Part shown: piece by piece, positions 1 to 64,000 of the stretch
Layout of the letters: each line of letters opens with the position of its first letter
How positions within the stretch are numbered: position 1 is the stretch's first letter
Assembly: GCF_039655865.1 (NCBI RefSeq)
Contig: NZ_JBBYXL010000002.1
Location: 248,001-312,000 of the forward strand
From: Prosthecobacter sp. SYSU 5D2
Lineage (GTDB): Bacteria > Verrucomicrobiota > Verrucomicrobiia > Verrucomicrobiales > Verrucomicrobiaceae
Direction: 5' to 3'
Length of the DNA: 64,000 nt
Notes under the pieces: generated by a model
What the model was told of the DNA's origin: nothing
Seen by the model: the letters and a program-made list of their open reading frames with translations, nothing else
Database searches by the model: none
Program-made: the position numbers and the translations under genes

Positions 1-287
1 CAGACGATGATGTGCTTCACGCCGAGAAACCGGACCGCATAGTTGATGACGCTCATGACATTCAGGTCCGTGCTGACGACAAGGTTGGCCACATTGCGAT
101 GCACAAAGGCCTCGCCCGGTTGCAGGCCCATCATTTCCTCGGCTGTCACGCGGCTGTCGCTGCAGCCGATGTAGAGGTAGTCCGGCTTTTGATCGAGAGA
201 CAGGTTTTCAAAAAAATCTGGCTCAGCTGCCTTTTTGGCGTCAATCCAGGCGAGGTTGTTCTCAAAGATTTCACTATAGGTGGTCAT
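1..287 (-). CDS. Beta-carbonic anhydrase, C-terminus cut by left window edge
   Basis: Zinc enzyme interconverting CO2 and bicarbonate in the cytoplasm. The 95 visible residues start at the ATG complement 285-287 and hold the family motif CSDSRV at residues 42-47: Cys42 is the first zinc ligand and Asp44/Arg46 form the active-site dyad. HRNVAN follows about 25 residues later. The second half of the zinc site (His and Cys, normally about 55-60 residues after the first Cys) lies beyond the edge, so completeness cannot be judged. It is transcribed divergently from the membrane-protein pair that follows. The family assignment is secure from the motif; the physiological role is not indicated by the neighbours. 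Confidence 0.93.
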   Translation of the reverse strand, partial: MTTYSEIFENNLAWIDAKKAAEPDFFENLSLDQKPDYLYIGCSDSRVTAEEMMGLQPGEAFVHRNVANLVVSTDLNVMSVINYAVRFLGVKHIIV

Positions 288-427
288 GCTTGGGGCAGAG
301 TTTAGATGCAATGAAGGGCGATGCGAGCGCGACTTGATCATGGAATTTTTCAGCGTGGCGTCCAAATCATCGGACAAAGGCGATGCTCACTTTGGATCTG
401 CGCCTTTTCAAACATCCCCGCCAACGC

Positions 428-1285
428 ATGAGTGACTCTTCTGCCCAAACCATCGCCAGCAAGTCAGTCCGGCGGACGAGCCGGGCGTTTTGGGTGGGTC
501 TGTGCCGGGCCTTTGGCGGGGCTCTTGTTTTTGGCCTGCCGCTGCTGATGACGATGGAGATGTGGGAGCTGGGCGGTGCGGCAGAGCGGGAGCGTTTGGC
601 GCTGCTGTTCATCCTCAGCATCCCGCTGCTGGTGGGACTGTCCCACTACGCGGGTTTTGAGGAGACCTTTGGTATGCTGGATGACGTGGTGGATGCCTTT
701 GTGGCGCTTGCGATAGGGTTTGTGACCAGCGCGGGCATCCTGTGGCTCTTTGGCGTCATCGGCCCGGAAACATCCTGGGATGTTATCATTACTAAAGTGT
801 CCATCCAGGCAGTGCCCGGCAGCATCGGCGCGCTGCTGGCCGCCAGCCAGTTTGGCACGGCAGAGGAGGAAGAGGAGGAGCAAAACCGCTTCACGCGCTA
901 TGACGGTGAGCTTTTCCTCATGGCGGCGGGTGCCATCTTCTTTGCCTTTAATCTGGCCCCGACGGATGAGATGGTCGTCATCGCCCAGCAGATGAGCGAT
1001 GTTCAGGCCGTGGGCCTGGCCCTGCTTTCCCTGGTGGTGATGCATGCCTTTGTCTATGCCGTACAGTTTTCCGGCACGCCGGAAACGGCGGAGGGCACGC
1101 CCCGCTGGAGCCTCTTTCTGCGTTTCAGCATTCCCGGTTATGCCATTGCCCTGCTGATGAGCTTGTACATTCTGTGGACCTTCGGGCGGCTGGACGGGCT
1201 CAGTTTGCAGGCGGCCGCTGCCACTACCGTGGTGCTGGGTTTTCCTGCTGCCATTGGTGCGGCAGCCGCGCGTCTTGTGATTTAA
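428..1285 (+). CDS. TIGR02587 (DUF2391) family integral membrane protein
   Basis: About 285 residues with seven or eight predicted membrane spans, including an early one over GALVFGLPLLMTMEMW and several later Gly/Ala/Leu-rich spans. There is a short acidic cytosolic or lumenal loop (EEEEEEQ) in the middle. The pattern fits TIGR02587, a putative membrane protein known to sit next to TIGR02588, which is the next gene. No catalytic residues are recognisable and the function is unknown. The frame is open from an ATG at 383, but the AAAGG there is only 2 bp from that ATG. The ATG at 428 gives the more natural N-terminus; neither start has a good ribosome-binding site, so the start is uncertain. 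Confidence 0.72.
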   Translation: MSDSSAQTIASKSVRRTSRAFWVGLCRAFGGALVFGLPLLMTMEMWELGGAAERERLALLFILSIPLLVGLSHYAGFEETFGMLDDVVDAFVALAIGFVTSAGILWLFGVIGPETSWDVIITKVSIQAVPGSIGALLAASQFGTAEEEEEEQNRFTRYDGELFLMAAGAIFFAFNLAPTDEMVVIAQQMSDVQAVGLALLSLVVMHAFVYAVQFSGTPETAEGTPRWSLFLRFSIPGYAIALLMSLYILWTFGRLDGLSLQAAAATTVVLGFPAAIGAAAARLVI

Positions 1286-1291
1286 ACTCCT

Positions 1292-1708
1292 ATGGCTGCA
1301 CATCAAAAATCACCCTCAAAAGCAAGGACGGACACGTCACAGATCCCGCTGGCCGAGTGGATCGTCAGTGCCTTCGGCCTGCTGCTAGTGGCTGCCACAG
1401 TGGGTTACATGGGGTATGCAGCCCTGACGCTGGAAGACAGCCCGCCGGATATCCAGGTGGAAATCGTCTCTGTGCTGTCGCTGCGTGATGGCTACCTGGC
1501 CCAGTTCCGCGCCATCAACCATGGCGGGCAGGCCGCCAATGACGTGAACATTCACGGTGAGCATGGGCAGGGGCCAGACAAGGAGGAAAGTCAGGCGGTG
1601 GTGGACTTCCTGCCCGCAGGCTCGGAGAAAGGTGGCGGACTCTTCTTCCGGCGTCAGCCTGCCCCCGATGGAGTGACGGTGCGAGCCACTGGGTATCAGG
1701 AACCCTGA
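1292..1708 (+). CDS. TIGR02588 family single-pass membrane protein
   Basis: 138 residues. It has a basic N-terminal tail, one membrane helix at roughly residues 24-46 (around WIVSAFGLLLVAATVGYMGY), then a soluble domain of about 90 residues, predicted beta-rich, probably on the outer face. It starts 6 bp after the preceding multi-span protein, so the two are almost certainly co-transcribed and translationally coupled. TIGR02588 proteins are described as the obligatory partner of TIGR02587 in a two-gene operon. The pair probably forms one membrane complex, but no activity is known. No terminator is obvious after the stop. Confidence 0.72.
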   Translation: MAAHQKSPSKARTDTSQIPLAEWIVSAFGLLLVAATVGYMGYAALTLEDSPPDIQVEIVSVLSLRDGYLAQFRAINHGGQAANDVNIHGEHGQGPDKEESQAVVDFLPAGSEKGGGLFFRRQPAPDGVTVRATGYQEP

Positions 1709-2028
1709 GGAACCCGGTGGACATAGAAGTCTAGAAGTCTGCGGGCATTTTTTTTCGTCAAAAAATTCATTCCCTTCCCGGTCGTGACGGCGGGGGATGG
1801 GGCTTTGCCAGACGGTCATGACACCGCCCTCTCCAAGCTAACTCCTTTCCTGAAACGTGCAGTGTTTAGTTAATTTATAATAAATATCTTTGCATGTTGA
1901 ATATTATATTTGATATTTACAGGCGAGATAATTATCAAAATTCAGATTGACGAGTCTCCTTCTTGTCGGACTATCCTATCATTAACAATATAATTCTCTA
2001 ATATGAGAATCATAAAAGGAAAAGGATT
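1709..2028. other. 320-bp AT-rich intergenic region with candidate promoter
   Basis: No gene is seen. The stretch from about 1861 to 2028 is far richer in A+T than the surrounding coding DNA. A perfect -10 hexamer TATAAT lies at 1989-1994 without a convincing -35 at 17 bp, and an inverted repeat ATTCTC (1993-1998) / GAGAAT (2005-2010) overlaps the -10 and likely start. An AAAGGA ribosome-binding site at 2015-2020 sits 8 bp before the ATG at 2029. Together these suggest a promoter, possibly regulated, for the PEP-CTERM gene downstream. The promoter call rests on sequence match only. Confidence 0.4.
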
Positions 2029-3018
2029 ATGAAGACTCCATCACTGATCAAGGTCATGGGCACCGCCATGGCTATCCTCCTCATGGGAGGAATGTCTGCT
2101 TCCCTGGCGCAGTCGCTGGATTACCAGAATTACAACGCGATCATCTTTAACGACCTCAAAACCACTTCGGACGTTGAGGGGCGCACCTTTGTCGGCAATG
2201 ACTTTACCGGGACCAATTCAGCCAATTTTGGCAACCACCTCAAAAATACCACTGCCTCCAGCGACCGCAGCCTGGTCATCGGTGGCGACCTGGTGAGTGG
2301 CAATCCGCTGAACCTCCAGCGCGGCAGCCTCTATATCGGCGGCAGCACCAACGGCCGGATCATCAATTTTAATGGAGGCGGCTCTGTCGTCTCAGACGGC
2401 AGCATCGGCGACCAGCTCTCCGCCATTCAGGATTACTCCATCGCCCAGTCCATGGCGCTGCAAAACCTGGCATCTGACAGCAGCGTCACCCTGCCAGGTG
2501 GTGGCCAGCCGGGACCAACGAAGTTTTTTGCCACGGCCGGGCTTGATGGTCTGGCCGTCTTCCATGTGAATGCGGCGGACATTTTCTCCAATCCGCTTGG
2601 CCAGCAGTTTGAACTTCTGCCGGATTCGCATACGCAGAACATCGTCATCAATGTCTCCGGCACTTCCGTGAACTGGACACAGGGGAACATGGTCGGCCAG
2701 TTTGACAGCAACTACTGGCAGGGCCGCCTGATGTGGAACTTTACCGAGGCCACCAGCATCAACCTGGGCTCCTTCAATTTCAAAGGCGCCATACTGGCTC
2801 CTTTCGCCTCCATTACCACTTCAGGCAATATTGACGGCCTCGTTGTGGCCAACAACCTCACGACCACAGCTGAGGTGCATCTCCCGGACAGCAACAGCCT
2901 CACCGGCTATGCCTTCGAAGGTTATCTTGCCCCCGTGCCAGAGCCTGGCAGTGTCATTTTCCTCGTTGCTGCCGCGGGTGTCATCCTCATTTCCCGCAAT
3001 CGTCGCCTCTGGGTCTGA
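2029..3018 (+). CDS. Choice-of-anchor A family protein with PEP-CTERM sorting signal
   Basis: 329-residue exported protein. An N-terminal signal peptide (about residues 1-27, ending near SLAQ) is followed by a choice-of-anchor A type beta-rich domain (opening NYNAIIFNDL, with VEGRTFVGNDF). The C-terminus is a PEP-CTERM signal: VPEPGS, a hydrophobic helix, then a basic tail RNRR. By family knowledge, PEP-CTERM tails are cut by an exosortase and the protein is sorted to the envelope or extracellular matrix. The domain is usually swapped between different anchoring tails, hence its name. It is monocistronic, preceded by an AT-rich promoter region and followed by a hairpin near 3.15 kb. Its ligand or matrix role is unknown. 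Confidence 0.88.
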   Translation: MKTPSLIKVMGTAMAILLMGGMSASLAQSLDYQNYNAIIFNDLKTTSDVEGRTFVGNDFTGTNSANFGNHLKNTTASSDRSLVIGGDLVSGNPLNLQRGSLYIGGSTNGRIINFNGGGSVVSDGSIGDQLSAIQDYSIAQSMALQNLASDSSVTLPGGGQPGPTKFFATAGLDGLAVFHVNAADIFSNPLGQQFELLPDSHTQNIVINVSGTSVNWTQGNMVGQFDSNYWQGRLMWNFTEATSINLGSFNFKGAILAPFASITTSGNIDGLVVANNLTTTAEVHLPDSNSLTGYAFEGYLAPVPEPGSVIFLVAAAGVILISRNRRLWV

Positions 3019-3146
3019 AGCCTGGATCTCAGCAAAGTGAAATTTCGGGGCGCCATTTCCCGAGCCTAACCGGATATATGTTAAGAGGTGGCCCGATGAG
3101 GGTTCCAGTCCGCCGGGGGCGGAGTTAGTCTGAGCTTCCTGGTCAC

Positions 3147-3173
3147 AAAAAAACCACACTCTCGCAAGTGTGG
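3147..3173 (-). terminator. Intrinsic terminator of the carboxynorspermidine dehydrogenase gene
   Basis: A 7-bp perfect stem CCACACT (3154-3160) / AGTGTGG (3167-3173) with a 6-nt loop. On the minus strand it is followed by a run of seven T (complement of the A run 3147-3153), the classic Rho-independent form, 24 bp after the stop of the minus-strand gene. On the plus strand the following CTTCTTT is weaker, so it may also slow transcription from the PEP-CTERM gene. Confidence 0.8.
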
Positions 3174-3196
3174 CTTCTTTGCATGATTGAGGTCGC

Positions 3197-4399
3197 TTAC
3201 TCCCCTGGCAGCGGCTCGGTGGGCCAGGTCTCGATCCACGGCAGGCCGTATGCGTTGAGGTCGGCCATGAAGGGATCGGGGTTGAGCTGCTCGACGTTCC
3301 AGACGCCGGGCTGGCGGTATTCGTCGTTGGTGAGGAGCTGCTTGGCGGCGATCATGGCGGGCACACCGGTGGTGTAGCTGACACCCTGGCTGTTGGTCTC
3401 CGCGTAGCAGTCTTCGTGGTCCTTGATGTTATAGACGTAGTAGCGCTTGAACTCGCCGTCTTTGCCTGTGCCTTCGATCCAGTTGCCAATGCAGGTCTTG
3501 CCTTTGGTGTCTGCACCCAGGGTGCCGGGCTCAGGCAGGAGGGTCTTGAGGAACTCAATGGGAATGATGGGCACGCCTTTGTGCATGACCGGATCAATGC
3601 GGGTCATGCCGACATTCACCAGCACTTCCATGTGCTTGATGTAGGCATCGCCAAAGGTCATCCAGAAACGGGCGCGGCGGATGTCGAAGTGCTTGGTCAG
3701 TGACTCCAGCTCTTCGTGATAGAGGCAGTAGATGTTCTTGGGGCCGATGCCATCCGGGAAGTCGAAGCTGCGCTTGATCTCCAACGGCTTGGTCTCTACC
3801 CACTGGCCGTTTTCCCAGTAGCGGCCGTTGGCGGTGACTTCGCGCAGGTTAATCTCAGGATTGAAGTTGGTGGCGAAGGCCTTGCCGTGATCTCCCGCGT
3901 TGCAGTCGAGGATGTCCAGGGTGTCAATCTTGCTGAAGTGGTGCTTCAGGGCATAGGCGGTATAGACATTGGTCACGCCGGGATCGAAGCCGCAGCCGAG
4001 GAGGGCGGTGAGACCGGCGGCTTTGAACTTTTCCTGATACGCCCACTGCCAGTGGTATTCAAATTTGGCGACGTCGCGCGGCTCGTAGTTGGCGGTGTCA
4101 ATGTAATGCACACCGGCCTCCAGGCAGGCATCCATGATGGTGAGGTCCTGGTAGGGCAGGGCGACGTTGATGACGACCTTGGGCTGGAATTCCTTCAGCA
4201 GCTTCACTAGCTCCGGCACGTTGTCCGCATCCACGGAGGCGGTCTGGATGGGGTGGGGAAGCTCGGCGGCGATGCTGTCGCACTTGGACTTGGTCCGGGA
4301 GGCGAGCATGATTTCACTGAACACTTCCGGGAGCTGTGCGCATTTGTGGGTGACGACGCGGCCGACGCCGCCTGCACCGATGATGAGAACTTTTGACAT
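3197..4399 (-). CDS. Carboxynorspermidine dehydrogenase (saccharopine dehydrogenase family)
   Basis: 400 residues, start at the ATG complement 4397-4399; the frame is open further upstream but the Rossmann motif begins right here (MSKVLIIGAGGVGRVV). GAGGVG near residues 8-13 binds NAD(P)H. Conserved blocks include VINVALPYQDLTIMDAC, YIDTANYEP, GCGFDPGVTNVY and an N-terminal SRTKSK nucleotide-specificity loop. The family reductively condenses putrescine or diaminopropane with aspartate semialdehyde to carboxy(nor)spermidine, the first committed step of the alternative spermidine pathway. The decarboxylase partner (nspC) is not in the window. It is monocistronic, ending in an intrinsic terminator. 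A saccharopine reductase role is the alternative but less likely at this length and motif pattern. Confidence 0.85.
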   Translation of the reverse strand: MSKVLIIGAGGVGRVVTHKCAQLPEVFSEIMLASRTKSKCDSIAAELPHPIQTASVDADNVPELVKLLKEFQPKVVINVALPYQDLTIMDACLEAGVHYIDTANYEPRDVAKFEYHWQWAYQEKFKAAGLTALLGCGFDPGVTNVYTAYALKHHFSKIDTLDILDCNAGDHGKAFATNFNPEINLREVTANGRYWENGQWVETKPLEIKRSFDFPDGIGPKNIYCLYHEELESLTKHFDIRRARFWMTFGDAYIKHMEVLVNVGMTRIDPVMHKGVPIIPIEFLKTLLPEPGTLGADTKGKTCIGNWIEGTGKDGEFKRYYVYNIKDHEDCYAETNSQGVSYTTGVPAMIAAKQLLTNDEYRQPGVWNVEQLNPDPFMADLNAYGLPWIETWPTEPLPGE

Positions 4400-4481
4400 G
4401 GTGCGCAAGGGTGGCGGTGAAGCCTGCAGAGTCAAGCGACGGGGTGGACAGTTTCCAGTTTTCGGTATTCGGTGTTCAGAA

Positions 4482-4565
4482 GTTCGGAGTGCCGCCCCGC
4501 ACGCGGGAAGCGGATCGTGGGTGCGGCCAACTTTTCTAGCACCGCATGAATGCGGAACTCCGAAC
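4482..4565. repeat. 84-bp imperfect inverted-repeat element between genes
   Basis: Outer arms GTTCGGAGTGCCGC (4482-4495) and GCGGAACTCCGAAC (4552-4565) match at 13 of 14 positions. A smaller palindrome CCGCATGAATGCGG lies inside at 4542-4555. The element occupies the intergenic space between divergent genes and has no coding potential. It resembles REP/MITE-like intergenic repeats; only one copy was recognised here, so the family status is a guess. Confidence 0.5.
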
Positions 4566-4648
4566 AAGACAGGAGCACTCGGCTGTTAGAACTTGATCCT
4601 CATGGAGGTATTCTGCTAACTCGACACTCCTTTTTCTTTTTCTATCTC

Positions 4649-5422
4649 ATGTTTTCTCTTTCTCATAAAACGGCGGTCATCACGGGTGCAGGCTCGGGCA
4701 TTGGCCGGGCGATTGCGGTTCTTTTTGCCCGCCAGGGTGCGCATGTGGAGGTGGTGGATCTCCAGCAGGAGGCGGCGCAGGGCACGGTGGACCTGATTTT
4801 GGAAGAGGGCGGTAGTGCGCGGGCGGTGGCCTGTGATGTGGGGGATCACGTGGGAGTGAAAAAGGTGTTTGCGGAGATCGGCATCCGGCGTCCGCGCCTG
4901 GACATCTTGGTGAACAATGCGGGCATCGCTCATATCGGCACGCTTTTGACCACGGAGGAGGCGGACCTGGACCGGCTTTACCAGATCAATGTCAAAGGGC
5001 TGTTCAATTGCTCCCAGGCCGCCGTAGCGCGCATGGTGGAGCAGGGCGGAGGCGTGGTGCTGAACCTGTGCTCCATCGCGGCGGACATGGGGCTGGCGGA
5101 CCGCTTTGCCTACTCGATGACGAAGGGTGCGGTGCAGACGATGACGTATTCCATCGCCAAGGATTTCATCGGCCAGGGCATCCGCTGCAACTGCATCAAC
5201 CCGGCGCGGGTACACACACCGTTTGTGGACGGCTATCTGGCCCGCACGTATCCGGGGCAGGAGGCGGAGATGTTTGCCAAGCTGAGCGCCGCGCAGCCCA
5301 TTGGCCGCATGGCGAAGCCGGAGGAGATCGCCGCGCTGGCGCTGTACCTGTGCAGCGACGAGGCCGGTTTTGTCACCGGCAGTGCGTATCCCATTGACGG
5401 TGGGGCGGTGAATCTGCGCTGA
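4649..5422 (+). CDS. SDR family NAD(P)-dependent oxidoreductase
   Basis: 257 residues, classical short-chain dehydrogenase. Cofactor motif TGAGSGIG is at about residues 12-19, Asp near 37 (VVDLQ) favours NAD over NADP, NNAG is at about 90-93, and the catalytic Ser and YSMTK (YxxxK) follow, with PIDGG near the C-terminus. The start ATG at 4649 is chosen because the Rossmann fold begins a few residues later; the frame upstream to 4550 adds unrelated sequence. Sequence style resembles 2-keto-3-deoxy-L-fuconate or other sugar-acid dehydrogenases, but the substrate cannot be read from sequence. It stands alone between the inverted-repeat element and the peptidase gene. Confidence 0.88.
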   Translation: MFSLSHKTAVITGAGSGIGRAIAVLFARQGAHVEVVDLQQEAAQGTVDLILEEGGSARAVACDVGDHVGVKKVFAEIGIRRPRLDILVNNAGIAHIGTLLTTEEADLDRLYQINVKGLFNCSQAAVARMVEQGGGVVLNLCSIAADMGLADRFAYSMTKGAVQTMTYSIAKDFIGQGIRCNCINPARVHTPFVDGYLARTYPGQEAEMFAKLSAAQPIGRMAKPEEIAALALYLCSDEAGFVTGSAYPIDGGAVNLR

Positions 5423-5511
5423 GGCTGGAAAAAGGGCGGTTTGGAGGTGAGAACCTTGCCATCGCTTGACTGCAAGACGCTCCTGCGTGCGTATGTTCTC
5501 ACTCCTGTACC

Positions 5512-8451
5512 ATGCGCCTGCCCGTTTTCCTTTGCCTGATCCTCACCACTGCCTTCTCCTTCGCCCAGACGGAGGCGGATTATTTGACCAACATCCGCCA
5601 GCTCACCTTTGAAGGCCGCCGGGCCGGCGAAGGATATTTCAGCGCGGACGGGACGAAGATGGTGTTCCAGTCGGAGCGGGAGGAAGGAAATCCGTTTTAT
5701 CAGATCTACCTCATGGACCTGGAGACCGGGGACCAGGAGCGCATTTCTCCGGGCATGGGGAAGACGACTTGCGCGTGGATTCATCCGGATGGCAAGCGCA
5801 TCCAGTTTGCCAGTACGCACTCGGACCCGAAGTCCAAGGAGCTGCAGGAGGCGGAGCTCAAGGACCGCGCCACCAGCCGCGTGCGCAAGTATTCCTGGGA
5901 TTACGATGAGCACTACGACATCTGGGAATACACGCTGGCGGACAAGAGCCTGAAGAACCTGACGCAGACGCTGGGCTACGATGCGGAGGGTGCCTACTCC
6001 CCGGATGGTACAAAAATGATCTTCGCCAGCAACCGCGCGGCCTATGCCAAAGAGCTGTCCAAGGAGGACGCGGAGCGCCTGAAGGTGGACAAGCAGTACT
6101 TCATGGATATTTACATCGCGGATGCGGATGGCCAGAATGTGAAGCAGCTCACGGATGCGCCTGGGTACGACGGTGGCTGTTTTTTCAGCGCGGATGGCAA
6201 GCGCATCTGCTGGCGGCGATTCACGCCGAAGGGCGATGTGGCCGAAGTCTGGACGATGAACACAGACGGCAGCGATGCCCGCCAGCTCACCAAGCTGGGG
6301 GCCATGAGCTGGGCTCCGTATTTCCACTCCAGCGGTGAGTATCTCATCTTCACGACGAACCTGAACGGCTTCGCCAATTTTGAGCTCTACATCGTGGATG
6401 CCGCAGGCAAGCAGGAGCCGGTGCGCATTACAACCACGGACGGGTTTGATGGCTTGCCGGTCTTCACGCCGGATGGTAAAAAACTGTCCTGGACCAGCGG
6501 ACGCACGAGCAATGGCCAGAGCCAGATTTACATGGCAGACTGGAATCACGAGGCTGCTATGAAAGCTCTGGGCTCAGCCAAAGGCACGACGGAAACAGCG
6601 GCGGCGACGAAGCCGGTGGATGCGCCTGATTTCACGACCACGCAGGCGGACATCACGCCGGCGGATCTGCGCCAGCATGTGACGTATCTGGCCAGCGATG
6701 CCATGGATGGGCGCCTGACGGGCACACCCGGTGAAAAGCTGGCGACTCAGTATGTGGCGGATGTTTTCAAGGGCATCGGTCTGGTGTCGTATGGCGATGA
6801 GGAGTGGTTTGACCCTTTTGAATTCACCGCCGGTGTGGCACTGGGCGAGGGAAACCGCCTGACGCTGCTGCCGGAGAAGCGCAGCCTGGTGACGGACAAG
6901 GACTGGCGGCCTTTGTCATTCTCTGAGTTAGGCGAGGTGAAGCCCAGCGACATCGTCTTCGCCGGATACGGCATCGAGACGCCGGATGAGGCGGTGGGTG
7001 AGGATGGCAAGAAAATGGAAACGTACAGCAGCTACGCGCACCTGGATGTGAAGGACAAGTGGGTGCTGGTGCTGCGCTACCTGCCGGAGGGCATCACCCA
7101 GGAGCGGCGCAACGAGCTGACCCGCTATGCCAGCCTGAGGCACAAGGCGCTGGTGGCCAGGCAGAAGGGCGCGCGCGGGCTCATTATTGCCAGCGGGCCT
7201 AACAGCAAGGTGGTCGGGCAACTGGTGCCCATGTCCTTTGATGCGTCACTGGCCAGCTCCGGCCTGGCGGCCATCAGCATCACGGATGCCGTGGCCAATG
7301 ATCTGCTGAAGCCTGCGGGCAAGACGCTGAAGGAACTTCAGGACAAGCTGGATACTGGTGACCTGATGGGCGGCATCAACTGCGAAGGGCTGAAGTTCAG
7401 TGCGCAGATTGACATTCGGCAGGAGAAAAAGATCGGTCGCAATGTCATCGCGGTATTGCCTGCTCGCGACCAGCCGGACCCGCATGTGGCACCGCTCATC
7501 GTGTGTGCGCACATTGACCACCTGGGCAGCAAGGCGGGCAGCAACTCCCGAGCCAAGGGGGACGAGACCAGCATGATCCACCATGGTGCGGACGACAACG
7601 CCAGCGGCGTGGCCGGTGTCATCGAGATCGCCCAATGGCTGGCGGATATGAAAAAGCAGGGCAAGATCAAGCTGACCCGCGATGTCATCTTCGCCGCGTG
7701 GTCTGGTGAAGAACTCGGTTTGTTAGGCAGCGGGCACTATGTGGAAGGCCTGGCCAAGATGTTTCGCGGAGATCCGAACGGCAAGCTGACGGGCATGTTT
7801 GCCGCCTGTCTGAACATGGACATGATCGGCCGGTTTCAAAAAACGCTGGTGCTGCAAGGCGTCGGCTCCAGCACCTGGTGGCCCAAGGAGATCGAGCGCC
7901 GGAATGCGCCCATCGGCCTGCCCATCACCACGCAAAATGACGCCTACCTGCCCACGGACAGCACCATCTTTTATCAGCGTGGCATTCCCACTTTGAACGC
8001 CTTCACCGGCAGCCATGAGGACTACCACAAGCCCAGCGATACGGCGGACAAGATTGACTACGAAAACGCTGCCAAGATCACTCGCCTCATGGGATTGATC
8101 GCCCGTGGCATCGCCATTGCGGATACGAACCCGGATTTTGTGGCGATGGAAGCGCCGAAGAACAAGGACAGCCGTGGCGGCCTGCGCGCGTATCTGGGCA
8201 CCATTCCGGACTATGCGCAGGGGGATACTAAAGGCGTGAAGCTCAGCGGCGTCTCCCCCATCGGCCCGGCGGGAAAGGCGGGCGTGAAGGGCGGCGACAT
8301 CATCATCAAGCTGTCCGGCAAAGATGTGCTGAACATTTATGACTATACCTCCCTCATGGGCGAGTTGAAGATCGGTGCGGAGACCACCATGACGGTGATC
8401 CGCGAGGGCAAAGAGCTGGAGCTGAAAATCACGCCTGGCTCGCGGGAGTAA
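5512..8451 (+). CDS. Secreted PD40/TolB-like propeller - M28 aminopeptidase - PDZ protein
   Basis: 979 residues. Signal peptide about 1-19 (ending FSFAQ); PD40/WD40-like propeller repeats about 30-345 (repeated PDGTKMIF / SADGKRI); PA-type insert about 430-630; M28 zinc-peptidase domain about 640-870; PDZ domain about 900-975. The two-zinc site looks complete: His667/Asp669 (AHIDHLG), Asp694 (GADDNASG), catalytic Glu733 and ligand Glu734 (SGEELG), Asp770 (NMDMIG) and His839 (DYHKPSDT). It should cleave N-terminal residues of peptides in the periplasm or outside the cell. Putting a TolB-like propeller in front of M28 and a PDZ behind it suggests substrate-gated proteolysis. It is not obviously in an operon. 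Confidence 0.93.
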   Translation: MRLPVFLCLILTTAFSFAQTEADYLTNIRQLTFEGRRAGEGYFSADGTKMVFQSEREEGNPFYQIYLMDLETGDQERISPGMGKTTCAWIHPDGKRIQFASTHSDPKSKELQEAELKDRATSRVRKYSWDYDEHYDIWEYTLADKSLKNLTQTLGYDAEGAYSPDGTKMIFASNRAAYAKELSKEDAERLKVDKQYFMDIYIADADGQNVKQLTDAPGYDGGCFFSADGKRICWRRFTPKGDVAEVWTMNTDGSDARQLTKLGAMSWAPYFHSSGEYLIFTTNLNGFANFELYIVDAAGKQEPVRITTTDGFDGLPVFTPDGKKLSWTSGRTSNGQSQIYMADWNHEAAMKALGSAKGTTETAAATKPVDAPDFTTTQADITPADLRQHVTYLASDAMDGRLTGTPGEKLATQYVADVFKGIGLVSYGDEEWFDPFEFTAGVALGEGNRLTLLPEKRSLVTDKDWRPLSFSELGEVKPSDIVFAGYGIETPDEAVGEDGKKMETYSSYAHLDVKDKWVLVLRYLPEGITQERRNELTRYASLRHKALVARQKGARGLIIASGPNSKVVGQLVPMSFDASLASSGLAAISITDAVANDLLKPAGKTLKELQDKLDTGDLMGGINCEGLKFSAQIDIRQEKKIGRNVIAVLPARDQPDPHVAPLIVCAHIDHLGSKAGSNSRAKGDETSMIHHGADDNASGVAGVIEIAQWLADMKKQGKIKLTRDVIFAAWSGEELGLLGSGHYVEGLAKMFRGDPNGKLTGMFAACLNMDMIGRFQKTLVLQGVGSSTWWPKEIERRNAPIGLPITTQNDAYLPTDSTIFYQRGIPTLNAFTGSHEDYHKPSDTADKIDYENAAKITRLMGLIARGIAIADTNPDFVAMEAPKNKDSRGGLRAYLGTIPDYAQGDTKGVKLSGVSPIGPAGKAGVKGGDIIIKLSGKDVLNIYDYTSLMGELKIGAETTMTVIREGKELELKITPGSRE

Positions 8452-8596
8452 AGTAGTCTGCACTCTCCGAGTGCGGCATCTCCATCGTTCGCAGCCCCTT
8501 GCACCCCCATCCCGTCTCTACGTCCAAAGTCACAGGAATACGCCTATGCGCCACAAGCTTGCTGGAAACCTGCTTCGTTAACCTGTTTTATCTCCG

Positions 8597-11500
8597 ATGA
8601 CATTCGACCGCTCCCTTCTCCCTGTTTTACTCGGCCTGACGCTGCCGCTTCATGCGCAGACGCCTCCGGCAGTTGCTGGCAATGAGGCGGTGCAAAAAAT
8701 CATCGAGACACGCCAGGGCCGGGGCGTGATGGCGGATGACACGCCGCCCACACCGCCCCTGGAAGCAGTGAAGGGTTTTATCAAGCGCAACGATGTCGCA
8801 GTGGATCTCATGGCGGCGGAGCCGGCGGTGCAGCAGCCGCTGTATGCGAGCTGGGATTCCAAGGGGCGCATGTGGGTGACGCAATACATCCAGTATCAGT
8901 TTCCGGCGGGGCTGAAAATCGTCAGCTACGACCAGCACCTGCGCGCGAAATTTGACAAGGTGCCGCTGCCGCCGCCGCGTGGTGAAAAGGGGGCGGACAA
9001 GATCACCGTGTTTGAAGACACGGACGGCGACGGTGCTTTTGACAAGCATACGGATGTGATCACGGGCCTGAACATCGCCAGCGCAGCGCTGCACGGCATG
9101 AGCCGCATCTGGGTGCTGAATCCGCCTTACCTGCTGAGCTATGCCGATGCAGACCAGGATGGCATCCCGGAAGGGGGCCCGGTGGTGGAGCTGAGCGGCT
9201 TTGGTTTGGAAGATACTCACAGCGTGGCCACCAGCCTCATGTGGGGCATGGACGGCTGGCTTTACGGGGCCAACGGCAGCACCACGACGGGCAAGGTGAG
9301 CAGCGCCAATACCAAAGATGTGAAGTGGGAGGGGCAGTGCATCTGGCGTTATCACCCGAAGAACAAGACCTTTGAAATTTATGCCGAAGGCGGTGGCAAC
9401 ACCTTCAGCCTGGACATGGACAGCAAAGGCCGCGTGTTCTCCGGCACCAACAACGGCAACACGCGCGGTATGCATTATGAGCAGGGAAGCTATGGCATCA
9501 AAGGCTGGGGCAAACACGGCCCGCTGACCAATCCCTATGCCTTTGGCTGGTTCGTCCACATGCAGCATGAAGGCGATAACAAGCGCTTCCCCCAGGCCTT
9601 CACCATCTATGAAGGTGGTCTTCTCGGTTCCGCCTACGAGGGCAAGATCATCGCGCCAAACTCCTTGGCGAATGTTGTTTATGTGAGCGAGCTTTTTCCT
9701 GATGGATCAACCTTCCGCACCAAGGATGAGGAAAACCTGATGAGCTCCCCGGACCGCTGGTTCCGCCCGGTGTGGGCAGGCGTCGGCCCGGATGGTGGTT
9801 TCTACATGGCCGATTGGTATGACACCCGCCTCAGTCACGTGAGCCCGGTTGACGACTGGCATAAGACCAGCGGCCGCATCTACCGTGTGCGCCCGGCGGC
9901 AGGCGTGCCTGAGCTGAAGCCGTTTGATCTGGGTAAAGCTGCGCCTAACGAATTGTTTGGTTATCTGAGCCATGCCAATGAGTGGTTCCGCAAGCAGGCG
10001 GCTTTGGAGATCGGGTGGCGGGGGCTGATCGAACTCAAAGAACCTCTCGTCGCCCTGGCCAAAGGGACGGATGCGCACGCCCTGGATGCTCTCTGGACCC
10101 TGGACATGCTGGGCGCTGCGGATGATGAATTGGTGGATTCCTTGTTAGGTCATGGCGACCCTTACATCCGTCGCTGGGCGGTGAAGATCATCGGCGAACA
10201 ACGCCGTGCCTCTGAAGCGCTGGTCCGGCTTGCCAAGACTGAGCAGCATCTGGAAGTCCGTGCGCAGATCCTCGCTTCAGCGAAGAGGCTTCCGGCCGCC
10301 GGCCTGCCTCTCCTGTGGAGCGCGCATGGGGAGGAAGACATCAGTGGCCACATCCCGTTGCTGGCCTGGTGGGCGCTGGAGTCCAAGGCAGAAAAGCAGC
10401 GCGACGCTGTCTTCGCTTTCTTTAAATCCGATCCTGCTTTTCTGAAGACATCCGTTTTCCGCGATCACCTTGCTGAGAAACTGGCCCGCCGTTACGCCAT
10501 GGCTGGTGGCACGGAGAACTTTGAATCCTGTGCGGACTTGCTGGCCCTGGCCACGGATGCAAAGACGCGGGCGCAAGTGATTGCCGGGATCGCCACCGCT
10601 TTTGAAGGGGCTGAAATGCCGCCTCTGCCGGATGCGCTGTCCAATGCTCTGAAGGATTATTTGATGAAGCAGTCCGGCGGTGACCTGACCCTGGCGCTGC
10701 GCACCGGCAGTGAGGATGCTTTGAAACAGGGCCTCAAGCTGCTGGCCGACAGTAAGGCCACGAATGCGCAGCGCATCGCCATCGCGAAGACTCTGGCGGA
10801 GCTGGGTAAACAGGAGGCTGTGGAGCCCATGGTGGCCATCCTGAAAAACAGCGCCACCGCGCCCAGCCTGAAGCGCGGCATCCTGCAGGCGGCAGCCAAG
10901 TTTGAAGACAAACGCATCCCTCAGGTCATCCTCGAGGGGTGGGAGGCGCGCATCGCCGGCGATGTGGCGTTGCGTGAAGACGCGCTGCGCGTGCTGGCCA
11001 GCCGTAAAGAGTGGGCGCTGCTGCTGGCCTTTTTTGTCAACGAATGGAAGGTGCCCGCCAAGCACTTCAACATTGATACCGTGCGCCAGCTTAGCCTCTA
11101 CAAAGACCCGGAGCTGGATGCCAGCATTGACCGTCATTGGAAAGGCCTGCTGGCCACCGGTCCCACCGAGGCCAAGACAAAGGAAATGGAGCGCATCAAA
11201 GCCGTGCTGAAAACCGGCCTCGGCGATGCTGAAAAGGGCAAGCTCCAGTTCGCCGCGCGCTGCGCCATCTGCCACAAGCTGTTCGGGGAAGGCAACATCA
11301 TCGGCCCCGACCTCACCGGTTATGACCGGGGCAATGTGGACTTCTGGCTGGACAACATCTTCAACCCCAGCCTGGAGATCCGCGAGGGATTCGGCAATTA
11401 CATTGTGAAGCTCAAGAACGGCCAGATGCTCACCGGCATCATGGATGCCCAGGACGCCAGCGGCATTGTGCTGAAGGACATCGCCGGGAACAAGATCCCC

Positions 11501-11626
11501 GTGAAACAGCCTGAGATTGAGAAGCTCGAGGCCTCTCCCGTCTCCTTGATGCCTGAGGCACTCACCACCGGCATGAGCGATGCCGATTTGAAGGATTTCT
11601 TTGCCTACCTGATGCGGGTGCAGTGA
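8597..11626 (+). CDS. PVC-type heme-binding dehydrogenase/HEAT/CxxCH protein
   Basis: 1,009 residues with a signal peptide (about 1-20, ending LHAQ). Residues about 40-440 form a propeller of the membrane-bound dehydrogenase type (TIGR02604-like) with calcium-loop-like DTDGDGAFD and DADQDGIPEG. Residues about 450-840 are HEAT-like helical repeats. The C-terminus is a TIGR02603-type cytochrome domain with CAICH at 889-893. This three-part architecture is abundant in Planctomycetes and Verrucomicrobia and is thought to oxidise a sugar or alcohol in the periplasm and pass electrons to its own heme c; substrates are mostly unknown. It stands alone, 145 bp after the peptidase, with no strong terminator between. 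Confidence 0.9.
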   Translation: MTFDRSLLPVLLGLTLPLHAQTPPAVAGNEAVQKIIETRQGRGVMADDTPPTPPLEAVKGFIKRNDVAVDLMAAEPAVQQPLYASWDSKGRMWVTQYIQYQFPAGLKIVSYDQHLRAKFDKVPLPPPRGEKGADKITVFEDTDGDGAFDKHTDVITGLNIASAALHGMSRIWVLNPPYLLSYADADQDGIPEGGPVVELSGFGLEDTHSVATSLMWGMDGWLYGANGSTTTGKVSSANTKDVKWEGQCIWRYHPKNKTFEIYAEGGGNTFSLDMDSKGRVFSGTNNGNTRGMHYEQGSYGIKGWGKHGPLTNPYAFGWFVHMQHEGDNKRFPQAFTIYEGGLLGSAYEGKIIAPNSLANVVYVSELFPDGSTFRTKDEENLMSSPDRWFRPVWAGVGPDGGFYMADWYDTRLSHVSPVDDWHKTSGRIYRVRPAAGVPELKPFDLGKAAPNELFGYLSHANEWFRKQAALEIGWRGLIELKEPLVALAKGTDAHALDALWTLDMLGAADDELVDSLLGHGDPYIRRWAVKIIGEQRRASEALVRLAKTEQHLEVRAQILASAKRLPAAGLPLLWSAHGEEDISGHIPLLAWWALESKAEKQRDAVFAFFKSDPAFLKTSVFRDHLAEKLARRYAMAGGTENFESCADLLALATDAKTRAQVIAGIATAFEGAEMPPLPDALSNALKDYLMKQSGGDLTLALRTGSEDALKQGLKLLADSKATNAQRIAIAKTLAELGKQEAVEPMVAILKNSATAPSLKRGILQAAAKFEDKRIPQVILEGWEARIAGDVALREDALRVLASRKEWALLLAFFVNEWKVPAKHFNIDTVRQLSLYKDPELDASIDRHWKGLLATGPTEAKTKEMERIKAVLKTGLGDAEKGKLQFAARCAICHKLFGEGNIIGPDLTGYDRGNVDFWLDNIFNPSLEIREGFGNYIVKLKNGQMLTGIMDAQDASGIVLKDIAGNKIPVKQPEIEKLEASPVSLMPEALTTGMSDADLKDFFAYLMRVQ

Positions 11627-11627
11627 T

Positions 11628-11987
11628 TCAAGCGCGGTTTAAAGCCTTGCGGGACAGTTCCACCAGATAGAGCGGCGCGCTGATTTGCGGCTGCCTGGAC
11701 GAATAGACCACCTGGATGGGCTGTCCCTCTGGATGGTCCTGGTACACCGATATGGACACGACGGAGGTGTGGCTGTGGGGCTGGCCGGCTTGGTCCAGGT
11801 ATTCATACGCCAGCTTTTCCGTCCGGCCCTGGCGGACGCTGGTCCGCCGCTTGCTCGTGACAATGCCGGTGGTTTCGATGCCGTGGTCACACAGCTCGCG
11901 CATCTGCAGGCCGCGCGAGACGAGCTGATAAACAACCAATGCCAGGATGGCCAGGGAGACAAGGACAGTCAGTGCAATTCCGGTCAT
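11628..11987 (-). CDS. Small DUF3592-like membrane protein
   Basis: 119 residues: one N-terminal membrane helix (about 4-26, LTVLVSLAILALVVYQLV), then a soluble domain with GIETTGIVTSKRR, LAYEYLDQAGQPHSH and PIQVVYSSRQP. This spacing is typical of DUF3592, in which a short beta domain follows a helix. The function is unknown. It converges on the heme protein, with one base between their stops, and is separate from the TPR gene upstream on the minus strand by about 77 bp. The family call is by eye. Confidence 0.6.
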   Translation of the reverse strand: MTGIALTVLVSLAILALVVYQLVSRGLQMRELCDHGIETTGIVTSKRRTSVRQGRTEKLAYEYLDQAGQPHSHTSVVSISVYQDHPEGQPIQVVYSSRQPQISAPLYLVELSRKALNRA

Positions 11988-12064
11988 AACGTTAAAGTTA
12001 GTTAGTCTGGTATTCTAGTCCATCGCTCCTAGACAGACAAGACGGCACATTTCCATTGCGCTAT

Positions 12065-13357
12065 TCAGGCATACAGCACCCTCAATGGGCGCAGCCAGCT
12101 AATGATGACGCCGGTTAACAGGGCGATGAGGCCGAGAAGAGACGCGGAGGGTAGGGCCAGGTCGCTGAAGATGGCGGTGGTGACATACACGGCGCCGAAA
12201 CCGGCAATGCCGGCGGCGATGGCATACAGATGACGGCCCAGGTGATGGTCATTCGTGAAGGCGGCAGCATTGGCCACGGCGGCCAGCAGCATGACCAGCG
12301 CAGCGTAACCGCTCTCCTCAACGTCCCATATATAACCTAGAACGACACAGCCCAAGGAGGCAAAGATGAGACCGCCGACGACCACGCCTTCCCAGTATTC
12401 ACGGGGACGCAATGCCTGTCTGGCGAAGCGGTCCATAACGATGAAAAAGGAGCTGAACCCGCGCACCAGGTGCGACCACAGGGCAAAGATGAGCCAGGCT
12501 CCGATAAGCAGCGAGCTGAGGATAGGGGACACATCCTGCAGCAAGGTGCTGAGCACACGATAGGCCACAAAACCGCCCACCATGATCATGGTCTGCCGCC
12601 CTTCAGTAAACTGGTTCATCCAGTGGGTGAAGCGCAGTTGCAGGCGGTAGATGGAGGAGCGGGCGCGGAAGGATTCCACCAGGCCCATACGGGCATTTTC
12701 ACTGTTGGGGCTGAGGCGCAGTGCCTCCATGAAATGCTGGTTGGCGCGCTTGTGGTCGCCTTCCATGAGGGCCTGCCAGCCGGCGCTGGTGTGGGCGCTG
12801 TCGTCGTCCGGGTTGCGCTGGAGCTGGTAATCAATGAGGCTCTTGTGGTCGCCATCTTTCTTCTGCATCAGTAGCGCGGCGGAGAGGACTTCAGCTGCCA
12901 TGGTGCTTTCGGTGTCCAGTTCCAGAGCTTTGCGCGCAGAAGCCTCGGCTTTCGGATAATCCCGCAGGCGCAGGTGCAGGCTGCCTGTCACTGCATGGGC
13001 GAATTCGCTGTCCGGGTCCAGGCCCACGGCCTCCTCGGCCTGTTTCAGAGCGGCCTGGATCTCGGCCTTCTGGCCGTCCTTGGCGCGGGCGTTCATGGCC
13101 AGCGCCAGGACACCGCGTGCGAAGGCATCCTCCGGCTCCAGGGCCACGGCGCGCTGGGCGGAATCCACGGCACTGGCGGCTGTGCTTTCCTCATTCAGCC
13201 AGCAGAGCGCCAGCATGACATAACTGGGAGTGTGTTCAGGATCCAGCTCCAGCGCCTGTTTATAACACTGGATGGCATCCTTCAGCCGGTGCTGCGTCTG
13301 CAAGAGACGCCCTCGGGCGAAGTGGGCGCTGGCGCTGGTGTAATCGAGATCAGACAT
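12065..13357 (-). CDS. TPR protein with C-terminal membrane domain
   Basis: 430 residues. Residues 1 to about 235 are tetratricopeptide repeats (for example DAIQCYKQALELDPEH, then further 34-residue helical pairs). Residues about 255-430 hold roughly six membrane helices, among them LIGAWLIFALWSHLV and LLGLIALLTGVIISW. The TPR part probably docks partner proteins on the cytoplasmic face. It starts 6 bp after the stop of the AAA ATPase gene on the same strand, so the two are very likely one operon and one machine. No enzymatic motif is visible and the membrane part is not recognised. Confidence 0.75.
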   Translation of the reverse strand: MSDLDYTSASAHFARGRLLQTQHRLKDAIQCYKQALELDPEHTPSYVMLALCWLNEESTAASAVDSAQRAVALEPEDAFARGVLALAMNARAKDGQKAEIQAALKQAEEAVGLDPDSEFAHAVTGSLHLRLRDYPKAEASARKALELDTESTMAAEVLSAALLMQKKDGDHKSLIDYQLQRNPDDDSAHTSAGWQALMEGDHKRANQHFMEALRLSPNSENARMGLVESFRARSSIYRLQLRFTHWMNQFTEGRQTMIMVGGFVAYRVLSTLLQDVSPILSSLLIGAWLIFALWSHLVRGFSSFFIVMDRFARQALRPREYWEGVVVGGLIFASLGCVVLGYIWDVEESGYAALVMLLAAVANAAAFTNDHHLGRHLYAIAAGIAGFGAVYVTTAIFSDLALPSASLLGLIALLTGVIISWLRPLRVLYA

Positions 13358-13363
13358 GGCGCT

Positions 13364-14773
13364 TCAGCGTTTGATGAGGCCCAGGTACTTCAGCACGTCA
13401 TCATAGAAGCCGCTCTGGTTGGAATACATGGCGTAGTTTTTCGCGCTTTCGAACCAGGCCTTGGTGGTCGGTTTATGATTGCCTGCGGCCTTGATGAGGT
13501 CCTTGGTCGTCAGCGGCACCACCTTGCCGGTGCGCATGGCACCGGTCAGGACATCCTCGGTAGCGATGTCAAAAACGGCCTTCAAATCTGCGCCTGAAAA
13601 GTCCGGGGTCTTCCGGGCCAGCGCACGCGGGTCCAGCTCGCCGATGGGTTTCTTCTGCGCCATCACCTCGATGATGGCGGAGCGGCCGGCCTCATCCGGC
13701 GGCGGCACAAACAGCGTGCGGTCAAACCGGCCTGGGCGGCGGAAGGCGGGGTCAATGTGCCAGGGAGCATTGGTCGCCCCGAGAATCAGCACGCCGTCGT
13801 TTTGGGAATCCGCGCCATCCATTTCGGAGAGGAACTGGTTGATCAAATTCCGCCCCGCACTCTGCCGCAGATCCCGCCGGTCGGCGGCCAGGGCATCCAC
13901 TTCATCGAAAAACAAAACGCAGGGCGCGTTTTTGCGGGCGAGTTCAAAGACCTCGTGCATGTGCTTCTCGGAATTGCCGATCCACATGTCCAGGATCTGG
14001 TGCAGACCCAGGGCGATAAAGTTGGCCTGGATCTCCCCGGCGGTAGCCTTGCTGATGAGCGTCTTGCCCACACCGGGAGGGCCGTAGAGAAGGACGCCGC
14101 CACCCACTTTTTTATCGTAGGCTTTGAACAGTTCCGCATGTTGAAGCGGATAGATGATCTTCATGCGGATCTCCTCCTTCAGCGCGTCCATGCCGCCGAC
14201 GTGAGAGAAGTTCAGCTTGGGTTTTTCAAAGTCCGCCAGGCCCAGGTCAAAGGCGGCGCCGCCGAGCGGATGGCCGTCGTCGTCATCATCCTCGTCATCG
14301 TCGGAGGCTTCCAAAAAGCTGCCGCTTGAGGTGACACCTGCGCGCTTGCGGCCGCCGGTTTCATCGCCGCCGGGTTTGATGTTTTGAAGGGATTTTTCCA
14401 GGCCGGGATCGGAGAGGGATTTGTTCAAGGACAGCGCTTTGTCATACAAGCTGCGGGCGCGTGGCATCTCCCCTTCGGTGACGAAGATGCGTGCCAGCAG
14501 CAGGTAACCGGGGGCATAGTCAGGCTTTTCAGCGATGAGCTGCTCGGCCCGCACAGCGGCCTCAGACAGGCGGCCTTGAAGAAACGCCACCTGGGCCAGA
14601 CCCGCGCGTGCCTCCGGATGTGAGGCATCGCTTTTCAGCGCGGTCGTGTAGGCCTGTTCCGCCTCGTCATGCATCATTTCTTCCATGCAGCCCGCTGCAT
14701 ACAGGAGCAGCAGCGGCACATTATCGGGGGAATGTTGCAGTGCCAGACGGAGGGCATCAAGGTTTTGGGCCAT
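13364..14773 (-). CDS. AAA ATPase with N-terminal TPR domain
   Basis: 469 residues; start chosen at the ATG complement 14771-14773 (MAQNLDALRL), because the extra 12 upstream codons do not look structural. Residues about 1-130 are TPR-like; an acidic low-complexity linker (SDDDEDDDDDGH) follows; the AAA module covers about 185-430. Walker A GPPGVGKT is at 231-238, Walker B FFDE at 288-291, then sensor-1 GATN and arginine-finger region RRPGRFDRTLF. It belongs to the classical AAA clade (FtsH, Cdc48, Vps4 relatives) but has no protease domain, so it probably remodels proteins. The neighbouring TPR membrane protein is the likely partner. The substrate is unknown. Confidence 0.85.
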   Translation of the reverse strand: MAQNLDALRLALQHSPDNVPLLLLYAAGCMEEMMHDEAEQAYTTALKSDASHPEARAGLAQVAFLQGRLSEAAVRAEQLIAEKPDYAPGYLLLARIFVTEGEMPRARSLYDKALSLNKSLSDPGLEKSLQNIKPGGDETGGRKRAGVTSSGSFLEASDDDEDDDDDGHPLGGAAFDLGLADFEKPKLNFSHVGGMDALKEEIRMKIIYPLQHAELFKAYDKKVGGGVLLYGPPGVGKTLISKATAGEIQANFIALGLHQILDMWIGNSEKHMHEVFELARKNAPCVLFFDEVDALAADRRDLRQSAGRNLINQFLSEMDGADSQNDGVLILGATNAPWHIDPAFRRPGRFDRTLFVPPPDEAGRSAIIEVMAQKKPIGELDPRALARKTPDFSGADLKAVFDIATEDVLTGAMRTGKVVPLTTKDLIKAAGNHKPTTKAWFESAKNYAMYSNQSGFYDDVLKYLGLIKR

Positions 14774-14867
14774 GCCAGTGAACCCAGCGTGCGAGACAGG
14801 TCGGCGCAAGGGATTTTATCACCTCAATCGCATGAAGGGGCGCGGCTTTTTCCTGCGTAGGTAGCCC

Positions 14868-15968
14868 ATGCGTTTTATCTTCGCCCTGCTCCTGCTGTTT
14901 CAGTTTCAAGCCGCCGCAAATGATGTTGTCTTGAACATCGAGCCCAGCCCGGAGTTTCCGCGCAATTCGGAAGGCTCTTTCATCACCCTGAAGTCGGGGC
15001 GGATCCTTTATATCTACACGCAATTTTATGGCGGCGCATCCGACCACAGCGCAGCGCGGCTCGTCTCCATCCAGAGCGATGATGAAGGCCGCACCTGGGA
15101 TACCCAGGCGCGCACCATCCTGGAAAATGCAGGCGGGGCCAATGTGATGAGCGTCTCCCTGCTGCGGCTGAAAAGCGGCCGCATCGCGCTGTTTTATCTT
15201 TTGAAAAACACCTGGCTGGACTGCCGCCCGCATGTGCGTTTCAGCGATGATGAAGCGCAGACCTGGAGCGAGCCCGTGCGCATGCTGGAGGCACCGGGTT
15301 ACTTTGTCCTGAACAACGACCGCGTGATCCAGCACAGCAGCGGGCGGCTCATCGCTCCCGTCGCCTCACATCGCGCACGCAATACAGACCCGGATACCAG
15401 CAAGTCTTTCGACGGACGCGCCATCGCGCTGTGGGTGGTTTCTGACGATGACGGGGCCACCTGGAAAGAAGCGCCGCAATGGCTGGCGCTGCCGGTGCCT
15501 GCCACGCGCACCGGGCTTCAGGAGCCGGGCATCGTGGAACTGGCGGACGCATCCCTGCTGAGCTTCTTCCGCACAGACCAGGGCGTGCAGTATGAAAGCC
15601 GCTCCACGGACCGTGGCCAGACCTGGACTCCTGTAGTGGCCGGGCCGCTGAAGTCCCCCACCTCCCCGGCCAGCATCGAGCGGCTGCCCGGCAGCGATGA
15701 CCTGCTGTGCGTGTGGAACGATCACAGCGGCGACCACCCCATGGTGGAAAAGAAACGCACGCCCCTGGTGTTGGCGCTTTCAAGCGACGGTGGCAAGACA
15801 TGGTCTAACCAAAAGCTTCTCGAATCCGACCCGGATGGCTGGTATTGCTACACGGCCATCCATTACGTCAAAGACGCGGTCCTTCTGGCCTACTGCGCCG
15901 GGGATTCCAAGATCGGCGGCCTGAACCGCCTGCGCATCCGCCGGGTGGGGCTTGACTCTCTGAAGTGA
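14868..15968 (+). CDS. Secreted sialidase-like (BNR/Asp-box) protein
   Basis: 366 residues with a signal peptide (about 1-18). It contains five Asp-box motifs: SDDEGRTW, SDDEAQTW, SDDDGATW, STDRGQTW and SSDGGKTW, the hallmark of six-bladed sialidase propellers. An early Arg within FPRNSEG is placed like the first catalytic arginine of the exo-alpha-sialidase family. The length is typical for single-domain bacterial members. It would act on glycans outside the cytoplasm. Many Verrucomicrobial homologues are annotated as sialidases without proof, so the exact substrate (sialic acid or other acidic sugar) is open. It is divergent from the AAA gene. Confidence 0.82.
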   Translation: MRFIFALLLLFQFQAAANDVVLNIEPSPEFPRNSEGSFITLKSGRILYIYTQFYGGASDHSAARLVSIQSDDEGRTWDTQARTILENAGGANVMSVSLLRLKSGRIALFYLLKNTWLDCRPHVRFSDDEAQTWSEPVRMLEAPGYFVLNNDRVIQHSSGRLIAPVASHRARNTDPDTSKSFDGRAIALWVVSDDDGATWKEAPQWLALPVPATRTGLQEPGIVELADASLLSFFRTDQGVQYESRSTDRGQTWTPVVAGPLKSPTSPASIERLPGSDDLLCVWNDHSGDHPMVEKKRTPLVLALSSDGGKTWSNQKLLESDPDGWYCYTAIHYVKDAVLLAYCAGDSKIGGLNRLRIRRVGLDSLK

Positions 15969-15984
15969 GGGATGTCGCGGAACT

Positions 15985-16419
15985 TCAGGGCCGGATCGGT
16001 GGGCCATACCACTCGTAGCACATCAGGTAGATGATGATGCCGGTGAAAGAGACATAAAGCCAGATGGGCACGCTCCATTTGGCCATGCGCTTGTGCTTGT
16101 CATAGCGGCGGCGCAGGGCCGGGATGACCGTCATGATGATCAGCACCACGTTCACCACCGCGAGCGGGATGTGGGTCAGCAGAATGGTGAAATAAATCGG
16201 ACGGGAGAGCCCCGTGCCGGCAAACTGCACATGCCCGGCATTGTAATGGTAATACAGGTAGCAGCCCAGGAAGGCAGTGGAAAACAGCAGCGCAATCGTC
16301 ATGCAGACGATGTGCCCCTTCTGCCGGTTCATCTTGATCAGCACCAGGCCGATGATGATGTGCAGCAGGGCACAGGCATTAAAAATCGTGTAAAGCTTGG
16401 GCAGGTCGTAAACAGTCAT
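15985..16419 (-). CDS. DUF420 membrane protein, cytochrome oxidase assembly associated
   Basis: 144 residues with four membrane helices, among them IFNACALLHIIIGLVLI, IALLFSTAFLGCYLYYHY and FTILLTHIPLAVVNVVLI. The histidine-bearing spans (LLHII, YYHYNAGHV, LLTHIPLA) are typical of DUF420 (YozB/CtaM-like). Family members are encoded beside SCO, CtaA and CtaB and help assemble heme-copper oxidase; CtaM in Staphylococcus is needed for the oxidase to function. It is the last gene of the ctaA-ctaB-SCO-DUF420 unit, 22 bp after the SCO gene, which supports this role. Confidence 0.85.
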   Translation of the reverse strand: MTVYDLPKLYTIFNACALLHIIIGLVLIKMNRQKGHIVCMTIALLFSTAFLGCYLYYHYNAGHVQFAGTGLSRPIYFTILLTHIPLAVVNVVLIIMTVIPALRRRYDKHKRMAKWSVPIWLYVSFTGIIIYLMCYEWYGPPIRP

Positions 16420-16441
16420 TGGGGGAGCGGCAAAGCGGGGG

Positions 16442-17161
16442 TTAAGGGGCCTGTTCGTTGTCCTTCTGCTTCTCCTTGAGGATGAAGTTCAGGTCCTTGC
16501 GGAGCTGTTCATCAAAATGCTCGGCGAACTGCGGGTCCGCATTCATGAGGTCATACAGCGTGCCGCGCAGGTGGCCTTGGTGATCCACCAGGGCCACGCG
16601 GAGGTCGTGGATGTATTTGTCATCCGGAGAAAGGCGGTCCTTTTCCGGCAGATCCTGCACCGGACGGAATTTCAGGAACTGGGTCAGGTAGCTGCGGACC
16701 TCTTCCTTGTCCCCCTGCACAAACCACCAGGGGTCGGTTTCCTTCACATCAATGCCGCTGGCAAATTGGGCCATCATTTCCGGCGTGTCATCCGGGTCCA
16801 GGGTGAAGGAGACAAAATGGATGTTCGGATTACCCCGATATTCCTCCTGAAGCTTTTTCAGCTTGGCGATGACGCCTGCACACCCGCGCGGGCAGCGGGT
16901 ATAGACCCAGGAGGCCAGGATGATCTTTCCACGCAGATCATTCAGATGCACGGTTTTGCCCGTGCGTTCCGTCAGCGTCAAATCGTCCTCCAGGCGTCCC
17001 AGGATGGCCGGGCGGTCCTTTTCCTCGCTGGCGGCCTGCTGTTTCATGGCCAGCAGGTAATTATAAAACACCACAATGCCGAGTACGGCAACGATGATAG
17101 GAATCCAGATGGCCCAGGGGGTCAGATTGGGTTTGGGGTCAGGAGCAGGCTGGTCGGACAT
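16442..17161 (-). CDS. SCO1/SenC family copper chaperone for cytochrome oxidase
   Basis: 239 residues. One N-terminal membrane helix (about residues 15-37) anchors a periplasmic thioredoxin-like domain. The copper/redox site is CPRGC at residues 90-94, and the third ligand is probably the His of KYIHDLRV. SCO proteins load or reduce the Cu_A centre of oxidase subunit II. The gene lies between heme O synthase and DUF420, a standard oxidase-assembly context. The motif is CPRGCA rather than the commoner CPxxCP; both cysteines are present so function is expected. Confidence 0.9.
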   Translation of the reverse strand: MSDQPAPDPKPNLTPWAIWIPIIVAVLGIVVFYNYLLAMKQQAASEEKDRPAILGRLEDDLTLTERTGKTVHLNDLRGKIILASWVYTRCPRGCAGVIAKLKKLQEEYRGNPNIHFVSFTLDPDDTPEMMAQFASGIDVKETDPWWFVQGDKEEVRSYLTQFLKFRPVQDLPEKDRLSPDDKYIHDLRVALVDHQGHLRGTLYDLMNADPQFAEHFDEQLRKDLNFILKEKQKDNEQAP

Positions 17162-17182
17162 GGTTGGGTGGAAAATAAATGG

Positions 17183-18136
17183 CTAGGCGCGTTTCCACGC
17201 CAGACTGGATACGAGCAGGATGCCCGGGAGGTACATCAGGGTGCAGAAGAAGAGTTTGCGGGCGGTGGCGCGCTCCGGTGCTTTTTGGAAATCCAGTGCC
17301 AGCTTGCACAGCCAGCCGGCCAGGGCCAGCGCCAGCGGCAGGAAGATCCAGGTGACGACGAGGCCCATGATGACGGGGTAAAACATCAGCAGCAGGGTGG
17401 CGATGGCGTAGGCCAGGGCATGCTTGGAAGTGCGCACGCCGGCTTCATCGTCATTGGCCAGCATGACAAATCCGCCCCGGCGGTATTCGTCGCGATACAT
17501 CCAGTTGATGGCCAAGAAGTGCGGGAGCTGCCAGAGGAAGAGCAGGGCAAAAAGGTAGATGGCTCCTGGCTCCAGCAGAAGTTCCAGCCGGACGTAGGCT
17601 TCGTTACGCGGAAGCTGGCCTGCGGCTCCGGCCCAGCCGATGAGCGGTGGCAGCGCACCCGAGACGGCACCGACGAGGGTGTTCGTGGGCGACTGTTTTT
17701 TCAGCGGGGTGTAGATGAAAAGATAGGTGGCCAGGGTCAGGGCGGTGAGGGCGGCGGCTTCGAAGTTCACCTTGGCAACGAGGTGGATCAGGGCAAAGGC
17801 GCTGAGCAGCCAGCCGATGGCAAAGGCGGCGCTGGGGCTGATGCGGCCGGAGGGCAGGGGGCGGTCCGCCGTGCGCAGCATGCGGGAATCGGGCTCGATC
17901 TCCATGAGCTGGTTAAAAACCGCAGCCCCAAAGGCGGCCAGGCTGCTGCCCAGGATGGTGTGGAAAAGCAGCCAGCCATCCAGGCCCGCACCGGCGCGCA
18001 GCCAGAAGCCGACAAAGGTGGTGACGACGACCAGGGCGCTGAGGCGGAACTTCGTCAGCACCAGCAGATCGTTCATGCTCCAGGTTTTGGAGACGGGATC
18101 TGCGGCGGGGCTGGAGCTTTCGGACATGGGGAGCAT
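17183..18136 (-). CDS. ctaB: Heme O synthase (protoheme IX farnesyltransferase)
   Basis: 317 residues (314 if the ATG at 18127 is used), with about nine membrane helices of the UbiA prenyltransferase superfamily. The first aspartate-rich motif appears as NQLMEIEPDSRMLRT and the second around YRDEYRRGGFVMLANDDE, matching heme O synthases (DxxxD-type sites for Mg-farnesyl diphosphate). It adds a hydroxyethylfarnesyl chain to heme B, giving heme O. It starts 3 bp from the stop of heme A synthase, so the two sequential enzymes are co-translated. The oxidase structural genes are in the next operon. Confidence 0.93.
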   Translation of the reverse strand: MLPMSESSSPAADPVSKTWSMNDLLVLTKFRLSALVVVTTFVGFWLRAGAGLDGWLLFHTILGSSLAAFGAAVFNQLMEIEPDSRMLRTADRPLPSGRISPSAAFAIGWLLSAFALIHLVAKVNFEAAALTALTLATYLFIYTPLKKQSPTNTLVGAVSGALPPLIGWAGAAGQLPRNEAYVRLELLLEPGAIYLFALLFLWQLPHFLAINWMYRDEYRRGGFVMLANDDEAGVRTSKHALAYAIATLLLMFYPVIMGLVVTWIFLPLALALAGWLCKLALDFQKAPERATARKLFFCTLMYLPGILLVSSLAWKRA

Positions 18137-18139
18137 AGA

Positions 18140-19168
18140 TTAACGCGCTGGCAGCATTTCGCCAGGGGCAGGTGCGGTCTTTCCTGACGCACCAAGCAAC
18201 CAGAGGTAAAGGGCGCTGACTAGGAGCGAGGAGAGCCCGATATGCAGCACCTGAGCGATGCCGACAATGCCGACATGCGCCAGGACGATGCCGAGCACCA
18301 TCTGGCTGAAGATGAGACCGAAGATGCTCCACTCCAGCCAGGCGGCGCGGACGAGGTGACGGCGGCTGAGATGCAGGAAAAGGATGCCTGCGCCGAGGAT
18401 GAGCCAGGAGAAACTGCGGTGGACGAGGTACACCCAGCTTTGCTCCAGCTCCACCACCCATTGGGAGCGCGGCTCGCCGGCATGCGTGTGCGCCAGGTGA
18501 TCCGTCAGCTCGCGCACTTGGGAGCCCATGACACCCTCAATGACGATGAGGGAAAACAGCACCCAGGCCAGCCCGCGCAGGACGGGAACCGGGCCAGTTT
18601 TCCAGACCAGCCGCCAGGGCCGGTCATTGGCCCGCCAGGCGGTGTAAACGAGCACGCACTGCAGCAGAATGGCCAGGGCCATGTGCAGGGTGATGATGCC
18701 TGGTTTAAGCCCGCTGAAGACGACCCGCGCGCCCAGCCAGGCATTCACCAATACCAGGATGAATGCGGCGACGGAAGCGACGAAGACCCGTTTTCGCCGC
18801 AGGCGGATCTGGCCAAAGGACGCGAAAAAGAGCAGCAGCATGGCCAGGCCCACCGGCAGGCTGGTCAGGCGGTTAATGTATTCAATCCAGGTGGCGACTG
18901 GATCAAACTCCGCCCGCAAAGTCTCCGGAGTGATGCTGGCGGGATCCCGCCCAAAACGGGCAGCTTTGGTACGGAACTTTTCCAGGTCAATCTTGTCAAA
19001 ATCAATGTCCGCCGCATTCGTCGGCGGCACCAGGCAGCCGTAGCAGAACGGCCAGTCCGGGCAGCCCAGCCCAGATCCAGTCGCCCGCACCACGGCACCC
19101 ACAAAGATCAGCACCTCCACGGTGATGAAGGCGATGAGGGCAAGGCGTTGGAAGCGGGTCCAGATCAT
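18140..19168 (-). CDS. ctaA: Heme A synthase (COX15/CtaA family)
   Basis: 342 residues and about eight membrane spans. The N-terminus shows the family signature GAVVRATGSGLGCPDWPFC followed by a YGC pair. Histidines at span ends (IITLHMALAIL, LVHRSFSWL, LFLHLSRRH, AHVGIVGIAQVLHIG) are the expected heme ligands. It oxidises the C8 methyl of heme O to make heme A for the aa3-type oxidase encoded just upstream. It is first in the heme/assembly unit and is separated from cox genes by a terminator near 19.35 kb. Confidence 0.92.
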   Translation of the reverse strand: MIWTRFQRLALIAFITVEVLIFVGAVVRATGSGLGCPDWPFCYGCLVPPTNAADIDFDKIDLEKFRTKAARFGRDPASITPETLRAEFDPVATWIEYINRLTSLPVGLAMLLLFFASFGQIRLRRKRVFVASVAAFILVLVNAWLGARVVFSGLKPGIITLHMALAILLQCVLVYTAWRANDRPWRLVWKTGPVPVLRGLAWVLFSLIVIEGVMGSQVRELTDHLAHTHAGEPRSQWVVELEQSWVYLVHRSFSWLILGAGILFLHLSRRHLVRAAWLEWSIFGLIFSQMVLGIVLAHVGIVGIAQVLHIGLSSLLVSALYLWLLGASGKTAPAPGEMLPAR

Positions 19169-19218
19169 GGAGCGGGGAGCAGTCTTCGGTGTGCAGTTTT
19201 CAGTCTTCGGTGCGAAGA

Positions 19219-19312
19219 AATTTTTGAACCACTAATGCCCGGCAATGGCCACTAATGTGAGAGTTCAGAAATATATTAGTGCGTATTTCTGGGCAATAGC
19301 GGTTCAAAAAAT
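19219..19312. repeat. Nested inverted-repeat element upstream of ctaA
   Basis: Outer arms TTTTTGAACC (19221-19230) and GGTTCAAAAA (19301-19310) are perfect complements over 10 bp. Inside, CACTAAT (19250-19256) pairs with ATTAGTG (19275-19281), and CACTAATG-like words recur at about 19230 and 19250. The element has no coding potential. Repeats with recurring CACTAATG-type words resemble intergenic repeat families I associate with PVC genomes; copy number cannot be judged from one window. Confidence 0.45.
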
Positions 19313-19337
19313 GGTTGGAATTGGGATTAGCGAGACC

Positions 19338-19374
19338 AAAAAAATGTCCCGCTCCCTGTTCAGAAGCGGGACAT
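19338..19374 (-). terminator. Intrinsic terminator of the terminal-oxidase operon
   Basis: Perfect 10-bp stem ATGTCCCGCT (19344-19353) / AGCGGGACAT (19365-19374), loop 11 nt. On the minus strand it is followed by seven T (complement of 19338-19344). It lies 31 bp after the stop of coxB and divides the oxidase operon from the heme-biosynthesis unit. Confidence 0.88.
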
Positions 19375-19404
19375 CCCGGTTAAAAGCTGAACAGGGAAAT
19401 CAAT

Positions 19405-20202
19405 TTAATTGGCGGCGACCGGGGCGTTCAGGGTGGCGGCAGATTTCGCGGCGGCGGCGGCGGATTGTTCCTTTGCCCACTCATCAAACTCGGGGCCAGG
19501 AACGACTTCCAGGTTGGCCTTCATCTGGGCATGGCCTGGGCCGCAGAGCTGGCCGCAGATGATGTCCCAGGTACCTTCCTTGACAGGCTTGAACCACATG
19601 TGGGCCTTCACGCCAGGGATAGCGTCCTGAGCGGCACGCATGGGAACAATGGCCAGGTTGTGAATGACGTCCTTGCTGGCCACGTCCACGATCACAGGAC
19701 GACCAAGGGGGAGCTTCATGGTGCCAGGGTTGATGAAGTCATCCTTGCCGTTCGGGTCCAGCAGATCACGACCAGTGACGTTGGTGGGGGCGATGCTGCG
19801 CATGTCCCAGGTGCTGAGCATGAGGTCGTCGCCGGGATACTGGAAGTTCCAGAGGAATTTTTCGCCCATGGCGCGGATTTTGATGGTGTCCGGGCTGGTC
19901 GGGAAGTCATCGGCCTGATGGGACCAGAGGGGGAAGGCGAAACCGAGGAGGAGGATGGCTTCCACGACGACCACGCCGATCTCAATGTGGGTGGAGGCAT
20001 GGCCGCGCACGCCATGGTAATCGGCTTTGGGGTTCTTGCTCTGACGGAAACGCGTGAAGGCGATGATCAGGAAAATGGACCAGCCGATGAAGAGGGCCAG
20101 CATGAACCAGTGCACAAAGCCGAGCATGTGGTCCAGGAGACCGCCGTGTTCGGAGGCGTTTTCGGTGATGCCAATCCAGGTATTGATGTCAGAGACGCTC
20201 AT
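19405..20202 (-). CDS. coxB: Cytochrome c oxidase subunit II with Cu_A site
   Basis: 265 residues. Two membrane helices (FMLALFIGWSIFLIIAF and a second over VVVVEAILLLGFAFPLW) precede a periplasmic cupredoxin domain. The Cu_A ligands are visible: His181 (VIHN), Cys216 and Cys220 (CGQLCGPGH), His224 and Met227. The usual Glu between the cysteines is Gln here; in Cu_A that residue binds through its backbone carbonyl, so the site should work. There is no fused cytochrome c domain, so a separate cytochrome delivers electrons. It is the last gene of the operon, unlike most cox operons where coxB comes first. Confidence 0.94.
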   Translation of the reverse strand: MSVSDINTWIGITENASEHGGLLDHMLGFVHWFMLALFIGWSIFLIIAFTRFRQSKNPKADYHGVRGHASTHIEIGVVVVEAILLLGFAFPLWSHQADDFPTSPDTIKIRAMGEKFLWNFQYPGDDLMLSTWDMRSIAPTNVTGRDLLDPNGKDDFINPGTMKLPLGRPVIVDVASKDVIHNLAIVPMRAAQDAIPGVKAHMWFKPVKEGTWDIICGQLCGPGHAQMKANLEVVPGPEFDEWAKEQSAAAAAKSAATLNAPVAAN

Positions 20203-20219
20203 GAGTGATTCGGGGGAGA

Positions 20220-20414
20220 TTATTGAAGAGGCACGTCTGCGGGAAGACGGCTTTGTTTGCGCGCGAAGTTAAAGAAAATGAGGCCCACGGCACCCATGCC
20301 AATGACCAGAAAGCCTAGCATCACCAGCACCGCCAGATCCTGAGCCTGGGCCATGACACTGCCCGGGTCCGGACGGCAGGTGGCGCAGGCGAGCTGGAAA
20401 AGATGGGCGTTCAT
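20220..20414 (-). CDS. Small single-TM protein between Cox subunits
   Basis: 64 residues from the ATG complement 20412-20414; a longer frame begins only with TTG and overlaps the next gene. It opens with MNAHLFQLACATCRPDPGS, containing a CATC pair, followed by one membrane helix (LAVLVMLGFLVIGMGAVGLIFF) and a short basic tail. No family is recognised. Its position inside the cox operon, tightly spaced between a 68-residue membrane protein and coxB, suggests a small accessory subunit or assembly factor. The Cys pair could bind copper, which is only a guess. Confidence 0.65.
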   Translation of the reverse strand: MNAHLFQLACATCRPDPGSVMAQAQDLAVLVMLGFLVIGMGAVGLIFFNFARKQSRLPADVPLQ

Positions 20415-20436
20415 GGCGGTGGAAAGGGAAAGGAAG

Positions 20437-20643
20437 TCAAACAATAATGGTGCGGCTCTTTTTTACGATATACCAGACAAGGTAGGCCGTCATGACGATG
20501 CTCAGCCAGCCGGCGAAGGATCCCAGACCGGCGACTCCCAGAGCAGCCGCCTGCTCAGGCAGCATGCGCGTCCACAGCCAGAACCCAAGATCGCTCAGAA
20601 TGGCGAAGAAAAGGAAGACGATGTGGAAGTGCTTGAGAGACAT
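20437..20643 (-). CDS. Small two-helix membrane protein of the oxidase operon
   Basis: 68 residues from the ATG complement 20641-20643 (MSLKHFHIVFLFFAI). Two hydrophobic helices (about 5-25 and 38-60) flank a WLWTRML segment, and the tail is basic (KKSRTIIV). No family is recognised. It lies 19 bp after the Cox IV gene and 22 bp before the next small gene, so it is co-transcribed. It probably acts as a small structural subunit or assembly aid of the oxidase. Confidence 0.65.
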   Translation of the reverse strand: MSLKHFHIVFLFFAILSDLGFWLWTRMLPEQAAALGVAGLGSFAGWLSIVMTAYLVWYIVKKSRTIIV

Positions 20644-20662
20644 GGCCGGTGGGGGGAAGGGG

Positions 20663-20989
20663 TTACTGGTTGCTTTCGTAAAATCCGGGGAAGACCAGCG
20701 GATCACTGGCAGAGAATACGAACAGAAAGAACAGCGCGATGGCAAATGCAGCGGTGAAAGCGAGGATCTTGTAAATCAGCTTGGCCTCGTGATTCAAGTG
20801 CATGAAGATCAGCGCCACCAAGCCCGCCTTGAAGGTGGCCACGATCATGCCCACCAGGATGTTCAGGCTGTGCGTGGGCAGTTCCACCGTGGAAAGCCAT
20901 ACCGTGACGATCGTGAAAAAGGCCAGCACCAAGCCGATGATCTTGATCCTCTTAATTGACTTGTGAATTTCTTCGTGACTGTCTGCCAT
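20663..20989 (-). CDS. coxD: Cytochrome c oxidase subunit IV (prokaryotic type)
   Basis: 108 residues with three membrane helices: LVLAFFTIVTVWLSTVEL, NILVGMIVATFKAGLVALIF with the conserved MHL next to it, and a C-terminal ILAFTAAFAIALFFLFVF. This layout, with a Lys in the second helix and MHLNHE after it, matches the CyoD/CoxIV-like subunit of bacterial heme-copper oxidases. It stabilises subunits I and III and binds no cofactor. It follows the Cox III gene in the same operon. Confidence 0.88.
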   Translation of the reverse strand: MADSHEEIHKSIKRIKIIGLVLAFFTIVTVWLSTVELPTHSLNILVGMIVATFKAGLVALIFMHLNHEAKLIYKILAFTAAFAIALFFLFVFSASDPLVFPGFYESNQ

Positions 20990-21030
20990 ATGCGGTGAGG
21001 GAAAAAAGGTGAGAGGGGAACAACCGGCGG

Positions 21031-22431
21031 TTAGAGGAGATAAAGCAGCGGGAACAGGAAGATCCAGACCAAGTCCACAAAGTGCCAGAAGAGGCCGCCG
21101 ACTTCGACACGGTTGGCCAAGCGCTCAGGGTCGTTGCGGAGCATCTTGCCATCAAACAGGAGGAAATAGGTCAGAACCAGGGCACCCGCCACCACGTGCA
21201 GGCCGTGCAGACCCGTGAGGGTGAAGTAGATGGCGTAGTAGGTATTCAGTTTCGGTGTATAGTTGGAGAAGAAGGCGATGTCTTTTTTCTCAAGGGTCAC
21301 CTGCGGATGGTGGCCATGGTCACCATGATCTTCGGCGTGACCGGCAGCCGCTTCCGCTTTGTGTTCCCCCTCAGCGTGGGCGGCTGGCGGTGTGGCGGAT
21401 TTGATATGCAGGAAAAAGGATTCCTTCTGGTGGGTAGCACTCTTCAGCGGGTCACGGTTCGGATAGTCCTTCTTGAACGTAGCCTTGGCGTGGTCGCGGG
21501 TGGAGATGAATTCCTGTTTCCAGCCTTCACCCAGATACTGGCTGCTCCAGGCGAGGGAGTTTTCCGCATCGGGCACGGAGCGGAGGTCCACTCCGTCCAC
21601 ATCAATGACCATTTTGTCATCCAGCAGCTTTCCCGTGGCGGTGGTGCCATCGGCAAAGGTGATGGAGCTGGCGGAGTAACCGAGAAGCTTGGATGGTTTG
21701 ACCTTGAAAGTGACCGGCTGGCTGGCGGTGAGCTTGACCGTAGTGTCAGCCACGATGTTCATCTTCTGGGCTTCCCGGTCCTTGCCCTGGTCGCGGAGAG
21801 CCTGTTTCCTTTTCTCAAGGGCTTCTTCAGCAGCTTTCACTGTCTTTTTGCGGAAAGCACCGAAGTCGCTCAGGGAAAGCTCTTCACCGGAGGCCAGTTT
21901 GAAGGTGGGGGCCTCGCCCTGGATGTAAGGGAGGACGTAGTCTTCAGGATCGGCATCAATCGCCTTGTTTTCGCCAGCGATGGTCAGGGTGAACTCAGTG
22001 GCTTCGCCAAAGGTGATTTCATAACCTTGCGGAAGGTGGCCGGTGAGGAAGGTGCCGTCGGTCAGCTTGACTGCGTAGTGAGTGAACTTGCCGTAATACT
22101 CGTAGCTCTTGATGCCCATGAAAGCCAGGGCGCAGAGGATGGTAATGGCCAGATAAGCCCTGAACTTGGCGATGTTGCGCAGTTTCAGGTTGGCCCACGC
22201 GAGAAGCACCGTCACGGAGGAGAAGATGAGCACCAGGGTGTTGATGAATCCCGGTGCGACAGCCAGCTCATGAACCGGCCAGTGGTAGTCCGCCCCCACA
22301 CGCAGGAAGATGTAGGAGGAAAAAAGGCCGCCGAAGAGCATCACCTCGGAGGCGAGGAAGAGCCAGATGCCGACCTTGGCATTGTAGAGGCCCGTATCGG
22401 GGCGGGCGGTGACGGTATAGGGGATGTCCAT
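21031..22431 (-). CDS. coxC: Cytochrome c oxidase subunit III with a large extra domain
   Basis: 466 residues, more than twice the usual five-helix form (about 200). Helices corresponding to Cox III TM3-5 lie at about 20-45, 60-82 and 92-112 (KVGIWLFLASEVMLFGG, then FINTLVLIFSSVTVLLAW). TM6-7 are at about 398-424 and 446-466 (GLHGLHVVAGALVLTYF, FWHFVDLVWIFLFPLL). Residues about 118-390 are a hydrophilic insertion between TM5 and TM6. It carries three DGT-centred repeats (TDGTFLTGHL, ASGEELSLSDF, ADGTTATGKL), a coiled-coil-like helix and a His-rich run around 351-375. By standard Cox III topology the insert is on the periplasmic side, near Cu_A. It binds no known cofactor. Confidence 0.9.
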   Translation of the reverse strand: MDIPYTVTARPDTGLYNAKVGIWLFLASEVMLFGGLFSSYIFLRVGADYHWPVHELAVAPGFINTLVLIFSSVTVLLAWANLKLRNIAKFRAYLAITILCALAFMGIKSYEYYGKFTHYAVKLTDGTFLTGHLPQGYEITFGEATEFTLTIAGENKAIDADPEDYVLPYIQGEAPTFKLASGEELSLSDFGAFRKKTVKAAEEALEKRKQALRDQGKDREAQKMNIVADTTVKLTASQPVTFKVKPSKLLGYSASSITFADGTTATGKLLDDKMVIDVDGVDLRSVPDAENSLAWSSQYLGEGWKQEFISTRDHAKATFKKDYPNRDPLKSATHQKESFFLHIKSATPPAAHAEGEHKAEAAAGHAEDHGDHGHHPQVTLEKKDIAFFSNYTPKLNTYYAIYFTLTGLHGLHVVAGALVLTYFLLFDGKMLRNDPERLANRVEVGGLFWHFVDLVWIFLFPLLYLL

Positions 22432-22478
22432 TGCGAAAGGGAGGTGCTCAGGTTTCGGGTCTCAGGGCTGGGCTCGGA

Positions 22479-24437
22479 TCAATGATGAGCAACCGGGGCA
22501 GGAGTCGGGGAGGCAGCGGCCACAGCAGCTTTGCCGGGCTCGGTTTCCCACTGCGGCAGGTAGTCCTGGGAGCAGGCGGGAACGCTGTATTCATAAGGAC
22601 CGCGGACGACGACCGGCTCAAAGGTGAAGTTGCCGTGCGGAGGCGGTGTTGGCGTGGCCCACTCCAGCGTCGTGCAGTGCCATGGGTTGTCGCTGTTGGC
22701 TTTACGGCCGCCCTTGATGCTGAGGAAGACGTTCAGGATGAATGGCACCTGGCCGAGGGCGAGGATGAAAGCGCCGACAGACATGAGGACGTTCAGGCCC
22801 AGGAGGTTGTTAGGCACATCCATGCCAACGAGGCCGAAGGTCCAGGAAGTGAGTTCTGTCACCCAGTTGGAGGCACTGCTGGTCTGCTCGAAGTATTTGC
22901 CACCGTCATACCAGCGGCGGTGGAAGCCGCCCATGCCCTGGATGAACATCGGGGCAAAGATGAGGTTCATGCCGAGCAGGGAAGGCCAGAAGTGCAGCTT
23001 GCCCAGGAAGTCGCTCATGAAGCGGCCGGTGATCTTTGGATACCAGTGATAAATGCCGGCAAAGAGGGCAAAGATGGTGCCGGGAGCCACCACATAATGG
23101 AAGTGACCGATGACGTAATACGTATCGTGCAGGGCCAGATCAATGAAGGTGAAAGCCAGAGGCAGACCGGTCAGACCGCCGATGCCGAACATGGGCAGGA
23201 AAGCAGATGCGAAAAGCATCTGCGGGGTGAAGCGGATGGAGCCGCCCCAAAGGGAGATCATTAGACCGGTCAGAAGGATGACGGAAGGGACGGAAATGAG
23301 CACCGTGGTGATCTGGAAGTAGGTGGACATCATCGTGCCCATGCCGGTCAGATACATGTGGTGGGCCCAGACCAGGAAGCTGAGGAAACCGAGGGTCAGC
23401 GCGGCATACACCATGGACTTGTAGCCCCAGAGAGGGCGGCGGGTGTTCGCCGGGATGACTTCCGCCAGGATGGCGAAGGCCGGAAGAATAAGCACGTACA
23501 CCTCAGGGTGGGCCAGGAACCAGAAAAGGTGCTGGTAAAGCAAAGGAGAGCCGCCACCGGAGATGTCCAAGTGCTGGCCGCCTTCCATGAGGCCGGTCGG
23601 GAGGAAGAAGCTGGCACCGAAGACACGGTCCACAAGCTGAAGCAGGGCGGCGACTTCCAGAGGAGGGAAGGCCAGAAGAAGCAGGAAGCTGGTCACGAAC
23701 ATGGCCCAGCAGAAGAACGGCATGCGCATCCAGGTCATGCCTTTGGCGCGCAGGTTGATCACCGTCGTGATGACGTTGACGGAACCAAGCAGGGATGCGG
23801 AAATGTTAAACACCATGGCCAGGAGCCACCAGGTGTGGCCGTGCATCCAGACATTGGTCACTGCGAGAGTCGTCGTGGAGGCCAGGGGGGAATACATCGT
23901 CCAGCCTGTCTGCACCGAACCCGTGCCGACAAAGAAGCTGGCAATCATCATCACGCCGCTGATGAAGAAGAGCCAGAAGCTCCACATGTTCAGTTTCGGG
24001 AAGGCCATATCAATCGTGCCGATCTGCAGCGGCATGACGAAGTTCACAAACCCGGCAAAACCCAGGGGCACAATGCCCAGGAAAACCATGATGGTACCGT
24101 GCATGGCACCGAGCATGTTGTATAACTCGCCGTTCACGATGCCGCCCGGTGCCCAACGGCCGATGGCGTCATGAAAGAAAGGTCCGATGACCGGCAGGCT
24201 CTCCACAAACAGCAGCCCTGGCACGGTCTCGCCGGGGAAGGCGATGCTCCAGCGCATGAGGAGCATGAGGAAGAAACCCAGCAGAAGGAACAGCAGGCCG
24301 CTCAGGCCATACTGGATGCCGATGACCTTGTGGTCACAGGAGAAGATATACTTGCCGAGGAATCCCGGCTCGTCGTGGTGATCATGCGCATGATCGGCTC
24401 CATGGGAGTGATCGTGGGTGGTGGCGGCGGCGCTCAT
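22479..24437 (-). CDS. coxA: Cytochrome c oxidase subunit I, A1-type
   Basis: 652 residues with about 14 membrane helices. All redox ligands are present: low-spin heme His113 (MHGTIMVF) and His447; Cu_B His310 with cross-linked Tyr314 (HPEVY), His359 and His360 (AHHMY); high-spin heme His445 (GHFH). Glu312 in HPEVY marks the A1 (D-channel glutamate) subfamily. It reduces O2 to water and pumps protons. The N-terminus has a His/Asp-rich tail (residues 8-21). Its neighbours supply subunits III, IV and II, making a full aa3-type oxidase. There is a 218-bp gap to the upstream cytochrome gene, large enough for an internal promoter. Confidence 0.96.
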   Translation of the reverse strand: MSAAATTHDHSHGADHAHDHHDEPGFLGKYIFSCDHKVIGIQYGLSGLLFLLLGFFLMLLMRWSIAFPGETVPGLLFVESLPVIGPFFHDAIGRWAPGGIVNGELYNMLGAMHGTIMVFLGIVPLGFAGFVNFVMPLQIGTIDMAFPKLNMWSFWLFFISGVMMIASFFVGTGSVQTGWTMYSPLASTTTLAVTNVWMHGHTWWLLAMVFNISASLLGSVNVITTVINLRAKGMTWMRMPFFCWAMFVTSFLLLLAFPPLEVAALLQLVDRVFGASFFLPTGLMEGGQHLDISGGGSPLLYQHLFWFLAHPEVYVLILPAFAILAEVIPANTRRPLWGYKSMVYAALTLGFLSFLVWAHHMYLTGMGTMMSTYFQITTVLISVPSVILLTGLMISLWGGSIRFTPQMLFASAFLPMFGIGGLTGLPLAFTFIDLALHDTYYVIGHFHYVVAPGTIFALFAGIYHWYPKITGRFMSDFLGKLHFWPSLLGMNLIFAPMFIQGMGGFHRRWYDGGKYFEQTSSASNWVTELTSWTFGLVGMDVPNNLLGLNVLMSVGAFILALGQVPFILNVFLSIKGGRKANSDNPWHCTTLEWATPTPPPHGNFTFEPVVVRGPYEYSVPACSQDYLPQWETEPGKAAVAAASPTPAPVAHH

Positions 24438-24655
24438 AGATTGAATGAAAAGGGACCGGGAAGACTACGTGTCAGAAACGGTGAAAGTCGTTGGAGTGAC
24501 GATCAAAATGGAGGACAAAAAGCGAGGCTCCAGACGGGACCGGACCCTCACCGTGGGAGAATCCTGAAAAGAGGGCAATGTGGCTTCAGAGGCTGCCGGG
24601 GGAGCCTTGCTGAAATCAGATTGCCATTTGCAGAACATGAAAGATAAAATCGCAA

Positions 24656-25399
24656 TTACGGAGCTGGAGCTGCAGCCGGAGCGGCTGCTGCCGTTGCACC
24701 GGGGCCGGCAGGAATGTCACCGGGGACGTTTTTGTCCTTGAAAGGCTCAAGCTCGGCCTGCGTCCACTGGGTGGCACGTTTCTCGTCAGCACGGACTTTT
24801 TCCACCATTTCTTTGGTGATCATCGTGCCTTCGTTGCCCCAGGTATTGCGGATGTAGGTCAGCACGTTGGCGAGGTCGCCTGCAGACATCGCGGCACCGA
24901 AGCCCTGCATGCCTCCGGGGAAGTTGTAGTTCTGGCCTTTGACCGTGACCTGGCCGACCAGACCGTGCTGCACCACGCGGATCAGACGCTCCGTGCCTCC
25001 GGTGACCCATTCAGAATCTGCTAGCGGCGGATACTGGCCAGCAAGACCCAGGCCGCTACCCTGATGGCAGCCACCGCAGACGGCATAACCGCTAGCACCC
25101 TTTTTCATGGCCACCTGGAAGGGATCGGCTTCAGCACCGCCATCGTTTTGTCCGGGGCGCGGGTCGCCACCGCCGAGCTTGCCGGTGGAGAAAGGATTGC
25201 TGACATTGAAACTGAAACCGCCCGTCATAGGACCAAGCTGGCCGCCGGCGATGATGGCGACGATCATGAACAGGAAGATGACCCAGACGGGAGCAGGTTC
25301 GTGACCGGGTTCCTGGTCAGATTTTTCACGCTTCACCGCTGCGTGCAGGCGGTCCAGATCATTGCTGTCAGGATTGGGGAAGGAGGAAGGAGCGCTCAT
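24656..25399 (-). CDS. Membrane-anchored monoheme cytochrome c
   Basis: 247 residues. An N-terminal cytoplasmic segment of about 36 residues, one membrane helix (PVWVIFLFMIVAIIAGG), a Gly-rich linker, and a cytochrome c domain with CGGCH at 108-112 and a likely Met ligand in GGMQGFGAAMS. The C-terminus is Ala/Pro-rich. It lies 26 bp after the CcoO-like gene and upstream of coxA. It probably hands electrons to Cu_A of the aa3 oxidase, which has no fused heme domain of its own. An alternative is a CcoP-like role with the CcoNO-like pair. Confidence 0.88.
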   Translation of the reverse strand: MSAPSSFPNPDSNDLDRLHAAVKREKSDQEPGHEPAPVWVIFLFMIVAIIAGGQLGPMTGGFSFNVSNPFSTGKLGGGDPRPGQNDGGAEADPFQVAMKKGASGYAVCGGCHQGSGLGLAGQYPPLADSEWVTGGTERLIRVVQHGLVGQVTVKGQNYNFPGGMQGFGAAMSAGDLANVLTYIRNTWGNEGTMITKEMVEKVRADEKRATQWTQAELEPFKDKNVPGDIPAGPGATAAAAPAAAPAP

Positions 25400-25425
25400 G
25401 GGCGGGGGTCTCGAGTGTTCCGGGG

Positions 25426-26112
25426 TTACTGTTTAGCTGCGGCAGGGGCGGCAGCGACGGCGGCTGGATCACCAGGGACAGGATAGTCTTTTTTCAGGGA
25501 GAGCAGGTAGTCCACCAGGGCTTCCGCTTCTGGGGTAGGCACCACTTCGTAGCCTTCTTTCACGGCGAATTTCTTGTGCAGCTTCAGTGCCTTTTCCGAA
25601 GTCTGCCCCTGAGCCAGACGCTCCGTGTAGAGGTGGGCAAAGGAAGGCATGTTGGACCAGTCATGCAGGCTCTTGGGAGCATACAGCATCTGGTGGATGC
25701 GCGCACGCTCAGGGGCACGCCAGCCGTAGTTGGTCAGGTCGGGACCGTTGCGCTGCACGCCGAGGAAAGCATACGGCTCATCCAGATAATCCAGAAGCGT
25801 ATTGGAGCGGACGGGTGCAGGCGGGCGGGCATCTTGGTCCATGCCCCAGCCTCTGCGCCAGCCGTCCAGGGCAAGCTGGGTGGGGCGGATCATCTGCGTG
25901 TGGCACTGGACGCAACCTTCACGGGCATAGACGAGCTGGCCCTGACGGTTGATGGGTGCAGGCGGATACTGGCCTTCCAGACCATCGCGGTCTTTGTCAT
26001 AGGGGACAGGGGACAGCGCCTGATACTGGATCGTCGGAACAATGATGAGGAAGAGCCAGGGAAGACCGAAGCTGGCAATCAGGGCGAGGATAAACGTGCG
26101 GAACTGGCTCAT
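25426..26112 (-). CDS. CcoO-like monoheme cytochrome c (cbb3 oxidase subunit II type)
   Basis: 228 residues: N-terminal membrane helix (LALIASFGLPWLFLIIVP), then a CcoO-like domain. Heme c motif CVQCH at 67-71 is followed by the CcoO hallmark TQMIRPT. The downstream RNGPDLTNYGWR and SNMPSF segments match CcoO, with Met as likely sixth ligand. An Ala/Pro tail ends the protein. Its ATG overlaps the stop of the CcoN-like gene by 4 bp (26109-26112), so the two are translationally coupled like ccoN-ccoO. The heme site looks intact even though the partner CcoN-like subunit lacks its heme ligands. Confidence 0.88.
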   Translation of the reverse strand: MSQFRTFILALIASFGLPWLFLIIVPTIQYQALSPVPYDKDRDGLEGQYPPAPINRQGQLVYAREGCVQCHTQMIRPTQLALDGWRRGWGMDQDARPPAPVRSNTLLDYLDEPYAFLGVQRNGPDLTNYGWRAPERARIHQMLYAPKSLHDWSNMPSFAHLYTERLAQGQTSEKALKLHKKFAVKEGYEVVPTPEAEALVDYLLSLKKDYPVPGDPAAVAAAPAAAKQ

Positions 26113-27587
26113 GCGTGGGCGGCGTGGGGAAGGGCTTCTTCGTGATCATGCTCAAGCAGCGTCGGGGCGGAACTGCGGCGACCAAGTCCGGCCACCATGA
26201 GCATGAGATGGATCAGGAACCAAACATTGGACCAAGTGATCAGTGCCCAGGCGATGGCGCGGGCGATGATGTAAGGGCGGAGGTTCAGCGCGAGCTGCAT
26301 GAAGTCCTGGTCCCACATTTCAGGGGAGTTAAGGTCACCGCCCTGCTGGATACCGGCGACGAGGCTGGTCACGACAATGGCACCGATGCCATAGACGGAG
26401 AACCAGAAGTGGTTGCGGATGAGGCGGACGGAAAGCCATTCACAGCCGGTCAGGCGGGGGACGATGTAGTAGATGGCCCCAAAGATGGTCATGCTAAAGA
26501 AACCATAGACGGCCACGATCTGGAAGCCATACCAGGCCTGAGTGAACTGAAGGGTGGCACCCGTGGAGAAATTGGAGATCAGGGCCAGGATGGCACCGCT
26601 GACAGGATAAAACAGCGCTCCGAAGAAGACGAAACGCAGCGTCGGGCTGGAGGCCACCATGTTATGCTTGCCCAGCGTGGTCAGGTGATGGTTTAGACCC
26701 ACCACGCCGACAGGAATCAGAAGCAGCACGCCCGTAGCAGCGCCAACCGCAGGCATCCAGGCCGGAAGGGGGCCGCCCATGTAATGTTGCATGCCCGTCC
26801 AGCCGCCGAGAACTGCCAGGAGCCAGAAACCGATCTGCGAGAGCTGGTAGCTCGCGACAGGCTGGCCGGTCACTTTCGGGATGAAGTAGTAAGCTGCACC
26901 AATGGCCACCGGGGCGAAGAACAGCAGGATCATCGTATGCACATACCAGGCATTGATGCCAGCACCGAGCGCACCCAAGCCGGGGAGGCAATGAAGGGCC
27001 ACATTGGCAGTGACGAAGATCCAGGGGAACCAGAAGCAGGCGGCCAGGATATACCAGGTGCTGACCATGAAACCTTCCGGACGGAACGCGCGGCCAAACA
27101 TGAACACCATAGGCCAGGCGAAGGCGAGGAAACTGATGAGCAATACCGGCCAGATGAAGGCGGGCATTTCCATCCACTGCATGGAGGTGCTTTTGCCGAG
27201 AAGGATGCAGACCAGGCCGATGGTCACGGCGATGTTCCAGAAGATGGCGGCCACGTATAGGACGCTTTTGCCAGTGCGAAGCACTTGGCCGGAGCGGCGG
27301 GCCATGATCCAGAGCATGGCACCGAGACCGGCCTGAACACCCCAGCCATAAACGAGGGCATTGATGTGTGTGGGCTGGAGCCGTCCGTATTGAAGCACGC
27401 TGCAGGCACCGAGGAAATCCGGGGCAAACTGCTTGATGGCGGCAAGGACGCCCAGGATGGTCGAAGCCATCAGCCAGAAAGCGCCGTTCAGGAAGAGGAA
27501 GAGCACCGGGCCTTTAACCGACTTGTCGATCGCCGCGCGGCGAAGGTTGTCGGCCTGGGTGTCCGTGGATGCTGGGGTGGTCTGCAT
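26109..27587 (-). CDS. CcoN-like subunit of cbb3 family, active-site ligands lost
   Basis: 492 residues with about 12 helices of the cbb3 subunit I fold; start at the ATG complement 27585-27587 (MQTTPASTD). His74 (QPTHINA) equals the TM2 low-spin heme ligand and His217 (WYVHTM) equals a Cu_B ligand. By eye alignment the TM10 HVH pair that binds both hemes is Phe355-Gln-Ile357. The TM7 HH is Gln267-His268, the cross-linked Tyr is Gly261, and the TM8 Glu (FEGP) is lost. The flanking TM10 match (FGAIYYIVPRLTG, then NHFW) fixes the alignment. It should therefore not reduce O2; a structural or bridging role is inferred. The C-terminus is His-rich. Confidence 0.85.
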   Translation of the reverse strand: MQTTPASTDTQADNLRRAAIDKSVKGPVLFLFLNGAFWLMASTILGVLAAIKQFAPDFLGACSVLQYGRLQPTHINALVYGWGVQAGLGAMLWIMARRSGQVLRTGKSVLYVAAIFWNIAVTIGLVCILLGKSTSMQWMEMPAFIWPVLLISFLAFAWPMVFMFGRAFRPEGFMVSTWYILAACFWFPWIFVTANVALHCLPGLGALGAGINAWYVHTMILLFFAPVAIGAAYYFIPKVTGQPVASYQLSQIGFWLLAVLGGWTGMQHYMGGPLPAWMPAVGAATGVLLLIPVGVVGLNHHLTTLGKHNMVASSPTLRFVFFGALFYPVSGAILALISNFSTGATLQFTQAWYGFQIVAVYGFFSMTIFGAIYYIVPRLTGCEWLSVRLIRNHFWFSVYGIGAIVVTSLVAGIQQGGDLNSPEMWDQDFMQLALNLRPYIIARAIAWALITWSNVWFLIHLMLMVAGLGRRSSAPTLLEHDHEEALPHAAHA

Positions 27588-27606
27588 AGGGTCCGTGGGC
27601 AAAAAA

Positions 27607-28038
27607 TCAGTTCGCTGGAGCAGGTATGGCTGCCGGAGCGGCAGGAGTTGGAGCGGGTGCTGCTGGAGCAGCTGTGCCTGCAGGAGCAGGGGCAATGGCA
27701 GCAGGTGCCGGCTCGGCAGCGAGCCGCAATTGAGTCGGAGAACCGGGAACCACCTGGGTGCTGACGCCTTCCGGCCTGGCCTTCAGTCCTTCCAGGGTTT
27801 TGGCAAAGATGGCGGCTTTTTTGCTGCTGTCGTTGAGGCCCATTTTGGCGATGATCTCATTCTGCGCCTTGGTGATTTCCTCTTTGTTGGCCAGACGCTC
27901 AGGGATGCGCGGATCTTCCGCCCCTTGGGTGGCAAACAGTGACTGGATCAGATAAAACAGCACGGCGAAACTCGCAAACGCGGCCAGCACCCAAAGGAAG
28001 GTGGCTCCGGCTTTCGAAGGTGTAGCGGTTGATGACAT
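27607..28038 (-). CDS. Single-TM protein with Ala/Pro-rich tail, oxidase operon
   Basis: 143 residues. Membrane helix at about 12-34 (FLWVLAAFASFAVLFYLIQ), a conserved-looking juxtamembrane block (EDPRIPERLANKEEITKAQN) and a C-terminal 45-residue tail made mostly of Ala and Pro. No enzyme motif is present. It lies 11 bp after ActF and 19 bp before the CcoN-like gene, in the same operon. It could link the ACIII-like and CcoNO-like parts or correspond to a small accessory subunit. I do not recognise the family. Confidence 0.7.
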   Translation of the reverse strand: MSSTATPSKAGATFLWVLAAFASFAVLFYLIQSLFATQGAEDPRIPERLANKEEITKAQNEIIAKMGLNDSSKKAAIFAKTLEGLKARPEGVSTQVVPGSPTQLRLAAEPAPAAIAPAPAGTAAPAAPAPTPAAPAAIPAPAN

Positions 28039-28049
28039 GAAGTGGAAAA

Positions 28050-29408
28050 TCAGTTGGTGACGTTGGCGGACTCCAGCAGGCGCGGGTCACGGCAGGGATA
28101 CAGGCTGTATTTGGAAAGGCTGCGCAGAAAGAAGAAACCGGAAGTGCCCACCACCGCAAGCAGGGCGACGATGTCTCCGATCCAGGCTCCGGCGACCCAG
28201 TAGCCAAGGCCCAGGGAAGGACCGCGCTCAGGAATGACGTTCCAGTAGATGTCCACCAGATGCATGAACAGAATCCAAAGACAGACCACGGAGATCACAG
28301 CGGGATTCTTTTTGCGCGGCTGGGAGAGAAGAAGGACGAAAGGGCCGATGAAGTGGCCGACCACGATGAAGATGGACACCCAGCGCCAGCCTTCCGTGTT
28401 ACGGGTCAGGTAGAAGCGTGTTTCTTCGGTGATATTCGCGTACCAGATGAGGAAATACTGGCTGAAGGCGATGTATGCCCAAAACACCGTGAAGGCGAAG
28501 AGCAGCTTGCCCATCAGGTGGTAATGTTCTTCGGTGACAACCTGCTTCAGGTAACCAAGGCCTTTGAGCCAGGTGACAAGCAGGATCGTCAGGGCCATGG
28601 AAGCCCAGGCGCAGCCGGCGAAGATGTAAACGCCCCACATGGTGGAGAACCAGGAGTAGTCCAGCGTCATCAGCCAGTCCACGGCGGCGAAGGTGACCGT
28701 CAGGGCAAAGAAGAGCAGCCAGCGGCAGGAGAAGGAACGGGCGGAAATGGTGTGCTTGATGTCACCATCCTTATCCTGGTCTGTGGACTTTTTGCGCAGC
28801 CTGTAGGCAATGTAACCGAGGATCAGGAAATAGATGACGAAACGTGCCTGCCAGAAATCCACATTCAAATAACCGTATTTGGAAACCAGGATGTGCAGAT
28901 GCGGGTTTTCCAGAGACATGTGATGGAGTGCGTCCTTCACCGAGTGCATCTCATGGTGGTCGTCACCTTCGGTGGCGGGGGCGGCGTGGGCTGCAGCGCC
29001 CTGCTCATGGGCGATGAGGAGTTCCTTCGCCTCGCGGTGATGGTTCATCCACTCATAGAGAGGGGACTGCACCTGGGGAATCAACAGAGGAATACCAAGG
29101 AGACCGACGATCAAAGCCATGCTGGCCATCTGCTCCCATAGGCGGCGGATGGCCACGCCCCAACCAGAGTTGGAGGCACTGTGCAGCAGGATCCAGAAAC
29201 AGCCGCCGCACACAAAGGTGAAGGCAAAGAAGAAGGCGAAGAGCCAGCTGTAAGCAAAGACGTCCGTCTGGGCAAAAAACAGATAGGCGGAGCCAAGAAG
29301 GCCCAGCGCACCGGCGGCCCCGAAGGCTCCGATGAGCTTGCTGCCCTTGGCGGTTTCGAATTTCTCACCGCCCGCAGGCAGATCGTTGAATGTGACGTGG
29401 TGACTCAT
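28050..29408 (-). CDS. actF: Alternative complex III membrane subunit ActF
   Basis: 452 residues with about ten membrane helices and a soluble insert near residues 130-190. Recognisable ActF-like blocks are DWLMTLDYSWFSTMWGVY, YHLMGKLLFAFTVFWAYIAF and ANITEETRFY. ActF is a polytopic subunit of the quinol:cytochrome c oxidoreductase ACIII that, with ActC, spans the membrane and is proposed to take part in proton movement. It follows actE by 18 bp. The remaining ACIII genes (ActA multiheme, ActB molybdopterin-like, ActC NrfD-like, ActD) are not in this cluster. Confidence 0.88.
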   Translation of the reverse strand: MSHHVTFNDLPAGGEKFETAKGSKLIGAFGAAGALGLLGSAYLFFAQTDVFAYSWLFAFFFAFTFVCGGCFWILLHSASNSGWGVAIRRLWEQMASMALIVGLLGIPLLIPQVQSPLYEWMNHHREAKELLIAHEQGAAAHAAPATEGDDHHEMHSVKDALHHMSLENPHLHILVSKYGYLNVDFWQARFVIYFLILGYIAYRLRKKSTDQDKDGDIKHTISARSFSCRWLLFFALTVTFAAVDWLMTLDYSWFSTMWGVYIFAGCAWASMALTILLVTWLKGLGYLKQVVTEEHYHLMGKLLFAFTVFWAYIAFSQYFLIWYANITEETRFYLTRNTEGWRWVSIFIVVGHFIGPFVLLLSQPRKKNPAVISVVCLWILFMHLVDIYWNVIPERGPSLGLGYWVAGAWIGDIVALLAVVGTSGFFFLRSLSKYSLYPCRDPRLLESANVTN

Positions 29409-29426
29409 GCCTTGAAATGCCTGCTG

Positions 29427-30092
29427 TTACTGGACGGACACGTTGTTTTCCTTCACCGCCACCTGCATGGCGCGGATGTAGGCCACGATGGCCCAGCGAT
29501 CTTGAACGGTGATGCTGCCGCCGTAGGGGCCCATCAGTCCTTTGCCGTTCGCGATCACATCATAAATGGCTCCGTCTGCACGGTAGGCACCCGGATTTGA
29601 AGGATCAGTGCTGCCGGGCTGGTGGAAATTAAAGGCGGTCATGATGCCGTATTTGGACGTCACGCCCTTGCCGTTGCCGGAGGCTCCATGGCAAACGGTG
29701 CAATAAATGTTATATTGGCGCTCGCCGCGCTCCAGCAGTGCCTTGTTCAGCGTCACTTCCTTCGGCAGGCCGTCACCGTAATAGTCACCGATCTTGCCCG
29801 TGCTGTAGTAGTCAAGACCGTTGGCGAAGCCATACTGCGGCGGCTTGAAGTCCGGGGCGGAGGCAGGCTTGGCGGGGATCTCGAAGCCCACTGGCACGGT
29901 GCCTTTCACTGGACGGCGTGCGCCAAGGCCATCGGCAAAGAAATCGCTATGGGCCTGGTACTTCACCTTGGCTTGGTGATCCATGTCCTGGAAGATTTCG
30001 AGGGGCGGCAATTCGGACTTGCTGCCACGAGTGCCGAAGGCGGCGATGATGATCGCGGCAACAAAGAGGTAGCTGAGGAAAAAATATTTCAT
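29427..30092 (-). CDS. actE: Alternative complex III monoheme cytochrome c subunit ActE
   Basis: 221 residues: N-terminal helix (FFLSYLFVAAIIIAAFG) serving as signal or anchor, then a cytochrome c domain with CTVCHG; the heme motif is at 131-135, with a probable Met ligand in KGLMGPYGGS. The order next to actF and the motif DMDHQAKVKYQ fit ActE of ACIII. There is no lipobox cysteine, unlike some ActE proteins that are lipoproteins. It is the first gene of the oxidase operon; a promoter and a perfect dyad lie directly upstream. Confidence 0.86.
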   Translation of the reverse strand: MKYFFLSYLFVAAIIIAAFGTRGSKSELPPLEIFQDMDHQAKVKYQAHSDFFADGLGARRPVKGTVPVGFEIPAKPASAPDFKPPQYGFANGLDYYSTGKIGDYYGDGLPKEVTLNKALLERGERQYNIYCTVCHGASGNGKGVTSKYGIMTAFNFHQPGSTDPSNPGAYRADGAIYDVIANGKGLMGPYGGSITVQDRWAIVAYIRAMQVAVKENNVSVQ

Positions 30093-30123
30093 GGAGCGAG
30101 CTGGCAGGGAGTGCCTGATCAGA

Positions 30124-30179
30124 GCTTGTGAAAAATTTCACAAGCAGGCGAAGATTAAAAACTCGCGGTCACATTGCAA
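30124..30179 (-). promoter_or_regulatory. Candidate promoter plus 22-bp perfect dyad before actE operon
   Basis: On the minus strand a -35-like TTGCAA (30174-30179) and a -10-like TAATCT (complement of 30152-30157) are 16 bp apart. Immediately downstream lies the dyad GCTTGTGAAA-AA-TTTCACAAGC (30124-30145), a 10-bp perfect inverted repeat with a 2-bp centre. It covers the expected start site and lies 32 bp before the actE ATG. That placement suggests a repressor operator. A transcript hairpin is the alternative, but a 2-nt loop is unfavourable and no T run follows. Confidence 0.5.
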
Positions 30180-30246
30180 GGACGATTTCGAATTTCTCTG
30201 GCCTATTTCATGCCAGGAGAAAATCGCCCCAAAAATGCCACCGGAC

Positions 30247-30942
30247 TCAGCGGATGATGATCTTGAAGGCGGCCTGCCCCTGCTGATCTTCGGAATTGGA
30301 GACCAAAAGCTGGCCCAAATGATGCCCCGTGCGCCAGGGCGCACCGTTGATGGGTTTTGTCTGCAGCAGGTAGGCACCAGTCCCCGCATTGCGGAAAGTG
30401 GTGATGCTGTTGCTGAAGGGGGCGGCCTGTCCCGGCACTTCAAAATGCTCCATGAGCGTGAAGTGGTTTTTGTCCAGCTCCGTCACGGGCCAGCCTGCGC
30501 AGGTGACGATGACCAGCAAATTGGCCGGCTGGAGGTTGCCATTGGCCGCGAGACCTTGTGAGGTCTGCACATTGACGGTCAGCGGGACGGTCTTGGGCAG
30601 GGTGGAGAGCGGTGGGGGCGGGGCTGCCGCTTCGATCACCGGTTCCGGAACGATTTCCGGCTCAGGCACTGGAACAGGCGCAGCTTTCACCGGCTCCACG
30701 GCCTTTGGGGCGGGCTTGGGGAGTGCCTTGGGAGCCGGTTTCGACACGGCTTTTGCAGCCGGTCTGGTGGCGGGCTTCGCTGATGCAGGTCGCGCTGGCG
30801 CTGGTTTTGCACCCTTTTTGGCTGCTGCTTTGACCGCTGGTTTTGCGGCCACAGGCTTGGATTTCACCGCAGGGGCCGGTTTCTTGATGCTGGCAGCAGC
30901 TTTCTTTGCGGCCGCTTTGGAGGGCATAGGTTTTTTGGCCAT
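30247..30942 (-). CDS. Protein with Lys/Ala/Pro-rich histone-H1-like N-terminus
   Basis: 231 residues. Residues 1 to about 85 are almost only Ala, Lys, Pro and Ser (repeated KPAAKA/KPAPKA words), like bacterial histone H1-like tails. Residues about 86-112 are acidic-Pro, and about 115-231 form a predicted beta-rich domain (LTVNVQTSQGL, LLVIVTCAGWPV, FKIIIR). No signal peptide is visible. The tail could bind DNA, polyphosphate or RNA, or simply be a linker. The C-terminal domain is not recognised. It precedes the oxidase operon on the same strand by about 150 bp but likely has its own transcript. Confidence 0.75.
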   Translation of the reverse strand: MAKKPMPSKAAAKKAAASIKKPAPAVKSKPVAAKPAVKAAAKKGAKPAPARPASAKPATRPAAKAVSKPAPKALPKPAPKAVEPVKAAPVPVPEPEIVPEPVIEAAAPPPPLSTLPKTVPLTVNVQTSQGLAANGNLQPANLLVIVTCAGWPVTELDKNHFTLMEHFEVPGQAAPFSNSITTFRNAGTGAYLLQTKPINGAPWRTGHHLGQLLVSNSEDQQGQAAFKIIIR

Positions 30943-31024
30943 GTCGCGGAATTTTTTCAGATTTCCGGTTAGGCTATGCGAATATGGCCAGAAGTGTCCA
31001 GCCCCGTCTTGTCACGGGGATTTA

Positions 31025-31096
31025 CCGGCGGGTGCTCCTCCCCCGGCGGGTGCTCCTCCCCCGGCGAGGCTCAAGCCGCCGGCGAGGCTCAAGCCG
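31025..31096. repeat. 18-bp period tandem repeats (AABB) at a gene's 3' end
   Basis: Two copies of CCGGCGGGTGCTCCTCCC (31025-31042, 31043-31060) are followed directly by two copies of CCGGCGAGGCTCAAGCCG (31061-31078, 31079-31096). All units begin CCGGCG and share the 18-bp phase. The B unit contains the aminotransferase stop codon and last codons, so the second copy repeats the gene's end just after it. The likely cause is replication slippage. Confidence 0.75.
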
Positions 31097-32267
31097 CCGG
31101 CGTGGAGGCAATGGCGGCCACCACGCGGTCCATCTCCGCCTCCGTGTTATAAAAATGCGGGCTGAAGCGCAGATACGCTTTCCCAGCGCGGTCATAGCGC
31201 AGGGAGGGACTGATCTTCTGCGCCGTCAGATGGTCAAAGATCTGCGTCAGGCTGGCTCCATAATGCCCGTCCTCCCGCCAGGTGGTGGTGATACCGGAGG
31301 CATTTGGCCCGGTCGTTGGCCCCAGGAAGCGGAAGCCCAGCGGTTCCAATCCCTCTACAAGCCGCGCTTTCAGCCGCAGGAGTTGCTCACTGACGGCAGG
31401 AATACCCTTTTCTAAAAGCAGCTCCAGCCCGGCCTTCATGCCTAAAATACCCGCCACATTTAAAACCCCCGGTTCATAACGTCGGCCACCCTTCTCAAAG
31501 GCGATCTCCTCCTGGGCGATGAAATTCGGACTCTGCACGTTCCACGATCCCAGCAGGGTGGGCCGCAGGCGTTCCTGCACTTCTTCGCGCACATAAACGA
31601 CCCCCGCTGCCATCGGCCCCAGCATCCATTTGTGAGAGTCTGCAGAAAGGAAATCCACATAGTCCACCCGCGTCTCGAAGGCCCCCAGCGTCTGAATGGC
31701 ATCCAGGCAAAAAAGCACCCCGCGTGCCCGCAGCATCTGGCCGATGGCGTCAATCTGGATGCGATAGCCACTGAGAAAGTGGCAGGAAGCCAGGGCCACC
31801 AGCTTCGTTTTTGGTGTCAGCAGGGCTTCCACAAGTTCCGGGGTGATGGCCCCGGGGGCCTGCGGTTTCAAAAGTTTCACCACCACGCCATGGCGGGCCA
31901 GATCCGTCCAGGGATAGACATTGGCCGGGTAATCATCCTGATAGCACACCACTTCATCCCCTGGCTGCCAGTCCAGCCCGTTGGCCACCAGGCTCAGCCC
32001 CAGGGAGGTGGGGCCCAGGAGGGAGATCTCACTGGCCTTGGCCCCCAGCATCTGCGCGGCCACCACCCGGCACTCACTCACCGCCCGCCAGGCTTCCGGG
32101 AATTCCTGCATCCGCCGGCAGCTTTCCTCCAGGTAGTCCTGCATCACTTTGGTGACCCGGCGTGGCAGGATGGTCACCCCGGCATGCGCCAGGAAAATGC
32201 TCTCCTGGGCGATGGGGAATTCAGCCAGGCGGTCAGCTTCGGTGGGAAAAAGGGACATGCCAGACAT
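31089..32267 (-). CDS. Aminotransferase class V-fold protein (cysteine desulfurase-like)
   Basis: 392 residues, PLP-dependent fold type I. The Schiff-base lysine is Lys213 in SADSHKWMLGP, with FCLDAIQTLGAF carrying the Asp that holds the PLP nitrogen; HAGVTILP lies near the N-terminus. There is no obvious active-site Cys loop of IscS/SufS, so it is better called an isopenicillin-epimerase-like or kynureninase-like class V enzyme. The substrate is unknown. The last codons and stop lie in an 18-bp tandem repeat. It is separated from the next upstream minus-strand gene by 27 bp and may be in its operon. Confidence 0.85.
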   Translation of the reverse strand: MSGMSLFPTEADRLAEFPIAQESIFLAHAGVTILPRRVTKVMQDYLEESCRRMQEFPEAWRAVSECRVVAAQMLGAKASEISLLGPTSLGLSLVANGLDWQPGDEVVCYQDDYPANVYPWTDLARHGVVVKLLKPQAPGAITPELVEALLTPKTKLVALASCHFLSGYRIQIDAIGQMLRARGVLFCLDAIQTLGAFETRVDYVDFLSADSHKWMLGPMAAGVVYVREEVQERLRPTLLGSWNVQSPNFIAQEEIAFEKGGRRYEPGVLNVAGILGMKAGLELLLEKGIPAVSEQLLRLKARLVEGLEPLGFRFLGPTTGPNASGITTTWREDGHYGASLTQIFDHLTAQKISPSLRYDRAGKAYLRFSPHFYNTEAEMDRVVAAIASTPAA

Positions 32268-32294
32268 ACGCCTGGAAATGCGGCCCGCGCAAGA

Positions 32295-33323
32295 TCACGG
32301 CGCGGGCACCGGCACCGGCGCGCCCCGGTAAATGCCATCAAACCACCCGCGCCCGGCATACCGCCGGGTATTTTCCGTCTCCACCTGCAGATAACGGCCT
32401 GTTTTCGTCAGGCGCACCCGCGCCTGCTGGGCTTCCTCCTTTACCTCGGCGTCCTTGACCACGGCCTCGGCCACCAGAGTCCCATTTTTCTCCTCGCGCA
32501 TCTCCTCTGGCTGAAAAGTGGCCTCCAGGGTGGCGGCTTCATCTCCGGGCATCCGGTAGTTCACCAGGGTGGCACGCAGCTTGCCATCCTGACCCAGGCG
32601 CAGATTGATATGGGCCCCGCCCAGGTCAAAATAATCTCCCTCCCAGCCCAGGCCGGTTTTGGGGTCCGGCAGCGTTTCCACGAAGTAGTATCCACGCGCA
32701 GTGGCCTGCGCCACATTCACCCAGTCCTTGGCCGTTTTATCTGTCACGGACGCTTTTTCACTTCCTGCACCCGAGGGCTGGCTGGAAAAAAGGTCCACCC
32801 ACTTCTGCCGCAGCGCAGGCCATTGCTCCTTCCACAAGTCCAGCGCAGGCCGGTCTTTACGGTCCCAGCTTCTTGTGCCGGCCTTTAGGGAATTTTGCAG
32901 CCGCTCATCCGCCGCCTGGAATTCCTTTTTGGCCAGTTGCAGCAGCTTGCTGTCATTCACCCGGCGGTAGCTGCCATTGATCCCGGCATCCACCGGAGCC
33001 TTTTGCTGGGGCTTGAAATCCACCTCGATCTTCGATTCGCTGATCTTTGCCACAAACTGCACACCCGGATCCTCCCCCTCATTCACCATTCTGGAAAAAA
33101 ACATCTCCTTGTCACTGCGGCTTCCCTGGCCCGTCCACACATTCATGGACCCTGGGTCACCTGCGAAGCGGACGAGGACGCGAGTCTTGCCAAAATCTCC
33201 CGCCTCCAGCGTCAGATACCGTTTCGTCGCTTCATCGTAATACACGGGCGCTTCGGCTGGCGAGGCCGCAGGAGAGGACCAGGACACCCAGAAAAGGACC
33301 AGACTCAGGGAAAAGGCGCGCAT
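32295..33323 (-). CDS. Secreted protein of unknown function
   Basis: 342 residues from the ATG complement 33321-33323 (MRAFSLSLVLFW); a longer frame adds 16 residues without a signal peptide. Signal peptide about 1-24 with cleavage near SPAAS. The mature part has a beta-rich first half (YYDEATKRYLTLEAGDF, KTRVLVRFAGD), a Lys/Gln-rich helical middle, and a C-terminal half with YFVETLPDPKTGLGWEGDYFD resembling a lipocalin-like or SCP-like strand set, but I do not recognise the family. It is divergent from greA and may be co-transcribed with the aminotransferase. Confidence 0.75.
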   Translation of the reverse strand: MRAFSLSLVLFWVSWSSPAASPAEAPVYYDEATKRYLTLEAGDFGKTRVLVRFAGDPGSMNVWTGQGSRSDKEMFFSRMVNEGEDPGVQFVAKISESKIEVDFKPQQKAPVDAGINGSYRRVNDSKLLQLAKKEFQAADERLQNSLKAGTRSWDRKDRPALDLWKEQWPALRQKWVDLFSSQPSGAGSEKASVTDKTAKDWVNVAQATARGYYFVETLPDPKTGLGWEGDYFDLGGAHINLRLGQDGKLRATLVNYRMPGDEAATLEATFQPEEMREEKNGTLVAEAVVKDAEVKEEAQQARVRLTKTGRYLQVETENTRRYAGRGWFDGIYRGAPVPVPAP

Positions 33324-33458
33324 GCAGCAAAACACACCTGATTTTGTCCTAAAAGGCAAGTTTCCCGTCAAACTTCGTCATTTTGAGAACAGGACCTAAC
33401 AGGATAAGCAAAATGTTTCCTTTGCTACCCTCTCGCAGCGCGCTAGCATCACCCTCCC

Positions 33459-35306
33459 ATGAATTCTGAGGTCCAAAACTTGGTCGCGGCAGGCAAACTT
33501 GCCTCCGCTGACGGCGAAAAATTATCGAAACTCGAACCCGGCACCTTCTGCCTGCACAAAAGCTGGGGCGTAGGAAAAGTGGTGCAATGGGACCTGATGG
33601 GGGACCGCATCATTCTGGATTTTGAAGACAAGCCCGGCCACGGCCTGAAGCTGTCCTTTGCCATCACCTCCCTGGAAATCCTTCCGGGGGAGCACCTGCT
33701 GGCACGCCGCCTGTCCGATCTGGAAGGCCTGAAAAACCTCGCCAAGACCAAGGTCACCGAACTCATCGAGCTGGCCCTCAAATCCTCCGGCAGCTCCATG
33801 TCCCTGGATGATCTGGAGCGCCTGCTGAAGCCCCGCATCGTCACCGAGGGTGAATACAAAAAGTGGTGGGAATCCGCCAAAAAGACCCTCAAGACCGCCC
33901 GTCACATCGTCGTCCCCTCCAAGCGCACGGAACCTCTCGTCCTGCGTGACAGCGCTGAAAAACCCGGCGGCGTCATGGTGCAGAACTTTCTGGCCAAGCG
34001 CGATCTGAAAGGCAAGCTCGGCGTCCTCGCCCTCATCCAGAAAGATCTGGACCTCTTCGAAGATCCCGGCACCGAGCTTGTCCCCGTCTTCCAGGACATT
34101 TCCGATACCGTCCGCAAAGCCTGGAAGCTCCACCTCAAGGACAGCCTTCAGCTTCTCCTGGCGCGCGATGAACTCATCGAATCCATCGAAAACGCTTCCG
34201 CCCCCATGGGCTCCATGAAGGTGGCAGACCTCGTCTGCGAAGCCAAGCCTCTCCTGGCCGAAAACATCGGCGGTCTGCCCGTCAGCCAGCTTGGCCGCAT
34301 GTACCGCGCCTTCCCGGAGGCCTTCCCGGAGCGCGTCTGGGTGCCGGAAATCCTCAACCACCTTACCCGCACCGGCGGCCGTGCCGTGGCGGAAATCGCC
34401 GTCGTGCTGGATGCCAATGGCGAGCTGGAAGTGCTGACCGAATTCCTCAAGAAATCCGTCCGTAACCGCACCCTCAGCGCTGATCTGCTCATCTGGATCT
34501 GCAAAGAGCGCAAAGGCCTGGCCCAGTCCGTGTTCAGCATTGACCTTGGCAACGCTATCCTGGACGCCTGCGAAGACGACCACGTCCAGGGCGGACCCAA
34601 GCGCACCGGCCGCCTGGCCGACCAGCTCTCGGATGACAAAACCCTCGTCCAGGAAATGGTGCAGGATACGGATGCCGAGTCCCTGCGTAACTTTGCCAAA
34701 CGTCTCATGAGCAGCTCCGTCCTGGACGAGCTGACCCGCCGTTCCCTCCTGGCCCGCGTCATCAAGGCCCGTCCTGAAATGGAAGCCTTGATGTCTGAAA
34801 ACGCCGAGTCCCGCGAGGACAACCGCCTCATCGTCTCCTGGGACAGCCTGGAGAAGAAAAAAGCCGAGCTTGACGAACTCGTTAACGTCAAGATCCCGCA
34901 CAACAAGAGCGAAATCCAGATCGCCAAGGAAGAAGGCGACCTTCGCGAAAACGGCGGCTACAAAGCCGCCCGCGACCAGCAGGCCGTGCTCAACCGCATG
35001 AAGGACCAGCTTGAGCGTGAAGTCGGCCTCTCCCGCGGCACCGACTTCGCCAACGTCGCGACCGACAAGATCGGCATCGGCACCATGGTGGACTTCCAGG
35101 ATGTCACCTCCGGCGAAACGGAAACTTACACCATCCTCGGCGCCTGGGACGGCGACCTGGACAAAAACATCGTCTCCTACCTCTCCGAGATCGCCAAGGT
35201 GCTCATCGGCAAGGTCGTGGGTGATGAAGTCGAAATCCCAACTGACGACGGCACCGGTCGTAAAGTGAAAGTTCTCGCCATCCGCGCCTACAACACCGGC
35301 GCGTGA
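33459..35306 (+). CDS. greA: GreA-type transcript cleavage factor with long N-terminal extension
   Basis: 615 residues against about 158 for ordinary GreA. The C-terminal part (about 455-615) is GreA. Its coiled-coil finger has KSEIQIAKEEGDLRENGGY; the catalytic acidic pair is Asp494 and Glu497, followed by a KIGIGTMVDF and GDEVEIPT FKBP-like half. About 450 residues before it are mostly helical with an early KSWGVGKVVQWD beta segment that resembles RNAP-binding domains. Chlamydial GreA is also about 700 residues with such an extension, so this is a PVC trait. It rescues backtracked RNA polymerase by stimulating RNA cleavage. It ends with a strong terminator. Confidence 0.9.
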   Translation: MNSEVQNLVAAGKLASADGEKLSKLEPGTFCLHKSWGVGKVVQWDLMGDRIILDFEDKPGHGLKLSFAITSLEILPGEHLLARRLSDLEGLKNLAKTKVTELIELALKSSGSSMSLDDLERLLKPRIVTEGEYKKWWESAKKTLKTARHIVVPSKRTEPLVLRDSAEKPGGVMVQNFLAKRDLKGKLGVLALIQKDLDLFEDPGTELVPVFQDISDTVRKAWKLHLKDSLQLLLARDELIESIENASAPMGSMKVADLVCEAKPLLAENIGGLPVSQLGRMYRAFPEAFPERVWVPEILNHLTRTGGRAVAEIAVVLDANGELEVLTEFLKKSVRNRTLSADLLIWICKERKGLAQSVFSIDLGNAILDACEDDHVQGGPKRTGRLADQLSDDKTLVQEMVQDTDAESLRNFAKRLMSSSVLDELTRRSLLARVIKARPEMEALMSENAESREDNRLIVSWDSLEKKKAELDELVNVKIPHNKSEIQIAKEEGDLRENGGYKAARDQQAVLNRMKDQLEREVGLSRGTDFANVATDKIGIGTMVDFQDVTSGETETYTILGAWDGDLDKNIVSYLSEIAKVLIGKVVGDEVEIPTDDGTGRKVKVLAIRAYNTGA

Positions 35307-35336
35307 TCTGAGATCAGACTTCGATATTCAATCCTG

Positions 35337-35364
35337 GGGGCGATGCGAAAGCATCGCCCCTTTT
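35337..35364 (+). terminator. Intrinsic terminator after greA
   Basis: Perfect 10-bp stem GGGGCGATGC (35337-35346) / GCATCGCCCC (35351-35360) closed by a stable GAAA tetraloop and followed by TTTT (35361-35364), 30 bp after the greA stop. Confidence 0.9.
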
Positions 35365-35388
35365 GCGTGCGGCGTATCTTCTGGCGTT

Positions 35389-36051
35389 ATGGACGATCCT
35401 TCTCACGAAACCCCGCCCCTCCGCCAGCGCATCGAGGAAGCGTATCTGCATGAACTGCGCTCCGAGGGCCGGGCACCTGTTTCCGTCTTCCGCCTGTGCC
35501 AGGGACTGGGCATCACGGAGCGGGAGTTTTTCAGCGAATTCTCCTCACTGGAGGCTGTGGAGCGGCAGTGGTGGCTGGCGAGGTTGGAGCACGTCATCCA
35601 GTCGGTGGAAAGCGGCCCGGAGTGGCAGGGTTTCACCGCCCGGCAGCGGCTGCTGGCCTTCCTCTTTGCTTTTGTGGAGGCTTCCATGGATTTCCGAAGC
35701 CTGCTCCTGGTACGGCTGGGTCATGCACTGCCAGTCCAGCCCGTGCGTGAGTGGGCCGCGCTTGAGGAGCGCTATGAGGAGTTTGCCAGGGGCATTCTCA
35801 TGCATGGGCGCGCCCAGGGAGAGATCATGGCCCGGGGGCCGCTGTCGGCAGCCTATCCAAAAGTGTTGCGGGTCCTGCTGCGCAGCGTCATGGCTTTTTA
35901 TCTGAAGGATGACAGTCACAAATTCGAGCGCACGGATGCCTTCATTGAAAAATCCGTCACCGTGCTCTTTGACCTCATGGGCCGCCAGGCGCTGGATTCC
36001 GGCTTTGACCTCGTGCGCTTTCTTTTACCGGGAGGCCTGCACCGCGCCTGA
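35389..36051 (+). CDS. TetR-like regulator
   Basis: 220 residues. The N-terminal part (about 10-60: RQRIEEAYLHELRSEG, then VSVFRLCQGLGITEREFFSEFSS) reads as a TetR-type three-helix DNA-binding domain, where ITEREFFSEFSSLEA corresponds to the recognition helix region. The rest is an all-helical ligand/dimer domain (TetR C-terminal). It ends 2 bp before the ABC1 kinase start, so both are co-transcribed. It may regulate its own operon. The ligand is unknown. Confidence 0.75.
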   Translation: MDDPSHETPPLRQRIEEAYLHELRSEGRAPVSVFRLCQGLGITEREFFSEFSSLEAVERQWWLARLEHVIQSVESGPEWQGFTARQRLLAFLFAFVEASMDFRSLLLVRLGHALPVQPVREWAALEERYEEFARGILMHGRAQGEIMARGPLSAAYPKVLRVLLRSVMAFYLKDDSHKFERTDAFIEKSVTVLFDLMGRQALDSGFDLVRFLLPGGLHRA

Positions 36052-36053
36052 CC

Positions 36054-37364
36054 ATGGCCGCTGAGCAACCTGCCCAGGAAAGCATCCGCAGCACCCCGCT
36101 CACCCGCATGGCGGACCTGGCGGGAACGGGCGCGCGCGTGGGGATGAACTACCTCAAATACTACGGCCAGCGCGCCGTCAGTCCCACGTCTTCGCAGGCG
36201 GACCTGCGCCGTGAACTGGATGAGGTGAATGCACGGGATGTCTATGCCTCCTTCAGCCGTCTTAAAGGCGGGCCGCTGAAGCTGGCGCAGATGCTCAGCA
36301 TTGATGACAACCTGCTGCCCCCGGCCTATTCCGCGCAGTTTTCTCAAGCGCAGTATTCTGCTCCGCCCCTGTCCTGGCCGTTGGTCCGCCGCACCTTGGA
36401 ACGCGAGTTTGGCCAGCCGGTGGAATCCCTTTACGACAGCTTTACTCCGCAGGCCGCTCACGGTGCCTCCATCGGCCAGGTGCATCAGGCCACCCGCGCC
36501 GGGAAAAAACTGGCCGTGAAAGTCCAGTATCCAGGCGTGGCCGATTCCATGCGCAGCGACCTCCGTGTCGTCAAACCGGTGGCGCTACAAATCCTCGGTT
36601 TGCGGGAGGAGGACATCGCCCATTATTTCCAGGAGGTGGAAACCCGCCTGCTGGAGGAGACGGATTACGTGGCTGAGCTGAGGCGCAGCCAGGAGATCGC
36701 CACCGCCTGCGCCGCGCTGCCGGGTTTGCGCTTCCCCGCCTTTTATCCCGACCGCTGCTCCGCCCGCGTGCTCACCATGGACTGGATGGAGGGCATCACC
36801 CTGGACCGCTTTGCCGCCGGCGATGCCACCCAGGAAGAGCGGAACCGCATCGGCCAGGCGTTGTGGGATTTTTACCAGCATCAGATCCACGTCTTGTATC
36901 TCTTCCATGCCGACCCCCATCCAGGGAATTTCCTCGTGGCGGAAGGCCAGCTCATCGTCCTGGATTTCGGCTGTACCCGTGCCATCACCCCGGAGTTTCA
37001 TGCCAAGCAGTTCGCCTTTTTAAACCCGGCCCTGCTGGATTCTGAGGCCGCTCTGGAAACCGCCCTCCGTGACATGGACGTACTCCTGCCGGCCGATGGC
37101 CCCGCCCAGCGCAGCAAGATCCTGGACCTCGCCCGCCAGTCCATTGAGCTGCTCACCCGGCCTTTTCAGACTGAGAGCTTTGACTTCGCCGATCCCGCCT
37201 TCATGCAGGCTATTTACTTGATGGGCGATGCCAACCGCCAGGATCGCAGTCTGCGCTCCCTGCGCGGTGCCCGTGGCCGCTCAGAAAGCGTGTATTTAAA
37301 CCGTGCCTTCTTCGGCCTCTTCAGCCTCTTGCACCGCCTCCGGGCCAGGGTGGAGACGCGGTGA
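36054..37364 (+). CDS. ABC1/AarF/UbiB family atypical kinase
   Basis: 436 residues. Family motifs in order are: KxGQ-like LKLAQMLS (Gly replaced by Ala); the Ala-rich nucleotide loop GASIGQVHQA; the lysine of LAVKVQYPG; Glu in LLEETDYVAEL; DPHPGNFLV with the catalytic-loop Asp and Asn; and LDFG. Members support ubiquinone or other isoprenoid-lipid biology by ATP binding or hydrolysis. The tight coupling to the TetR-like gene (2-bp gap) recalls regulator-kinase pairs in several phyla. The KLAQ variant is unusual, because the KxGQ motif controls nucleotide choice in this family. Confidence 0.85.
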   Translation: MAAEQPAQESIRSTPLTRMADLAGTGARVGMNYLKYYGQRAVSPTSSQADLRRELDEVNARDVYASFSRLKGGPLKLAQMLSIDDNLLPPAYSAQFSQAQYSAPPLSWPLVRRTLEREFGQPVESLYDSFTPQAAHGASIGQVHQATRAGKKLAVKVQYPGVADSMRSDLRVVKPVALQILGLREEDIAHYFQEVETRLLEETDYVAELRRSQEIATACAALPGLRFPAFYPDRCSARVLTMDWMEGITLDRFAAGDATQEERNRIGQALWDFYQHQIHVLYLFHADPHPGNFLVAEGQLIVLDFGCTRAITPEFHAKQFAFLNPALLDSEAALETALRDMDVLLPADGPAQRSKILDLARQSIELLTRPFQTESFDFADPAFMQAIYLMGDANRQDRSLRSLRGARGRSESVYLNRAFFGLFSLLHRLRARVETR

Positions 37365-37473
37365 AACCCGCTCCAACCTGTTCATATTGTGTACCTTCGT
37401 GATGTTTTAGCCATTCCGTGTTAGGCTGGGTCCCGATCATGCTTTGATACAAAGGGCGTCCCCCCCTTTTGTC

Positions 37474-40400
37474 ATGAATTTGCCCCCCCCTGTCCGCCTG
37501 CGGACCCTAGGTGCTGCTGTCCGCGCGGTGCTGCTGGTCACGATATTGCACCCCTGCCTTCCCATCCCGGCTGCCAATCTCACCTGGGATACGGACGGCA
37601 CCGCAGGTGGCGCTACCGGCGGCACTGGAATCTGGGATCTCTCCGCCCTGCATTGGAACAATGCGGGCACCCTCCAGGCCTGGCAGAATACCGTCAGCCA
37701 CGCCGCCATTTTCGGTGGTACTGCTGGCACCGTGACTTTGGGCAGTCCCATCGCAGTCACAGGAATGACGTTTAACAGCAGTGGTTATTCCATCGTCGGT
37801 GGAGCTCATATGCTGACCTTGGGCGGCTCGGTCAATACCGTCACGGCCACCCACACCGCTTCCATTTTGGCGGATATGACCCTCTCGGCAAATACAAGTT
37901 TTGTCGGTGCGGGAGACCTGACCATCGAAACAGGCAGCACCATTGCAGGGGCCGGTTTTAATCTTTCCAAAGGCAACGCAGGCACTCTGACTTTGGGTGC
38001 TGAGATCGTAGATGCGGGCTCTCTTTCCGTCTCGGGTGGGGTGCTGGATCTCACTGGCAGCATGACCCGCACCCTTTATGCCACGGCCGGGTCATTGTCG
38101 GTCAGCGGCGGTGCTGTGCTGAATATTTATGGCACTTTGGGGACCTCCGCCGCTATTCCGACGGCGCAGACGGCCTTTTCTGGAAACAGCGTGACCAATA
38201 TCTACGGCACCGCCTACATGTCCGGGGGCTCCTCCACCTTCAGGATCGGAGAGGGGACCAATGCGACGGTCAATGTGGTGGGTGGCACTTTGACCATTGG
38301 CACATCTTCTGCCGGAGTGGCTTTAGGGCGGGGGGCGGCGACCGCCAGCGGCTTTCTCAACATCTCCGCTGGGTCCATGATCCTGGCCAGTAATACCAAC
38401 GTCTTCCGTGTGGGGGCAGGTTACTCCAATCCGGACAATAGCGGTGCCAGTGTGGTCACCCTGTCAGGCACAGGTCTTCTGGAAACACAGACAACGACTG
38501 GAACCATCCTTCTGGGGTCCAATCTGGCCGGCAATACCGCCAGCACCGGCACCTTTCACCTCGATGGAGGCACCTTGGCCACCAACCGCACCATCATTGG
38601 CGGGTCCGCGGGGGCCTCCTATTTTAACTTCAATGGCGGCACGTTGAAGGCCAATGGAACTACCGTCACCCTGGCCTCCTCCCTGACCACCGTCAATGTC
38701 CGCGACGGCGGCGGGACCCTTGATACTAACGGCTTCGATATCAATATCGCCAAAGGCATGACTCATTCCGACATCGAAGACGATGCAGCGGTGGATGGCG
38801 GCATCACTAAAACCGGCACAGGCATCCTCACCTTCAGCGGCTCCGAGGCCAATACCTACAACGGTGTCACCACCCTCAAGGCTGGCGAGCTGCATCTCAA
38901 CAAGGACGCGGGCGTCATGGCCATCGCGGGAAATATCACCCTGGGGGATGGCACCACCAGTGTTTTGCTGAAGCTGCTCGCCACGGGCCAGATCGCCGAT
39001 ACCAGCGTGATCACCCTGAACGGTACCGATGCCGATGCAGGCCTCTTCCAGCTCAATGGCATGAGCGAGACCATTGGCGGACTCATCAGCACCGGTGGTG
39101 CGGGTATGGTGGAAAACCAAAGCGCCACCGCCGCCACGCTCACACTGAACAATGTGGGCAGCCATAATTTCAGCGGCTTGCTGCGCAACGGCAGTCTGGC
39201 CGGCATACTCTCTTTGACCAAACAAGGCGCAGGCACACAGATCCTCAGCAGCATCGCCACTTATACGGGCGTCACCACCATTGACGATGGCACCCTCCAG
39301 TTCGGCGTGAACAGCGCGCTTACCGGTACCTCCAGCGTCATCATCGCCGGGGCAGGAAGCACCGTTCCCGCCACCCTGAGTATCAATGGTTATACCTGGA
39401 CGGCCCCCGCCCTCACCTTTTACAATGCCACCTCCACAGCCACCAGCCAGGGCGTCATTGACATCGGCACAGATGGCGTGCTGACACTGAGCAGCACCCT
39501 GACGGTCAACAATGACAACCAGCCTCTGGGTGCCCTCATCACCGGCGGGACCCTGGATTTTGGCGGGGCCACCCGTACCTTTGCCATTGCCGACAGCAGC
39601 AATGCCGTGGCGGACCTTACCATCACCTCCAACATCACCTCCACAACTGGAGGCCTGCTCAAAACAGGCACTGGCACCCTTCGGCTCACCGGAGGGGTGA
39701 CTTTGGCCGGGGGCATGAATGTCAGCAATGGCGTGCTGGAAGTTGGCGGCACCGTCAGCACCAGCACTTTTAACACGGTCATCGGTTCCATTCTCCCTGG
39801 CACCTTGCGCCTAACCGGAGGTTCCTACTCGACGACCACTGCCTCCGTCGGCACCATCAGCAACCAGAGCGGGGCCCTCATCGTCACGGGAGGAGATTTT
39901 GTTACCACCACTACCAGCACCTCATCCGGGATCCGGGTTGGTGAGAATGGCTACGGAGGGTTATTCCTTTCCGGCGGCACCATTTCTACGCAGCGGGTGG
40001 ATACTTGGGACGGCTCGGCAGCGTCCTCAGCAGCGGTCATACAGATCAGCGGAGGCATACTCAATACCGCCAACTACATCATGCTGCGCAATGAGCGCTG
40101 GGAATTCACGATGACGGGCGGGGAGGTACGTCGAACGGGGGATTACATCGCCCTGGGCTTCCGCAGCGGTAGCTCGGTGGGTAATGCCACCACCACCAAC
40201 CAGGGAGCCATGACTGTGGCGGGCGGCACGGTTAACAATGCCGGTTTCTTGGTCACCATGGGGCAGCAAAACAATGCCTCCGCCCTGGGCACCATCCACC
40301 TGAACCTGAATGCAGGCACCCTGATTACCAACCAGATCATCCTCTATAACTCTAATGATTCGGGAACCCGTGGGCATGTGAATTTTAACGGCGGCCTGCT

Positions 40401-41964
40401 ACGTGCGAGTGTCAGCCAGGCCAATTTTGTGACTGTGTCCGGCTCCACAGGAACTGGCTCCCTCACCGCTTACGTCAATGGTGCTTTCGGGGCCTTTGAC
40501 GGCGGGGCGGTGATTGATTCCAACGGAGTTAACATCACTATCCCCATTGCTCTTTTGACCCCCACCGGGGACGGCGTCTCTGCCATCCCGCTGATCTCCG
40601 GCGGCAGCGGTTATATCGGCGCGCCGTATGTTGAGATCACCGGCGGCGGCGGCAGCGGAGCCACCGCCTCCGCCACTGTGGACCAGGATCCCACCAGCGC
40701 CACCTACGGCCAGATCCTCAGCATCACCGTCACCAATCCGGGCATCGGATACACCGCCGCGCCCACCATCACCCTCATCGGCGGCGGCGGTACTGGAGCG
40801 GCCATCGGCACCGTCACCACTTTGACCAATACTTCCGGCGGACTCACCAAAAGCGGCACCGGCATTCTTACCCTTTCGGGTGCGGCAGAAAACACCTTCA
40901 CCGGCACATCACAGATCCTGGCCGGGGAGCTTCATCTGGCCAAGACCGCCGGCGTCACCGCCCTGGCCGGAGACATCCACATCGGCGACGGCAGTGCCAG
41001 CGCCGTGCTGCGTCTAACCAATAGTAACCAAATTGCCGATACCAGCGTGGCCAGCTTCACAGGCAGCGGAGCCGCCGCCGGCACCTTCCGCCTGAACAAC
41101 CAGAGCGAAACCATCGGCGGCCTTAGCAGCAGCGGCGGCGCAGGCATTGTCGAAAATGAATCCGGCAGCGCCGCCACCAGCACCCTCACCCTCCAGGTGG
41201 CTTCCGGCATCCAGACCTTCAGCGGCATCCTCCGCAATGGTGACGGCAGCGGCACGGATGGCACCCTGGCCCTGGTTAAATCTGGCGCAGGCACCCAGGT
41301 TCTCAGCGGCCTCAATACCTACACCGGCAGCACCACCATCAGTGCAGGCATCCTCCAGCTCACCGGCATCGGCAGCACTGGAACCGGAGCCGTTACCGTG
41401 GCCAACGGCAGCACCCTCTCCGGCACAGGCACCGTCCGTGGCAGCAGCTTCACCGCCGCCAGCGGAGCCATCATTCATGCGGGGGATGGGACCGATGCCG
41501 CCAGCTTCGGCACCTTGCAGTTCTCCCCCATCTCCGGAAACGGAACCTTGGATTTCCAGGCTGGAAGCGTCATCATCCTGGGGCTTAATCCGGGGGGCAT
41601 CTCCGATCTCCTCAGTTTCACAGGCACCAGTGAGACCAGCCTCCTTTTGAATGGCGGCCTCACCATCACCGCCCCTGGCTTTACTCCCACCGCTGAACAG
41701 ACTTTCAATCTCCTCGACTGGACCGGACTCATCTCCGCCCCCACCTTTGCCAGCCACTACAGTTCCGGCGGCTACCTTTACGGTAATGGCGAGGAGGCCA
41801 CGGGGCTGGACCTGCCGGACATCTACGGCAGCGGCTACGCCTGGGACCTCAGCCAGTTCACCACTAACGGCTCCCTCCACCTCATCTACGTCATTCCGGA
41901 ACCTTCCCGCGTCTTCCTTCTCCTCGTCTCCCTTGGCTGCCTCATCAACCGTCGCAGACGCTGA
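37474..41964 (+). CDS. Autotransporter-associated beta-strand repeat protein with PEP-CTERM tail
   Basis: 1,496 residues from the ATG at 37474; a TTG at 37444 would add 10. Signal-like N-terminus ending around PIPAAN. The body is Gly/Thr/Ser/Asn-rich right-handed beta-helix made of TIGR02601-type repeats such as KTGTGILTFSGSEANTYNG, repeated TLSGxNTYTG and GGLxxSGGAG words. A distinct loop-rich segment near residues 1040-1110 has GGSGYIGAPYVEITGGGG and ITVTNPGIGYTAAP. It ends with IPEPSR, a hydrophobic helix and RRRR, a PEP-CTERM signal, instead of a beta-barrel. Probably exported and anchored or released by an exosortase; an adhesin or matrix role is inferred. Confidence 0.9.
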   Translation: MNLPPPVRLRTLGAAVRAVLLVTILHPCLPIPAANLTWDTDGTAGGATGGTGIWDLSALHWNNAGTLQAWQNTVSHAAIFGGTAGTVTLGSPIAVTGMTFNSSGYSIVGGAHMLTLGGSVNTVTATHTASILADMTLSANTSFVGAGDLTIETGSTIAGAGFNLSKGNAGTLTLGAEIVDAGSLSVSGGVLDLTGSMTRTLYATAGSLSVSGGAVLNIYGTLGTSAAIPTAQTAFSGNSVTNIYGTAYMSGGSSTFRIGEGTNATVNVVGGTLTIGTSSAGVALGRGAATASGFLNISAGSMILASNTNVFRVGAGYSNPDNSGASVVTLSGTGLLETQTTTGTILLGSNLAGNTASTGTFHLDGGTLATNRTIIGGSAGASYFNFNGGTLKANGTTVTLASSLTTVNVRDGGGTLDTNGFDINIAKGMTHSDIEDDAAVDGGITKTGTGILTFSGSEANTYNGVTTLKAGELHLNKDAGVMAIAGNITLGDGTTSVLLKLLATGQIADTSVITLNGTDADAGLFQLNGMSETIGGLISTGGAGMVENQSATAATLTLNNVGSHNFSGLLRNGSLAGILSLTKQGAGTQILSSIATYTGVTTIDDGTLQFGVNSALTGTSSVIIAGAGSTVPATLSINGYTWTAPALTFYNATSTATSQGVIDIGTDGVLTLSSTLTVNNDNQPLGALITGGTLDFGGATRTFAIADSSNAVADLTITSNITSTTGGLLKTGTGTLRLTGGVTLAGGMNVSNGVLEVGGTVSTSTFNTVIGSILPGTLRLTGGSYSTTTASVGTISNQSGALIVTGGDFVTTTTSTSSGIRVGENGYGGLFLSGGTISTQRVDTWDGSAASSAAVIQISGGILNTANYIMLRNERWEFTMTGGEVRRTGDYIALGFRSGSSVGNATTTNQGAMTVAGGTVNNAGFLVTMGQQNNASALGTIHLNLNAGTLITNQIILYNSNDSGTRGHVNFNGGLLRASVSQANFVTVSGSTGTGSLTAYVNGAFGAFDGGAVIDSNGVNITIPIALLTPTGDGVSAIPLISGGSGYIGAPYVEITGGGGSGATASATVDQDPTSATYGQILSITVTNPGIGYTAAPTITLIGGGGTGAAIGTVTTLTNTSGGLTKSGTGILTLSGAAENTFTGTSQILAGELHLAKTAGVTALAGDIHIGDGSASAVLRLTNSNQIADTSVASFTGSGAAAGTFRLNNQSETIGGLSSSGGAGIVENESGSAATSTLTLQVASGIQTFSGILRNGDGSGTDGTLALVKSGAGTQVLSGLNTYTGSTTISAGILQLTGIGSTGTGAVTVANGSTLSGTGTVRGSSFTAASGAIIHAGDGTDAASFGTLQFSPISGNGTLDFQAGSVIILGLNPGGISDLLSFTGTSETSLLLNGGLTITAPGFTPTAEQTFNLLDWTGLISAPTFASHYSSGGYLYGNGEEATGLDLPDIYGSGYAWDLSQFTTNGSLHLIYVIPEPSRVFLLLVSLGCLINRRRR

Positions 41965-42029
41965 TCACGTTCCGATCTTCTCAGCGACCGCTTGCGGTGG
42001 CTGCCGGCCGCCGTCATGATCTCAGGCTT

Positions 42030-42692
42030 ATGACTTCTGCCATCATTGTCGCCGCCGGGAGCAGCCGCCGGATGGGTTTTAACAAGCTGCTGGCGCCGCT
42101 GGCCGGAATCGCTGTACTGCATCGTACGTTAGGCCGGTTTCAGGCCTGTGCGGAGGTAGCGGAGATCATTGTCGTGGGCGGGGAGGAGGTGCGGCAGGCG
42201 GTGGAGTCCTGGCGGCAAGAGCTGCCGAAGCTCGGGGCCGTCATCGCCGGAGGGGCTGAGCGGCATCTGTCCGTGTGGGCGGGCCTGCAAGCTTGTGCGC
42301 CGGATACGGAAATCATCGCGGTGCATGACGGCGCACGGCCTTTGATCCAGCCGGGCCAGATCAGCCTGTGCATTGCGGCGGCCCGTGAAAAAGGGGCGGT
42401 GGCCTGTGCCCGGCCCATGACGGAGACGATCAAGCGGGCGGATGCGCAGGGCCGGATCACGGAGTCCCTGGACCGCTCGGGTGTGTGGGTCATGGAGACC
42501 CCGCAGGTCTTTCAGCGGGATCTGCTCATCCGGGCCTATGAAGCGGTGATCCAGGATGGAGCCCTGGTCACGGATGAGGTGTCCGCCGTCCAGCATATCG
42601 GGCAGGCGGTCACCGTGGTGGAAAACACCACGCCGAATCCCAAGATCACCTTTCCGTCGGACCTGGTCCTGGCGGAAAGGTTTCTGGATTGA
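42030..42692 (+). CDS. ispD: 2-C-methyl-D-erythritol 4-phosphate cytidylyltransferase
   Basis: 220 residues, normal length. Nucleotide loop AAGSSRRMG (residues 8-16) with Lys19, HDGARPL, the ARPMTETIKRAD block, ETPQVFQ and VTDEVSAVQ are all characteristic of IspD. It joins CTP to MEP in the methylerythritol phosphate isoprenoid pathway. The start ATG at 42030 is chosen because the nucleotide motif begins right after; the open frame upstream to 41997 is not conserved. It lies alone, convergent with an oxidoreductase gene; ispF is not adjacent. Confidence 0.94.
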   Translation: MTSAIIVAAGSSRRMGFNKLLAPLAGIAVLHRTLGRFQACAEVAEIIVVGGEEVRQAVESWRQELPKLGAVIAGGAERHLSVWAGLQACAPDTEIIAVHDGARPLIQPGQISLCIAAAREKGAVACARPMTETIKRADAQGRITESLDRSGVWVMETPQVFQRDLLIRAYEAVIQDGALVTDEVSAVQHIGQAVTVVENTTPNPKITFPSDLVLAERFLD

Positions 42693-42704
42693 ACTGAAAG
42701 TCAA

Positions 42705-44045
42705 TTAAACCTCAGTGCCGGGACGGTACTGGCGCTTGACCAGGGCGTTGGCAGCTTCATTGCCGGGGATCAGCAGACCGGGGGCGTCCCAGGCGATGTC
42801 CTGGCCGGGGAAGGCGCTGGCCAGGCAGCCCAGGAGGACGGCCTCGGTCAGCGGACCGGCGTAATCGAAATTGGCGCTGGGTTTTTCGCCTCCGTTGAGG
42901 CAGCAGTCCACAAACTCCAGGTAGTGGTTGCGGGGCTCCAGTTTGGGGTATTTGAAACCGGTGAATTTCTCCCGTGGGTGCAGCGTGGGCGTGGTCAGGT
43001 GAGGGGCCAGGAGGACACCGTCTGTGCCGATGTAAAGGCTGCCCTGGCCGGGGAATTTGGCCAGGTCCGTCACGGCCATGGACATCACTTCCTCCGGCGG
43101 ACGGGCATCCCCGTCGTACCAGGTGACCTTCACCGTGTCCGCCGCGGTGTGGGCGGTGCCTTTGAAGGTGTATTCCACGACGGCATTGATGGCCCAGTTG
43201 GTGGCATTCAGCGGCGCAGGGCCAGTGGATTTGACGCTGACTGGGGCCGCCAGATTCAGTGCGCGGAACCAGCCGCTGAACATGTGGCAGCCCATGTCAC
43301 CCAGGGTGCCGGTGCCAAAGTCACGGCGCTTGCGCCACTGGCCGGGGTGGTAATAGCCCTCAATGTAGGGCCGGTCGGTGGCCGTCCCCAGCCACTTCTG
43401 CCAGTCCAGCTCGGCAGGCAGCTGGTCGGTCTTTTGCGGCACGGGGTCCATGTCGCCCCAGAACTTGTTGGAAAAGGTGTGCACCTCTTTCACTTTTCCG
43501 ATGGCACCTGACTGGATGATGTCCACCGCCATGCGCTCCGTGAAGGAGGAGGAGACCTGGATGCCCATCTGGGTCATCACACCGGTCTCGCGGGCTTTCA
43601 GCATCAGCTTGCGGCATTCATACAAGTTTTGCGCCAAAGGCTTCTGCCCATAGACATGCTTGCCATGTTCCATGGCCTTGAGGCCGATGGGTCCGTGCAT
43701 GTGGTCCGGGGTGGAGACGTTCACGGAATCAATGTTCGCTGCCTCCTTTTCCAGCAGTTCCTTCCAGTCCTGGTAGAAACGCACTTCCGGCCAGCGCTTC
43801 TTCACCTCGTCGAATTTGCGGGTGTCCACGTCGCACACGGCCACCAGTTCCAGCATGGGGTGGTTGGAGAGGGACTTCATGTCCCCCATGGCCATGCCGG
43901 AGGCGCCGAAGGAAGCGTGACGCAACTTGCCGTTAGGCGAGGCGGCCTTCATGCCGGTGGTGATGAAAGGAGCGGCAAAGAGAGTGCCGGTGGCCTGGGC
44001 CAGAAAACGGCGGCGGGTGGTGAGGGCAGGGGAGGCAGGTGTCAT
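42705..44045 (-). CDS. Tat-exported Gfo/Idh/MocA family oxidoreductase
   Basis: 446 residues. A twin-arginine signal (TTRRRFLAQATGTLFAAPF) sends the folded protein with bound NAD(P) across the membrane. A Rossmann start FGASGMAMGD, CDVDTRKFDEVKKR, and the family's EKP-type motif written here as GQKPLA follow, then the C-terminal dehydrogenase fold (GTLGDMGCHMF, catalytic His region). Verrucomicrobial Tat-type members are plentiful and presumed to act on sugars or sugar acids in the periplasm; the substrate cannot be told. It is convergent with ispD, with no terminator visible between them. Confidence 0.9.
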   Translation of the reverse strand: MTPASPALTTRRRFLAQATGTLFAAPFITTGMKAASPNGKLRHASFGASGMAMGDMKSLSNHPMLELVAVCDVDTRKFDEVKKRWPEVRFYQDWKELLEKEAANIDSVNVSTPDHMHGPIGLKAMEHGKHVYGQKPLAQNLYECRKLMLKARETGVMTQMGIQVSSSFTERMAVDIIQSGAIGKVKEVHTFSNKFWGDMDPVPQKTDQLPAELDWQKWLGTATDRPYIEGYYHPGQWRKRRDFGTGTLGDMGCHMFSGWFRALNLAAPVSVKSTGPAPLNATNWAINAVVEYTFKGTAHTAADTVKVTWYDGDARPPEEVMSMAVTDLAKFPGQGSLYIGTDGVLLAPHLTTPTLHPREKFTGFKYPKLEPRNHYLEFVDCCLNGGEKPSANFDYAGPLTEAVLLGCLASAFPGQDIAWDAPGLLIPGNEAANALVKRQYRPGTEV

Positions 44046-44087
44046 AACGGGAAAAGATTACGGAAAACCGGAGCGGGTTCTTGGGTC

Positions 44088-44121
44088 AAAAAAAGCCGGA
44101 TCTCCGCAAAGAGATCCGGCT
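44088..44121 (-). terminator. Intrinsic terminator after the C-terminally anchored unknown gene
   Basis: Perfect 11-bp stem AGCCGGATCTC (44094-44104) / GAGATCCGGCT (44111-44121) with a 6-nt loop. On the minus strand it is followed by a T run (complement of 44088-44094). It is 30 bp after the stop of the 44,152-45,654 gene. Confidence 0.88.
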
Positions 44122-44151
44122 GGCTGTCAATTCATAGGCAGTGCCGGAGCA

Positions 44152-45654
44152 TCAGCCTTTCTTCTTCATAAATGCCATGGCACCAAAAAGAACGATGAGA
44201 AGCCCCATGCCGATCATGATGTAGGTCTGCGTGTTGGATTCTTCAACAGGGGGGACGTAGGCTGGGACCGGTGCCTGGGCCTGCGGCGGGTAGCTCTGTG
44301 GGGCAGGCTGCTGCTGCACGGGCGGGTTGGCCGCAGGGGCGGGGGCGGTCGCGGGTGCGCCGGGTGCCGGGACCGCCGTGCCGGGTGTGCCTGGGGCAGG
44401 TGCTGCACCGGGTGCCGGGGCCGTCGCACCGGGTGCGCCGGTTGCTGGCGCTGCACCGCCATTGGCCTGGGCCAGGATGCGGGCCACGCGGTCATCCACC
44501 GTGGCGGAGGCTGCACCGCCGATGGCGGAGGAGCCGCTGATCGCCGCCTGGGATGCCTGGCTCTTGCGGACCAGGTCAGCATACAGCTTCAGCAGCTTGG
44601 CCTTGAGGTCGGCAACAACTTCCTTGTAGTCAGGGACGTTGCTGAATCCCTGGATCCGCTCAAAGGCGGCGGCACCTGCCGTGTAATCTTCTTCACCGAT
44701 TTTGCGGTAAACGTCCACGAATGCTTCATTGCGGGTTTTGAGCTCGTCCAGGTTCACCAGCGCGAGCCGGGCTTTTTCCGCCATGACGGCCTTCTGCATG
44801 ACGCTGATGCTGCTCATGTCATACTTGTAAGGCTCGATCCAGCGCACACCGTTGCGTTTCATGGCTTCGGACTCGGCGCGCCATTTGTTCTTTTCCTCGT
44901 CAATGGCCGCCCGGGTGCGGGACTGCTCATCCTTTTCCATTTTACGCAGACCCTCTTCCCGCTGCTTGTTCAGGATGGGCTGCTCCCCGGCCATCTTGGT
45001 CAGGATGGATCCCAGCTTGTCCATGCTTTCCATGGCTTCCGTCACAGCCTCGGGATAGTAGGTGGAGGCAGTGTAGGGCGGGCGGCTCTTGAGAAATTTG
45101 TCATACACCTGGAGCGATTCGATCCAGTTGCCCTTGGCCTTTTGTTCACGCATCTCGACCAGCAGCTTGTAGGCCTCGATGTTATAAGCCTCAGCCTGGG
45201 TCTCGGTGGCGTTCAGCCATTTGCCCGCCAGCTTGGTTTCCCCGTTGGAGACTCTTTTCTTTTCTTCCTGAAGAGTGGCGGCGATGGCTTCAGCCTCCTT
45301 GGCTTCCGGGGTGCCTTCGTATTTGTTGATGAAGGGGCGGAGCTGGTCCTGGATGATCTGCTCATAACGGTCCGCCGGCAGCAGGTCCGCCGTCGGCAGC
45401 AGCTTTTTCAACTCGATCAGCTCCACTTCCTGCGGAGTCTGCTTGATCAGTTCCTGAATTTCATCCCTCGAAAAGTCCTTTTCATCCCAGATCTTGGGAG
45501 TCAGGCGGTATTTCATACGGATGGAGGTCGGCCCTTCGCTGAGGACATTGCCTTCATACTTGGTGCCATTTTTAAGGATCAAGATGTCGGCTTGGAGGAG
45601 GGACGTGCCGCAGAAGAATGCCAGCAGGGCAATGCGGGATCGGCTAGATTTCAT
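44152..45654 (-). CDS. Exported coiled-coil protein with Ala/Pro linker and C-terminal anchor
   Basis: 500 residues. Signal peptide about 1-22; a short N-terminal beta domain DILILKNGTKYEGNVLSEGP; long helical, charged middle (about 60-370) with much coiled-coil character; a linker of Ala, Pro and Gly (about 395-475); and a final membrane helix IMIGMGLLIVLFGAMAF with KKKG tail. Topology is signal, periplasmic body and C-terminal membrane anchor. The KNGTKYEG start recurs in Verrucomicrobia; the family is otherwise unknown to me. It may tether envelope components. It is probably a monocistronic gene ending at its own terminator. Confidence 0.8.
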   Translation of the reverse strand: MKSSRSRIALLAFFCGTSLLQADILILKNGTKYEGNVLSEGPTSIRMKYRLTPKIWDEKDFSRDEIQELIKQTPQEVELIELKKLLPTADLLPADRYEQIIQDQLRPFINKYEGTPEAKEAEAIAATLQEEKKRVSNGETKLAGKWLNATETQAEAYNIEAYKLLVEMREQKAKGNWIESLQVYDKFLKSRPPYTASTYYPEAVTEAMESMDKLGSILTKMAGEQPILNKQREEGLRKMEKDEQSRTRAAIDEEKNKWRAESEAMKRNGVRWIEPYKYDMSSISVMQKAVMAEKARLALVNLDELKTRNEAFVDVYRKIGEEDYTAGAAAFERIQGFSNVPDYKEVVADLKAKLLKLYADLVRKSQASQAAISGSSAIGGAASATVDDRVARILAQANGGAAPATGAPGATAPAPGAAPAPGTPGTAVPAPGAPATAPAPAANPPVQQQPAPQSYPPQAQAPVPAYVPPVEESNTQTYIMIGMGLLIVLFGAMAFMKKKG

Positions 45655-45810
45655 GGCTCAGATGGAGAGAGGTAAGGATATGAACTGCAGGGCGGGAAAT
45701 CCCCGCCGAATTAGATGATTAAATCTGGATTCGTTTCACGAGTAAAGAGTGAATCCGCATCATTTCTTCCTTATTGGCCATCAAATGGGCCTTGGTCAGC
45801 CGTTTGGGCG

Positions 45811-46836
45811 TCAGCCCGCCAGCCAATGGTCACGGTTGGCCCCGACAAACGCATCATCATGGAGATGGGGATAGGCCGCATACACCCGGTCAATTTCCTG
45901 CATCTGGCCGGCGCTGAGACCTTCATTCTCATCCAGGCACCACAGGCCCTCCAGCAGCCCCTGGCGGCGCAGCACCTCATGCAGCCCGGCGATGCAGCCA
46001 TGAAAACCGTTGGCCGCATCAAAGAAGGCGGCGTTGCTGTCCGTCACCTCCGTCCCCAGGGCCAGCAGTTCCGGGCAGGCGGGTTCCCTCTGGCAGCGCT
46101 TCAGAAGCTCCACCGCCTGCCGTGTCCAGACGGACCAGTGGCCCAGCAAGCCGCCCACGATGCGGCGCTCCCGGCCCCCCAGGCGGAAGGGGGTGGTCAG
46201 GTCGGCCACGATGTTGTCATCATTGCCCGTGTAGAGGGCGATGTCTTCCCGCCCGGCGTCCATGACGGCGCGGATGACGTCCAGGGTCTGATAGCGGTTA
46301 AAGGGAGCCATTTTGATGGCGACCACGTTTTCAATCTCCGCAAACCGCCGCCAGAAGGAATAGGGCAGCACCCGTCCGCCGACACTGGGCTGGAGGTAAA
46401 ATCCCACCACCGGAACCACCTCCGCCACAGCCCGGCAGTGGCAGATGAGCTCCTCCTCCCCGGCCTGGCTCATGGCCCCCAGGCTCAGCAGCCCGGCGTG
46501 GTAGCCCAGGTCATGGACCAGGGCCGCCTCCGCCACGGCCTGTGGCGTCTGCCCGCAGATGCCGGCGATGCGGACCAGCGGCCCGCCGCCGCTGCGGTCC
46601 ATCTCTTCCGCCGCCAGGGACAGGACGGGTTTAAAAAGTCCGATGCGCGGATCGCGAATGGCAAACTGGGTGGTGTGCACCCCCACCGCCAAGCCGCCCA
46701 CACCCGCAGCCAGGTAATAGCGGGTCAGCGCACGCTGGCGGCGCTCGTCCAGCCGGCGTTGCGCATTCAGCGCCAGCGGATGCGCCGGGATGGCCAGGCC
46801 CTGGTGCAGCAGGGAGCGGAGTTCAGAAGTTTCCAT
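45811..46836 (-). CDS. Dihydrodipicolinate synthase-like aldolase family protein
   Basis: 341 residues from the ATG complement 46834-46836 (METSELRSLLH); 23 extra upstream codons in frame overlap the partner gene and look spurious. TIM-barrel of the DapA/NAL type. The candidate Schiff-base Lys175 is in VVAIKMAPFNRY; VVGFYLQPSVGG takes the place of the tyrosine strand; AAGVGGLAVGVHTTQF replaces the usual GTTGE loop. The substrate is probably a sugar acid or a related keto-acid but is not shown. The start overlaps the end of the epimerase gene by 14 bp, so the two are tightly coupled. Confidence 0.83.
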   Translation of the reverse strand: METSELRSLLHQGLAIPAHPLALNAQRRLDERRQRALTRYYLAAGVGGLAVGVHTTQFAIRDPRIGLFKPVLSLAAEEMDRSGGGPLVRIAGICGQTPQAVAEAALVHDLGYHAGLLSLGAMSQAGEEELICHCRAVAEVVPVVGFYLQPSVGGRVLPYSFWRRFAEIENVVAIKMAPFNRYQTLDVIRAVMDAGREDIALYTGNDDNIVADLTTPFRLGGRERRIVGGLLGHWSVWTRQAVELLKRCQREPACPELLALGTEVTDSNAAFFDAANGFHGCIAGLHEVLRRQGLLEGLWCLDENEGLSAGQMQEIDRVYAAYPHLHDDAFVGANRDHWLAG

Positions 46837-47851
46837 CGCGGGTTTCAAAGTGGGTGGGTTTGCCCAGGGAAGCGCCACCCTGGCGCACCCATTGGGCCGT
46901 CGCATGGATCATCTCCTCCAGCGTCACCGTTGGCGGGCCGAACCACTCGTAAGACCGGGAGGCATCAAAAAGCCACGCCGTGGGAGCCTCGCTGCCGGTG
47001 ATGACTGCCGGTTTCCCCAGCAGGCTGCCAAACTGCTCCGCCACTGCGCGGATGGACACCCGCTCCAGCCCCGTGACATTGAGCGCGGGCGGGGGGCAGG
47101 CGGTGCGCTCCAGGCACTGGATGGCCCGCGCATTCGCATCCCCCTGCCAGATGATGTTGGCATGGCCCATGGTGACATCCACCGGCTGGCCCTGGGCCAC
47201 CCTTTGCGCCACGTCATGCAGGACCCCGTAGCGCAGGTCAATGGCGTAGCTGAGCCGGAACATCAGCGCCCGCGTTCCCGTCTCCTTCGCATAGTGGGTG
47301 AAGATGCGCTCCCGGCCCACACAGGAGTTGGCATAGTCCCCCGGCGGCCCCAGGGCGTCTTCCTCACGCGAGCCCGGACCTGCCACCGGCATCAGGGGAT
47401 ACACGCAGGCCGTGGAAAAAACAACGATTCTGGAGCCCACATATCGGTCCGCCACTATGGCGGGCACGATCGTGTTCATCACCCAGGTCAGCTCCGGGGA
47501 GTCGTGCGTGCCAAATTTCTGCCCGGCCATAAAAATGACGTTGGCCACCTCCGGCAGGGCCTGCACATCGGCCCGGTCCAGCAGGTCGCAGGCCAGCGTC
47601 CGCACCCCGTGTACCTCCAGCTCCGCCGCCGCTCCCGGATTGGAAAACCGCGAGACGGCATAAACCGTCCGGTCTTTTTTCCCCACCGCATCGAACCCGC
47701 GTCGCAGCATGCGCGCCAGGGTCGGTCCCATCTTGCCACCGGCCCCCAGCACCATCACATCGCCGTCCAGGGCGCGCAGGGTATCCAGCACGCCCGGGGT
47801 GGGCAGGCTGAGCTGGTCTTCGAGGTCGTCTTGGGTGAGCAGGGGCTTCAT
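46823..47851 (-). CDS. NAD-dependent epimerase/dehydratase family protein
   Basis: 342 residues from the ATG complement 47849-47851 (MKPLLTQDDL). Extended SDR-type fold with cofactor loop VLGAGGKMGPTLARML, VIFMAGQKFG, STACVYPL and YANSCVGRERIF (the catalytic YxxxK place is changed to YANSCVGRE, so activity may be altered), and later MFRLSYAIDLRYG. It precedes and overlaps the DapA-like gene, a pairing that suggests a short sugar- or sugar-acid-modifying pathway. The substrate is unknown. Confidence 0.8.
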   Translation of the reverse strand: MKPLLTQDDLEDQLSLPTPGVLDTLRALDGDVMVLGAGGKMGPTLARMLRRGFDAVGKKDRTVYAVSRFSNPGAAAELEVHGVRTLACDLLDRADVQALPEVANVIFMAGQKFGTHDSPELTWVMNTIVPAIVADRYVGSRIVVFSTACVYPLMPVAGPGSREEDALGPPGDYANSCVGRERIFTHYAKETGTRALMFRLSYAIDLRYGVLHDVAQRVAQGQPVDVTMGHANIIWQGDANARAIQCLERTACPPPALNVTGLERVSIRAVAEQFGSLLGKPAVITGSEAPTAWLFDASRSYEWFGPPTVTLEEMIHATAQWVRQGGASLGKPTHFETRDGNF

Positions 47852-48047
47852 GGTTAGGATGCAGTGTAACTCTGGCCGTGGCGGGATTGTGCGTCTTTTT
47901 ATTACCTCTACCTGTCTGAATGGGCGTTTTTTAAAATCTATAAACGCATGATCCCCCGGGCCGCCGAATGAAAAAGGCAGCGCCGGAAAAAAGTGAGAAT
48001 CCTTCTTGCCAGATGGCTTTGAAATTTGATAACTGTATTCTGACCGC

Positions 48048-48467
48048 ATGAAAAATCGCATCGCCCTTACCATTCTCTCAGCCATGACGCTCTGCGGCGT
48101 CGCTTATGCTGACATCCAGTCCCCTCCCGGACACCACTATAACTGGAGCCGCAAGCTCAGCCGTGGCGTTGGCAATATTCTCTATGGCTGGACGGAGCCC
48201 TTTGACGTCTGGAGCCGCACCGTCAAGACCGACGGTGCTCATGCCGCTTTCAGCGACTTTTTTATTGAAGGCTTCAAGCGCACTGCTGTGCGTGCTGGCT
48301 ACGGCGTGTATGAAATGGCCACCTTCCCGCTGCCGACTTACAAGCTGACCTACCGCCCGCCTTATTACCGCAAGCCGCAGATTGATCCATGGTGGGGTTA
48401 CACCGAGTTCTCCCCTGAGCTCGGCTTTGCCTCCCAGGTGGATTACAACCGCACGAATGGCTGGTAA
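48048..48467 (+). CDS. TIGR04073-type exosortase system-associated protein
   Basis: 139 residues with a signal peptide (about 1-22, ending VAYAD). The core RKLSRGVGNILYGWTEPFDV, then FIEGFKRTAVRAGYGVYEMATFPLP, matches TIGR04073, small exported proteins found in genomes with exosortase/PEP-CTERM systems. The function is unknown. Two PEP-CTERM substrates lie elsewhere in the window but no exosortase. It ends 26 bp before a hairpin. Confidence 0.85.
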   Translation: MKNRIALTILSAMTLCGVAYADIQSPPGHHYNWSRKLSRGVGNILYGWTEPFDVWSRTVKTDGAHAAFSDFFIEGFKRTAVRAGYGVYEMATFPLPTYKLTYRPPYYRKPQIDPWWGYTEFSPELGFASQVDYNRTNGW

Positions 48468-48493
48468 TCAGAAACTGGATTTTTTTTGATGAT

Positions 48494-48530
48494 GAAGCGC
48501 AGCCCGCAAGGTCTGCGCTTCTTCATTTCT
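48494..48530 (+). terminator. Hairpin after the TIGR04073 gene
   Basis: 9-bp stem GAAGCGCAG (48494-48502) / CTGCGCTTC (48513-48521), followed by T-rich TTCATTTCT. A run of eight T lies before the hairpin rather than after it, so termination strength is moderate. It also separates the gene from the convergent murJ. Confidence 0.6.
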
Positions 48531-48540
48531 ACCGCCTAGT

Positions 48541-49923
48541 TTAGAGCCGGGTGCGGATCTGCTTGAAAACATACAGGCAGGCGATCACGGCGGAGGTCAT
48601 CTGCACCAGCACTGTGGACAGGGCGATGCCGGCCGTCTCCATGCTGCGCATGAGCACCCAGTTGAGCACGATATTGCCGATCAGCCCGACAAAGGACACC
48701 CAGATGATGAAGTGGGTGGCCTGCATGGCCACAATGACCCGCGACGCCAGGCTGCCGACAATGTAAAAAGGGATCTGGAAGACCGCATAGCGCAGCACCT
48801 CCGCCACCCGCTGGGTATCTGCCGCTGTGAAAGAGCCCCGCTCAAACAGCAGCGAGACGACCCACGGTGCCAGCCAGCACAAAAGGAAAACGGCCGGCAT
48901 CGCCAGGGCCAGGATGGAAGCCGCACTGAGGATGAGCTGCCGCCTCACGCCTGCCCAGTCCTGCCGCGCCACCTTGTCGGCAAAATAGGGGAAAAGCACA
49001 TCGCAGGAGGGGGCCACCGTCACCGCCAGGATGATGCCGCATAACTTTTCCGTGTAGCCAAGCACGGCCACGCTGCCCGGGGCCAGCCAGGCCGCCATGG
49101 TCTGGTCCACCACCACCGTGCTGCTGAAGACCCCGCCTGCGAAAAGATAATGGGCAGACTGGCGGCTGATGCGCAGCAGGGCCGGCTCCCGCAAAGCCAG
49201 GCACGCACGCCAGAAACGCCACCGGCCAGGGAGATGAAAAACCAGTGCGCCCAGCAGCACCAGCAATTGAAAGATTGAGCCCAGGACAGTGCCCGTGACG
49301 AGATCCCCCACGGATGCCTCCGCACCCCGATAAATCAGAACGCCGATGATGGTCAGCGGGATGAGCATCGGCGCAGTCGTGGCCACAATGAAGTGCTTGT
49401 CAGCTCGCAGCCACGCGGAGAGCTGGTAGCACATGCCAAAGCAGACCATGAACGGCAAAAGCTGGCGCAGCAGCCCCACGGCCAGCGCCTGCTTTTCGTC
49501 ATTGAACCCCCGCGTGGCCCAACTGATGAAATGGGGGGCGATTAACCAGCACAGCAGCGCCAGACCGAGCAGGCTGACAGCGTGCAGCCATGTGCTTTGC
49601 ACCGCCAGGCGCAGCGCGCGCCGGGGTGTTTTCCGGTGCGCCACCTCCGTGTACACGGGCAGAAAAGACTCTGGCAACCCGCCTCCAAACAGCGCCGCCA
49701 GAAAAGTCAGCAGCCCAAAGGATACCAGGAAGGCATCCAGCACATCCCCGGTGCCAAACTGCCTCGCGACAGCGGCATCCTTGAAAAAGGAGACCGCCTT
49801 GGAGCCTACCGTCAGCATCGCCACCAGCATGAATCCGGAGACGATGCGTGATCCGGCACCCTGCTTGAGCAGGGAGCACGTGCGGGCATGGAACTGGGAA
49901 AGCAGGAGGCGCAAACGCCTCAA
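48541..49923 (-). CDS. murJ: Lipid II flippase MurJ/MviN family
   Basis: 460 residues, somewhat shorter than the usual 510 but with about 12-13 membrane spans of the MOP superfamily. Typical N-terminal block SKAVSFFKDAAVARQFGTGD, then the LPESFLPVYTEV loop and the internal GSFTAADTQRVAEVLRY. MurJ moves lipid II across the membrane for peptidoglycan synthesis. The short length raises the alternative of a related flippase for another polymer. The gene is followed (minus strand, upstream) by an OmpA-domain protein, a plausible envelope context. Confidence 0.82.
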   Translation of the reverse strand: MRRLRLLLSQFHARTCSLLKQGAGSRIVSGFMLVAMLTVGSKAVSFFKDAAVARQFGTGDVLDAFLVSFGLLTFLAALFGGGLPESFLPVYTEVAHRKTPRRALRLAVQSTWLHAVSLLGLALLCWLIAPHFISWATRGFNDEKQALAVGLLRQLLPFMVCFGMCYQLSAWLRADKHFIVATTAPMLIPLTIIGVLIYRGAEASVGDLVTGTVLGSIFQLLVLLGALVFHLPGRWRFWRACLALREPALLRISRQSAHYLFAGGVFSSTVVVDQTMAAWLAPGSVAVLGYTEKLCGIILAVTVAPSCDVLFPYFADKVARQDWAGVRRQLILSAASILALAMPAVFLLCWLAPWVVSLLFERGSFTAADTQRVAEVLRYAVFQIPFYIVGSLASRVIVAMQATHFIIWVSFVGLIGNIVLNWVLMRSMETAGIALSTVLVQMTSAVIACLYVFKQIRTRL

Positions 49924-49950
49924 GATAAGCGTGCAGAACCGCAGCGGGTA

Positions 49951-51501
49951 CTAAAAATCCAGGTAGATCTCCGCACGCCGGTTCTTGGAGCGTCCTTCCG
50001 GATCATCCGTGCCGTCCGCCTTCTCATTCGGCCCCAGCGGCTGCGCCTTGCCCATGCCGGTCGTCACCACCTGCTCCGCCGCCACGCCCAGTTCCGCCAG
50101 CTGTTTTTTCACCGATTCCGCCCGCGCCTGGGACAGCGCCAGATTGTACCGGTCCGTACCCTTGGCATCCGTATGGCCCGCGATGTGCAGCTTCTTGGCC
50201 GGGTCAGACTTCAGCAGGCCGGCCACGATGTTCAACTGCTTCAGCGCACGCGGGTGCAGCTCATCCCGGTCGTATTCAAAGTACAGCGCCAGGGATTCAC
50301 CGCCCTTGGGATTGCTGACGATGGGCGTATAAGGCACCCCCAGCTTCGCGGCCGAGGAGGCAAAGGAGCTCAGGATTTCTGACAGGTTCATGCCAACGAC
50401 TTTCCACGGCTGGTCCAGGCCGCTGCGCTGCATTTCCAGACCAAATTCGGTGGTCTGTTGCAGCTTCTGCGACTGCACCTGGGCGATGACCCACGAGACT
50501 TCCGGATTGGCCACCGTGATGATCAGCGGTTTCGTTGGTTTAAACTCATATTCACCTTCTTCAAAGACGATGCAGAGACCGGCCAGCCGCTCAGCGGAAA
50601 CTTTCTTCTCATCCACAAATGCGCGGGCGGCCGCGAAGTCATGCTTCAGCAGAGCCCGTACAAAATCACTGCCAAATCTCAGCGCATCCGGCATATTCTC
50701 CACGGTAAAAAGCGGGGGTTTGGGAGCTGTGGCTGTTTTTGCAGCAGGCTTGCCCTTGGGGGCAGATTTCGCGGCAGGCGGTGTCGTGGTCTGTGGCGGC
50801 GTCATCTCAGGTGCCGGGGCCAGCGGAGCGTCTGCCGTTTTCATTTCCGGCACCGTTTCCTTGGCTGTCGGCGGGGGGGCAGCGGCCATCGCGCTGCTGA
50901 GCTCCTTGGGAATCTGCAGGTGGGTGATCTTCCAGCCCATTTTGTCATCCCGTTCCAGATCCAGTTGCAGGCGCACCGCTTCCTGCATGCCTGGCAGGGT
51001 CAGCGGGATGGCGATGCGGGTCTTGTTTTCCACGAGGCCCAGTAGCTCCACCTGGTCCTCCTGGCCCACCTTGGCCTTGAGGCCCGTGATCATCTGTTTA
51101 AAAATCCCCGCTGCGGTCTCCGCCTGCGCCGGGTCGGCCGCCGCAGCCAGGTCCCCCGCACGCGTAAAATCCCCCATGTTCAGGCTGCGCACCATGTCCT
51201 TCCCCACATCCAGAGGCCGGGCGAAGCCGAAACTGGGTTTGGCCGGTGGCGGCGGCGGGGCTGCGGGAGCAGGCTTGGGTGCCGCTGCCACACTGGCAGC
51301 TGCCGCCGTTCTTTCCGCAGTTTCAGCACTTTTCACAGGCGGCTGCTCTGCCAGCTTCTCCTCCATGGCCGGCCGGGTGAAGACAAAGAAAATCACCACG
51401 CTGATGACCACCGCGACAAGGATGATGATGACGGGAAGAGCACCTCCGCTGGGGGCAGGTGAAAGAGACCTTTTGGCGGACTTGGGGGCAGGGTGAAGCA
51501 T
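49951..51501 (-). CDS. OmpA/MotB-domain protein, inner-membrane anchored
   Basis: 516 residues. One N-terminal helix (about 23-43, LPVIIILVAVVISVVIFFVF) anchors the protein in the inner membrane; an Ala/Pro linker follows; two similar helical/beta modules lie around 90-180 and 260-380 (FVRALLKHDFAAARAF; MVRSLNMGDFTRAGDL). The C-terminal 120 residues are an OmpA-like peptidoglycan-binding domain (ALYFEYDRDELHPRA, then HTDAKGTDRYNLALSQ and RSKNRRAEIYLDF). It should tie the membrane to the cell wall. It lies 27 bp upstream of murJ on the same strand. Confidence 0.88.
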   Translation of the reverse strand: MLHPAPKSAKRSLSPAPSGGALPVIIILVAVVISVVIFFVFTRPAMEEKLAEQPPVKSAETAERTAAAASVAAAPKPAPAAPPPPPAKPSFGFARPLDVGKDMVRSLNMGDFTRAGDLAAAADPAQAETAAGIFKQMITGLKAKVGQEDQVELLGLVENKTRIAIPLTLPGMQEAVRLQLDLERDDKMGWKITHLQIPKELSSAMAAAPPPTAKETVPEMKTADAPLAPAPEMTPPQTTTPPAAKSAPKGKPAAKTATAPKPPLFTVENMPDALRFGSDFVRALLKHDFAAARAFVDEKKVSAERLAGLCIVFEEGEYEFKPTKPLIITVANPEVSWVIAQVQSQKLQQTTEFGLEMQRSGLDQPWKVVGMNLSEILSSFASSAAKLGVPYTPIVSNPKGGESLALYFEYDRDELHPRALKQLNIVAGLLKSDPAKKLHIAGHTDAKGTDRYNLALSQARAESVKKQLAELGVAAEQVVTTGMGKAQPLGPNEKADGTDDPEGRSKNRRAEIYLDF

Positions 51502-51569
51502 GGGGATGAACCTGAAGGTTCGGAGCAGTTAAGATGCCACGCAGTATCCCCTTCCTTCAAGGCGGATTT

Positions 51570-52052
51570 TCAATCTCCTTGCACACTAAGACTTGTCTTC
51601 AGCTCACCTGCCGGACCGTCCGGCCAGGGGGCCCCTTGGGAGATCCAGCGTTTGATAAGGGCTACTTCATCCTCAGTCAGGCTCTCGCCAACGGGCGGCA
51701 TGGCTTGCACCTGGGCGTGGGCACTGGTCAGCCTGGACAGCAGCGGGCTGGCCTCGGGTTGGCCGGGAATGATAAATCCCCGCAGCGCGCCGCTGCGCCG
51801 GGCTTCCTCCTGGCTGGCCAGGCTCATGCGCCCGGGCAGCGCCTCCTGGTTGTGGCAGGCCGCGCATTTGGCCTCCAGCACAGGCTTGATGTGGGTGGTG
51901 AAATCCACCTCGCCGGACTTCGCCTGCCGGAGGGTGCGGGCATCCAGCACATTGCGGCCCGTGGGGCGTGTTTCGGATTCTTCAGGCACCTGGCAGCCAG
52001 CCAGGGCCAGCAGAGCTAACCCGACTCCACAAATGAAAAAGCGACCGTGCAT
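51570..52052 (-). CDS. PSCyt1-type c-type cytochrome lipoprotein
   Basis: 160 residues. Lipoprotein signal with lipobox LALAGC (Cys20). The heme motif CAACH is at residues 63-67 within PVLEAKCAACHNQ, and a likely Met ligand is in QAMPPVGESLTEDE. It is a single cytochrome domain of the planctomycete PSCyt1 kind, often fused to larger proteins but here free. It would shuttle electrons or act as a redox sensor in the outer or inner membrane leaflet. Gene neighbours give no clear partner. Confidence 0.88.
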   Translation of the reverse strand: MHGRFFICGVGLALLALAGCQVPEESETRPTGRNVLDARTLRQAKSGEVDFTTHIKPVLEAKCAACHNQEALPGRMSLASQEEARRSGALRGFIIPGQPEASPLLSRLTSAHAQVQAMPPVGESLTEDEVALIKRWISQGAPWPDGPAGELKTSLSVQGD

Positions 52053-52133
52053 AGGGGCGGTCTATCACGGTCGCTGTCAAAGGTCAATACTGACAGCAGA
52101 GGTTGACTGGGATTATCCGCCCGCAGATTGCGC

Positions 52134-54578
52134 TCAGCGTTGGCGGCTCCGCTCTTCCCGCGGGCTGCGCTGCGGCGGCGGGGTCCGTCGTTGGGCTTCC
52201 TCTGCCGCGCGCCGGGAGGATTCCTGCTGCTGCCGCATGGCCTCGCGCTGGCGCTCAGCCATCTCCGCCTGCTGGCGCGCGGCGGCCTCGCGTGCTTGCT
52301 GGGCCTGGGCCTCACGCTGGCGGCTGGCCATCTCCGCTTGCTGGCGCATGGCGGCTTCACGCGCCTGCTGGGCCTGGGTTTCACGCTGGCGGCTGGCCAT
52401 CTCCGCCTGCTGGCGCATGGCGGCTTCACGCGCCTGCTGGGCCTGGGTTTCACGCTGGCGGCTGGCCATCTCCGCCTGCTGGCGCGCGGCAGCCTCGCGT
52501 GCTTGCTGGGCCTGGGTTTCGCGCTGGCGGCTGGCCACTTCAGCTTGCTGGCGCATAGCGGCTTCACGCGCCTGCTGGGCCTGGGTTTCGCGCTGGCGGT
52601 TGACCATTTCAGCCTGCTGGGCCGCTTGGGTTTTGATGGCTTCGGCCTGCTGGCGGCGCAGATCTTCACCCCGTTTTTGTTGTTCCAAAAGTTGCTTCTG
52701 CATGGCCTCGGCCTCGGCCCGTTTGCGGAGCATCTCCTGCTGCTGGGCGGCAGCAGCCTCGCGGGCACGGCTCATTTCGGCCTGCTTGGCGGCTTCCGTG
52801 GCGGCAGCGCGGTCCCGCTTGGTCATGTCGCCCTGCTTGGCGGTATCTTCGCGTTTTTTTGCCTCTGCAGCCTCCCGTTCACGGCGTGCCACTTCATCAG
52901 GTGCGGCGGTTTCATTCCGGCTGCCAGGGCGCATCCCTTCGGTACGGCGGTCACGGTCTGCCATGCGGTCCGGCGGTGTGGTAGGCCTGCCTCCCGGTGG
53001 CTCCGTTGGGCGGGCTGGCTCAGCTTCCCCACTCTCAGGGCGCCCGCCGGGGGGCATGGTTTCCGGGCGGCGGCCGGGTGTGCCGTCACCGTCACGGTCT
53101 GCGACATGGTCTGGCGGTGTGGAAGGACGCCCGCCGGGTGGCAGGCCGGGGCGCACCTCAGGCATTGCTACGGGTCCCGGGCGGTCCGGGCCTGGCTGGG
53201 GGACACGGTCACGCTCACTTGGGCGGTCCCGTTCAGGTGTCTGCTGAGGAGGCTGTGTGGCTACTGCGGGCTGCGTTGGTGCGGGTTTTGGCTCACGGGC
53301 CTGGCGGGTGATGGTGTCCCGTAGGTTTTGACGGCGGTCTTTCGGGATGTCCTCCCAGCCGTCCACCAGGGCAGGACGGGTGATTTTTTCAGCGATCTTC
53401 GGGGGCTTGCGGTCCCTGTCCTTACGGCTCGGAGGGAGCTGCGCAGCGATGAGCGGGCGCACGCCCTCCCGTTCCGGGCGGTTCATCTGGGGCCGCTCCG
53501 GCGTCCGCGCGATGCGCACCGGGGCTACCGGGATGGGCCGCCCCACACGCTGCTCCACCCAGTCCCGCCGCGGCCCGCCGCGATTGACGAAAAAATTCGT
53601 CTGCTGCTGGTTGATCTGGATGATGTTGGTCACATTCACCGTCTGGGCAAAGATGCGGGTGACGTTGGTGAAGGAGAGGCTGATGTTCACATAGCTGCTG
53701 CGGCCAAAGTTTTCCGCTTCAATAAAAATGTAGCTGCTGGGAGACAGGCCGTAGTTCACATCGCAGTCATAACCGATGCTCGTGTAGCCGCGCCGGCGCT
53801 CTGGCGGCAGCGGTGCCCAGCCCACCGCATCCCCCCCGGACCGCCAGGAGACCCACGCCGGCGCCCACTCCCGGCCCGGCACCCACACCCAGCCATGGCG
53901 GGAGATGCGCACCCACCGGCCATAATGGTAGCAGGCCCAGCCAAACGGCTCCGGTGAATCCCAGGCCCAGCCGTGGTCGCTCCACACCCACCGCCCGTCC
54001 AGGTACGGCCGCCAGGTGGAGCGCGAGGCCAGCGCCGGCCTCCAGGCATACCCGTAGCCCTCCACATCCAGCCACTGGCCATGCGGTGCAAGTTCCTCGT
54101 AAAACATCGAGTAGTCTGCCTCCGGCTCCATCCAGGCCTGGCCGCCGGGTTCCGGGGCAGGGTAGTAAGGTGCCGTCTCAGGGTAGGGCGCAGGTGCCGG
54201 GGCGGGGTAGGGCGCAGGTGCCGGGGCGGGGTAGGACGGGTTCGCTGCCAGCTGGTCGCGCAGCTCCTCGCTTTTCAGCCGGGCGGCTTCCGCTTCCGCC
54301 ATGAGCTGCTCATTTTCTGCCTGCATGGCCTCCAGCCGCGCCTGCAGATCCGCGTTTTCCTTTTCCTGGATGCTGCGCTGCAGGTCATCGAGCTGCTTTT
54401 TCAGCTCCTCGCTCCGTGCCTGCATGTCGGCTGCCTGCTGCTGGTAGGCGGCCTGGGTTTCCTCCAGCTGCCGCCGCGCCTCATCTGCCGCAGCAGAGTT
54501 TTGCGGGGCTGGCCGGTCACAACTGACGAGTGCCAGGGAAAGCAGGGCGATGCTGCCTGCGGTGTAGATGGTCTTCAT
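52134..54578 (-). CDS. Coiled-coil lipoprotein with DUF6600-type domain and repeat tail
   Basis: 814 residues from the ATG complement 54576-54578 (MKTIYTAGS). Lipobox LALVSC with Cys20; coiled coil about 30-110; Pro/Ala/Tyr linker with four PAPAPAPY-like words; Trp-rich DUF6600 domain about 158-265 (EELAPHGQWLD, TWRPYLDGRWVWSDHGWAW, YHYGRW repeats); Pro/Arg-rich region; then a highly charged coiled coil ending in five near-identical 23-residue repeats of the form RQRETQAQQAREAA-RQQAE. Function unknown; a long envelope tether or binding rod is inferred. Very high Arg/Gln/Ala content is unlike neighbours. Confidence 0.83.
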   Translation of the reverse strand: MKTIYTAGSIALLSLALVSCDRPAPQNSAAADEARRQLEETQAAYQQQAADMQARSEELKKQLDDLQRSIQEKENADLQARLEAMQAENEQLMAEAEAARLKSEELRDQLAANPSYPAPAPAPYPAPAPAPYPETAPYYPAPEPGGQAWMEPEADYSMFYEELAPHGQWLDVEGYGYAWRPALASRSTWRPYLDGRWVWSDHGWAWDSPEPFGWACYHYGRWVRISRHGWVWVPGREWAPAWVSWRSGGDAVGWAPLPPERRRGYTSIGYDCDVNYGLSPSSYIFIEAENFGRSSYVNISLSFTNVTRIFAQTVNVTNIIQINQQQTNFFVNRGGPRRDWVEQRVGRPIPVAPVRIARTPERPQMNRPEREGVRPLIAAQLPPSRKDRDRKPPKIAEKITRPALVDGWEDIPKDRRQNLRDTITRQAREPKPAPTQPAVATQPPQQTPERDRPSERDRVPQPGPDRPGPVAMPEVRPGLPPGGRPSTPPDHVADRDGDGTPGRRPETMPPGGRPESGEAEPARPTEPPGGRPTTPPDRMADRDRRTEGMRPGSRNETAAPDEVARREREAAEAKKREDTAKQGDMTKRDRAAATEAAKQAEMSRAREAAAAQQQEMLRKRAEAEAMQKQLLEQQKRGEDLRRQQAEAIKTQAAQQAEMVNRQRETQAQQAREAAMRQQAEVASRQRETQAQQAREAAARQQAEMASRQRETQAQQAREAAMRQQAEMASRQRETQAQQAREAAMRQQAEMASRQREAQAQQAREAAARQQAEMAERQREAMRQQQESSRRAAEEAQRRTPPPQRSPREERSRQR
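52258..52602. repeat. Five tandem 69-bp (23-residue) repeats in the lipoprotein gene
   Basis: Five in-frame units of 69 bp, for example starting at 52354 and 52423, differing at few bases and encoding [S/N]RQRE[T/A]QAQQAREAA[M/A]RQQAE[M/V]A. The 69-bp unit is a whole number of codons. Near-identity at third codon positions points to recent duplication, so copy number probably varies between strains. Confidence 0.85.
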
Positions 54579-55038
54579 GGAAGTGGATTGACCAGGGTTT
54601 CGACGAGCATCGCGCTTTTCTTGTTCATGAACAATGAAGAATTCTGCGGGCCCTGCCATTGAGCCGGATTCTCGGGATTCAAACAGAGTCTGCGATCCAT
54701 CGCGGCCAGTTCAGGATTGGCAGTAGCATTTTTTTTGGAGGAACGGCAGAATCGTCACAATTCCAAATTTTGTGCTTGGTGTTTGACATGACTTTGTGAT
54801 TACATGGTCAATAATCTATAAATCGGTGAACTTCCTGCCTCCAACCCCCCTTTGCAGGTCATCCTTCCGCCATTTTTGGCATTCGGATGGCAGCCTGACG
54901 ATGGGTTTTGAAGATCAGGCTGGCTTGCAAAAGCCTGTGAATCAACGAATTGACCAAATTTATTTCAGATTATTTGCGGTATTGCCCTCCAGGGCTGTCC
55001 AAGGCTGCAACTGATCTCATCTTTTACCTGTCACTGAT
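54579..55038. other. 460-bp intergenic region upstream of the giant surface protein
   Basis: No convincing gene is present; a 72-codon plus-strand frame at 54796-55014 lacks features and ribosome-binding site. The region is AT-richer than its flanks. A promoter-like pair TTGTGA (54794-54799) and TATAAA (54817-54822) is spaced by 17 bp, giving a start near 54830 and a leader of about 210 nt before the ATG at 55039. No RNA structure was recognised in the leader. Confidence 0.4.
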
Positions 55039-58000
55039 ATGAAAAAATTTCCCCCGCCGCAATCTCTGTCTCAACAGATGATGCATACTTTGCGCTATCG
55101 GCTGCGTCTGCCAGTGACACTGGTAATGATTTTTTGCAATCTGGCCTGGTCCCTCCAGGGCTTTGGCCAGACGATCCCGGCCACTGCGGACGGGCGCACG
55201 CGGGTGATCCGGCTGGATACTCCCAATGGGGCGGCCACGCTGCGCCCTGGCATGTCTGTCAGCGGTGCCCAGGTTTCTGATGGCACCTACATCACCCAGG
55301 TGCTCAGTGGTGACCAGATCCTCGTCAACACTCCCCTTACAGGCAGTTTTACAGGCTCTCTGCTGACCTTCGGCGCGGTTGATGAGGTGGAAGACACGGA
55401 GGAAGCCAGGACCGATTACACCAAGAACACCCAGGGCCTCTCGTTGGTTTTTGGCGAGAACAGCCTCCGTGGCAACATCCTGGTGAGCCAGGGCATCCTG
55501 CAGGCCGGCGGCGTGACTTCCAATGGACGCACCTGGATGCAGGATTTGATTGATGACAATTCAGCGGTGAGAATGGCCAACAACCAGACCACCATTCTGA
55601 ACTTCGCCAGCAATGAGTCATACTACCCTTTGGTAACCACCGCGTTTAACCCCTACAAGCTGTTTGAGCGCATCGGATCCCTGGGCACCACCAATCCCGT
55701 GGGCAGCAGCGCCACCCTCGCTACAGTAAACCTGACCGGCGGCACCACCAGCACCGCCCTGGCTGTCGGCGGAGATAACAGCGATACCCTTTTCCGTGGA
55801 AACATCCGGGGGGATTCGAACGCCTGGCTCATCAAGGAAGGCACGGGCACCATGACCTGGCAGAGTGAAAATGCAGATTCCCTGCGCGGCACCATCCGGG
55901 TGGAATCCGGGACTCTGGCGGTGACCGGCGCTGAAGGTCTGAACCCTGCGGTCAGCCTGATGGTGAGCAACAAGGCCGGTGCGGTCCTGGACATCAATGT
56001 CACCGCGCCCCAGTCGGTCAGTTCTCTGACCGGTGGCGGACGCGGGGCCGTCACCAGCTTTGCCAACGGAGTGCTCGGTGCACTGGGTGGCAATTACATC
56101 AGCGGTACCGGCGGAGAAGTCCGGGTGGCAACCGGAAGAAATTTCACCATCAGCAGCCTGGGCATTAACACGGTCATGAGCTATGGCGGCACCATCGCCG
56201 GCGGCGGCAGTTTGATCAAAGAAGGGCGCAATGTGCTGGAGCTCCTGGGCGACAACACCTACGGCGGTTTCACCGCCATCAATGCCTCGCCGACTGATAA
56301 CACGGTCAGCATGATCCGTCTGGGGGCTTATGGCACCAGTTCCGGCGTCGGCAGTCTGGAAAGCGGCGGCCACGGGCATCTGCCTTCCACTACTTCTCTC
56401 CGTCTTCAGGCGGGTGGCAGCGGAATCGGCCGGGCTGCGATATTTGACCTCAATGGCGCCACCCAGACCGTTTCTTCTCTGCAGTCCAGCAACTTGGTGG
56501 GTGACCGCACAGTGATCATGGGCACCGGCACTCTCACGATCAATACCGTTGGCAGTGATCTGTCGGGCGACTTTGCCGGCAACTTCCTCGGGCGCGGTAC
56601 CATCAATGTGACAGCCACCCGCAACACTGGAGGTTCCACCGCCGGGTGGACTCTGTCTGGTACCAGCAATGATACCCACAGGGGGGCTTTTAACTTGCTT
56701 GGCGGCACCGTCTCGCTGACCCGGGGCGCTGGCACACTGGGGGACCAGGTGCATGTGACCGTCATGGGGGATGGCGAGCTGAGAGTCGTCCAGTCTGATA
56801 TTGTGGGTTCCCTTTCCGGTAATGGCAGGGTCATTATCACATCCGGGCAGGCATTGACCCTCTCCTCCGGACCTGCGGGCGGTGCCTTCGCCAATGCCTG
56901 GAGCGGTGTCATCAGCGGCTCCGGCGGCGGCCTGACTCTGGGCCAGGGCGGCAGTATCCGCCTCACGACCGCGCAGAACTACACAGGCGCAACGAGGGTA
57001 AACTCGGGTTCCGCGCTTTATCTGGATTACGGCTCCGGTGATACGCCCATTTCTTTGGTTCCCGGCTCACTGGCCCTCAATGGCGGCAGCCTTTTCCTCA
57101 GCGGAAAAGTCGGCCAGACCGTTGCCAACGTCACGGTCGGCGTCGGGTCCACCACGCTGGCCGCCCCTCTGGATTCCCCTGACGTAAAACTGCACTTCAC
57201 CAACATCACCCGCGATGGGGCTGGCGGTGGCGTGCTGCAGGTGCGCGGAAACACCCTGAGCACGGGCACTGCCGCCCTGGCCAGCGGCATTATGGGCGGT
57301 TACATGACCCACCACACCGTGGACTCCCTGACGGATAAACCTCTCGTCAGCTGGGCCACACGAGATCCGGTGACGGGACAGATCACCAGTCTGGCCAATT
57401 ACTCCAGCGCCTTTGGCAGTGGCGTGCACACGGATGTGACCACCCTGAACGCCGGTACCGAGGGCAGCAGCCTGCCTGTCTCAGGCTCGCTGGGCTCCCT
57501 GCGTTTTAACCAGGCGGCGGCTGTGAACCTCACTCTGGATGCTCGGACTACCATCCAGTCGGGCGGCATCCTGCTCACACCCAGTGTCGGCCCCAGCGAT
57601 AACCGTATCACCAGCATTGACGGCGCAGGCATCACCGGCGGCCAGGGCGGTCCTGATTACAATGTGGGCAACGAACTCATTATTCATCAGCACAATGCGC
57701 GTGGCAAGCTGACCATTGACGCCCCCATTGTGGACAACACCGGAGCCACCCGGCTGACCAAGGCCGGCCAGGGCACCCTGGTACTGACCTACGGCAATAC
57801 CTACAGCGGCCAGACCAGCATTCTCGGCGGCGTTCTCGAGCTGGCCGATTCTGTCGTCAGTCCCGGGACCATGGGCAACCTTGGAAATTCCCCCGGTGCG
57901 GTCATCAACCACGGTTACCTTGTTTTTAACCGCAGCGCGGGCTCGTTGGCGCTGACTAACAGCATCACAGGTTCTGGCAGCATTCGGCAGATGAATACCG

Positions 58001-61000
58001 GGGAAGTGATCCTGTCCGGCTCGGACAGCACTTACACCGGCGCCACCCAGGTCACCCGTGGCAGGCTCGGCGTCGGCAGTCAGAGCGCCCTGGGCTCCAC
58101 GGCCGGACAGACCAGTGTTTCGGCCCTCGGCACTTTGGAATTGCGCGGCATCATCACTCCGGAAGCCGTCCAGCTCAAAGGCGGCAAGCTTTCATCGGTC
58201 AATGGCACGTCAGAGTTGCGGGGTGCGCTCACCCTGACCCAGTCCAGCACTCTGGCGGCTCCGGATTCAGATCAGGCGGCTCCTTTGATCATCACTGGCC
58301 GCATCAGCAACCTGCCCGGCAGCACTTTGAATCTCACCACGGAAGGTGTGGTTGGCTCGGCAGGCAGAGGCGGCAAATTCATCCTCACCAATACCGGCAA
58401 CCAGATTGACGCCATCACTGTGGGGGCGAAGACCAGTTTGCAGATCGGTCTCCAGGACTCGGCTGCCCCGGCCACCTTCAGCGGCGGCTCGGTTGGACGC
58501 TCCACCATCACCACCGTGGACAATCAGAGCAATGTCATCGTCAACACGAACAACTCCCATCTGGTGTTTGGTTCTAAAATCACCGGCGCGGGCAATTTGT
58601 ACGTCACCCGCGGAGCCAGCATCGTTTACCTCACCGCAGACAATGATTACACCGGCAGGACGGTCGTCGGCGGAGCCCTCAATCCTGGCTTGAATCTGCC
58701 CGAGCTGGGCGGGCAGTTGCGCATCGGCAATGACACCTACACCGGCAGCATCGGCACCGGGGAGCTCGTCATCCAGGCAGGCGGCGCGGTCAGCAGCGTG
58801 CGCCATCAGACTTTGAAAAGCGGTGTGATGGCCAACAACATCACCCTCAACACTTTCTCCACTTCTGAGGTTGCCGGCCTTGCTGCCTCCTTCGTGCGCG
58901 GTGGCATCGGTTCGGTGAATCTCACTGGCGTCATCACGGTCGGCACCACCACCACCGGCCCTGAGCGCGCCCTTTTGCAGACCGATGCAGGCGGCAAGCT
59001 CACCATCAGCAACCGCATCCAGAACGGTGAATTCAACCGGCTCAACATCACCAACGGCGGCTTCCTGGTCTTTAACAACCGCGTTGCCTCCAATGTCCAG
59101 GACCTCTGGGGAGTGGTGGCCGGCGGTGGCAGCACCACCTTCAGCAGCGACGGCATCATCAATCTGAAAGCCGTCAACACCTTCAGCGGCGCCACCTATT
59201 TTAAACGGGGGCTCGTCGTTGGTGACAACTTTGAATTTCAACCACCCGATGAAGAGGACCCGGAGAGCGTCGGTGTTTTCATTGGCCAGGCCTTTCAGAA
59301 TGATGCTGACCTCCATGTGGGCAGGGGAGCCCGGATCCAGTTTAAATTCAATGAAACGGTGGGCATGATCCTGACCCAGCGCGGCGGCTCCATCCTGGTA
59401 AATTCGGGTGCCAACCTCATCATGGATGACAATGGCGTGTACGCCAACTACGGCGATTTCCTCGGTGACGGCACCCTGACCATCGCCCCCACCGGCACCG
59501 CCTGGGTGGGAATGTTTGGGAACAATGAAATGGCCAACAACATGGTCATCGGCAGCGCGGCCCTGACCACGGTCCGCATTAACAATCTCCAAAATGCAGG
59601 CGTGACCAGTTCCCTGGGGCGTGGCGATGCCATCAATCTCGGAACAGCAGGCGGAGAAACCCGTCTGGAATACATCGGTATTGGCGGCCCTTCTCAGGCG
59701 ACCGACCGGCAGATCAACCTTCTCGGCACCGCCGCCACCATCCGCATCGCCGGCAACGGCAGATCCGGAATGATCCTCAACGGAGGCATCACCAGCAACG
59801 TCAACCGCAACCTCTTCCTGCATGGTCAGACGGTTGGCAATACCATCAACGGTGCCATCACCGAAGGGGCAGGCAGGCTGAATCTTAGCGTCAACACCGC
59901 CGCTGGTGCCAATGATATGTATGGCCCTGGCAGCTGGACTTTCACCAACCCCAACAGTGATTTCAGCGGCAATATCACCATCCAGCTTGGGACCCTGGAG
60001 CTCAAAGGCAGCCTTGGAGACGGCACCGGCACCACCAGCGTGATGGGCGACCTCACCTCCGTCCGCACCATCATCATGGGCCTCAACAGCTATGATGCCC
60101 GCCGTTATGACCTCTACACCGGTCTGGACACCTACATCCCCATCGCCAATGTACCCTTGCATACTGGCACGATTCTCTTCAACGACCCTGAAGAAGGCAC
60201 CGCCGTCCTTGGCCGCAATATCACCTTCAATCAGCCCTTTAACAGCACCACAAACCCAGGCAGTGCGGAATTCATCAATAACGGGAACAAAGTCATTGTC
60301 ATTGAAGGAGACCTGACCACCGCTGCCAACGGCAACCGTAACTGGATTCTCGACGGCACTAACACCGGTGCTAATACCATCAGCGGCATCATCCGCGATC
60401 CAACCAGCGGCAGCAACGCGGGGATCCTCAAGGAGGGCACAGGCCGCTGGAGGCTGGTGGGGGATTCTGCCGGATCGGGAAATGAATACGTTGGGGTGAC
60501 CCAGGTGGCCCGTGGCACTCTGGAACTGGCGGGTGGGTTTGCCGTGTTTGATAACGGCGTGATCAACTTGACCAATGCAGGCTCTGACGGTTCCGCCGTT
60601 GGCGCCGCGACTCTGCGGATCCTGAATTCGGAAACCATCGGCGGTCTCACCGGTGCCTATGGCACCACGGTGGAGCTTGTTGACGGCGCGACCTTGAGCG
60701 TGCAGGCGGGCACCCAGTTTTACAACGGTCTGATTACTGGTTTGGGCAACATCGTCCGGACCGGCTCCGCCGGGGACATGGTGCTGACCAACCTGAACAC
60801 TTACACCGGCTCCACCACCGTCACCACCACAGGCACGGGCACCACCCGCATCATGGTGCGCACCCTGGCCAATGGTGGCGCGGCCAGCGGTATCGGCATG
60901 TCCTCCAGTGCGGCTTCCAATCTTATTCTGAATTCCGACAACATCGCTGGCGGCCTGCGCTGGCAGGGAACCAGCACCCAGTCCACCGACCGTCTCTTCA

Positions 61001-64000
61001 CACTCGGCGCAGGCAGCAATGCCCTCTGGGCCGACGGTCAGGTGTTTGGTGATTTTGCTCCCAGCATTAACTGGACGAATACCGGAGCCATCGAGTTTCT
61101 GGCACCCAATACGGATCACACTCTGGTCCTGCGCGGGGTCAACATCTCCAACAACACCTTTGCCCCCCAGATCAATGACAACGGGTCCGGCACGACTTCC
61201 CTCAGCAAACTGGATGCGGGTGAGTGGGAGCTGAAAAGCGCCAACGGCTACAGCGGCGGCACCACGGTCGGCAACGGCATCCTGGCCATCAGTCATTCCA
61301 ATGCCCTTGGAACCGGCAATGTCACTCTGGCCGTCGCAACGGCTGCCACCAGCGCTTCCGGCGGTTTGCTGCTGAAAGGCAGTCTTAATGTGCCCAACAA
61401 TATTATCAACTCCAACGCCAATGGCATGCTCGGCGTTACAGGCGGTGACAGCGTGCTGAGCGGGAACGTCAGCGTATCGGGCACCAACCCCAGCTTCCGC
61501 GTGGGGATCTTTGATGATTCCACCCTGACCATCAATAACCCCATTACCGGGGCACTGGGCAGCAGCGGTCGTTTTGTCAAATACGGCCAGGGCACGCTCA
61601 TCATGAACGGCACCAACACTTACACCGGCATCACTGGTGTGGCCGGGGGCGGACTGGTCTTGAACTATGATACGGCCACGGGCGGCACCAACGGCTCCAA
61701 GCTGGCCAACAGCCAGGCCCTAGAACTCGGCTTCAGCGCCGTCTCCGCCATTGGCAATGCCTTGAGTCTGAATCCTGACCGGAAAGTCGGCGGTCTGGCC
61801 GCCATTGAGGCCTATTCAGGCGGCACGATCATCTTGAGAGGCGGCAGCCATACGGAAGTCGTCAGTGCCTCCACTCTCAATGCCGGGGCTCACCGGATCA
61901 TCCGTGAGGGCGGCACTTCAGTTCTTCAGATGGGCACCCTGACCCGCACCGTCAGCAATGCCGTCAACAGTTACGGGACCATTGATTTTAATGAGTCCGG
62001 GATCGCCAGGACCAATACCCTGAGCACCACTACCGCAGGAGGCATGGGAGGAATTCTGGCAGGAACCAGCACGGGCACTTTAAACAGTGCCTACGCCACC
62101 GTCGGGCAGACCACCTGGGCGACGACAGCCGCCAGCGGTTCCAATCTTTTTATCAACGGCTACGCCGAAGGTAACTACGTCACTGCCTTCAGCGCTACCA
62201 CGACCGCTGGCAACGTAAATATCTCCGGTTCGACCTCCGCTGCTGCGGGCAGCTACGCCAACACCCTCCGCTTCAATACGAACAATGGCGGCACCACCAC
62301 CCTGACCTTGAACGGCACGCTGAATCTGATGACTGGCGGTATCCTGGTGACGAAAAACATGACTGACAATGTCATCATCACAGGAGCTGCAGGCTCCCTG
62401 CAGCGCGGCCAGAACACGATCAATTTGGACACTGTCATCCACCACTACGGTTCCGGTCTGCTCATCCTGGACGTGCCATTGGTGAATTTCACCAATGCCC
62501 AGGCCCTGACCAAAACCGGCGGCGGCACGCTGGTGCTGAACAAAACCAACACCTTTACCGGCCGCGTGACCCTTAATGAAGGCACCATCCAGGTGGGAGA
62601 CGGCACCCTTGCCACGGCGAACGCCACCCTCGGTGCCCAGGCCACAGCCAATAACATTTCCATGTCTGCCGGCACCACCCTGCGGTTCAATGTGGCCAAT
62701 CCGGACATGGAAAATGTCCTTGGTCAGATGAACGGCGGCGGGCTGCTGCACCTGGCGGCGACCAACCAGTCCATGGTGACACTGGCTTCCACCAACACGA
62801 ACTTCGTCGGAGACATCCTGGTGGAAGGCGGCATCCTGCGCATGCGCAGCAACTCAAACGGCCTGGCCAACCTTCGCAACAACGCCGTCATTGGTGATGG
62901 CGGGACATTGAACCTCCATATGGTCGGGACTGCAGCTCTAAGTTCCACCAAACGGCTGACCTTGCAGGACGGTGCCAAAGTGACGGTCACCACAGATACT
63001 GTCACGACAACCACGCCCAGAACGATCACCACTCTCAGCGGCGTCATCACCATCGAAAACACAGATGCCAACAAGAAAGTCAGCTTTGACGTCGGCGCAG
63101 ACCGCATCCTGACAGTGAGCGGCGTCATCCGCAGCGCCAATGGCTTTACTAAACTGGGGGACGGGGTGATGAACGTCACCGCCAACCAGTTTGAAGAGGC
63201 TGTCGAAGGCGCGGTCACTGCCACCTCCGGTGTCGTCACCCCGAACTCAAATCCCACTCTGCGCGGCCAGGTCGTCGTGGCGGAGGGGGAACTGCGCCTC
63301 ATCGCCAACACCATCGGCCGCTCCCTGGGGGCGACGGGCGTGGGCAATGAAACCATCGTCCAGGACGGTGCCACGCTGAACCTTTTTGGCCAGTCTCTGA
63401 ACTACGGCAACGATGAAGATCCCTTCCGTGAAATCGTCCGCATCAGCGGCAGCGGCACCGACGGGGCAGGTGCGTTGCGCACCAGCAATGGCCAGGGCGG
63501 TGTCTCCACGATCATCATGGATGGCAATGCCACCATCAGCGGCGGCGGTTTCTTTAACACCACCTCCCGTCTGACGGTCGCCGGTTACGACATCAACCGC
63601 AACACCAGCACGGTGGCGGCCAGCGATCTGCTGGCTGGCAATTATGAGCAGGTGGATGCGGTGATTCACGGAAACAACAGAACCCTGACCATTGTGGGCA
63701 ACTCCACCTTCAATGACGCCACCGGTGCCAATGTGACTTTCCGTGATCCGACTTTTGCTTCCGCTCTTAATTCCATCGTCATCGCAGAAGGCACCTTCCG
63801 CATTGAGCAGGAGGCCGGCAACACCCGCGCCTTCCAGGGGCTGACCGCGCAGAATGTCACCAATGGCATCCGCATCGCCTATGCGGGACCTACCCTGGCG
63901 GACCAGAGCAACGCCACCCTGGGCCTCGGTCCGAACGTCGGTTCCAGGCTGAATTTCCACCGCACCTTTGGCACCACCCACAGTGTGAACATCACCATGG
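55039..64000 (+). CDS. Giant autotransporter-associated beta-strand repeat protein, C-terminus off right edge
   Basis: At least 2,987 codons are open from the ATG at 55039; frame was spot-checked at 57.0, 60.0 and 63.0 kb. The N-terminus has an extended signal-like segment (RLPVTLVMIFCNLAWSLQGFGQ). The body is a long right-handed beta-helix of TIGR02601-type units (ILTGSNTYSG-like, for example GTLVLTYGNTYSG), rich in Gly, Thr, Asn and Ser and almost free of Cys. A beta-barrel, PEP-CTERM or other sorting end is not visible because the gene is truncated by the window. It is likely a surface filament or adhesin. A related but shorter protein is encoded at 37.5-42.0 kb. The minus-strand frames inside it are codon-bias shadows. 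Confidence 0.88.
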   Translation, partial: MKKFPPPQSLSQQMMHTLRYRLRLPVTLVMIFCNLAWSLQGFGQTIPATADGRTRVIRLDTPNGAATLRPGMSVSGAQVSDGTYITQVLSGDQILVNTPLTGSFTGSLLTFGAVDEVEDTEEARTDYTKNTQGLSLVFGENSLRGNILVSQGILQAGGVTSNGRTWMQDLIDDNSAVRMANNQTTILNFASNESYYPLVTTAFNPYKLFERIGSLGTTNPVGSSATLATVNLTGGTTSTALAVGGDNSDTLFRGNIRGDSNAWLIKEGTGTMTWQSENADSLRGTIRVESGTLAVTGAEGLNPAVSLMVSNKAGAVLDINVTAPQSVSSLTGGGRGAVTSFANGVLGALGGNYISGTGGEVRVATGRNFTISSLGINTVMSYGGTIAGGGSLIKEGRNVLELLGDNTYGGFTAINASPTDNTVSMIRLGAYGTSSGVGSLESGGHGHLPSTTSLRLQAGGSGIGRAAIFDLNGATQTVSSLQSSNLVGDRTVIMGTGTLTINTVGSDLSGDFAGNFLGRGTINVTATRNTGGSTAGWTLSGTSNDTHRGAFNLLGGTVSLTRGAGTLGDQVHVTVMGDGELRVVQSDIVGSLSGNGRVIITSGQALTLSSGPAGGAFANAWSGVISGSGGGLTLGQGGSIRLTTAQNYTGATRVNSGSALYLDYGSGDTPISLVPGSLALNGGSLFLSGKVGQTVANVTVGVGSTTLAAPLDSPDVKLHFTNITRDGAGGGVLQVRGNTLSTGTAALASGIMGGYMTHHTVDSLTDKPLVSWATRDPVTGQITSLANYSSAFGSGVHTDVTTLNAGTEGSSLPVSGSLGSLRFNQAAAVNLTLDARTTIQSGGILLTPSVGPSDNRITSIDGAGITGGQGGPDYNVGNELIIHQHNARGKLTIDAPIVDNTGATRLTKAGQGTLVLTYGNTYSGQTSILGGVLELADSVVSPGTMGNLGNSPGAVINHGYLVFNRSAGSLALTNSITGSGSIRQMNTGEVILSGSDSTYTGATQVTRGRLGVGSQSALGSTAGQTSVSALGTLELRGIITPEAVQLKGGKLSSVNGTSELRGALTLTQSSTLAAPDSDQAAPLIITGRISNLPGSTLNLTTEGVVGSAGRGGKFILTNTGNQIDAITVGAKTSLQIGLQDSAAPATFSGGSVGRSTITTVDNQSNVIVNTNNSHLVFGSKITGAGNLYVTRGASIVYLTADNDYTGRTVVGGALNPGLNLPELGGQLRIGNDTYTGSIGTGELVIQAGGAVSSVRHQTLKSGVMANNITLNTFSTSEVAGLAASFVRGGIGSVNLTGVITVGTTTTGPERALLQTDAGGKLTISNRIQNGEFNRLNITNGGFLVFNNRVASNVQDLWGVVAGGGSTTFSSDGIINLKAVNTFSGATYFKRGLVVGDNFEFQPPDEEDPESVGVFIGQAFQNDADLHVGRGARIQFKFNETVGMILTQRGGSILVNSGANLIMDDNGVYANYGDFLGDGTLTIAPTGTAWVGMFGNNEMANNMVIGSAALTTVRINNLQNAGVTSSLGRGDAINLGTAGGETRLEYIGIGGPSQATDRQINLLGTAATIRIAGNGRSGMILNGGITSNVNRNLFLHGQTVGNTINGAITEGAGRLNLSVNTAAGANDMYGPGSWTFTNPNSDFSGNITIQLGTLELKGSLGDGTGTTSVMGDLTSVRTIIMGLNSYDARRYDLYTGLDTYIPIANVPLHTGTILFNDPEEGTAVLGRNITFNQPFNSTTNPGSAEFINNGNKVIVIEGDLTTAANGNRNWILDGTNTGANTISGIIRDPTSGSNAGILKEGTGRWRLVGDSAGSGNEYVGVTQVARGTLELAGGFAVFDNGVINLTNAGSDGSAVGAATLRILNSETIGGLTGAYGTTVELVDGATLSVQAGTQFYNGLITGLGNIVRTGSAGDMVLTNLNTYTGSTTVTTTGTGTTRIMVRTLANGGAASGIGMSSSAASNLILNSDNIAGGLRWQGTSTQSTDRLFTLGAGSNALWADGQVFGDFAPSINWTNTGAIEFLAPNTDHTLVLRGVNISNNTFAPQINDNGSGTTSLSKLDAGEWELKSANGYSGGTTVGNGILAISHSNALGTGNVTLAVATAATSASGGLLLKGSLNVPNNIINSNANGMLGVTGGDSVLSGNVSVSGTNPSFRVGIFDDSTLTINNPITGALGSSGRFVKYGQGTLIMNGTNTYTGITGVAGGGLVLNYDTATGGTNGSKLANSQALELGFSAVSAIGNALSLNPDRKVGGLAAIEAYSGGTIILRGGSHTEVVSASTLNAGAHRIIREGGTSVLQMGTLTRTVSNAVNSYGTIDFNESGIARTNTLSTTTAGGMGGILAGTSTGTLNSAYATVGQTTWATTAASGSNLFINGYAEGNYVTAFSATTTAGNVNISGSTSAAAGSYANTLRFNTNNGGTTTLTLNGTLNLMTGGILVTKNMTDNVIITGAAGSLQRGQNTINLDTVIHHYGSGLLILDVPLVNFTNAQALTKTGGGTLVLNKTNTFTGRVTLNEGTIQVGDGTLATANATLGAQATANNISMSAGTTLRFNVANPDMENVLGQMNGGGLLHLAATNQSMVTLASTNTNFVGDILVEGGILRMRSNSNGLANLRNNAVIGDGGTLNLHMVGTAALSSTKRLTLQDGAKVTVTTDTVTTTTPRTITTLSGVITIENTDANKKVSFDVGADRILTVSGVIRSANGFTKLGDGVMNVTANQFEEAVEGAVTATSGVVTPNSNPTLRGQVVVAEGELRLIANTIGRSLGATGVGNETIVQDGATLNLFGQSLNYGNDEDPFREIVRISGSGTDGAGALRTSNGQGGVSTIIMDGNATISGGGFFNTTSRLTVAGYDINRNTSTVAASDLLAGNYEQVDAVIHGNNRTLTIVGNSTFNDATGANVTFRDPTFASALNSIVIAEGTFRIEQEAGNTRAFQGLTAQNVTNGIRIAYAGPTLADQSNATLGLGPNVGSRLNFHRTFGTTHSVNITM

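Follow-up and report, generated by a model that had tools for sequence, protein, structure and literature searches.

A CcoN-like protein with broken heme and copper ligand sets is encoded beside alternative complex III genes in Prosthecobacter and related Verrucomicrobiae

The gene ccoN* of Prosthecobacter sp. SYSU 5D2, which lies in the 64,000-nucleotide stretch of contig NZ_JBBYXL010000002.1 that we analysed (the window), encodes a dead form of a CcoN lineage that is linked to alternative complex III (ACIII) and that has intact members in other Verrucomicrobiae. The original prediction had described its product as a paralogue inside an aa3 oxidase operon that retains the fold of cbb3 oxidase subunit I, cannot reduce O2, and was kept for structure, for example as an electron bridge between ACIII and the aa3 oxidase. 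Both the CcoN fold and the ligand losses were seen when the protein was aligned with Pseudomonas stutzeri CcoN (3MK7) and its structure was predicted with AlphaFold, and the broken ligand sets make it very probable that CcoN* is indeed unable to reduce O2. We, too, favour a structural role close to ACIII and aa3, but the gene is more than a paralogue of an aa3 operon: in a census of homologues, 85 of 108 ACIII-linked relatives were dead.

Results

On the minus strand, ccoN* starts with an ATG at 27587 and ends with a TGA (26111-26109) that overlaps the ATG of ccoO* (Table 1). Pfam matched its product to COX1 alone (160 bits), and the NCBIfam ccoN equivalog scored 126.5 bits, which is below the cut-off of 583.15. 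In a phmmer search against the PDB, residues 37-417 aligned to P. stutzeri CcoN (3mk7), and an AlphaFold2 model that was built with 46 aligned sequences (pLDDT 92.9, pTM 0.92) superimposed on 3mk7_D over 444 residues at 1.9 A, with a Z-score of 47.9 and 23% identity in the structural alignment. The best structural matches of this model were five CcoN structures (Z 46-48), with NO reductases next (42 and 40), and 12 long membrane helices could be counted on the predicted model. The cbb3 subunit I fold, which had been proposed from sequence motifs, is therefore supported by phmmer and by the model. The genome encodes a second CcoN-like protein on contig C13, an 805-aa frame in which all ligands are present.

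Table 1. Genes and ligand codons of the ccoN* region (window positions)
Feature	Position	Strand	Basis
ccoN*, heme-dead CcoN-like subunit, 492 aa	26109..27587	-	Pfam, phmmer, alignment, AlphaFold, structural alignment
His74 codon (heme b ligand H60 position), kept	27366..27368	-	phmmer, alignment
His217 codon (CuB ligand H207 position), kept	26937..26939	-	phmmer, alignment
Gly261 codon (cross-linked Tyr251 position), lost	26805..26807	-	phmmer, alignment
Gln267-His268 codons (CuB ligands H257 and H258), first lost, second kept	26784..26789	-	phmmer, alignment
Ile333 codon (FEGP Glu323 position), lost; Glu also lacking in intact relatives	26589..26591	-	phmmer, alignment, census
Phe355-Gln356-Ile357 codons (HVH; heme b3 ligand H345, heme b ligand H347), both ligands lost	26517..26525	-	phmmer, alignment
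ccoO*, FixO/CcoO-like cytochrome c subunit with a single heme site (CxxCH retained); ATG overlaps the ccoN* stop codon	25426..26112	-	Pfam FixO
Monoheme cytochrome c, hydrophobic stretch near N-terminus (likely anchored)	24656..25399	-	Pfam cytochrome c
Small Pro/Ala-rich ORF, 143 aa, without family match	27607..28038	-	Pfam, NCBIfam
actF of alternative complex III, no Pfam match	28050..29408	-	position, similarity to act operons of relatives
actE, ACIII cytochrome c with one heme	29427..30092	-	position, similarity
coxA, A-type oxidase subunit I; MHG, HPEVY, HH, and HFHY motifs intact	22479..24437	-	Pfam, NCBIfam, motifs
coxC, subunit III	21031..22431	-	Pfam
coxD, subunit IV	20663..20989	-	Pfam
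coxB, subunit II, CuA motif (CGQLCGPGHAQM) intact	19405..20202	-	Pfam, motif

Functional positions were numbered according to the 3mk7 sequence and were located with the phmmer alignment and with an alignment of 124 sequences. We take H60 and H347 to be the ligands of heme b, H345 that of heme b3, H207, H257, and H258 those of CuB, Y251 the cross-linked tyrosine, and E323 the glutamate of the FEGP motif. CcoN* has His74 in place of H60, His217 of H207, Gly261 of Y251, Gln267 of H257, His268 of H258, Ile333 of E323, Phe355 of H345, and Ile357 of H347; three of the six histidine ligands are thus missing, and the cross-linked tyrosine of TM7 is gone. The assignment of the TM10 HVH motif to Phe355-Gln-Ile357 had been made before, and it came out identically in the phmmer and the 124-sequence alignments, as those of the TM7 histidine pair to Gln267-His268 and of the tyrosine to Gly261 did in the alignment to 3mk7. 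The statement that only His74 and His217 remain was incomplete: both are kept, but so is His268, a position at which a histidine occurs in just 24 of the 85 dead sequences of the census. The FEGP glutamate is lost as predicted, but since it is missing in all 21 intact ACIII-linked rows as well, its loss is uninformative on activity.

The genes on the minus strand are arranged in the order actE, actF, small ORF, ccoN*, ccoO*, monoheme cytochrome c, coxA, coxC, coxD, and coxB, and the ORFs after coxB are ones that we take to resemble ctaA, ctaB, and SCO. We assume that the ACIII gene names actE and actF apply here on the basis of position and of likeness to the contiguous act operons of relatives; the actF profile also matches an ActC-like ORF of relatives. 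In some relatives, a cytochrome c occupies the place of the small Pro/Ala-rich ORF. While actE-actF lie upstream and ccoO and the monoheme cytochrome downstream of ccoN*, the rest of ACIII is encoded on another contig of the same genome (C10), where an ORF with five CxxCH motifs, presumably ActA, was found together with matches to the ActB, ActC, and ActD ORFs of L130. Thus, actEF stays with the dead module though the rest of ACIII is apart. As the motifs of CoxA and the CuA motif of CoxB are intact, the reduction of O2 in this operon would fall to the aa3 oxidase.

Among relatives, the order actE-actF-(ORF or cytochrome c)-ccoN*-ccoO*-cytochrome c is conserved over 110 loci. The constant neighbours of ACIII-linked ccoN are actF and ccoO: where the DNA leaves room for it, actF was found upstream in all loci but L121 (106 of 107). 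A ccoO was scored downstream in 106 of 107 loci; the remaining one, L102, does have a ccoO, as a long open frame that fails the position rule of our script. In the dead loci scanned, one CxxCH motif per ORF was kept in CcoO (85/85), in the following cytochrome c (93/93), and in ActE (65/65), and the loss of cofactor sites was therefore observed in the b-heme/copper subunit but not in the c-heme subunits. This agrees with the earlier view that a conserved fold is coupled to an intact CcoO. A candidate axial methionine after the CxxCH was present in 113 of 114 aligned following cytochromes c, but in only 90 of 106 CcoO sequences.

A GTDB-wide pattern scan of contigs, which reaches close relatives only, gave 45 loci, all labelled as Verrucomicrobia or genera thereof; two of the 45 carry the label Akkermansia muciniphila and are perhaps mislabelled MAGs. 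At an E-value of 1e-5, the window protein had matches in 91 of 288 Verrucomicrobiota genomes, 66 of the 91 in the class of the window, and many of the matching genomes also carry a canonical CcoN-like match. The 108 ACIII-linked CcoN sequences of the class Verrucomicrobiae in which the seven positions were covered comprise 21 intact ones, 2 that keep the low-spin pair only (L060 and L063, in which H60 and H347 are kept and the rest is lost), and 85 dead ones, counted by sequence and including many close relatives of each other; the partial L041 and L046 were dropped, and loci fetched twice were counted once. The dead form is also that of a cultured species, Brevifollis gellanilyticus (L013). 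Counted by genome, the phylum sample contains 21 intact, 2 low-spin, and 42 dead cases, in a table that leaves out G078 (L123, 347 aa, without act genes). In the class of G127, 32 of the 146 genomes matched, and the single-gene ones among those censused (L108, L109, L114-L119) are intact and without an actF match.

In trees built after thinning of the rows, ACIII-linked CcoN forms one clade, which is separated from L137-L141 and L109, L118, and L119 (proteobacterial trios and another verrucomicrobial group) with a support of 100/99, and from canonical CcoN and others with an SH-aLRT of 100. The careful tree requires three changes of state, and in a quick tree with more rows a branch with a support of 67 sets the 62 dead rows apart. 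When all non-intact rows were included, a single origin of the dead state was rejected (p-AU 0.0135); it was not rejected when L086 was left out (p 0.241). As judged from these analyses, two or more origins of the dead form are probable.

Genes of the pmoA family were found in five of five genomes of a group that we regard as verrucomicrobial methanotrophs, compared with none of four others tested. The sole match to the window protein at an E-value of 1e-5 in these five genomes is a dead CcoN, with the residues SESSH at positions 60, 207, 251, 257, and 258 in four of them and ADAAH in one. This ccoN follows actF in four of the five and is followed by coxA in all five; in L121, the fifth of them, the flanks of the dead ccoN showed no act gene. 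One distant member, encoded in a pmoA-bearing genome, has a single one of the six histidines left and is 15% identical to 3mk7 CcoN, and its model (pLDDT 88.6) matched the same five CcoN structures with Z-scores of 45.5-46.9.

Among the loci with more than 4 kb of DNA covered, coxA followed in 47 of the 68 dead ones and in none of the 8 intact ones. In twelve loci for which a longer piece of DNA was analysed, coxA was adjacent in 4/4 dead, 1/7 intact, and 0/1 low-spin loci; the intact member that adjoins coxA is L072/L135. A strict coupling to aa3 was rejected, as coxA was not found downstream in 21 of these 68 loci over the DNA covered, and a dedicated bridge between ACIII and aa3 is therefore not universal. 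At the genome level, a COX1 gene of more than 400 bits, which we read by eye from the list as aa3-like, is present in all 44 dead or low-spin genomes. It is absent from four of the 21 intact genomes, two of which (G001 and G146) have no COX1-family gene other than the ACIII-linked ccoN. Fisher's test of status against aa3 presence gave a p of 0.009, which ignores, and hence overstates the link because of, the clumping of status, aa3 presence, and coxA adjacency on the tree. As the four genomes without aa3 represent two genera, they give an indication rather than a test.

Selection was estimated as dN/dS by the Nei-Gojobori method, with dS values of 0.7-1.6 for the relatives of the window and with a sixth relative, L010, left out as saturated. 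For ccoN*, dN/dS was 0.031-0.081 (five relatives), for coxA 0.038-0.086 (three relatives), and for ccoO* and actF 0.08-0.13 and 0.08-0.15 (five relatives each). Near the window, selection on the dead ccoN* is thus as strong as on coxA. Other pairs ranged from 0.008 to 0.287 among dead forms, and two intact pairs gave 0.014 and 0.049; the values of 0.16-0.29 in the dead pairs L111/L113, L111/L112, L088/L093, and L095/L102 point to a weaker constraint in some dead lineages. Per segment, the drops in conservation from intact to dead forms were largest in TM7 and TM9.

Discussion

We consider it fairly probable that a decayed oxidase core has been reused as a scaffold for a relay of c hemes that leaves ACIII. 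Alignment and modelling indicate that the fold is kept while the ligand sets of heme b3, CuB, and the bis-His heme b are broken. An ancestral C-type (cbb3-like) oxidase would have become encoded with ACIII in Verrucomicrobiae and would then have ceded the reduction of O2 to aa3 or to other oxidases, with its subunit I surviving as a membrane frame. CcoN* would be such a non-redox frame, bound to ACIII on the ActE/ActF side, and it would fix the monoheme domain of CcoO, together with the monoheme cytochrome c encoded next, at the periplasmic side of the membrane; in known cbb3 structures, CcoN holds CcoO. In this picture, electrons from menaquinol would pass ACIII and then the fixed c hemes of CcoO* and the cytochrome before they enter CuA of the adjacent aa3 oxidase, or of oxidases encoded elsewhere in other genomes. 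The more specific idea that a terminal-oxidase core lost its hemes and copper more than once and gave a three-part respirasome of ACIII, dead cbb3 module, and aa3 with a built-in c-heme wire, with L060, L063, and L072/L135 as living intermediates, is a tentative one about which we are slightly more doubtful than confident. Against a scaffold for a relay count the incomplete conservation of the candidate axial methionine of CcoO, the retention of His74 in 55 of 85 dead rows, and the finding, in the excerpt of PMC8552683, that ACIII of Flavobacterium johnsoniae still feeds aa3 when ActE is deleted.

The main rival, which we regard as unlikely but not negligible, is that CcoN* is a glue or assembly factor that joins ACIII to aa3, or keeps ACIII itself assembled, with the c hemes off the main path. 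The same F. johnsoniae deletion would fit this (PMC8552683, as excerpted), as would the persistence of the actF linkage where no coxA follows, but the CxxCH motifs of CcoO* and the cytochrome are kept in every dead locus scanned, and a glue alone needs no such motif. It is less probable still that CcoN* has remained a cofactor protein, with a five-coordinate heme on His74, a displaced heme on newly gained histidines, or a function that involves a quinone or ion translocation. Besides the frequent His74, this idea can draw on the two rows with the H60/H347 pair and on His199 and His460, which are present in 64% and 72%, respectively, of the dead rows but in none of the 21 intact ones; however, the two heme b ligands are never found together in a dead row, 13 of the 85 keep none of the six histidines, and the only histidine in more than 90% of dead rows is His393, which intact rows have, too. 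Activity as an oxidase through other ligands or behind a misassigned alignment was rejected on the ligand positions and is very improbable: methanotroph papers do call the ACIII-adjacent set a cbb3 oxidase (excerpts of PMC6688271 and PMC8498564) or list the cbb3 type (excerpt of PMC10205796), but phmmer and the structural alignment agree on the fold, and the ligand positions vary among the 85 dead rows. A decaying pseudogene or an annotation artefact, for which the rows devoid of all six histidines might speak, is just as improbable and was rejected in view of the open frame, the low dN/dS of 0.03-0.08 against five relatives, and the gene order conserved over 110 loci.

The presence of heme-copper oxidase genes is commonly taken to indicate O2 respiration, and that of cbb3 genes to indicate a high affinity for O2. 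The ACIII-linked lineage now contains a conserved group of cbb3-type genes whose products are very probably unable to reduce O2. With its natural series of intact, low-spin-only, and dead forms, the clade allows ideas on how the wiring of respiratory supercomplexes evolved to be tested, also in the cultured B. gellanilyticus. In the open-access literature searched, as far as its excerpts go, we found no description of a heme-dead CcoN with ACIII. Excerpts of methanotroph papers describe a cbb3 oxidase that adjoins ACIII, tied to a high O2 affinity (PMC6688271) or counted as one of three oxidases (PMC8498564), and the cbb3 type as one of three terminal oxidases of verrucomicrobial methanotrophs (PMC10205796), yet all five pmoA-bearing Verrucomicrobiae genomes show only the dead CcoN match at an E-value of 1e-5. 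These five genomes appear to belong to the genera of those papers, as suggested by class and pmoA, among other grounds.

Compared with known systems, CcoN* shares with P. stutzeri CcoN the fold over 444 residues at 1.9 A and the ccoO gene that follows, but it differs in its broken or missing ligand sets, cross-linked tyrosine, and FEGP glutamate, at 23% identity. A monoheme cytochrome follows ccoO* in place of the canonical CcoP, which is a two-heme cytochrome. C-type oxidase genes next to ACIII have been noted in Opitutaceae and verrucomicrobial methanotrophs (excerpt of PMC8498564, citing Refojo 2010); they have the same position after actF and probably belong to the clade of the window gene, but are treated as a cbb3 oxidase in the printed excerpts, whereas here the copies of all five pmoA-bearing genomes and many others are dead. 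The ACIII-aa3 supercomplex of F. johnsoniae is similar in that ACIII is coupled to an aa3 oxidase, as we propose here, but there the contact is made via oxidase subunit III, and the excerpt of PMC8361435 names no CcoN or CcoO.

In a plasmid collection, 380 records matched, and the five regions that were read (Azoarcus, Paraburkholderia, Cupriavidus, Paracoccus, Indioceanicola) are all intact. These proteobacterial ccoN-ccoO-cytochrome c trios resemble the window in gene order, at 33-36% identity, and have Gln in place of the FEGP glutamate; unlike CcoN*, they have the seven catalytic residues intact in 5/5, and no actE or actF profile match was found within 17 kb. A terminal-oxidase subunit with lost heme ligands that is kept in its complex is CydA' of the archaeal CydAA' bd-type oxidases. 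CydA' belongs to an unrelated family, and its partner is its own active paralogue.

Catalytic residues of ACIII-linked CcoN proteins

Verrucomicrobial methanotrophs are credited with a cbb3 terminal oxidase in passages of three papers (PMC6688271, PMC8498564, PMC10205796). In five pmoA-bearing genomes of the Verrucomicrobiae (G262, G054, G152, G042 and G072; loci L107, L111-L113 and L121), we found a heme-dead CcoN, and this state, as read from the protein sequences, is at odds with that listing.

Among the CcoN proteins linked to alternative complex III (ACIII), other states of the catalytic site were also seen. The small genomes G146 and G001 (1.3 and 1.7 Mb) carry, at L079 and L081, an intact ACIII-linked CcoN as their only COX1-family gene, and a working ACIII-cbb3 oxidase is probably their sole heme-copper oxidase. 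At L060 and L063 of family f6, the heme b ligands H60 and H347 are kept and the heme b3, CuB and cross-linked Tyr residues are gone, and these proteins may represent a heme b-only intermediate.

The ACIII genes of the window genome lie in two places, and at L130 and L136, from the same family, a single stretch holds actC and actE-actF. In CoxC, a long hydrophilic insert separates the first helices from the remainder, and long CoxC frames (455-558 aa) also occur in several relatives. A repeat-rich protein of the window looks, by eye, like an autotransporter-type protein.

Locations of ACIII genes and further window genes
Feature	Location	Positions	Length
actE-actF	window	28050-30092	
five-CxxCH ORF, ActB, ActC, ActD	L147, contig C10	5540-11868	
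CoxC	window	21031-22431	466 aa
repeat-rich protein	window	37444-41964	1506 aa

Other CcoN and CcoN-like genes

Eight loci of families f24 and f56, from another class than that of the window genome (L108, L109, L114-L119), encode an intact CcoN-CcoO adjoined by an ORF of ~600 aa with a weak match to the ActE profile; no actF match was found nearby. A second CcoN-like gene at L110 (G018) and L120 (G099), in frames of 550-634 aa, retains all its ligands, is accompanied by a CcoO-like frame that is also long, and falls on a separate long branch. At L123 (G078), a CcoN-like ORF shortened to 347 aa and devoid of the ligands is followed by ccoO and then a cytochrome gene, with no act genes found near it. 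Outside the Verrucomicrobia, the nearest relatives found for the ACIII-linked clade are ccoN-ccoO-cytochrome c trios on plasmids of Azoarcus, Paraburkholderia, Cupriavidus, Paracoccus and Indioceanicola (L137-L141), in which the FEGP Glu (E323 in Pseudomonas stutzeri CcoN) is replaced by Gln.
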